Shown one piece after another: positions 1 to 31,400 of a stretch of 31,400 nt of DNA. Positions within the stretch are counted from its first letter, which is position 1. The number at the start of each line of letters is the position of its first letter. Below the pieces are notes generated by a model that saw nothing but the letters and a program-made list of their open reading frames with translations, was not told the origin of the DNA and did not search any database. The DNA is from a virus. Where the stretch lies: positions 1-31,400 of the IMG/VR virus record IMGVR_UViG_3300034198_003329, one strand, 5' to 3'. The position numbers were made by a program, and so were the translations under genes.

Positions 1-1
1 C

Positions 2-538
2 TTCCTACGGTTCAATAAGGGCCTAGGAGAGACGATGGCGGTCGAACATGAGTTCTCAGTCGATCTAGCCGAAGGAATCAAATACAATGGCTTTATTGAC
101 CGTATAGTGAAGGGTCAGCAGGGCGGCATCCTTATCATCGACTACAAGACTTCCAAGAGGGAGAAGTCTAAGGTAGAACTTTCTAGGGATAAGCAGCTTA
201 TCGGATACGCATACGCGGTATCCAAGGAATTTAATATCCCATTAAATGAGATCTGGTGCGCTCACTATTATCCACTAACTGATAACTTAGTGGCAGTTAA
301 GTTCCCTCAATCCTCAATTAATATGTGGCGGGAGAAGGAAATTAATAAGGTCTGGAAGATCCGCAAGAAGAAGAAAGACGAGTTCCCGGCTATGCAGAAT
401 GAGTTCTGTGACTGGTGTGAATACCGACCACTTTGCCCCTTATTTAATGATGCATGCCAAGTCCAGATTAGATTGGAGGAGCAAGCTAGGCTGAAGGATC
501 AGGAGAAGGATAAAGATTTATCTAGTATCAAGGGATGA
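2..538 (+). CDS. PD-(D/E)XK nuclease, RecB/Cas4-like (5' end outside window)
   Basis: The frame is open from base 2, so the gene probably starts before the window; the ATG at 35 is the first internal Met. Counting from that Met, the nuclease core is visible: GFIDRI with D22, IIDYK with D36 and K38 (the D...(D/E)xK metal site), then the QLIGYAYAV helix with Q54 and Y58, typical of RecB-type exonuclease domains. The C-terminus carries C125-x2-C128-x5-C134, which matches three of the four cysteines of the iron-sulfur cluster in Cas4/AddB-type nucleases; the fourth normally lies N-terminal and would be upstream. The likely role is DNA end processing or recombination during replication. The gene is much richer in G+C than the tail genes that follow. 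The family call is firm; the exact role is open. Confidence 0.8.
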   Translation, partial: FLRFNKGLGETMAVEHEFSVDLAEGIKYNGFIDRIVKGQQGGILIIDYKTSKREKSKVELSRDKQLIGYAYAVSKEFNIPLNEIWCAHYYPLTDNLVAVKFPQSSINMWREKEINKVWKIRKKKKDEFPAMQNEFCDWCEYRPLCPLFNDACQVQIRLEEQARLKDQEKDKDLSSIKG

Positions 539-792
539 TAAATAGATATGTCTATAGCATCAAAGAAGTTTTTAACTTGCTCTATTGAGTAACCACATTT
601 CTTTGACAAGTGTTTAGTTAATGATTCCAGCTTAATAGGTTTTCTGTCTTTGAGAGATTTAATTACTTTACTTTGAAATTCTTTTATGAATCTAATACTA
701 AATCTAAATCTCCATTTATCTGCAAATTCATCACTTAAAGTAAAGTTAATCAAGTCAATAAAGTCAACAATATCTACATCAAGGTTAGTCAT
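499..792 (-). CDS. Small reverse-strand protein of unknown function (97 aa)
   Basis: This is the only convincing reverse-strand gene in the window, and no family was recognised. The 97-residue product is rich in amphipathic helical segments (a DFIDLINFTLSDEF stretch, then RFIKEFQSKVIKSLKDRK). It has balanced charge, no signal peptide and no membrane segment. It fills a stretch where the forward strand has no gene, and it shows normal protein-like composition rather than the low complexity of the shadow frames. Its 3' end overlaps the nuclease gene by 40 bases tail to tail, and it starts divergently from the 875 gene. No clear Shine-Dalgarno precedes the ATG at 792. It may be a small accessory or host-takeover gene; that is inference from its isolation and orientation only. 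Confidence 0.55.
   Translation of the reverse strand: MTNLDVDIVDFIDLINFTLSDEFADKWRFRFSIRFIKEFQSKVIKSLKDRKPIKLESLTKHLSKKCGYSIEQVKNFFDAIDISIYHPLILDKSLSFS
537..550 (+). promoter_or_regulatory. Candidate T4-type late promoter (degenerate)
   Basis: The sequence GATAAATAGATATG has one mismatch to the T4 late -10 box TATAAATA. It shares the 12-mer ATAAATAGATAT with the better-placed candidate at 28607-28620. It lies at the stop codon of the nuclease gene. If active, it would transcribe rightwards, antisense to the reverse gene at 499-792, and into the tail operon. The 8-bp core alone is expected by chance several times in DNA this A+T-rich, so confidence is low. Confidence 0.25.
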
Positions 793-823
793 AAGTAAGT
801 TATATAATACATATTAGAGGCAG

Positions 824-861
824 CGAATTTAAAATTTCTCAACGAATCTTAAATTTTTCAA
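824..861 (+). repeat. Tandem imperfect 19-bp direct repeat in a divergent leader
   Basis: Two copies lie exactly end to end: CGAATTTAAAATTTCTCAA at 824-842 and CGAATCTTAAATTTTTCAA at 843-861, identical at 16 of 19 positions. The second copy runs into the Shine-Dalgarno AAGGA at 860-864 of the gene starting at 875. The 82-base gap 793-874 separates the divergent genes at 499-792 (reverse) and 875 (forward), so an operator or other regulatory role is plausible. The same gap holds a TATAAT hexamer at 803-808 on the forward strand with no convincing -35 partner. Confidence 0.5.
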
Positions 862-874
862 GGATATTACAACC

Positions 875-1393
875 ATGTTTAATTATTTATTTGGCAGAGC
901 AAGAAATGAAGAAAGTAAACAGAAACTTGCAAGATTTAATAAAACCGTATTTGAGAGATTATTTAATAAAACAGCTAGGGAGTTAGTAAATTCTGGGATA
1001 CCAATAAGATATTCTTTAACCAGATTAAAATTTATAGATGTTAAAAACAGTAGATCACTTATTACCAGAATAGGACCGGGGGAAATAATTAGATTAAATT
1101 ATGAGGGGTCAACTATTAAAAGAATATTCCTCACGGCGTATACGGGAAAAAGCCCTAAAGGATGGTTTAACTCTACCAGGGATAATACTTTATTGTGCTG
1201 TTTTGAGGTAAACGAGAAGTCACTTAGTTTTAAATTAATCTTGAAATTACTACATAAACATGCAGCTAGATGTAAATATAACCTAGTTCCATCCTTTTTA
1301 AAGATTATTTTTGGTGTAAGTGCTTATAAAACTTTAAATGTTGAAAAGATTAAAAACTTACAGGTGCTATTAAGAGATGAAGATTTAATTTAA
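875..1393 (+). CDS. Hypothetical protein (172 aa), upstream of the tape measure
   Basis: The product is not recognised. It is basic overall, with a helical N-terminus (residues 1-45, many Arg/Lys), a central part that looks beta-rich (about 50-120, including IGPGEIIRLNYEG) and a helical C-terminus with two Cys-containing segments (LLCCF and HAARCKY). There is no signal peptide or clear transmembrane helix. The start has a good ribosome site, AAGGA at 860-864, inside an AAGGATATTA leader that is repeated before the next gene at 1411-1420. The position directly before the tape measure is where many phages encode tail-assembly chaperones, but no slippery heptamer or second overlapping frame is evident. 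That role is therefore only a possibility. Confidence 0.7.
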   Translation: MFNYLFGRARNEESKQKLARFNKTVFERLFNKTARELVNSGIPIRYSLTRLKFIDVKNSRSLITRIGPGEIIRLNYEGSTIKRIFLTAYTGKSPKGWFNSTRDNTLLCCFEVNEKSLSFKLILKLLHKHAARCKYNLVPSFLKIIFGVSAYKTLNVEKIKNLQVLLRDEDLI

Positions 1394-1421
1394 ATAGTAT
1401 ATAAGGTATTAAGGATATTAA

Positions 1422-3218
1422 ATGGCTACAAGCAGAAACCCTAATTTTGGAGACTTATCTAATGAGATAAGGAACTTTACCAGAGCTTTACGGACTGATC
1501 GTGAATCTATGCGTCAAGCCTTAACTGCTAATAGCAATGCAATTAATAACTTAGCTAATTCCTTTCGTAACTTAGGTAACCTTAATTTTACTCAGTTATT
1601 AACTAACTTTGATAGATTTGCCAGACTTTTAATAATTTCACAAAATAGAACTACTCGCGCTGTAAGAAATAACTCTGGAAATAATAATCAAAACCCGTTA
1701 GTTGGTGGTCCTTTCCCAGCAGCACCAATTCCTGTTTTTGTAACTAACTTTCCCCCAGGTATTGGTGGTGGTGGAGCTAGCGGAACTGGTAATGATGACG
1801 AAGATGATGGTAAGATAAAAGGATTAAAAGGAACTATACTAACAAAGCTTGCAAGTATTGGTTCAAATTTTAACAATAGGTTATATCAATCATTTAAAAA
1901 TATAGATGAAATTCAAGCCAGAGCATTAGGTAGTAACACCATGCTTCAGCAAATGAACTTACCATTTACTGGAATTTCAATGGATAAGTTGGCTACAGAA
2001 TTATTAAATCTTAGAGAAGAGGGCTTTAAGAATGTTAGTAACTCCACGATGCAGTTGATTGGGACGATGAAGGTTACTAATCAGAATACAGCATCTTTAG
2101 GTAAATTCTTAGTTGACACTTCTTTAAAGATTTCTCTTAACAATAGCCAAGCTGAAAATTTAGCTCAGAGTTTATCTCAGTTGTCTATTCAATATGGAGT
2201 TACTCAAGAAAAGTTGATCAACTCTATCAATCAATTATCAGAAACTTTTAGAACTGCAAATCTATTTGGCAAAGGTGCAGAAACTGCTAAAGGTGCTGCA
2301 CAAGTTATTGGAGAACTTGGAGTTAGGGTTACAGGATCTGTTCAAGAGTTAATAGGATATTTAACTGAATCAGGAAGAGAGTCAGCAGGCTTATTAGCTC
2401 AGAACTTCAGTATTCAAAATGAGTTCTTAAGTGCAAACTCTTCTTCTCAAGCAGAATTGATAAAACAAGCTGCCAATAATATTGTTAGCACATTTAAATC
2501 TATGGCGGGTGGAACTCCTGACGCTGTAGGAAAAATACAAGCTGATGCTATAGCTCAACAACTAGGTGGAAGGAAAACAGTTGATGCTGCATTTGCAATG
2601 GTAGCTGCAATGCAAGATGCTGTAAAAGCAACTGACCAAAATGTTCAAAACACAACTACCTTCAAATCAGCACAAGAAGTTTATAACGATTCAATTGCTA
2701 AGTCTGCTTTAGCATTAGAGAGAATTGCTAATAAACTTAGTCCAGAAACTAAAAGTGCTTTAGGTAAAGGTGCCGCTATTGCTGGGACTATTGGGCAGGG
2801 AGTTTTAGTTAGCCTCGCTGGCCGAGCAGCCGGGATGGCTTTAGCTGGTGCTGCTGGAGGTCCTATTGGAGCTACTTTAGGTGCTATTGTTGGCCTGACG
2901 ATGGCTGGGTATGAAATATACACGATGATGTCAGAGTCACAGGCCGAAGCTGCTGTTGCGCAAGCTCAGGTAGCTGAAAATACAAAAGTATTGGCTGATG
3001 ATGTCAGGAAAAAAGATTTATCTAAAATAGATAAACCTAGAACATCATTATTGGATGTACTCACTAATCAGATATCTATGCTCGGACCCCAACAAAATGA
3101 TGTAGATGCAGCCAAACTTAAACACATGGAAGATCAAAAAGAATATTTGAGTGAAATAAATAATAAACTTCAATTGATGTTAAATAGCGAAAAGCCGCTT
3201 TCTAGGGCTGGAAGGTAA
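1422..3218 (+). CDS. Putative tail tape measure protein
   Basis: At 598 aa this is close to T4 gp29 (590 aa), which sets the length of a T4-size contractile tail. Residues 1-85 are helical with Asn-rich linkers. Residues about 85-130 form a low-complexity Pro/Gly stretch ending in an acidic NDDEDDG patch. Residues about 135-440 are predicted long helices rich in Ala, Gln, Asn and Ser. Residues about 447-506 are a hydrophobic Ala/Gly segment with many small residues, as tape measures often carry for membrane passage during DNA injection. The tail after that is charged and helical. The gene sits directly before the tube-junction, gp53-like, hub and spike genes, which is the expected order. The start follows AAGGATATTAA. 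Function rests on composition, size and position rather than on a family motif. Confidence 0.55.
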   Translation: MATSRNPNFGDLSNEIRNFTRALRTDRESMRQALTANSNAINNLANSFRNLGNLNFTQLLTNFDRFARLLIISQNRTTRAVRNNSGNNNQNPLVGGPFPAAPIPVFVTNFPPGIGGGGASGTGNDDEDDGKIKGLKGTILTKLASIGSNFNNRLYQSFKNIDEIQARALGSNTMLQQMNLPFTGISMDKLATELLNLREEGFKNVSNSTMQLIGTMKVTNQNTASLGKFLVDTSLKISLNNSQAENLAQSLSQLSIQYGVTQEKLINSINQLSETFRTANLFGKGAETAKGAAQVIGELGVRVTGSVQELIGYLTESGRESAGLLAQNFSIQNEFLSANSSSQAELIKQAANNIVSTFKSMAGGTPDAVGKIQADAIAQQLGGRKTVDAAFAMVAAMQDAVKATDQNVQNTTTFKSAQEVYNDSIAKSALALERIANKLSPETKSALGKGAAIAGTIGQGVLVSLAGRAAGMALAGAAGGPIGATLGAIVGLTMAGYEIYTMMSESQAEAAVAQAQVAENTKVLADDVRKKDLSKIDKPRTSLLDVLTNQISMLGPQQNDVDAAKLKHMEDQKEYLSEINNKLQLMLNSEKPLSRAGR

Positions 3219-3221
3219 TTT

Positions 3222-4187
3222 ATGGCATCAAATAATCAAATAATAAAAAATCGTTATCTCGCAGAAAGATCATTTATGTATTATATATATCCTCAACCTG
3301 CGGGCCAACCATCCTTAGAATTTTATTTTCCTTTTTTAGAAAATATTGAAATATCAGAAAATCAAAAACCAAATTTAGCCACGTATGATTTACTAGGTAG
3401 GAATGGAAACTTGTATGCTTATTTAGGATCAAGATCAAGAGAGTTTTCACTTAAGTTTAATATCACTCTTTTAAACGTATTAGATTATATAACTAACGTT
3501 GGATTAGGATCTCAATTTTTAAATAAAATTGTGGAAGATAAAGATTACTACAATTTATCAAAAAATTCTTTACCTTTAAGTGAGTTTACTTCAAATACTG
3601 CAAATAATAAAAATAGAAATAAAAATGCTAACTTTGAAAGAAGGGTGCAAGAATCAATAGCAGCTATTAATGATCCATCCACAGGTAGTAAATTACTTCA
3701 ATCATTTATTAATTTTAGTGAAGGGTCTGTAATAGCTAATAATGAAAATAGTGAAAGATTAAATAATTTTTTAGCAATAGAAGCTAGCAGATTAAATGCA
3801 TCAGATAAATCTACTAAAGATGCAGTTAATTATACTATTGTATTATTAAATATTATAAGAACATCAACTATAAATAATAGCAAAAATACAAGCCTTGGTC
3901 CACCAGCAATATATTTAAATCATGGAACTATGTATAATAACATCCCTTGTATTTGCACTGGATATAGTATAGATATTAAAAATGGTGCTGGGTATGATTT
4001 ACTTTCATTAACTCCAAGACAAATTTCAATATCTTTAACTCTTTCAGAAAATAGAACTGGAAATTTTGGAGAATTTAAACCATTTCAATATTTAGAGGGT
4101 GAAAACATGGCTGGATGGGAGGCTGTAATAGAACAAGGAACTTTAGATCCTTATAATTCTAGTATAAGAAATTATTTAACTAGTTAG
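3222..4187 (+). CDS. Putative baseplate hub / tail-tube junction protein
   Basis: The 321-aa protein begins with a segment where PFLENIEISENQKPNLATYD leads into a beta-rich stretch containing SREFSLKFNITL (residues about 70-90). It ends with PRQISISLTLSENRTGNFGEF (about 279-299). Such paired strands resemble tail-tube-fold proteins at the tube-baseplate junction (T4 gp48/gp54 and LysM-adaptor relatives), where similar 'PR.I.iSL.L.E' endings occur. The middle (about 110-210) is Asn/Ser-rich and probably helical. The start follows a good ribosome site (GGAAGG, 6 bases before the ATG), and the next gene begins 4 bases after the stop. The assignment is by motif feel and gene order, so the precise T4 counterpart is uncertain. 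Confidence 0.4.
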   Translation: MASNNQIIKNRYLAERSFMYYIYPQPAGQPSLEFYFPFLENIEISENQKPNLATYDLLGRNGNLYAYLGSRSREFSLKFNITLLNVLDYITNVGLGSQFLNKIVEDKDYYNLSKNSLPLSEFTSNTANNKNRNKNANFERRVQESIAAINDPSTGSKLLQSFINFSEGSVIANNENSERLNNFLAIEASRLNASDKSTKDAVNYTIVLLNIIRTSTINNSKNTSLGPPAIYLNHGTMYNNIPCICTGYSIDIKNGAGYDLLSLTPRQISISLTLSENRTGNFGEFKPFQYLEGENMAGWEAVIEQGTLDPYNSSIRNYLTS

Positions 4188-4191
4188 TAAT

Positions 4192-4479
4192 ATGGAATAT
4201 ATAAATCATTACACCCTTGGGTCTTTTACCGTTGATCATAATGGTAAATCTATTCAAATATCTGACAGAGATTCTTTAGTATCATTTATAAAATCATTAG
4301 AAAATGTAAGATTTGAAGTATTCTATATTCCACTAGGGTATGAGCATAGACCTGATTTAATTTCTAATAAATTCTATAATACTGTATCTAAAGATTGGTT
4401 GATTATGATGTTTAATAACGTATCTGATTCTTTTCAGGAACTAAATGTGGGGGATAGACTTCTAATTCCTATCATCTAA
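4192..4479 (+). CDS. gp53-like / LysM-type baseplate wedge protein
   Basis: The protein is 95 aa. Residues about 49-95 (YEHRPDLISNKFYNTVSKDW, then LIMMFNNVSDSFQELNVGDRLLIP) match the pattern of T4 gp53-type baseplate proteins and the LysM-like fold they carry: RPDLIS.k.Y, WLIM..N, then G..L.IP at the C-terminus. In contractile tails this protein links the hub to the wedge and helps wedges close into the hexagonal baseplate. The N-terminal 48 residues are a short beta/helix extension. It lies between two hub-type genes with gaps of 4 and 2 bases. No Shine-Dalgarno is visible, so it probably depends on translational coupling to the gene before it. Confidence 0.65.
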   Translation: MEYINHYTLGSFTVDHNGKSIQISDRDSLVSFIKSLENVRFEVFYIPLGYEHRPDLISNKFYNTVSKDWLIMMFNNVSDSFQELNVGDRLLIPII

Positions 4480-4481
4480 TT

Positions 4482-7142
4482 ATGGCAAAAGTGTTAATCC
4501 CTAACATATTTATAACAAATAGATATGATACAATAAAAGAATTTTTTTTAAATCCTGAAAAAAAATTTACAACTTCTGAATTACCATCTAGTGATGGATC
4601 ATTATTAATAACTCCAAAGAAAAATAAATATTTACAATCTTTCGATTATTCATTTAACTATTCACAACAATCAAAAGGTCCTTTATTAGTATTAGAGTTT
4701 GTAGATACTGATGGAAAATTTGAAGAGGAATTTTTAATTAAACCATATGATGCTTTGAAGTCTCAAATTCATAGTGCTATTAATAAAAATAATGAAGCAG
4801 TAGAAGCAGCAGTATCTAAATTAAAAGAAATAAATAGAACAGAAATTGTTAGACAATTAGAAGATTTAAATTCTTTATTTGCAATTGTTGATAGAATCTA
4901 TGTTTCCTTTGGAGAGGGAACAGACCTAGGGGATTGGTCAGACCCTCTTGCCTTTACTGTAATTGGTAGAAAAATTGATGTGCCTGCTAATGGTTTGAAA
5001 AAATATAAATTTACATTTGTGCCAAGTGTAAACGCATTATTTAGACCAAGGTTAAAGTTTAACCAAGAATCTCCAAACCCTGAAAGAGAATTTTTCTTTT
5101 TAGATAATTCTTATGTTAGCATAGGTGGATTGATACCTTATTTTTACCCTAGAAATTATGATACAATAAATATTTTATATAACTTACTAGAGGATTATAT
5201 TAGTAAAATTACTTTAGTAAATTCACGTAATATTATCGGTATATTACCTCAAATTTATGAAAATAATGGAGCTGGAATTGGAAATTTTGGACTTGGAATT
5301 GAAAATGCATTAGAAAATTTATTTAATATAAAAGTAGTTACAGCCAAGGAATATTCAGATAAATTTTCTGATATATCTAAAAAAGTAAATACCAGTCCAC
5401 CTTTATTTGGTAAACAAGTTAGTGAAGAATATGAGCAAAGGAAAAATTCTAATAAATTTTATTCTATAACTGCGGATATTTTAGACACTAAAATTAATCC
5501 AAAATTACCAAACTGGCAATCACCTTTTGATAAAATAAATGTTGGATTAAAATCTTTATTAAATTTATCGACAGATAATGATTTTACATTAATACAAGAA
5601 ACAAATGTAAGATTATTAAAATTTTGGCAGGAGTTAGGATTGATACAGGATGCAAGTAAGCCATGCATTATTTTTGGACCAGAGAGAATGATTTATGAAT
5701 GGCTACATGTCATGATGATCCCAGGAGAAACTGATGCTCTTACAGCAGCAGCTTTAGAGGAGGTTAGACCATCTGTAGATTTAGCTCAAACTTTAAATGA
5801 TAATGATAGAGTTCAAAAAATTTATAATATTTTAAATGATTCAACTTATAAATTACAATATGCTAGCAAATTAAAGAAAAATAAAAGCAGTTCTCTCTTC
5901 AAGGAAAAAATAATAGTAGATGAGTTTGCTTTAAAAAGTAAAAATAATTTTATATCTGAATATTTTAATACTAATTCAAAACTAGCTGAATTATTAGACA
6001 TTCCTGTTTTTACAAATAATATAAAAAATAGTAATGTATTAGATATTCAATTACAAAACGATGAAGTATATTTTAATTCAATTAGAATTGCTATTGAAAA
6101 AGATTATGCTAAATATTTTCTTACTCAAATTTCAGAGAATATTAAAAATATAAGTATTAAAGGTATTAATATAGGGGACTTAGGTGAGAAATATAATTTT
6201 ATTATAAGGAGATTAAAAGGAACTGATAGACCTTCAGACGAATTTAATGTACCTTTTGATCCTGTCTCAGATTTTGAGATAGTTAAAAAAATCTTAATTC
6301 AACAACTTTATATTGCTAAAAGGGATGAAATACAATTTAAAAATATAGATGATTTATTAAGATTACAAATAAAAAGAAAATTAATTCCTTATACCACAGA
6401 TATAGAGTTTTGGGACTATCCAGACCCCACTAATTCAAGGGAACAAAAATATAGATTACAAACACCAGAAGATATTGAAAAAGAAATTATAGATAAAGTA
6501 AAAATTGATAAATTTTATAAAATATCAGAATATAGAGATTTATTACTTAGATTTAATTTTATATTAGAGTCTTTTGGTAGGCTAATGATTAAAGATCCTA
6601 CAAGTTTAGATTTTACTAAACTTTTAATAGCTTATGCAGCCTATGCATCAGATTTAGTTAAAGTAAATTTTAATTCTATTGAGTCTTCCAACAAAAATAT
6701 AAATGAAAATTTCAAACCTATTGAAAAATTAGAAGAATATTTTAAATATGCTACATTAATGATGAATATGTTTGTTATCCCTGGAGTTCAAGATGTTGTA
6801 AGCAGAAATCAAATAATAACTTTTAAACCTAAGGACTTTGGATTAAGTCAATCAAATTTATTAAGTGAATTAGCATCACACATTTCAAATAATGCCTATT
6901 TATTAAATATTAAAACTTTACCATTTTTTCAAATAAGCACATACAAAGATTTATTTTACAAACCATGTATTTTATTATCTAAAAAAGTATTGTTAGAATC
7001 CCCTGTTAAATCATCAAAAGATGACTCTGATTTTTTCACAGGGGTATATAACATACTAGGATTTAGGCACGTAATAACTACCAGAGATTGTTACTCACAG
7101 TTCCTATTATATAAGAATACTATAAAGGCAATATTGAATTAA
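4482..7142 (+). CDS. Putative baseplate hub protein (gp27-like), large
   Basis: At 886 aa this is far longer than T4 gp27 (391 aa). The N-terminus has beta strands such as QSFDYSFNYSQQSKGPLLVLEFVDTDG (about 52-78), written here only as its key run YSQQSKGPLLVLEF, and an RIYVSFGEG strand near 138-146. The middle is helix-rich with high Asn, Lys and Ile. The C-terminus (about 795-880) has the hub-like signature IKTLPFFQIST, PCILLSKK, then FFTGVYNILGFRHVI and YSQFLLYK, the usual end of phage hub proteins. The gene lies between the gp53-like gene and the spike, where the hub belongs, and should form the collar on which the spike trimer sits. Its A+T content is the highest in the window: 50 of the 60 bases at 4501-4560 are A or T. 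The family is inferred from context plus the C-terminal pattern. Confidence 0.5.
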   Translation: MAKVLIPNIFITNRYDTIKEFFLNPEKKFTTSELPSSDGSLLITPKKNKYLQSFDYSFNYSQQSKGPLLVLEFVDTDGKFEEEFLIKPYDALKSQIHSAINKNNEAVEAAVSKLKEINRTEIVRQLEDLNSLFAIVDRIYVSFGEGTDLGDWSDPLAFTVIGRKIDVPANGLKKYKFTFVPSVNALFRPRLKFNQESPNPEREFFFLDNSYVSIGGLIPYFYPRNYDTINILYNLLEDYISKITLVNSRNIIGILPQIYENNGAGIGNFGLGIENALENLFNIKVVTAKEYSDKFSDISKKVNTSPPLFGKQVSEEYEQRKNSNKFYSITADILDTKINPKLPNWQSPFDKINVGLKSLLNLSTDNDFTLIQETNVRLLKFWQELGLIQDASKPCIIFGPERMIYEWLHVMMIPGETDALTAAALEEVRPSVDLAQTLNDNDRVQKIYNILNDSTYKLQYASKLKKNKSSSLFKEKIIVDEFALKSKNNFISEYFNTNSKLAELLDIPVFTNNIKNSNVLDIQLQNDEVYFNSIRIAIEKDYAKYFLTQISENIKNISIKGINIGDLGEKYNFIIRRLKGTDRPSDEFNVPFDPVSDFEIVKKILIQQLYIAKRDEIQFKNIDDLLRLQIKRKLIPYTTDIEFWDYPDPTNSREQKYRLQTPEDIEKEIIDKVKIDKFYKISEYRDLLLRFNFILESFGRLMIKDPTSLDFTKLLIAYAAYASDLVKVNFNSIESSNKNINENFKPIEKLEEYFKYATLMMNMFVIPGVQDVVSRNQIITFKPKDFGLSQSNLLSELASHISNNAYLLNIKTLPFFQISTYKDLFYKPCILLSKKVLLESPVKSSKDDSDFFTGVYNILGFRHVITTRDCYSQFLLYKNTIKAILN

Positions 7143-7144
7143 TC

Positions 7145-8314
7145 ATGGAAATAGTAAAAGGAACAGTTGGAGTTTACACGCCTGATCTTGTAGAGTTCAA
7201 AGAATTTAAAGTAACAATCTTTGGGCAGAAGGAAGAGGTAAAGGCAATTTATTGCACACCTCACCATGCCAGATACAATTCAGGAATGTATGCGCCGCCA
7301 GAGCCGTTCTCTCAAGTGTTGCTAGCATACGATGGTAGAGACTATTACTATCTATCAACCATAGTTGATTATCCTAAAGAATATGGAAAGATAGCTAAGG
7401 ATAAGGCAGGACAACCACTACCTCTTTACTCCGAGAAAAAAGTATTTAATGCTTCTGGGTCTCCACAATCAGTATTTTTTAGAGATAGCACTGGGGCAGG
7501 ATTAAAGGTAACAAATTATAGAAGCCCTAAGGAAAAGATTGTATCTAGAACTGAGTTACGAAGCACTGAGGGTCATCAACTTGTATTAAGTGATAGCCCT
7601 GAGCAAGATTGCGTTATGCTCCGAAATAAGAACGGTGCAGGTATTGTAATTAATTCTAAACGCAACTTTTTACATAGTGATAATTCTATTTCTATATTCT
7701 CTCAAAACTCTCATAGGTGTGTAGTAGATAACGGTGAAATAAGACTTAGAATTACTGCCGGTAGGGACATTACTCTCGTCAACGAATCTGGCCCAGGATC
7801 GGCTTTTATAGCCGCTGCAAGGAATGCTGACCCAGGATCTGCTCTAGCTGCTGCATCTGTTGTAGCGAGTAATCAATGGGGTAATGTTAATCTTATTAGT
7901 CGTTGGAAGGGCGTTAATATTTATACTGGACCAGACACTGCTGCCGGACCAGATGTAGGTTTAGGTGGTGACATTTTAATGTCAACTTTAAATCCAATTA
8001 GCGTGGTTCAAATAAATTCAATGGGGAATGTAAAAATATTCTCTAACACTGGTTCAGTAACTATAGAAGGAACTGCTGGATTAAATTTACATTCAATTGG
8101 ACCTATAAAAATTCAATCTGAAACATCTGTAGATATGCAAGCTCCATTAATAAACCTTAACGCTGGACAAATTTTTGGTGCTTATGCTGGAGCTTCTTGC
8201 AATATAGGTGTTGCTGGAGTTCCATTGAATTTAAATAGTCCAGGTAATATACCAATTATAAGTCCAATTAATCCTTTGAATTTAGTTAGAACTGTAAATC
8301 CTTATGGGAGATAA
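7145..8314 (+). CDS. Baseplate central spike, OB-fold plus beta-helix (gp5/VgrG-like)
   Basis: The 389-aa protein has an N-terminal OB-fold-type domain (residues about 4-78, with VTIFGQKEEVKAIYC, then VLLAYDGRDYYYLSTIVDYP). Next comes a connector, then a strand-rich rod from about 130 to 345. In the rod, short strands alternate with Gly/Asn turns (GNVKIFSNTGSVTIEG, GPIKIQSETSVDMQAP), as in the triple-stranded beta-helix of gp5, gpV and VgrG proteins. It would trimerise to pierce the outer membrane. The lysozyme domain found in the middle of T4 gp5 is absent. The C-terminus (PIISPINPLNLVRTV) shares a nine-residue run, one substitution apart, with the PAAR tip protein encoded about 20 kb downstream. 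The OB-fold half is visibly richer in G+C than the rod half. Confidence 0.75.
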   Translation: MEIVKGTVGVYTPDLVEFKEFKVTIFGQKEEVKAIYCTPHHARYNSGMYAPPEPFSQVLLAYDGRDYYYLSTIVDYPKEYGKIAKDKAGQPLPLYSEKKVFNASGSPQSVFFRDSTGAGLKVTNYRSPKEKIVSRTELRSTEGHQLVLSDSPEQDCVMLRNKNGAGIVINSKRNFLHSDNSISIFSQNSHRCVVDNGEIRLRITAGRDITLVNESGPGSAFIAAARNADPGSALAAASVVASNQWGNVNLISRWKGVNIYTGPDTAAGPDVGLGGDILMSTLNPISVVQINSMGNVKIFSNTGSVTIEGTAGLNLHSIGPIKIQSETSVDMQAPLINLNAGQIFGAYAGASCNIGVAGVPLNLNSPGNIPIISPINPLNLVRTVNPYGR

Positions 8315-8319
8315 TTTAT

Positions 8320-11046
8320 ATGGCTGTATTTGATGCTAAAGCTTTTGCTGCTGTTGCTGGTAACGGTGGTGGTCCGGTAGAGGCAGTAGGAACTGCATTC
8401 GGAGTTCCTAGTTGCATGATTAATTTAGCAAATGATTTATTAAATTTGCTACCTTCTGAAATACTCCAAGGAATTAAGGATGCGATGCTTGAGGGTGTTA
8501 CCGCAGCAGATGATGTTGTTAAAAGTATAGTAGCAAATTTGTTTGGTTGGATGGGAATAATTGAATGGGATACAGAGGAGGGTGGATTTGTATTTAGATC
8601 AAAAGCATCCAAACTAGCTGCTGAAAAATCTGGAGTACTAGGTGTAATAAATGGATTTTTAAAAGCTGCTGCATTTGCTTCAAGACTTTATGAAAACTAT
8701 CAAACTGCTAGAAGCCAAATTGAATCAATGTACCGATGCATTAAGGACTTTCAAACTTATTTAAAATATGCAAATGGTAATGCAGCAAATGAAGTATCAA
8801 ATTTAACTGATGTACAGTATGATGAATATATAGATACACTTTATAATAACGAAAAGCAACAGATGATGGTTGCATTAGACTTTATTGATCAATGTAACGC
8901 ACAAATTGAATTGATTGATGGTATTTTAGAAGACAGAAGAAATAATCCAAGTTTAGAACCATCTTTCCTTTGTGAATTCTATAGTGAATTATCTGGAACT
9001 GGACTTAGGATTGAATGCGATCCTGCAACTCAAAAAGCCAAAGAAATCTTTAGATTAGTTTATGGACCACCTAAATCTACTTATGGACAATTTATATTAT
9101 CTAAAGATGGATTATACTTTGATTCTCAGACTAATGGAATTTATCCAGCATTAAATCATTTATTCTTTAAACAAGCTGCGTTTCCCAAAGGTGATAAATG
9201 GAAATTTAAACAAGATCCAAATATTGGCGGAAGGGGTGATTCATTCTCAACTAATGATTTAAAACTTTATGTAAATACTATACTAGATCCCTCTAAAATT
9301 GATGAATCAGAATCTCTAAAAGATTATTACAATTCGGATGCATTGTTACAAGAACTTTTGGGTAATAAAAATAAAAGAATTTATGATTTATCTTCTCAGT
9401 TATCAGAGCTTATAGAGGGTAATGCTCCAACGTCAATTATAACTAATTTTAAACAAGCAATAATATCAGAGAGTTTAATTATTCATGAAAAAATAAATAA
9501 ACGAAAAAAGCAGATAGAATTAGCAGTTGTATTACCTAGAATTTATGGAACTAATATAGAATATCAAATTGGAAAAATACCAATTAATGATTTTTCTTAT
9601 TTGGCTGGTTTGAATATTTCTTTAGATTTACAAAAACAAAAAGCATTAACATTCAGTCAAGTAGATATTTCAGGAGTTGTATCTCCTTTAGAGACAACTA
9701 CACCAATATACTCTGTACCTAAAGTTAATACTAAAAATACTAATTTTGAACATTTAATTATTGCGGAAAATGGAGCAGGGGCAATAATTTACGATGGTAG
9801 TAGTGTTTCATCTACTGATGCAGTTGTATTGCAAGCTGAAAACGTATTGACTACAGATTCTTTGTTTGCAATGTATAACTTTTTAGATACTGATATTGAA
9901 AGTCCATCTTCCACAGTATTTAGTTCAAGAAACTCTGCTTCCCAAAGCACTGAACTCTATGGTCAGTTAGTTGCTGAAAGCCAATCTGATGTATTTGAAA
10001 GAGGCTTAGGTGTTCCTTACTTCCAAGGAATAACTAAACATTCTAATACTTTACCAGGATCTTTATCTGGGCTTGGAAGTTTCTTTAGGTTACCTAATGA
10101 AAGACAGTTCAATGATTTATTATACAATAATACTGGAGCGAGTATAGATTTCTGGGTTCATGTTAATAATCTTAGTTCAATAGCAAATGGGTATAACGTT
10201 GGTAACGTTTCAAGTCTTTACAGACTTGTGTTATCTAACGAAAATACTGGATCTGTGGGGGATGTGAATACTAATACAGAATATATATCTAATGATTTTT
10301 CAAATAAACATGTCAGAGGATTTATGATGGGATTCACTCGGGATAGAAGATTAACTAAGGGTCTTCCTGCTAGTGAAATTGATTCAAATAATCCTGCTTC
10401 GGGCACTGTATTCTTCATAGCCCCTACACAATCAGTCACCGCATCATCTGTTGCTCTTATAAATAGATCAGCTTATGATTCACAGGATTGTAATGTTGGA
10501 ACAAAATACCACTCAATGACCTACCCTATAAGTTCAATAATTAATGGGGTTGCATTATCAGCGTGTCAAAATACGTTCTGCCATGTCGCTGTAACATTTG
10601 ATCCCAAAGAAGATTCTATTAATTTCTTTGTTGATGGTAAGAAAGTTCAAACTTCAAGCATGTCTTATGTTTTTGGTATAGAGCCTAATCACATGCCTAA
10701 TTTACCTACTGCTGCTGCTGCGAACAGTTTTGAGTATAACTCTTATTCTGTCGGATCATCTGCACCTAACTCATTGAAGTATGGACCTAAATTTGATGCT
10801 TTCAGAGGTCCAAATGGGGTAATTTTAAAGTATACCCCTTGGATTGTTGGTGGTGGGTATACGGATGGTTTATATAATAAAGGTAATTTCATGGGCGGTA
10901 AGTATGGTGGAATTATAAGTGGTCTAAGAGGGCATTTAGGTAGCATTAAATTCTATTCTAAACCATTAAATTCTTCGGAGATAATAAATAATTATAACAC
11001 TCAAAAGAATTTCTTTAAGAATATTGATACTTCTAAACTATCCTGA
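8320..11046 (+). CDS. Virion protein with C-terminal LamG/concanavalin-like lectin domain
   Basis: The product is 908 aa. Residues 1-130 are Ala-rich and helical (EILQGIKDAMLEGVTAADDV); about 130-480 are mixed helix/coil and unrecognised. From about 606 to 893 there is a LamG_3-type jelly roll: GASIDFWVHV (606-615), a GFMMGFTRDRR strand, FCHVAVTFDPKEDSINFFVDG (753-773, the classic 'HvA.tfd....i..yvdG' signature) and GHLGSIKFYSKPLNSSEI (871-888, the typical closing strand). Such domains bind glycans or proteins, so this is a candidate host-contact or decoration component attached near the baseplate. It lies between the spike and gp25-like genes. The start has GGGAG at 8306-8310, 9 bases before the ATG. 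The domain call is strong; the attachment site in the virion is unknown. Confidence 0.7.
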   Translation: MAVFDAKAFAAVAGNGGGPVEAVGTAFGVPSCMINLANDLLNLLPSEILQGIKDAMLEGVTAADDVVKSIVANLFGWMGIIEWDTEEGGFVFRSKASKLAAEKSGVLGVINGFLKAAAFASRLYENYQTARSQIESMYRCIKDFQTYLKYANGNAANEVSNLTDVQYDEYIDTLYNNEKQQMMVALDFIDQCNAQIELIDGILEDRRNNPSLEPSFLCEFYSELSGTGLRIECDPATQKAKEIFRLVYGPPKSTYGQFILSKDGLYFDSQTNGIYPALNHLFFKQAAFPKGDKWKFKQDPNIGGRGDSFSTNDLKLYVNTILDPSKIDESESLKDYYNSDALLQELLGNKNKRIYDLSSQLSELIEGNAPTSIITNFKQAIISESLIIHEKINKRKKQIELAVVLPRIYGTNIEYQIGKIPINDFSYLAGLNISLDLQKQKALTFSQVDISGVVSPLETTTPIYSVPKVNTKNTNFEHLIIAENGAGAIIYDGSSVSSTDAVVLQAENVLTTDSLFAMYNFLDTDIESPSSTVFSSRNSASQSTELYGQLVAESQSDVFERGLGVPYFQGITKHSNTLPGSLSGLGSFFRLPNERQFNDLLYNNTGASIDFWVHVNNLSSIANGYNVGNVSSLYRLVLSNENTGSVGDVNTNTEYISNDFSNKHVRGFMMGFTRDRRLTKGLPASEIDSNNPASGTVFFIAPTQSVTASSVALINRSAYDSQDCNVGTKYHSMTYPISSIINGVALSACQNTFCHVAVTFDPKEDSINFFVDGKKVQTSSMSYVFGIEPNHMPNLPTAAAANSFEYNSYSVGSSAPNSLKYGPKFDAFRGPNGVILKYTPWIVGGGYTDGLYNKGNFMGGKYGGIISGLRGHLGSIKFYSKPLNSSEIINNYNTQKNFFKNIDTSKLS

Positions 11047-11056
11047 GGATAATTAA

Positions 11057-11521
11057 ATGGTTTTTAATAGCACTGTCGAAGTTTATGGAAAAGGAGTTCC
11101 CAGATCAGCGGGATTCCTAACTAAAAGAAAAGCTAATAAATTTTTAGGATTTAAATTTCCAATATCTAATATTGAAGATGGTGGATTTTTAAATAGATCA
11201 GCCGATATTGAAGTTATAAAAGCTGGTCTTAGGCAGTTGCTACTTACCCGCAGAGGGGAAAGAGTGATGCTCCCTAACTATGGAACCAATTTAAAAAATT
11301 ACTTAATGGAGCCGTTGGATCAGGCAACTTTAAGTCAAATAAGAAGAGAAATAGTAGAATCATTCGCTAAATATGCTGTAGGAGTTAAATTATTAAAAAT
11401 ACAAGTATTCCCTAGTGATAGTCCAAGCCTATCAGGAGGTCATTTCTTGTATGTTAATTTATTTTGCTCTATTAAAGAGGAAGATACAGTATCTTTTGAA
11501 GTTAAAGTAGAGATAGCATAA
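11057..11521 (+). CDS. gp25-like baseplate wedge protein
   Basis: The protein is 154 aa, a usual size for the GPW/gp25 family. The hallmark is residues 61-86: LLLTRRGERVMLPNYGTNLK followed by NYLMEP. This matches the 'iL.T..GER.m.p.yGt.l...lfEp' pattern of T4 gp25, P2 gpW and T6SS TssE. The helix that follows (about 88-110) and the final strands also fit. In T4 this protein sits at the inner edge of the wedge and initiates sheath assembly. It follows GAGGAT in the leader, and its stop codon shares one base with the start of the gp6-like gene, the normal 25-6-7 wedge order. Confidence 0.88.
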   Translation: MVFNSTVEVYGKGVPRSAGFLTKRKANKFLGFKFPISNIEDGGFLNRSADIEVIKAGLRQLLLTRRGERVMLPNYGTNLKNYLMEPLDQATLSQIRREIVESFAKYAVGVKLLKIQVFPSDSPSLSGGHFLYVNLFCSIKEEDTVSFEVKVEIA

Positions 11522-13134
11522 TGGCATTTAAAGGAACAGTAGAATCAGATTTTTTAAAACTTGCTAAAGTTGAAGAAGTTGATAAGCAAAAATTAATTAA
11601 TTTTGCCTCTACAGACTTTTTAACTTTAAGAGATTCATTATTAAACTACATAAAAGCTGTTTATCCTTTAGATTATAATTACTTTTCAGAATCAGACTTT
11701 GGCATGATGCTCATAGAGTTAGTCTCCTACATGGGACATATTCTATCCTATAAGGCTGACTACTTGGCTAACGAGAACTTTTTAAAGACTGCAAGATCAA
11801 GAGAGAGCGTAAGAAACTTAATGCAGTTAATAGGTATCAGAATGAAGGGTCCAATAGCTGCGGCTGCAAATGCATCTTTAACTTTAGATCAACCAGTGTC
11901 ATGGTCTGTAACTGGGACTGGATCTTATGTAACTGTAAGCGCAGCAGATAGAGTTATTAGCATAACATCCCCAGAAGATAACCTCCCATTAACTTATACT
12001 TTGTATAAGGTATCCCCAGATGGAGATATAGATACTGCAAACGCAAATGGAAGTATTGTAATTTATGAATCAGAAAAAACTTCAGCAAACACTTTAACTA
12101 ATTTGGTTTTGCTTGAAGGCTCATTAGTTATTGAGCAAGGAACATTTGTTGACACAGAATCATTAAAGAGTGTAAAATTACAACAAGGCCCAATTATTGA
12201 AGGTAGCGTTCAAACAGTTATAACTGGACAGGAATCTACTAACGGTGTTTATCGACAAGTAGACAATTTATTCTTTGCTTCGGGCTCAGATGATAAAGTG
12301 TTTCAATTAATATCTGATAATAATTATGGTGGAATTGTAGTATTTGGTGATAGCAACCTAGGCAAAGTCCCAGCTATTGGAGACAGTTATACCATTATTT
12401 ATAGAATTGGCGGTGGTAGTAGAGGTAATATAATTTCTAATTTAATAAATGCACCAGTAAACATTACATATGCAGATATAAGTGGAACTTACAGGAGCTT
12501 AACTGCCACTGTTGTAAACACTTCACAAGGCACTGGGGGAACTGATGCAGAGACAATTGCTCATGTAAAGAAGTATGGCCCACTAATGTTTAGAAGCCAA
12601 AATAGGCTTGTAACTTTATCTGATTATAAAACTTTCGTGAATAGTTATATATCTTCTTATGGCTCAGTGGGTAAGGCTACGGTTGCAACTAGAAGAGCAT
12701 ATTCCTCTGCTAACATTATTGATGTTTATGTTTTAGAAAAAACAAATAATACTCAACTTAGAAAAGCTACACCTGAATTTAAAAGACAAATAGCGGAAGC
12801 AATACAAGATAAAAAAATGCTTACAGATGAAGTTGTAATGGTTGATGGTTTGATAAGAACTCTTGACGTACAAATTTCATTAAGACTTGATAAAAAATAT
12901 GAAACTTTAGAAAATACTATAAAAAGCAAAGTAAACAATAAAATTTCAGAATTCTTTAATATTGATAATACAGATTTTGGAAAAGAATTTAATCCTCAAG
13001 ATTTAATGTATTCAATTTTTGAAGTAGAAGAGATTAGATTCGCAACAATTGATAATATCCCAGAAGCTATTCAAGTTAATTTTAACGAAATAGTTCAATT
13101 AAATAATTATACTTTAAATTTCTATTATGTCTAG
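11521..13134 (+). CDS. gp6/BaseplateJ-like baseplate wedge protein
   Basis: The 537-aa protein has the N-terminal block of gp6/gpJ proteins (about 27-115: LRDSLLNYIKAVYP, DYNYFSESDFGMMLIELVSY, then YKADYLANENFLKTA with RESVRNLMQLIG). The C-terminal block GGTDAETIAHVKKYGPLMFR, followed by RLVTLSDYKTFV (about 340-372), is the usual 'GG.d.Es......P...r.....vt..DY' signature. In the wedge it would dimerise and, with the gp7-like partner, form the inner ring that controls baseplate opening. It starts on the last base of the gp25-like stop codon and overlaps the gp7-like gene by 8 bases, which implies coupled translation in fixed ratio. It is shorter than T4 gp6 (660 aa), as in many simpler myoviruses. 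Confidence 0.88.
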   Translation: MAFKGTVESDFLKLAKVEEVDKQKLINFASTDFLTLRDSLLNYIKAVYPLDYNYFSESDFGMMLIELVSYMGHILSYKADYLANENFLKTARSRESVRNLMQLIGIRMKGPIAAAANASLTLDQPVSWSVTGTGSYVTVSAADRVISITSPEDNLPLTYTLYKVSPDGDIDTANANGSIVIYESEKTSANTLTNLVLLEGSLVIEQGTFVDTESLKSVKLQQGPIIEGSVQTVITGQESTNGVYRQVDNLFFASGSDDKVFQLISDNNYGGIVVFGDSNLGKVPAIGDSYTIIYRIGGGSRGNIISNLINAPVNITYADISGTYRSLTATVVNTSQGTGGTDAETIAHVKKYGPLMFRSQNRLVTLSDYKTFVNSYISSYGSVGKATVATRRAYSSANIIDVYVLEKTNNTQLRKATPEFKRQIAEAIQDKKMLTDEVVMVDGLIRTLDVQISLRLDKKYETLENTIKSKVNNKISEFFNIDNTDFGKEFNPQDLMYSIFEVEEIRFATIDNIPEAIQVNFNEIVQLNNYTLNFYYV

Positions 13135-16100
13135 TCCAGTTAAATTTATAGATAACAGACAGTATCACAAATCAAACTATAGTGATGCTTTAAAATATAT
13201 TATTCCAAATCTATATTTTGAAGAGGATTATGCATTAAAAGATAAACAAATAGACATCCTAGATCAAATAATAAATTCTCATTTAAATGTAATAGGAAAT
13301 ATATCTTCAATAATAAATGTAAGTTCTATCCCAGGATCAATTTATAGCTCATTAAATACCGCAGAAGGAATTTCAAAATTTTTCGTAAAACAAAATAATT
13401 TAACTAATATTAGTATTGACGATTTTGAAAAATTAATTTTACTCCCTCTTAATAATTCATTTAGAAATTTTAATTCAAGTTCACAATTTTCAGATTATTT
13501 AAAAAATACATTACTTCCTGGGATAAGACTTAATAAACCTACATTGGACTTTTTAGATGGTGGATCAGTTAGTGCAAATCATGATTACTTAGTAACTAAC
13601 CTTTCATGGTTATACTTTTTAAATTTAAGTGGACCACCCTCTTTAACTTATAACCCATCGTCGTTTGTTCATGATATTTTAATTGAAAATACCTACAACG
13701 CAAAAACTATAAATCTTAATGATGCGATGAGAGGTTTGTCTTATTATATTTGGAAAAATTATTTAACTAAACCAGCATGGCAATCTTTAAATATTCTTCC
13801 AAATGACTTTACTCCATTATCATCTATTACAAACACAACTTGGACAAGTGGAACACAGCAATTAGAAAAACTATGCACTTTAATAGATGTAGTATACTCT
13901 CCATTATATATTGATGATGGAGATGTTAAAGTAAAAGATGCTATAAATGATTACTTAAATACTTCATACCTTTTAACAGATAAAAAACTTCAGGGACCAT
14001 TTTTAAAATTATTAAAAGCATTTTCTTTTGCTTTTGCAGATTACTCAAATCAAGTTGACAGATTAGAAATATTAAATGATTTAGATAATTGTCCAGATGA
14101 TTATTTGCCATTACTTGCAGATCTAATTGGGTGGAATCTTTTTGGAACTGATCCAGGTAGATGGAGATTGCAGCTAGCAAATGCTGTCAACATCTATAAA
14201 ATGGTAGGAACTAAAAAGTCCATACAATTTATAGCCAATTCTGTATTCGGGCAAGATGTGTTTAATGTCAGTTCAAATATATTTGAACTTTGGGAATCTT
14301 ATGTTCCTTATTTAATTTATTATGCACTTGCAACAGAATCATCCTTATTGAAAGACTTCACTACTTGGAACTCACAATTAGCAAATAATTTAGGTTGCGG
14401 ATTTAGTTTTAGTAGTATGGATGATAATTTAAAATATTGCACTGATAAAATTATCAAAGATTTAGTATATCAATTTAATTCACAATTTTTATTAAATAGC
14501 AAACCATTTCCATTAGATACTGAAAACTTTGTATTTAATTATCGCAATAAACAAAATCCTATTCCACCCTTTGAAGAAATTCCATATTATTTAGATGTAA
14601 TAATAACTGAAGAGATGCTTGAGTCTATAAGTGATAGACTTGTTTGTTTTGGAGTCAGAGAAGATTTTGCAAATCAATTAATTGATTATATTAGATCACA
14701 CACTATTGATGCACTAGAAGATTATTCAATTAGAAATAGCTGGTTGATGTTTACACCAAGTGCAGAGTATGCCCCAAACTGGGACTCAGTAATTGAGAAT
14801 ATTTCTAACAATAAAGTAGAGTATCTTTCATTATGGAATGGTAAGTCATCCTACTTCCAAGTTCTTTTTGATGCATCCAGTTTTGATTTTACAAAAACTT
14901 CCTTAGAGGCAGATTCTAAAGAAGTTTTAAAGATAACTTCACAAGCTATAAATAATTTCTCTCCAGCAAAATCAGTTCCTAATGTAACTCTAAGAGCATC
15001 AACAGAAGATGATTACTTATCTGATAATATTACGTTCCCTTACTTAGGATTAGATAAGGTAGATTATGCGTCATTAAAGTATACTAGCGGTGCTGCTTTG
15101 GCTGGATTTGGCATGTCAGCCTTAGTTATGGGAACTTACAAGAGGGGTTTGACTCCAACCTCTGTAAACTCATTTGGTCGTTTGGATGTGGATAGTCTTC
15201 AAGATAATCTAATATCATCACAAGGAACTGTAGCTAATTTACCAAGAAGAAATCATAGAAGAAGAAATTATAAATTAACACTACCTAGAGATGGTTATTA
15301 TGATCGCACAGGATTCAATATGCCAACACCATTGAATTCTTACAGTGCTAATGGATATAATTTCTTACCACTAGGTTTAATACCTTCTTCGCAAACATAT
15401 GTAACTATACCAAACTACAGCAGTATTCCAGATATTTATAGTAAATGCGAAGGATTAAATTCTAGTAGTGTATATTCAGGTTTAATTGTAAGTAACACTT
15501 ATCCAATTCGTGGTTGGAGAGGTATTGAATCAAATGCTAAAATTAATCAACTAGGTAGGAGACCTGATTATTATTTTGATTATGGTCAGTTGCACCCTAT
15601 TATGGCCGTTATGCATTATATAGGAGAACAAAGTAAGATATTACAAGCATCATCCTACTACTATAGTAATCCAGAAGAATTTACATCTTATGGCGCATGG
15701 CAAAATATTTTACAAAATTATGCAAACAGTTCTACAGAATTTAATAAAGCATTTCCAAGTTCATATAATGATTATATAAATTTTTCTTTTGGTAGAGAAT
15801 TTCATAAGTTATTTAATATTTATACTCATGAATTTCAGAGACATACTCTAGATCCTAGAGTTATGTATTTAGATGGTCCAACAATATTTGGACATGCATT
15901 AGGGTCTGTTTTATATAATTCAAATTTAAATAAAAATGGAAGTTTTGCTAGCGCAAATCCTCAAGTTATAACGTCTAGCTTTGCTGATGTTGTAGAGCAC
16001 AAGGCTGGGCTAGGATTGTTCTCTTACGAGGGTATTGCTTCTGGTAGTTACATAGCATCATCAGATTTATATTTAAATTCATATGAATATAGAAGTTCCG

Positions 16101-17125
16101 GTATCTTAGACGGAATAGAGTTATCTCAGACATCAGGAACTAGTACCGATAATAGTTTTTCAATAATTAGACTTAATAAGTCTAATAAAATTGGAAATAG
16201 ATATAATTCTTTATTCCACGAAAATACTGTCATACGACAAAGGTCAACTGATGGATTTGGTAGAATTATTTTTGATATAAGCAAATACTCCCCAGATATT
16301 TCACTTGGTTATAAAGGATTTAAAAACTTTTTAATACCAGAACATAAATTTAAATTAAATTTTAAATCATTAATAATTAATGATAATGGGGAATCTATTG
16401 GTGGGGATTCTGTTGGTATATGGATTCATACTAAACCAGAAAATGGAAAAATTTGGAGTTATACTAAAAATAAAATTTGGATACAGCATGATGTTTCATC
16501 ATTAAACTCTAATGAAGTAATAGATAATTATTCTCATATTTTTGGATCAAATGAATCTCAAAGAGATTTAAGTTCTTTAAATATAAATTGTAATTTATTT
16601 CAAATACAATCTAATACTAATAGAGTAAATGATTTATTAGCTTCTATACAACAATCTGAATTTAATAATTTTGAATTAGAATTCAATACTGAGAATATTT
16701 TAATTGAAGTTCCATCAGATTATCATATTAACATATCCCAGCAAGTTCATAGATTAGACCAAAATTATGTTATAGAAATATTTACTAATTCGACAAGATC
16801 TGATAGATCAACTTTATTCTATGATATAAATTTAATAGATCAAACACTAAATACTTGGTCTAAACCTTTAGTAGATAAAAAAGGTTGTAAAGAATTTAGA
16901 GTAGATTTAAGTAAGCCTCAAGTAATGACTATAATAAAATATTTTAATGAATTAACTGGGGCTTACAGTAAGTTTGGTTATGCTAGCAGAGTTGCTAGTT
17001 ACACTTCGGGAGTATATGAAGTTTCAGGTGGTAGTAGAATAAATCACATGGAAAGTCCAGAATGGATGGCTAACACTAAACTAAGTGGTTATAATCTTTT
17101 AAAAGAAATTACTTTTACAAATTAA
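13127..17125 (+). CDS. gp7 / tail protein I-like baseplate wedge protein, enlarged
   Basis: At 1332 aa this exceeds T4 gp7 (1032 aa). Residues about 290-376 hold the tail-protein-I core: FADYSNQVDRLEIL, NCPDDYLPLLADLIGW, RWRLQLANAVNIYKMVGTKK, then SIQFIANSVFG. This is the helical domain that pairs with gp6/gpJ in the wedge. The rest, nearly 1000 residues, is Ser/Asn/Tyr-rich and strand-rich and includes SVGIWIHTKPENGKIWSYTK near residue 1096, which suggests jelly-roll modules projecting outward. The start overlaps the gp6-like gene and has no Shine-Dalgarno of its own. The 25-6-7 order and overlap support the wedge role. The C-terminal extension is probably where peripheral fibres attach; that part is inference. 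Confidence 0.75.
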   Translation: MSSPVKFIDNRQYHKSNYSDALKYIIPNLYFEEDYALKDKQIDILDQIINSHLNVIGNISSIINVSSIPGSIYSSLNTAEGISKFFVKQNNLTNISIDDFEKLILLPLNNSFRNFNSSSQFSDYLKNTLLPGIRLNKPTLDFLDGGSVSANHDYLVTNLSWLYFLNLSGPPSLTYNPSSFVHDILIENTYNAKTINLNDAMRGLSYYIWKNYLTKPAWQSLNILPNDFTPLSSITNTTWTSGTQQLEKLCTLIDVVYSPLYIDDGDVKVKDAINDYLNTSYLLTDKKLQGPFLKLLKAFSFAFADYSNQVDRLEILNDLDNCPDDYLPLLADLIGWNLFGTDPGRWRLQLANAVNIYKMVGTKKSIQFIANSVFGQDVFNVSSNIFELWESYVPYLIYYALATESSLLKDFTTWNSQLANNLGCGFSFSSMDDNLKYCTDKIIKDLVYQFNSQFLLNSKPFPLDTENFVFNYRNKQNPIPPFEEIPYYLDVIITEEMLESISDRLVCFGVREDFANQLIDYIRSHTIDALEDYSIRNSWLMFTPSAEYAPNWDSVIENISNNKVEYLSLWNGKSSYFQVLFDASSFDFTKTSLEADSKEVLKITSQAINNFSPAKSVPNVTLRASTEDDYLSDNITFPYLGLDKVDYASLKYTSGAALAGFGMSALVMGTYKRGLTPTSVNSFGRLDVDSLQDNLISSQGTVANLPRRNHRRRNYKLTLPRDGYYDRTGFNMPTPLNSYSANGYNFLPLGLIPSSQTYVTIPNYSSIPDIYSKCEGLNSSSVYSGLIVSNTYPIRGWRGIESNAKINQLGRRPDYYFDYGQLHPIMAVMHYIGEQSKILQASSYYYSNPEEFTSYGAWQNILQNYANSSTEFNKAFPSSYNDYINFSFGREFHKLFNIYTHEFQRHTLDPRVMYLDGPTIFGHALGSVLYNSNLNKNGSFASANPQVITSSFADVVEHKAGLGLFSYEGIASGSYIASSDLYLNSYEYRSSGILDGIELSQTSGTSTDNSFSIIRLNKSNKIGNRYNSLFHENTVIRQRSTDGFGRIIFDISKYSPDISLGYKGFKNFLIPEHKFKLNFKSLIINDNGESIGGDSVGIWIHTKPENGKIWSYTKNKIWIQHDVSSLNSNEVIDNYSHIFGSNESQRDLSSLNINCNLFQIQSNTNRVNDLLASIQQSEFNNFELEFNTENILIEVPSDYHINISQQVHRLDQNYVIEIFTNSTRSDRSTLFYDINLIDQTLNTWSKPLVDKKGCKEFRVDLSKPQVMTIIKYFNELTGAYSKFGYASRVASYTSGVYEVSGGSRINHMESPEWMANTKLSGYNLLKEITFTN

Positions 17126-17126
17126 T

Positions 17127-19067
17127 ATGCTAATAGATCAAGCTGGAGAATTAATTGCTGATGTAATGACTGCTAATCGCAGCCTTTCTTCCATACCATC
17201 TGCCTCTGCTATATTAGATGCATCTAATTATACTTTTCATGCTATTAGTTATGGTAAAGATGCCGATGGTTTTAGGCATCATGCACATGAAATAATAAAT
17301 ACTGTTGACTCTATAATTCCCTCCAGAAAAACTTTAGTAATTTTTGGAGGGGCAGACTCCTCGGGTGTCAACAATCAAACTTGGGAATTATCTGGAACTT
17401 CTTGGAGTTCAGTGTCATTAACAACCAATCCAGGAATACGCATAAAACATTCTACAGCATACGATTCAACTAGAGGTAGATTAGTATTATTTGGTGGGTA
17501 TTCTGGAAACGTTCCTGTATTTTATGGAGATACTTGGGAGTTAAGCAGCAGTATAAGTTCAACAAGTTGGAATTTAATTTCGACAAGTGGACCATCGCCT
17601 AGAGAAGGCGCTGCGATGGCTTACGATTCTATTTCTAGTAGAACTTTATTATTTGGCGGTAGATCAATACAGGGAAATTTAATTACATATAAAAATGATT
17701 TATGGTCATGGGATGGTACTAATTGGACAGAATTAGTTCATACTAACAGACCTTCCGCAAGAGCTTTTCATAAAATAGTGTTTGATAGTTCTAGAAATCG
17801 TTTAGTTTTATTTGGTGGTGGAATTTCTGGGGGCAAGTTAGGGGACACCTGGGAATGGGGTGGAAGTTCTTGGACCAGAGTTTCAACCACAGGCCCTTCA
17901 AGTAGGCAAGACTTTGGTATGGTTTATGATAGCTATAACTCAAAAACTGTCTTGTATGGGGGAGAGGATTCTACTGGCGCATCAAAGGATGATGTGTGGT
18001 CTTGGAACGGAACATCCTGGTCCCAGGTAACTCCAACAGGGGCTGGTGGTGCTGGTAGAAGAAAATTGCACGGTATGGTCTTTTGCCCAGATAGAAATCA
18101 ATCTTTAGTTTTTGGAGGATTTAATCCAAATTCTCCTAATACTTATTATCGTGATACTTGGGCTTTTAATTATACTGTAAGTCCATTTTGGTCCCTAATA
18201 TCAACTTCTGGACCTAGTGGGCGTATTCAACATAGTGTAGATTATTTTGATAATAAAAACCCCACACAAATAATGACTCCTAATGATGGGATTATAAAAG
18301 TTTTATCTTATGAGCCTATCTCAGTTTCTAGTTACCATACTTTAGCTACAGCCTCAGGTTTATTTAGTAGTTATAAATTATTACCTAATTCAATAAAACC
18401 AACTGATACTAGATTGGAATCTAACTCAACAGTTACCTTATACTCTACTAATGTACCCGATGTTGGGCATTGCTTAAATTCATATTTAAATTCAAATTTA
18501 TCTTCTTATAGTCATTTAGTAGGTTGCTTCCCAGCAGCTAGTGGAACCAAATACTGGATGATATCCTCAACATTTAATCCAAGCTCTAATATCATTATAT
18601 CTGGAACGTTGTCCAGTGTTTATAATCAGCAAAAAATAATGGACATGTCTGGATTTTTAACTTTTGTTGAAGAATCTTTAGCTGTTCAAAATGAATTATT
18701 AGCTACTGAAAATTATTTATCTGGTGCTTTAAGAACAACCCCAAATGAGTTTCCTCAAAAAATAAGATTAGCTTGGGGCCTTTACCCAGGTGATGCAGGG
18801 TCATTACTATTGTTTGGGGGTATATACCACTTAGGTTTATGGTATTTAGACTTAAAAGAGATGTTAAAACAAGGTTATTATCCTCCTTATAACTTTAATG
18901 CACTAAATAATATAAGAAAATATAAGCTTTTTGCAAAGAAAACTTTTAATAAAGACTTATTATACCTAAATGACAATGGGTCTAATTCAGGATTTAAAAG
19001 TGTTTTTGAGCAAAATGCTCTTGGTGCTGACTGTATAAAATATATTTGGGATATAAAATTTTATTAA
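17127..19067 (+). CDS. Tail protein with inserted six-bladed kelch beta-propeller
   Basis: The product is 646 aa. Residues 1-62 (LIDQAGELIADVMTANRSL, then NYTFHAISYGKDADGF) and about 385-646 (DGIIKVLSYEPISVSSYHT to the end) look like one phage structural protein split in two. Between them, residues about 66-378 form kelch repeats. The FGG/YGG strands are at 73, 122, 176, 229, 277 and 329, spaced 48-54 residues, each followed by DTWEL/DLWSW/DVWSW and then SW or NW about 7 residues later. The next blade's AYDS or VFDS strand comes after a GPSxR turn. The last GRIQHSVDYF supplies the strand missing from blade 1, so the ring closes as six blades. Propellers bind proteins or glycans, so a receptor role is possible. 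The gene follows the gp7-like gene by one base with no Shine-Dalgarno. The kelch call is strong; the host protein is unnamed. Confidence 0.75.
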   Translation: MLIDQAGELIADVMTANRSLSSIPSASAILDASNYTFHAISYGKDADGFRHHAHEIINTVDSIIPSRKTLVIFGGADSSGVNNQTWELSGTSWSSVSLTTNPGIRIKHSTAYDSTRGRLVLFGGYSGNVPVFYGDTWELSSSISSTSWNLISTSGPSPREGAAMAYDSISSRTLLFGGRSIQGNLITYKNDLWSWDGTNWTELVHTNRPSARAFHKIVFDSSRNRLVLFGGGISGGKLGDTWEWGGSSWTRVSTTGPSSRQDFGMVYDSYNSKTVLYGGEDSTGASKDDVWSWNGTSWSQVTPTGAGGAGRRKLHGMVFCPDRNQSLVFGGFNPNSPNTYYRDTWAFNYTVSPFWSLISTSGPSGRIQHSVDYFDNKNPTQIMTPNDGIIKVLSYEPISVSSYHTLATASGLFSSYKLLPNSIKPTDTRLESNSTVTLYSTNVPDVGHCLNSYLNSNLSSYSHLVGCFPAASGTKYWMISSTFNPSSNIIISGTLSSVYNQQKIMDMSGFLTFVEESLAVQNELLATENYLSGALRTTPNEFPQKIRLAWGLYPGDAGSLLLFGGIYHLGLWYLDLKEMLKQGYYPPYNFNALNNIRKYKLFAKKTFNKDLLYLNDNGSNSGFKSVFEQNALGADCIKYIWDIKFY

Positions 19068-19070
19068 TTT

Positions 19071-19682
19071 ATGATATTAAATTTATTAGAAGAATTGGAT
19101 ATTAAAGGTCACTTAACCATTTCTAAGGTCTATTCAAATGGATCTGAGGAGATTGTATTTGATGATCATAATATAATTGTATCAGGGATGGGTGTGGCTT
19201 TAGCACATTTATTTTCTTTATCTGAGTCTAATTCAATACTAGATTATCAAATTGATAGGTTTCAATTAGGTGTATCTGGCCTAACTGCTTATGAGGTAAG
19301 CACTACTAATAAATTAACTAGACCACTAAGTAGTATATCTGAATATGCTGGGACGGCTGGAAATATACTTGTCGATAAAGTATATCAAATAAAAAATAAT
19401 GTAATTGATACTACTGAAGTTTGTTATGGTTTAATACCTCAACAAAATATAACTCGTATAGATCCAAATACAGTTAGATACACAATATTTATTGATCAAG
19501 ATTCTTGTAATAATATCACAAGAGGTGGTTCTGCTGCTTCAATAAACGAGATAGGATTATTTATAAAAAATATAAAAAATAATAATCCTGCTGCACCTAT
19601 TTTAGTTGCTTATAGAGTCTTTAGTAATATCATAAAGACCTCAGATTTTTCTTTAGTTTTTAGATGGAGTATAAACTTCTAA
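19071..19682 (+). CDS. Putative tail/baseplate connector protein (203 aa)
   Basis: The family is not named with confidence. The protein starts with a short helix and strands (KGHLTISKVYSNGSEEIVFD). It has a Gly-containing stretch, IIVSGMGVALAHLF, at about 35-48, and ends with ILVAYRVFSNIIKTSDFSLV and then FRWSINF. Endings of the form 'aYr.F..i.Kt..f.l.f.W.I.f' occur in phage peripheral baseplate and fibre-connector proteins, where the C-terminal strands join a larger assembly. NEIGLFIKN (about 165-173) is a similar structural strand. It lies 3 bases after the kelch protein and 1 base before the beta-helix fibre, so it may link these to the wedge, in the slot where T4 has gp8/gp9. No clear ribosome site is seen. 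Confidence 0.45.
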   Translation: MILNLLEELDIKGHLTISKVYSNGSEEIVFDDHNIIVSGMGVALAHLFSLSESNSILDYQIDRFQLGVSGLTAYEVSTTNKLTRPLSSISEYAGTAGNILVDKVYQIKNNVIDTTEVCYGLIPQQNITRIDPNTVRYTIFIDQDSCNNITRGGSAASINEIGLFIKNIKNNNPAAPILVAYRVFSNIIKTSDFSLVFRWSINF

Positions 19683-19683
19683 C

Positions 19684-22600
19684 ATGTTTTTAAAAGACGA
19701 CCTTTACACTGGAACTGGTTCTACTAAACTTTATCATTGCTGGACTGATAAGGTAACTAAGTTTGATTCAAGTTCATTTTATAACTGGGAACAAGATAAT
19801 ATGCCAGTTTATGACCTTGATGAAAGAACCCATTACCTATGGGAGCAATTAGGATTTCCAACTTCTAGCATAGCTGGAGTAATGTTGGTTGTCTCTTCTA
19901 CTGCATCTGATAGCGACATAGTATGTAATAAAAATGTATTTAGATCAGTTAGTTCTGCAATAGCAGCATTACCACAAACTATAAATTTTCCAATAATTAT
20001 TGAAGTTGCTAGTTTTGGTGATTTAGGAAATTTAATTTTAAATAATTTTAAATTCGGTCCAAAAGGTTCACTTGAAATTATTAATAGAAACTTCTCTAAA
20101 GGAGATGCTGAAGTATCTGGAAACTTAAACTTCAATAATGGTGGAAATCAAAAATTATTTGTTAATTATGGTAATGCTGATTCATCAGTCTTTAATCCAC
20201 ACTCATACTTATCTTCAGTAGCGTTAACCAGCACTATTGAATCCGCAGGTGCCGGAGTAGGATCAACCTTTTCAGTTCGTGGAGGATTTTTACAAGCTTC
20301 AGCTTTGAGTTTAAGCTGCTCAATATTTAGCTCACTTACTGATACAAGATTAACATCTAACTTAAATGGATTTATTAGTTTATATAAAAATAATACAAAT
20401 AAATTCTCAAGAGGTTCTTTAGTAGAGGATGATCAGAATAGTCGAAGCCCATTTAATTCAACTTCATCAACCATAGATTTTACTACTTATGATTTAAATC
20501 CTTTGGCATCAGATGGTGTTCATACTTATGATGCTAGCACGCTAGATCTCTTAACTAATAATACTTTATATCTAAATTCTTTTGAAGCTAACTCGCCCGT
20601 TAGAGGTTTATTTTTCGGAAATAAATTATTTAAAGTTGTTATAAATAATTGTGAAGGTCCTATTTATCTTAGAAATTTCTTCTTAGATGGTGGTGGAATT
20701 AATTTATCAAATAATAATTACGGTATTGAAATTAATAATTCCACAAATATTTATTTAGAAAATACTGTAGTTACAAGATATAGAAAAGCTGGATTAATTT
20801 TTAACAATTCAAACGTAAATCTATTAAGAGGTTGTGTTGCTACTAGAATTTATGATTTTGATTCTACAAATAGATTGACGGGACCTTGGTCAATTAAATC
20901 AAAATATATCTTAGCTAATGATGGAACTCAAGTATCAAATGAAGATTCTGGTGCAGGACTAATTTCAAATAATAGCATTATTACTGTAAGCTCTACTAGA
21001 GTAATAGAAGAGAGTTTACAACAAAGTAATGTTTTATCCAGGCACGGAAGTTATTTTAATTCGTTTTACCCATTTATAAATGCTAATTACATATTTGATT
21101 TTAGCAAAAACTCTAATGGAATTATATTAAATAATTCAGTATTACAAGGTGGAGATAAATATTATTCAGATATATCTAATCATTATAAATATCAAATAAA
21201 TTTTGATATTTATAATAACGTTGGCTATGGAATTAAATCTATAAATTCAAAAATTTCTTTTGATGGTCGATTAAATATTTTTGAAAATTTAAATGGAATT
21301 CTTCTTGATTCGTCGGTATTTGAAATTGATAAAGCTACTTTAGTATACAATCAAAAAATTGCGGTAGAATCAAATAATTCAAATATTATTTATAATAAAA
21401 ATTTGGTTAATTATGGGTCGTATGAGAGACCTTATAGACCATTAATGTTTAGTGGTAACGGACAACATTTAGTTTTAAATAATTCAAATATGAATCCAGT
21501 ATTTACTTCAGGCATGGATTCTATTTATGAAGAAATTATTTTTGATAGACCAATAGGGAGATTAAATTCAACTTTAAAACAAATTATACCTTCTGTTGAA
21601 ATTAAAAATAATTCAAAGGCTGTCTTAGTTTCCCCATATATGAAAAGAGATTCTAATCATTCTACTATTGCTGCCGCTGCTGCTTGCAAAGGTTCTGAAA
21701 TATCTGTTTTAAATAATTCAAAATTAAATATAAAGGGAACTAAGAATTATGCTACTAGAGTTTTTGGTCCGCAGGGAAGAGTTTTCCAAAGTAATATAGC
21801 CGCAATATATGCAGGTAATAAATCAACTATTGAGATAAATGGTCCAACAGTAATCGCGCAATATGGTATAGATTTATTAGCTGAAAGTAATTCTACTATT
21901 AGTATGAATCCTCACAAATCTATAGATAATAGATCTATAGATTTAAGTTCATTTAATTTATTAGATAGTGGAAATCATACCGCAGTTGAATTACATAGCA
22001 CTAGAGCCTGTGTTGTTATTGATGATCATTCAACATTTGATGTAAAAGATTTAGGATCTTGTAAAACTTCCTGGACCAGATCAAATATTTATAGTAGTTT
22101 AATTCTTAGTGGATTAGATTATTCTGATCAGATTGAGATATTAGATCCCTATGTAAGTGCAGGTAGTTTACAATTCTATCCAAATCCAATAGGGTCTTAT
22201 AATAATGCCCTGGGGACTTTCCCAGGTATTGATACCTTAGCTTCGTTAACATCTGAAAAATTTACAGCAAATTCAAATCCAGGATTACATTATTTAAAAA
22301 GTCCCTCAGTAACATCTGTTTTTGATTACAGTGCTGTTACTGCCGGTGGTTACTGTGTCAGAGCATTAAATAATAGTTTAGTAAATATTCATAATGTTAA
22401 CTTCCCTTGCGGATGGTGGCAAACTTCTGCACCTTACTATGATAATACTATAGGAATAAATTCAGGTGGTTATTGTTCTAAATTGTTTATTTGGAATATT
22501 GCTGATACCTCTCAGTTAAAAGCTTCTTATCTTTCTGTCAGTGGATTATATCCAAGAACGGCAGGTTATTATGGCCCAAGCGGGCTTTGGGCTAGTGGAG

Positions 22601-23160
22601 GTAGCACTAGAGTGGCTAGTGGAATGCCTAGTTCTACCCCAGATACTAGTTCAGTATCCATTTTGGATTATTTTGGTGCAGCGGCAACCAATTTAAATCC
22701 ATTTGGAAAAACTACAGCGCAGAATTATGGTCCATTTAGATTATACTTCTCTGTGGACCCAGTTGTATATGCACTGACAGAAGCGGCATCTAGTGTCAGT
22801 GGATTTGGTTATATCCCTCAAATATATTCTCAGGGATACCAACCAGTATCTGCTTTAGTGTGTAATTCAGATGTAAGTAATATTTACTCTGTAGCACTTC
22901 AAAGAAATTCTAGTAATATTATTGCTCCATCTGGATACTATTATGGATCTAGTATAATGAGTAACAATGGATTTATTAGAATTTCGTTAGATGAATCCGC
23001 AGCAGAGACATTTGCAAATGCTAAACATTGCTCTGTAGGTAAATCTGGTAATGCTAAATTGACATCAATTCATTATCCGTATACCTCAAAATTTGGAAGC
23101 TCTTATGGAGCTTTAGGAATTAAATCAGTTAACTTATTTGATATAGAGAGAGATAACTAA
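19684..23160 (+). CDS. Large beta-helix tail fibre / spike protein
   Basis: The product is 1158 aa. Residues 34-60 (NWEQDNMPVYDLDERTHYLW and on) look like a baseplate-attachment segment that is echoed in the next gene. From about 100 to 760 the sequence alternates short strands and Asn/Ser turns as in right-handed parallel beta-helices. A hydrophobic-x-N-N-S motif recurs at residues 351, 374, 429, 483, 564, 599, 642 and 677, consistent with an Asn ladder on one corner. Residues about 800-1158 are Tyr/Ser/Gly-rich and strand-rich, probably the distal receptor-contact part. No catalytic residues of a depolymerase could be identified by eye. GGAG lies about 14 bases before the ATG, and the stop shares a base with the next start. 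Confidence 0.65.
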   Translation: MFLKDDLYTGTGSTKLYHCWTDKVTKFDSSSFYNWEQDNMPVYDLDERTHYLWEQLGFPTSSIAGVMLVVSSTASDSDIVCNKNVFRSVSSAIAALPQTINFPIIIEVASFGDLGNLILNNFKFGPKGSLEIINRNFSKGDAEVSGNLNFNNGGNQKLFVNYGNADSSVFNPHSYLSSVALTSTIESAGAGVGSTFSVRGGFLQASALSLSCSIFSSLTDTRLTSNLNGFISLYKNNTNKFSRGSLVEDDQNSRSPFNSTSSTIDFTTYDLNPLASDGVHTYDASTLDLLTNNTLYLNSFEANSPVRGLFFGNKLFKVVINNCEGPIYLRNFFLDGGGINLSNNNYGIEINNSTNIYLENTVVTRYRKAGLIFNNSNVNLLRGCVATRIYDFDSTNRLTGPWSIKSKYILANDGTQVSNEDSGAGLISNNSIITVSSTRVIEESLQQSNVLSRHGSYFNSFYPFINANYIFDFSKNSNGIILNNSVLQGGDKYYSDISNHYKYQINFDIYNNVGYGIKSINSKISFDGRLNIFENLNGILLDSSVFEIDKATLVYNQKIAVESNNSNIIYNKNLVNYGSYERPYRPLMFSGNGQHLVLNNSNMNPVFTSGMDSIYEEIIFDRPIGRLNSTLKQIIPSVEIKNNSKAVLVSPYMKRDSNHSTIAAAAACKGSEISVLNNSKLNIKGTKNYATRVFGPQGRVFQSNIAAIYAGNKSTIEINGPTVIAQYGIDLLAESNSTISMNPHKSIDNRSIDLSSFNLLDSGNHTAVELHSTRACVVIDDHSTFDVKDLGSCKTSWTRSNIYSSLILSGLDYSDQIEILDPYVSAGSLQFYPNPIGSYNNALGTFPGIDTLASLTSEKFTANSNPGLHYLKSPSVTSVFDYSAVTAGGYCVRALNNSLVNIHNVNFPCGWWQTSAPYYDNTIGINSGGYCSKLFIWNIADTSQLKASYLSVSGLYPRTAGYYGPSGLWASGGSTRVASGMPSSTPDTSSVSILDYFGAAATNLNPFGKTTAQNYGPFRLYFSVDPVVYALTEAASSVSGFGYIPQIYSQGYQPVSALVCNSDVSNIYSVALQRNSSNIIAPSGYYYGSSIMSNNGFIRISLDESAAETFANAKHCSVGKSGNAKLTSIHYPYTSKFGSSYGALGIKSVNLFDIERDN

Positions 23161-25622
23161 TGGTAGACTACAACGATAGTTCATATAAATTTACTAATCC
23201 GATTAGATATTTTAAAGCTAATGATCCTATTTACTATGAAGTTGAAAATATACCTTTAAAACAACTTCAAGAAAATGATCTTTGGCTTAAGGATCAAATT
23301 ACTACCACGGTATCAAGAGTTAACTCTATAAAAGATGAATTTGATAGAAGTGGATTTAGTGAATTAAAACCTTACTGTGATGGAACTAATAATGTAGTTA
23401 AGGTAAAACCAGGGAGGTTTACTGCAAGAATAAATGATGCATATAACTTAACTCCTCTACAAATAATTAAAACTTTAACTGGTGGTAGTGCGGCATCAGG
23501 AGATTACAATTCATGGTCAGTAGACTCTTTAAACTCGGCAGACTTATCCAGTATCATAAGTAAATTTAGAAATGATAATCTAACTCAAACCGCATTAAAC
23601 ATGAACGGTTTAGTTGAGAGAGCCTTCAGTTATCCAGCTTGGATATCTGATAGATCAAGTGGGTATCAATTATCCTCGTCACCAGTTATAAGTAATGTTG
23701 CTACACCTGATAGCACTAAACAACCCCCTTATCCATTAATCCAAGCTCAACTTTGGAATTCATTTAATCAAGGCGGCACAACTAGTTATGTAATTCGTCA
23801 ATATGATAAGGATGCTGCAAATATTGGATTTGCATCTTTAGGTTCTGCTGAATCAGAATTTATTAAAAAATGGAGAGGCGTTGCCAGAACTTCAGTTGTT
23901 GATATTCCTGATGAATTGTCTATAACTATTCCAGAATTTAATACTAATGATTTTTATTATTATAACGAACAAAATCAAAGAATAATTTTAAATAATGCTT
24001 CACAAAGAATTGATCTTTTGTTCGTATATTCAAAGCCCGTAGATTCTTCGGGGGCGACTGTTGCTAAATTTGATAATCTTGGAAAGCCAACCACAATTAC
24101 TAAGGCTGAATTAGGATTAGTTCGTGGTGCTGGAATAGGGTTAGACTTTTTTAATTACCCACAAGAATTGAAAAAATTATTAAGTGCTAGGGTATCTAAT
24201 TCAGACGGAACTTTAAAAATTCTCCCTCATGTTGGGGATCAAAATGGCTCCAATAATGGATTTAAAGTATCTGGTAGTTTCATAAAGGGATCATTTCCTT
24301 CTCCAGATGACTTAATGAATTTAACTCCATTGTTAGATGAGGAGTTAGCTAATAATCATTATGCACTAATTGGCCAATCAATTCTCCCAATAGCTTACAT
24401 TGTCGTAAGAAGGGATGCACAATTTAATAATAATGCTGTTAGAATAATTACTACTAGTAATATTATTGATATTAGACCTTTCTTTAGAACTACAGAACTT
24501 TCATATAATGAACGTGCTGGTATCGCTGCTGCTGTGCCCGCACCATCATTAGCTAATCCAGTTGTAACCCAAGCTGAATTAGATTATGAAATAAAAAGAA
24601 CTTATGCAAATATTGTTAGTGAAATAAGATCTGGTGGATCTGGACTTTTAAAGTCTCAAATATTGGCCACAGGAATAATTCAAGGTGGATTCTACTATGG
24701 TGTGGAAGGTTCTATAGCAAGAAGATTAAGGTATTCAACTTCTAAAACTGCGGAACAGGTAAAAACTGAAGTTAGAAATTTATTTAAATATACAAGAGAT
24801 ATTCCTGATTTACCTGAATGGGATTTAGCAAATTGGTGTGCAAATATTACTGGTCCTGGATTATTACCTAATGATAGAATTAATAGAATTACTTTAGCTA
24901 ATTATAATAATTTATTATTTGGAACATTAGCTAGAAATCCAAATATGTCATTATTTACTAGCCCAACAGATATTACCTCATGGGAAGATACAGCTACATT
25001 TAATTTATTTGGTGGTAAATCAGGTAAGACTCCCCCCCCTAATACGGCTGGTGGCCCAGCTTTAAATGTTCAAAACCCTATTACTATACATTATATAAAA
25101 AAGAAAATAAAATTAAGTGGATTATCTGATGCTGGATTTTCTAGTTATAATGTAAATGTTCAATATTTAAATTGCTGTCCAATAACAGGAAAATCTTATA
25201 GAGCTAATACTTCAACAACAAATAATACAGGTGGAGTACTCACAGCAGACAATTTTTTGCAAAATACAGTTCAAGGAATTTGGGTAGAAAAAAGTAAAAA
25301 TGAACTTGGTAGTAATGAAGATTATTTTACAATATATGTTGCAATAGCTGCTAATGATAATGAGTATTTAGCATTTAACAATGTTAACGGTGCCGCAAAA
25401 TATGATATGTCCATTTTAGCTAATAGAAAAAGTGATAGCTTTGTAGGATTCTCTGTAATTAATAGTAAAATGCCAATATCAGGAGATGCAGATAATATTA
25501 ATAATACTGGATTGGCTGTGTATCCAACTATTCAATTTGAAGTTGTTGGAATTCCAAATAACTTCCCTGGAACAAACATGTCTTTTGGTGGTATAGAGCC
25601 GATAATTTCAGTACTAGGTTAA
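23160..25622 (+). CDS. Tail fibre / baseplate-associated structural protein
   Basis: The product is 820 aa. The N-terminus (residues 14-46: NPIRYFKANDPIYYEVENIP, then LKQLQENDLWLKDQI) repeats the layout of the segment in the upstream beta-helix fibre: an aromatic strand, a D/V-N-M/I-P turn, then a Leu-rich helix. This suggests that both proteins dock on the same kind of site. GRFTARINDAYNLTPLQII (about 83-101) follows. The centre and C-terminus are mixed strands with Asn and Ser and no recognised enzymatic motif. The start codon overlaps the previous stop by one base. An eight-cytosine run at 25032-25039 encodes part of a Pro triplet. Function as a fibre or its adaptor is inferred from position, size and the shared N-terminus. 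Confidence 0.55.
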   Translation: MVDYNDSSYKFTNPIRYFKANDPIYYEVENIPLKQLQENDLWLKDQITTTVSRVNSIKDEFDRSGFSELKPYCDGTNNVVKVKPGRFTARINDAYNLTPLQIIKTLTGGSAASGDYNSWSVDSLNSADLSSIISKFRNDNLTQTALNMNGLVERAFSYPAWISDRSSGYQLSSSPVISNVATPDSTKQPPYPLIQAQLWNSFNQGGTTSYVIRQYDKDAANIGFASLGSAESEFIKKWRGVARTSVVDIPDELSITIPEFNTNDFYYYNEQNQRIILNNASQRIDLLFVYSKPVDSSGATVAKFDNLGKPTTITKAELGLVRGAGIGLDFFNYPQELKKLLSARVSNSDGTLKILPHVGDQNGSNNGFKVSGSFIKGSFPSPDDLMNLTPLLDEELANNHYALIGQSILPIAYIVVRRDAQFNNNAVRIITTSNIIDIRPFFRTTELSYNERAGIAAAVPAPSLANPVVTQAELDYEIKRTYANIVSEIRSGGSGLLKSQILATGIIQGGFYYGVEGSIARRLRYSTSKTAEQVKTEVRNLFKYTRDIPDLPEWDLANWCANITGPGLLPNDRINRITLANYNNLLFGTLARNPNMSLFTSPTDITSWEDTATFNLFGGKSGKTPPPNTAGGPALNVQNPITIHYIKKKIKLSGLSDAGFSSYNVNVQYLNCCPITGKSYRANTSTTNNTGGVLTADNFLQNTVQGIWVEKSKNELGSNEDYFTIYVAIAANDNEYLAFNNVNGAAKYDMSILANRKSDSFVGFSVINSKMPISGDADNINNTGLAVYPTIQFEVVGIPNNFPGTNMSFGGIEPIISVLG
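25032..25039 (+). repeat. Homopolymer C8 tract inside a fibre gene
   Basis: Eight consecutive cytosines encode KTPPPN in the 820-aa fibre protein. Long C or G runs are rare in this A+T-rich region. Such tracts can slip during replication and switch a downstream reading frame off and on. The tract is directly visible; slippage is only a possibility. Confidence 0.6.
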
Positions 25623-25627
25623 CAATA

Positions 25628-28243
25628 ATGGTTTTTGATACTCCTCAAAGATTTCCATGTGGAGACTTTAAACCTGGGTATGCTCCAAGTCCAGGTCCAG
25701 GAGTTAATAATTCACATCCTGTAGTTTATGTTCCTACTTTAGTTAGACCTGAAGAAGTTTTTGTAGTTCCTGATTCACGAATTCCTCCAGGTGGCCCAGA
25801 TATACCTGTCCCAGGAACTCCAAGCACTGGAAATCCCTCTGGCCCAACTCCTAAAGGCCCTGCAACTCCTCGTGGTGGTGGTTCAACTGGGGGTGGCGGT
25901 GGGGGAACTACAACCCCTAGATTCCCCCCAAGAGGAGATACAACTGGTGGTGGTAGAAGAGGTCCGGTTACTCCTAGAGGCACAGTGCCAGATATAAGAT
26001 GGAGGTGTGCATCCCAAGATCAATTTTGTCCACCAAATGGTAGTGAAACCCAATCATTAGTAGTAAGTGCAACACAAAGAAGATGTGTAAGATGTGATCA
26101 GGGGGCAGCAGAATCTATAGGTTCTTGGTATGGTAGGTGTCCATTTGAAACGGAAAATGCTTGTTTAACATTATGTAGGAGTAGCACAGTTAGCCCAATT
26201 CCTTGTATTACAACAACAACTACAGGTGGGTCAGTTGTAACTCCAAGGAATGAAACTAATCAAAATCCAAATGATTTAAAAACATCATTACTTCGGAGTA
26301 GTTCAGTTACTAATTCTAACATAGATTCAATGATGTTAAGAAACTCTGCTCCTAAGAAAATTACTACAAATATAGTAATAAACAATAAAAATTTTAAAGG
26401 TAACTCATCAACTTCTGCGGGATACAATGACTCAAGCATGTATCATCCCTATTATAATTTCTTTAAAACACAAGCAGATCCTAATACTAAATTAGTTTCA
26501 AACAATTTATACACTAATATTTTTTCAGATTTAATAGCATCAGAGGTTAATTACTTTTTAAATAATGTAAATTCTGGTGGGCCTTGGCACGAAATAAAAA
26601 TAAATAATTTAACTACAGAAAAAATTGCAATAAGTTTAAAACCTGAACTATTAACTGCATTAACAAATATACACACTATTGCTAATAAAAGAGTAAGTGA
26701 ACAAGAGTTTTTAGAAGTAATAAAAAAACATTTATTAGAGGGGACTATAGATCAATTTGATCCAAATTATTATTTCTATACTTACAATGAACAAATAGAA
26801 GATGAAGTTATTGAATATTCAGAGACTGGCGAGACTAGGGCTTCCATCGACGCAGCCCTATCAATCTTTGAAGTAAACTCTAATAATCCAAACTACGAAA
26901 CTTTAGAAACCTCCACTGAAAAAACTGAATACAAAAGAATGAGATTCTTATTAGAAGATATTGAATCTGGAATAAGGGTCTTACAGATAGAAGGAAATCA
27001 AGACAATCTTTTACTAAATAATGTAGGTGCTCCAGTAAGGATGATAGATGAATCTTCTTTTGTTCCACAGACTATAGATACAGAGGTTAGAATAGGTGAC
27101 GGAGCAGGATATTATTTTTCAACATTATTAATTGATGGAAGTGAATACCCTTTACCATCTGAGCATTCTTTAAGTGATGTTGGACATTTAAATCCTAATA
27201 GTAAATACGCTTCTTTAAATATTCTAGGGAAAGCTGGAGATCTGAGATTGACTGTAAGTTCTCAACAATCATATCATGAACTTACCCCTGGGTATAATTT
27301 CTCATCGGACGTTGGTGTAATGTATTTTGCATTAGATTTAAAATCAGTAGGAGATATACCAAATCCAAACTCAGTAATTAATATATTATCTGGAACTTAC
27401 AAAAGACTAACAGATGAAGAAGCAGCCCACCATTCAAGAAATTATAGTTTTAATATAGTTAAAGTTAATATTGATTACAAAGATCCGTTTATTCAATATT
27501 CAAGAGACACTAGTAATATTTACTTGGAACAAGATGATTTTGATCTAAGAGAGTTTGATGTAAATAGATCTATAAAGTCTTTTAGAATAATGCCAAGAAC
27601 AATACCCGCAGCAATAATATTAACTCCGGGCTGCGGATCTTATCATAATCCATTTAATAGTAAATCAAATATTAAACAATTTAATAATACTCTAATTATC
27701 AGGATATTAACAGTAAGACCATCTCATGATTCAAGAGATAGCACAATTGATAAACCATTAATAGATAAAGCTAATATTTATGAAACTATAGGTACCGATC
27801 ATTTTGGCTTATACGAAAAATATTTATTACCAGATATACATGGTAGTATATTTACATATAGTCCTAGTTCCGATATATTTAATCAATCATACTATTATAA
27901 TGGAGAGTATAGTAATATACAACCTCCTTCAAGTATGCGTGACGGATCACCTGAATCAAAACTTATTAATTTAATTAATAAATTAACATCTTTAGAAGGT
28001 GTAGAACAATTAACTTGGTGGGACGTTTTTAGAAGATTAAATTTAAATGAAATTGCATCTTTAAATTATACTAGCAATGATTCTTTAATCAAAGAATTAT
28101 CTATCGGGTATAGTAATGGAGTTCCTATAAAACATGTCCTATCTAGATGGGATATTAGACCAACAGGTATACCTGATGGAGTGGTGATAGAAAATGATAA
28201 AATTTATGTTAATGTGGAGGACAGAGTTTTAGATGCCACGTAG
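25628..28243 (+). CDS. Structural protein with Pro/Gly linker and eight-Cys domain
   Basis: The product is 871 aa. Residues 49-120 are a Pro/Gly/Thr/Arg low-complexity linker (PRGGGSTGGGGGGTTTPRFP is typical). Residues 127-193 hold eight cysteines (127, 134, 153, 156, 171, 179, 183, 193) with a C-x2-C pair, so they form either a disulfide-stapled module or a metal-binding one. A Thr-rich spacer follows. From about 240 to 871 the protein is unrecognised, Asn/Ser/Ile-rich and apparently mixed alpha/beta, with ITNLTT-like and RSIKSFRIMPRTIPAAIILT strands. It precedes and overlaps the PAAR tip gene by 11 bases, so it is probably a late tail component made with it. The linker suggests a flexible tether that displays or joins the Cys domain. 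The role is unknown. Confidence 0.55.
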   Translation: MVFDTPQRFPCGDFKPGYAPSPGPGVNNSHPVVYVPTLVRPEEVFVVPDSRIPPGGPDIPVPGTPSTGNPSGPTPKGPATPRGGGSTGGGGGGTTTPRFPPRGDTTGGGRRGPVTPRGTVPDIRWRCASQDQFCPPNGSETQSLVVSATQRRCVRCDQGAAESIGSWYGRCPFETENACLTLCRSSTVSPIPCITTTTTGGSVVTPRNETNQNPNDLKTSLLRSSSVTNSNIDSMMLRNSAPKKITTNIVINNKNFKGNSSTSAGYNDSSMYHPYYNFFKTQADPNTKLVSNNLYTNIFSDLIASEVNYFLNNVNSGGPWHEIKINNLTTEKIAISLKPELLTALTNIHTIANKRVSEQEFLEVIKKHLLEGTIDQFDPNYYFYTYNEQIEDEVIEYSETGETRASIDAALSIFEVNSNNPNYETLETSTEKTEYKRMRFLLEDIESGIRVLQIEGNQDNLLLNNVGAPVRMIDESSFVPQTIDTEVRIGDGAGYYFSTLLIDGSEYPLPSEHSLSDVGHLNPNSKYASLNILGKAGDLRLTVSSQQSYHELTPGYNFSSDVGVMYFALDLKSVGDIPNPNSVINILSGTYKRLTDEEAAHHSRNYSFNIVKVNIDYKDPFIQYSRDTSNIYLEQDDFDLREFDVNRSIKSFRIMPRTIPAAIILTPGCGSYHNPFNSKSNIKQFNNTLIIRILTVRPSHDSRDSTIDKPLIDKANIYETIGTDHFGLYEKYLLPDIHGSIFTYSPSSDIFNQSYYYNGEYSNIQPPSSMRDGSPESKLINLINKLTSLEGVEQLTWWDVFRRLNLNEIASLNYTSNDSLIKELSIGYSNGVPIKHVLSRWDIRPTGIPDGVVIENDKIYVNVEDRVLDAT
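25889..25905 (+). other. G-rich tract with G-quadruplex-like spacing
   Basis: GGGGGTGGCGGTGGGGG gives four G-runs of two or more separated by single bases, within the Gly-linker codons of the 871-aa gene. It could form a two-tetrad quadruplex in DNA or RNA, but it is also simply what Gly codons produce. The tract is visible; folding is untested. Confidence 0.4.
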
Positions 28244-28568
28244 AGCTTTAACACATTTAGATGGGACTACTGGCCAAGGCATAGGTGGTCATAACTGTAG
28301 TCCTCTAATAGGAGTTATAACTCCTATTAATCCGCTTAATTTACTTGTTACTATAGGTGGAATTCCTATTTGTGTAGCTGGAGATATTCTACCCCCTCAT
28401 GTTAATTGCCCCGGACATCAAACTGTTGTAAATCCTGCATTTTGTAGTTTAGGAGTAAAGGTTGGTGGGTTTCCCGTAGCCGTTGAACTAGGGACTTTAG
28501 TATGTGGTGATACTTTATTAAAAATATTGCCAGGGGATGTTTTTATTGGAGATTCTATATTAGGTTAG
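28233..28568 (+). CDS. PAAR-domain spike tip protein
   Basis: The 111-aa protein fits the PAAR family that caps phage and T6SS spikes. It has repeated GD turns (AGDILPPH at 49-56, CGD at 91-93, PGDVFIGDSI at 100-109) and a cluster of possible metal ligands: H8, H20, C22, C47, H56, C59, H62, C71 and C91. PAAR proteins use three His and one Cys to bind the tip metal; which of these do so is not determined here. It should sit on the beta-helix spike encoded at 7145-8314, far upstream. It starts inside the last codons of the 871-aa gene, with GGAGG about 13 bases before the ATG. Residues 29-37 repeat the spike C-terminus with one substitution. Confidence 0.82.
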   Translation: MPRRALTHLDGTTGQGIGGHNCSPLIGVITPINPLNLLVTIGGIPICVAGDILPPHVNCPGHQTVVNPAFCSLGVKVGGFPVAVELGTLVCGDTLLKILPGDVFIGDSILG

Positions 28569-28585
28569 TTAATTTTAAAAATTAA
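28569..28585 (+). terminator. A+T-only dyad after the PAAR gene
   Basis: TTAATTTT at 28569-28576 and AAAATTAA at 28578-28585 are perfect inverted repeats starting right after the PAAR stop codon. There is no G/C in the stem and no clear U-tract, so this is a weak candidate for ending the tail operon before the head-gene promoter. Confidence 0.2.
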
Positions 28586-28606
28586 TTAAAATATATTTAA
28601 TGGTCG

Positions 28607-28614
28607 TATAAATA
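28607..28614 (+). promoter_or_regulatory. T4-type late promoter for the prohead cassette
   Basis: TATAAATA is an exact match to the T4 late -10 box, which the gp55-type sigma with gp33/gp45 co-activation reads without a -35 element. It lies in one of the few real gaps of the forward gene series (28569-28651, 83 bases), 37 bases before the ATG at 28652. This implies a start near 28621 and a leader of about 30 bases containing GAGG at 28638-28641. Position makes this copy much more credible than the same octamer inside genes. Confidence 0.6.
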
Positions 28615-28651
28615 GATATAGGTAATTATTTTATTACGAGGTATAAAAATT

Positions 28652-29068
28652 ATGAAGAAAGAGATTTTGAAGGAAGAAGTTGATCAAATTATCAAGCAGT
28701 CATTCTGGGGTATCGGTGGAGTAAGACTTACCGAGAATACCGAGGCTGATGCTGCTCCAGTTGAGACTGAAGAGCAAGTTGAAACTGAGGAAGTTAATGA
28801 GGAAACTCATTCCTGCCCACTTTGTGAGTCAGCCCTAGAGAATCCTATCTCCGATGAAAAGTTAACTGAGCACATTGAGATGATGCTTGGTATCATTAAC
28901 GAGATGAATGATATTACGGATGAGGAGCTAGAGGCTATTGAGGAAGAGATTGATGAGGTTGACGACGAGGATGATGACGTTGAAGTCGTTGAGGAAGCCA
29001 AGAAGAAGATGCCAGCCTTTCTGAAGAAGGGTAAGAAGTATGGCGATAAGCCTATGGCAAAAGCCTGA
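28652..29068 (+). CDS. Acidic prohead core protein candidate (gp67/68-like position)
   Basis: The 138-aa protein is extremely acidic between residues 30 and 116, including a DEVDDEDDDVEVVEE run, and has a basic tail (KKKMPAFLKKGKKYGDKPMA). A single C-P-L-C pair (C55, C58) could bind zinc only with a partner. Hydrophobic-x-Glu sites of the gp21 type occur at L6-K-E8, L26-T-E28 and I82-N-E84. In T4 the small acidic core proteins gp67 and gp68 lie directly before gene 21, so position and charge support a scaffold-core role. It is the first gene after the late promoter and has GAGG 10 bases before the ATG. G+C content is high relative to the tail genes. Homology to gp67 is not shown. Confidence 0.55.
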   Translation: MKKEILKEEVDQIIKQSFWGIGGVRLTENTEADAAPVETEEQVETEEVNEETHSCPLCESALENPISDEKLTEHIEMMLGIINEMNDITDEELEAIEEEIDEVDDEDDDVEVVEEAKKKMPAFLKKGKKYGDKPMAKA

Positions 29069-29099
29069 GGCTAAGTTAACCAGTTAGTTTAACTGCATG
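29067..29099 (+). promoter_or_regulatory. Hairpin-bridged ribosome binding site for the 29097 gene
   Basis: No Shine-Dalgarno lies within 20 bases of the ATG at 29097, but GAGG is present at 29067-29070. Between them AGTTAA (29074-29079) can pair with TTAACT (29089-29094), leaving GAGG about 5 unpaired bases from the ATG. Alternatively CAGTTA (29081-29086) pairs with TAACTG (29090-29095), leaving about 11. Either fold would restore normal spacing, as known for T4 gene 38. The stems are short, so this is a hypothesis. Confidence 0.4.
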
Positions 29100-29633
29100 A
29101 GTAATCAACAATTTCCTGATATTTCAGTAGGCGACTTTGCCATGGACGTTTTAAAAGACATGGCAAAGGACCCTAAAGCATTAAAACCTGCTTTAAAAGA
29201 ATCAACTATTGAATCTGCTAATGCTCCAGATGTTAGCAATATAGAAGTTTCTGAAGACTTCGTATCTTTAATTACCGAGGGTAAGAAAGTTAAACCTAAA
29301 GTTGATTCTGTTAAAATCCCTATTGAAGAAAATATGAAGGATTTAATAGTTAGATTATCTGGGTTATTATCAGAAGCAAGACAACTTATGGAAAACATTT
29401 CCCCTGGTTGCACGACTGTTGGCAATCTGGGGATTAATATGGCTGGATCTTCTAAGAAGAATAAAAAAAGAAAAAATACTTTAACTTATAAAGTTTCAAA
29501 TAAAGTAGTAGAATCAGAAGAATCAGAAGATAATAATCCATGGGCTATATGTCACTCATCAGTTGATAAAGCAAAGAGTGATAAATTTGAACGTTGTGTT
29601 AGAAAAATTAAAAAGAAGTATGGTATAAAATAA
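29097..29633 (+). CDS. Conserved-looking head-cassette protein (178 aa), function unknown
   Basis: The product has three parts. An N-terminal helical region (residues 1-100) contains hydrophobic-x-Glu sites L33-K-E35, I59-T-E61, L91-S-E93 and L97-M-E99 that the prohead protease could cut. A CTTVGNLGINMAG segment lies at 105-117. After a Lys-rich stretch (KKNKKRKN, 120-127), a C-terminal motif with spaced cysteines, NPWAICHSSVDKAKSDKFER then CVRKIKKKYG (147-176), follows. Placement between the acidic core protein and the protease genes suggests a prohead or head-interior protein; the basic C-terminus could contact DNA. The start is judged from frame and the hairpin-bridged ribosome site. Its stop overlaps the next start by one base. 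Confidence 0.55.
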   Translation: MSNQQFPDISVGDFAMDVLKDMAKDPKALKPALKESTIESANAPDVSNIEVSEDFVSLITEGKKVKPKVDSVKIPIEENMKDLIVRLSGLLSEARQLMENISPGCTTVGNLGINMAGSSKKNKKRKNTLTYKVSNKVVESEESEDNNPWAICHSSVDKAKSDKFERCVRKIKKKYGIK

Positions 29634-30013
29634 TGGAAGACTTCTTTAAAATATTAAATGAATCTAGACATGAATCTGGTAAAGGCTCTAAGAGTGGTAG
29701 AGAGGCTATTCATCGTAAGAAGAGTGAGGCTCATACCAACCCAGGGAAGTCCAGAGTAAGAGTATACAATTCAATTACGGATGCACTTAAGAATGGATAC
29801 ATGGGTCAAAAATTCTCAACTAGAAATGCTGATCGTATCTATGTAGTCACTCACCAGAAGTGGGGGAAAGATAAAGAACAAATTATAAATGGTAGATCCG
29901 CAAAAGGATTTTCTACTTCCACCCCACACAAAAGAATTGAAAAATACTCTAGAGATACCATTATAAGACACGCTGGTAAAGATAAGCGCCGCAGACAAAA
30001 AGAAGGTAAATAA
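29633..30013 (+). CDS. Small basic protein with T4-like capsid-targeting N-terminus
   Basis: The 126-aa protein has 32 Lys/Arg against 14 Asp/Glu. The first ten residues, MEDFFKILNE, end in the prohead-protease consensus (L/I)-x-E, followed by Ser. T4 internal protein I starts with MKTYQEFIAE and is cut after its tenth residue, so length, aromatic/hydrophobic spacing and cleavage point all agree. The mature part contains RVYNSITDALKNGYMGQKFS and RIYVVTHQKWGKDKEQ and ends in KDKRRRQKEGK. The likely picture is a protein packaged in the prohead core, trimmed by gp21, bound to DNA in the capsid and possibly injected. This is inferred from the N-terminus, charge and position just before the protease gene; no database match is claimed. 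Confidence 0.5.
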   Translation: MEDFFKILNESRHESGKGSKSGREAIHRKKSEAHTNPGKSRVRVYNSITDALKNGYMGQKFSTRNADRIYVVTHQKWGKDKEQIINGRSAKGFSTSTPHKRIEKYSRDTIIRHAGKDKRRRQKEGK

Positions 30014-30015
30014 TT

Positions 30016-30795
30016 ATGCAACAGCTACAAGACGTATTCATTCTTCAGAATATGAGAATAATCAATGAGGGTAAATCTGGCCCTCTAAAGGTTCGCGGGA
30101 TATTCCAAAGAGCCGATGAAGCTAATAACAATAATAGAGTTTACCCTCACAAAGTTCTTGAGGGCGCTGTTAAATCTTTGAACGAAGCAATCAAGGAGCG
30201 TCGTCTTGTTGGTGAGTTAGACCACCCCACTTACGATATGGTAAAGTTATCTAATGCTTCTCACTTAATTACCAACCTATGGATGGAAGGTAAAGAGGTT
30301 ATTGGAGAGGCTGAAATCCTCCCTACCCCAGCCGGAAAAGTTGTTGAAGGTCTAATTCAAGGTGGCGTAAAGATTGGTATTTCTAGCCGTGGAATGGGGA
30401 CTCTAAGCGAAAGCAAGACTGGCGCTAAGACTGTTAACGAGGACTTCAAGCTCCTTACTTTTGATATTGTAGCTGACCCATCAACCCGTGGTGCTTACCC
30501 AGCCCTAACTGAATCCAAGCAATATAGCAAGGATAAGAAGATCATTGAATCAACTATTCGTAACGTAGTTGGTGAGAGATTATTCCTCAAGCTTCTTGAG
30601 AAGAAGATCAATGATAAGCTTGGCAGAAAAGATGAGGTGACTAAGACTGACGCTGAAGCCAGAGCGATGGTTGGTTACAAAAGAAAACAAGCACAGAAAC
30701 TTAGATCCGAAGGAGATCCCCAAGGAGCTAAAAGAGTAAAGAAGACTACCAAGTCTTTGATAAAGCATATTAAGGGTGGAGCTTACCCAAAGTAA
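30016..30795 (+). CDS. 21: Prohead core protease (gp21-like, serine peptidase)
   Basis: The 259-aa protein carries the motifs of the gp21 prohead protease family: GELDHP with His70, GISSRGMG with Ser123/Ser124, and TFDIVADPS with Asp150/Asp154. Together these give the His/Ser/Asp arrangement of this herpesvirus-protease-like fold. The core spans about 15-165 and includes RGIFQRADEANNNNRVYPHK near the front. It cleaves scaffold, core and shell proteins after (L/I)-x-E during head maturation. I16-N-E18 and L164-T-E166 are potential self-processing sites; the second would release the basic C-terminal region (to 259). AGAAGG precedes the start. The gene lies just before the scaffold gene as in T4. 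Confidence 0.9.
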   Translation: MQQLQDVFILQNMRIINEGKSGPLKVRGIFQRADEANNNNRVYPHKVLEGAVKSLNEAIKERRLVGELDHPTYDMVKLSNASHLITNLWMEGKEVIGEAEILPTPAGKVVEGLIQGGVKIGISSRGMGTLSESKTGAKTVNEDFKLLTFDIVADPSTRGAYPALTESKQYSKDKKIIESTIRNVVGERLFLKLLEKKINDKLGRKDEVTKTDAEARAMVGYKRKQAQKLRSEGDPQGAKRVKKTTKSLIKHIKGGAYPK

Positions 30796-30816
30796 CAAAA
30801 ATAATAAATTTTTGTT
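30794..30816 (+). terminator. Perfect 9-bp dyad at the protease stop codon
   Basis: AACAAAAAT (30794-30802) and ATTTTTGTT (30808-30816) are exact inverted repeats around a 5-base loop and overlap the stop codon. The stem has one G/C pair and no following U-tract, so it may attenuate transcription or stabilise an RNA end rather than terminate. It precedes the ribosome site AAGGA (30831-30835) of the scaffold gene. Confidence 0.3.
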
Positions 30817-30846
30817 AAATTTTAAATTAAAAGGATAGATAGTTAT

Positions 30847-31400
30847 ATGAGCAAAAATTCATTAGAACAAATAGCAACCCTACTACCTGAGGGTCTAACT
30901 GAGGACGTAATCGAAAAGATTGCTACCCTCGTTCATACCAAGATTCAGGAGGAGGTCAATGCTAAAACGGAGGATTTAACGATTAAGGTTAAAGCCTATT
31001 TAAGAGGTCAGATTGAGCGTCTCAAGGAACAGGCTATTAAGGAGCTTGAGCTTGAGAACGAGACTTATCGCAATGCCCAACTATATGAATCTGTAAAGGC
31101 ATTGTTTGCTACGGAACTAACCTCTGAAGATGAGGATAATGCAGTTCACATAATGGCCGAGGAGCAACTCAGTCTATCTAGCAAGATGGAAGTTCTGGCC
31201 TCTGAGCTAAACAACTCATTGAAAGAAAACATTCAGCTTAAGAAGCTTCTAAAGGTTGTCTCAGATAAGAATGAAAAACTTGAAGAGAGTGTTAAGCAAA
31301 CCAAGCAGAATTTAGCAGAATCAAGAGCTATCAAATCAATGAAGCTTTCTGATACTGCTGAAGTTGTTTCTAAGGAAAATTTCCAACGTCAAGGGAAGAA
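30847..31400 (+). CDS. 22: Prohead scaffold protein (gp22-like), 5' part
   Basis: The frame runs from the ATG at 30847 through the window edge, with 184 codons visible. The product is Glu/Lys/Leu-rich and almost wholly helical, with coiled-coil-like stretches (IEKIATLVHTKIQEEVNAKT, QAIKELELENETYRNAQLYE, ASELNNSLKENIQLKKLLKV). It has many prohead-protease-type sites: L14-P-E16, L18-T-E20 and further LxE, IxE steps. That is the character of T4 gp22, the main scaffold that is digested inside the head. It follows the gp21-like gene as in T4, with AAGGA 11 bases before the start. The major capsid gene would be expected next, outside the window. Confidence 0.75.
   Translation, partial: MSKNSLEQIATLLPEGLTEDVIEKIATLVHTKIQEEVNAKTEDLTIKVKAYLRGQIERLKEQAIKELELENETYRNAQLYESVKALFATELTSEDEDNAVHIMAEEQLSLSSKMEVLASELNNSLKENIQLKKLLKVVSDKNEKLEESVKQTKQNLAESRAIKSMKLSDTAEVVSKENFQRQGK

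Follow-up and report, generated by a model that had tools for sequence, protein, structure and literature searches.

We describe here a six-bladed kelch propeller nested within o12, a protein encoded in the tail region of a virus record of 31.4 kb (the window, by which we mean the whole stretch of DNA analysed). The propeller stands where most homologues have only a short loop, and homologues that are filled or empty at this one point, with collinear flanks, identify it as a nested domain (three filled, 72 empty). The explanation that we consider reasonably probable is that a bacterial-type propeller was inserted into this loop and is displayed outward from the particle, where it would act as an adsorption module.

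The o12 gene lies in a tail and baseplate module with baseplate genes on both sides (Table 1), and a gp53-like gene and a prohead protease gene are also found around it. The presence near o12 of gp53-like, gp25, gp6/J, weakly matching gpI, PAAR-like tip and prohead protease genes identifies this as the region for baseplate and fibres in a large myophage related to T4. The same region is present, with five differences in 21,611 bases, in another record that was assembled independently, and because the o12 frame is open and identical in it, the propeller reading frame is not an artefact of assembly. The phage belongs to an uncultivated group whose close relatives are absent among the sequenced phages searched: a tblastn search of 50,697 phage records with o12 gave no match at E 0.001, the propeller alone reached a best value of only E 0.2 against the phage database, and o12 of an empty-site relative had no match there.

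Table 1. Coordinates of o12, its parts and neighbouring genes in the window.
Feature	Position	Strand	Size or residues	Remarks
gpW/gp25 baseplate wedge protein	11057..11521	+
Baseplate J / T4 gp6-like wedge protein	11521..13134	+
o11	13127..17125	+	1332 aa	Weak Tail_P2_I match; no cargo in the window phage
o12	17127..19067	+	646 aa	Encoded in the tail region; contains the kelch propeller
o12, N-terminal flank	17127..17297	+	1-57	Kept in propeller-less relatives; remote similarity to the start of o13
o12, inserted segment	about 17298..18284	+	about 58-386	Defined against empty sites; takes the place of a few-residue SPSG-like loop
o12, six-bladed kelch propeller	17322..18260	+	66-378	Repeats, Pfam, AlphaFold2, Foldseek
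o12, C-terminal flank	18285..19064	+	from about 387	Kept in propeller-less relatives
o13	19071..19682	+	203 aa	Start domain in common with long forms of o12
PAAR-like spike tip protein	28233..28568	+

Two observations on neighbouring genes are noted here. The start of o12 and o13 appear to have a start domain in common (hhalign probability 93.7), and the similarity suggests a duplicated adaptor; o13 is itself present as two copies in some relatives. A 908-residue protein encoded at 8320-11046 of the window has a laminin-G/concanavalin-type lectin match close to its end (E 3.3e-6).

Repeats and predicted fold of the propeller

The six-bladed kelch propeller recognized in the preliminary description is borne out by several kinds of evidence. 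FGG/YGG strands occur six times, at residues 73, 122, 176, 229, 277 and 329, with a spacing of 48-54 residues and spaced tryptophans after each, whereas at most four such strands arose when these residues were shuffled 20,000 times. Pfam models for kelch repeats match o12 strongly (Kelch_KLHDC2_KLHL20_DRC7, E 2.4e-35; Kelch_4, 3.7e-16; Kelch_3, 1.5e-15). Structure prediction likewise yields a propeller, AlphaFold2 placing residues 67-378 mostly at pLDDT 75-98 (about 90) from a trimmed mixed alignment in which a short FGG piece is still misplaced, and in which the last blades rest on the rows of the window phage and one relative (L006), the bacterial rows giving none of the support. A Foldseek search of the PDB gave 324 matches at E<=0.001, and KLHL12, Keap1 and the designed six-bladed SAKe6 superimpose with TM scores of 0.84-0.87 (by target length) and rmsd values of about 2.4-2.9 A.

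The repeat motif is seen in the sequence and a closed circular fold in the model, with the closing strand inferred from strand order. The predicted end strands at 67-73 and 370-376 fit closure of the ring by GRIQHSVDYF (365-374), as had been proposed from the sequence, and support this arrangement short of proving it. In a propeller the two ends are neighbours, so that it can be placed in a loop with the fold of the host protein intact. The o12 flanks are predicted with pLDDT below 50 in the window model, and a model of an empty relative has a mean pLDDT of 57 and found nothing in the PDB at E below 0.6. A ligand site is not recognisable in the propeller sequence.

The insertion site and its history

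Relatives were gathered by searching with the gp6 gene and the o12 flanks, one of these searches yielding roughly 220 homologues, and many have the same gene order. Among 75 distinct o12 homologues, 72 have no insert and are compact, with lengths of about 290-420 residues and with the N- and C-terminal parts joined by a short loop like HAHEILSPSGDGIIKV; the corresponding sequence in the window phage is HAHEII-[329 aa]-DGIIKV. The earlier proposal that the propeller was inserted into a loop of a tail-region protein is therefore upheld, and it withstood the two refuting conditions set with it, since the predicted fold is a propeller and most homologues of the flanks are without it; the assigned interval corresponds to the propeller itself and the DNA added relative to empty sites is somewhat wider (Table 1). 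At the nucleotide level, similarity to the kelch-filled L006 and the empty L011 ends at 17288-17298 and restarts near 18777-18789. Since only three homologues are filled, the compact o12 is most likely the ancestral form and the propeller an addition, as judged from these sequence comparisons.

The three filled homologues are those of the window phage, of L005/L006, which carry a propeller at the same site, and of L025, which carries there an unrelated, non-kelch domain of 264 residues with no family match (L025:12852-13700). The L005/L006 propeller is only 36-38% identical to that of the window phage, whereas their flanks are 81% and 59% identical, and because of this divergence at a common site the suggestion that the insertion was recent is not supported. 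Base composition had also been put forward as a hint of a recent or foreign origin. The difference itself is real, G+C being 39.2% in the propeller against flank values of 35.4% and 30.7%, but the excess falls mainly at codon position 2 (0.553) and reflects the amino acids used by the propeller. GC3 is 0.243 in the propeller and 0.201 in the C-terminal flank, and 4.7% of gene windows of the same length reach the propeller value. With GC3 close to that of the flank, we rejected G+C as a sign of foreign origin; neither unusual GC3 nor a near-identical donor was seen, the best identity to a donor being about 40%.

The number of gains is less easily settled. In a three-gene tree L006 branches before a clade formed by the window phage and the empty L011 group (98/96 and 95/94), the latter being the closest to the window phage, and the window propeller is no more similar to that of L006 than to bacterial propellers (36% versus up to 40% identity). 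These observations favour two separate gains, in the window and L006 lineages, over one shared gain. However, a sister grouping of the two phages is not rejected on the three-gene tree (p-AU 0.144), their propellers group together, weakly, in the propeller tree (90/86), and the single-gene trees conflict with one another. This disagreement suggests that recombination has probably mixed the gene histories, so that one gain and two gains are not separable, and we regard two gains as possible but slightly the weaker proposition. The fact that two lineages have kelch domains at the same site, grouped in the propeller tree, could alternatively reflect a propeller ancestral to the o12 family and lost from most relatives. 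This is highly improbable, since the 72 empty homologues include every deep branch except one, parsimony on the flank tree requires three changes with empty homologues all around, and the SPSG-like loop is common to empty relatives on both sides. L105, with an o11 insert of about 845 residues, was entered both in this flank tree and in the comparison of insertion points given below.

A second insertion point and the proposed role of the propeller

The upstream gene o11 also has an insertion point. In relatives of the window phage, o11 carries cargo of 298-1535 residues near residue 797-803 (about base 15515-15535), and in some of them o11 is split at this point, with the cargo opening the second part. 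The relatives concerned are L008, L011, L012, L018, L019, L022, L041, L072, L073, L084, L092, L093, L096, L100 and L105. The cargo is varied. In L012 it is a SASA-type (sialate) carbohydrate esterase domain within the gpI-like protein (L012:13977-15065, E 2.1e-9), and in L008 and L044 it consists of propeller-like repeats with weak similarity to the window propeller by blastp. In L023 an additional gene of 1208 residues stands at the cargo point (L023:14054-17680), and the end of its product matches copper radical oxidases, with an E-set match at 1.9e-17, matches in the PDB, and a GlxA model match at 1.1e-25 that is below the model cut-off. A tail-linked oxidase of this kind would be unusual.

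Several further features of the cargo were observed. Inserts similar to the L012 SASA domain are present in L017, L019 and L041. The cargo of L011, L018 and L022 has no family match and is parallel-helix- or SGNH-enzyme-like by eye only. Alignment of the C-terminal part of the L023 protein with galactose oxidase/GlxA brings the Tyr-His and His motifs together, and the Cys and Tyr motifs, judged by eye, are where they would be expected. Searching the PDB by sequence with the inserts of L011, L018, L012 and L008 gave no match. SGNH and helix enzymes are frequent in phage receptor-binding proteins (PMC13123978).

None of the phages compared has both docks filled (0/3 versus 12/64, Fisher p 1.0), and mutual exclusion of the o12 and o11 docks is only a suggestion. 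It is conceivable, and we propose it tentatively, that the o12 loop and o11 residue 800 are alternative docks for host-contact modules (propellers, esterases, oxidases and helix-type enzymes), such that lineages could switch between them with the rest of the tail unchanged.

Several roles can be considered for the propeller. In the one that we favour, o12 would be a small conserved protein of the tail tip or fibre region, encoded right after the P2 gpI-like baseplate gene, and in an ancestor a bacterial-type six-bladed kelch propeller would have taken the place of the short loop flanked by residues 57 and 387, leaving the rest of o12 undisturbed. Carried outward from the particle on its two adjoining ends, the closed propeller may touch a sugar or protein on the host surface; such binding is probable by analogy with other phage propellers. 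The variability at the o12 site is consistent with a receptor-binding, host-range role. We also count towards host contact the carbohydrate-active types held by the o11 dock (the SASA esterase and the copper-radical-oxidase-like gene), the unrelated same-site domain of L025, and a propeller of the same kind at the end of the gpI-like tail protein of an unrelated phage contig (L002:6891-9203).

The main alternative is that the propeller is a structural connector that binds a tail or fibre protein (e.g. o11, o14 or o15) and not the host. Kelch domains commonly bind proteins, and the Foldseek matches are to protein-binding kelch domains, so that the propeller may have its partner within the virion; a kelch protein in the mature virion of a Rak2-like jumbo phage, CBB_552, has also been suggested to bind proteins (PMC5259590). 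A connector is nevertheless unlikely, given that the 72 propeller-less relatives have the same neighbour genes, from which it follows that the propeller is not required for assembly in general, and given that L025 has an unrelated domain at the very same site. Still less probable is an enzyme of the galactose oxidase type acting on surface polysaccharide. The Pfam titles of Kelch_3 and Kelch_4 do refer to the galactose oxidase central domain, and a copper-radical-oxidase-like protein occupies the neighbouring dock of a relative, but the window protein has neither a GO-like_E_set domain nor a radical-oxidase family match, and its six-bladed propeller differs from the seven-bladed one of galactose oxidase. 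Assignment to the AA5 copper radical oxidases, which combine seven blades and an E-set domain with copper-ligand Tyr and His and a Cys-Tyr crosslink, was considered and rejected, there being no E-set or oxidase match in o12. We retain adsorption to the host as the preferred role.

Probable source of the propeller and relation to known systems

Kelch domains had been described at the outset as best known from eukaryotic proteins and some bacterial enzymes. The present domain is not of an exceptional eukaryotic type, for close matches are found in many bacterial genomes, and bacteria also supply its closest cellular relatives. When one genome per species was scanned, kelch proteins related to it appeared in Acidobacteriota, Myxococcota, Verrucomicrobiota, Planctomycetota, Chloroflexota and others, at identities from 27% to about 40%. 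This spread across bacterial phyla makes a bacterial source likely on sequence grounds, although a specific donor is not visible. The kelch-repeat proteins of Acidobacteriota, Myxococcota, Verrucomicrobiota and others have the same DTWxWDGTxW style of repeat as o12, but are stand-alone or multi-domain cellular proteins outside phage tails.

Propellers have been reported in the phage adsorption proteins phi11 RBP, PRD1 P2 and phiKZ gp131, although the role of gp131 is itself unproven (PMC4901313). Staphylococcus phage phi11 gp45 resembles o12 in having a beta-propeller on a baseplate-linked tail protein, proposed to hold a host sugar (PMC4901313), but its propeller is five-bladed and non-kelch, and belongs to a trimeric fibre with stem and tower and is not nested in a loop of a small protein. 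Similarly, in the large myophage phiKZ, gp131 places a propeller with a suspected adsorption role at the edge of the baseplate (PMC4901313), but as a C-terminal domain of seven blades. The jumbo phage proteins CBB_550, CBB_552 and CBB_554 (PMC5259590) are kelch-type propellers of large phages, one of them in the virion, and a virion structural protein of Noxifer is a further predicted propeller protein of a large phage; unlike o12, the jumbo-phage kelch proteins are not shown as an insert with empty-site relatives. Host-contact domains are also known to be exchanged by shuffling in tail and baseplate proteins (PMC10684548), from which o12 differs in having an internal nested insert, many empty-site relatives and a second dock in the adjacent gene.

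Propellers on phage tails and the shuffling of tail domains are thus already known, and what is new is a kelch propeller nested at a site that is empty in many relatives, together with the paired docks. The o12 family shows clearly, in nature, a phage tail protein before and after it received an entire propeller, and lets the grafting of large domains into loops of structural proteins, and its effect on host range, be tested. The cargo of the o11 dock is varied, with a carbohydrate esterase and an oxidase-like gene among its types, and this suggests a shared site at which these phages exchange host-contact parts.
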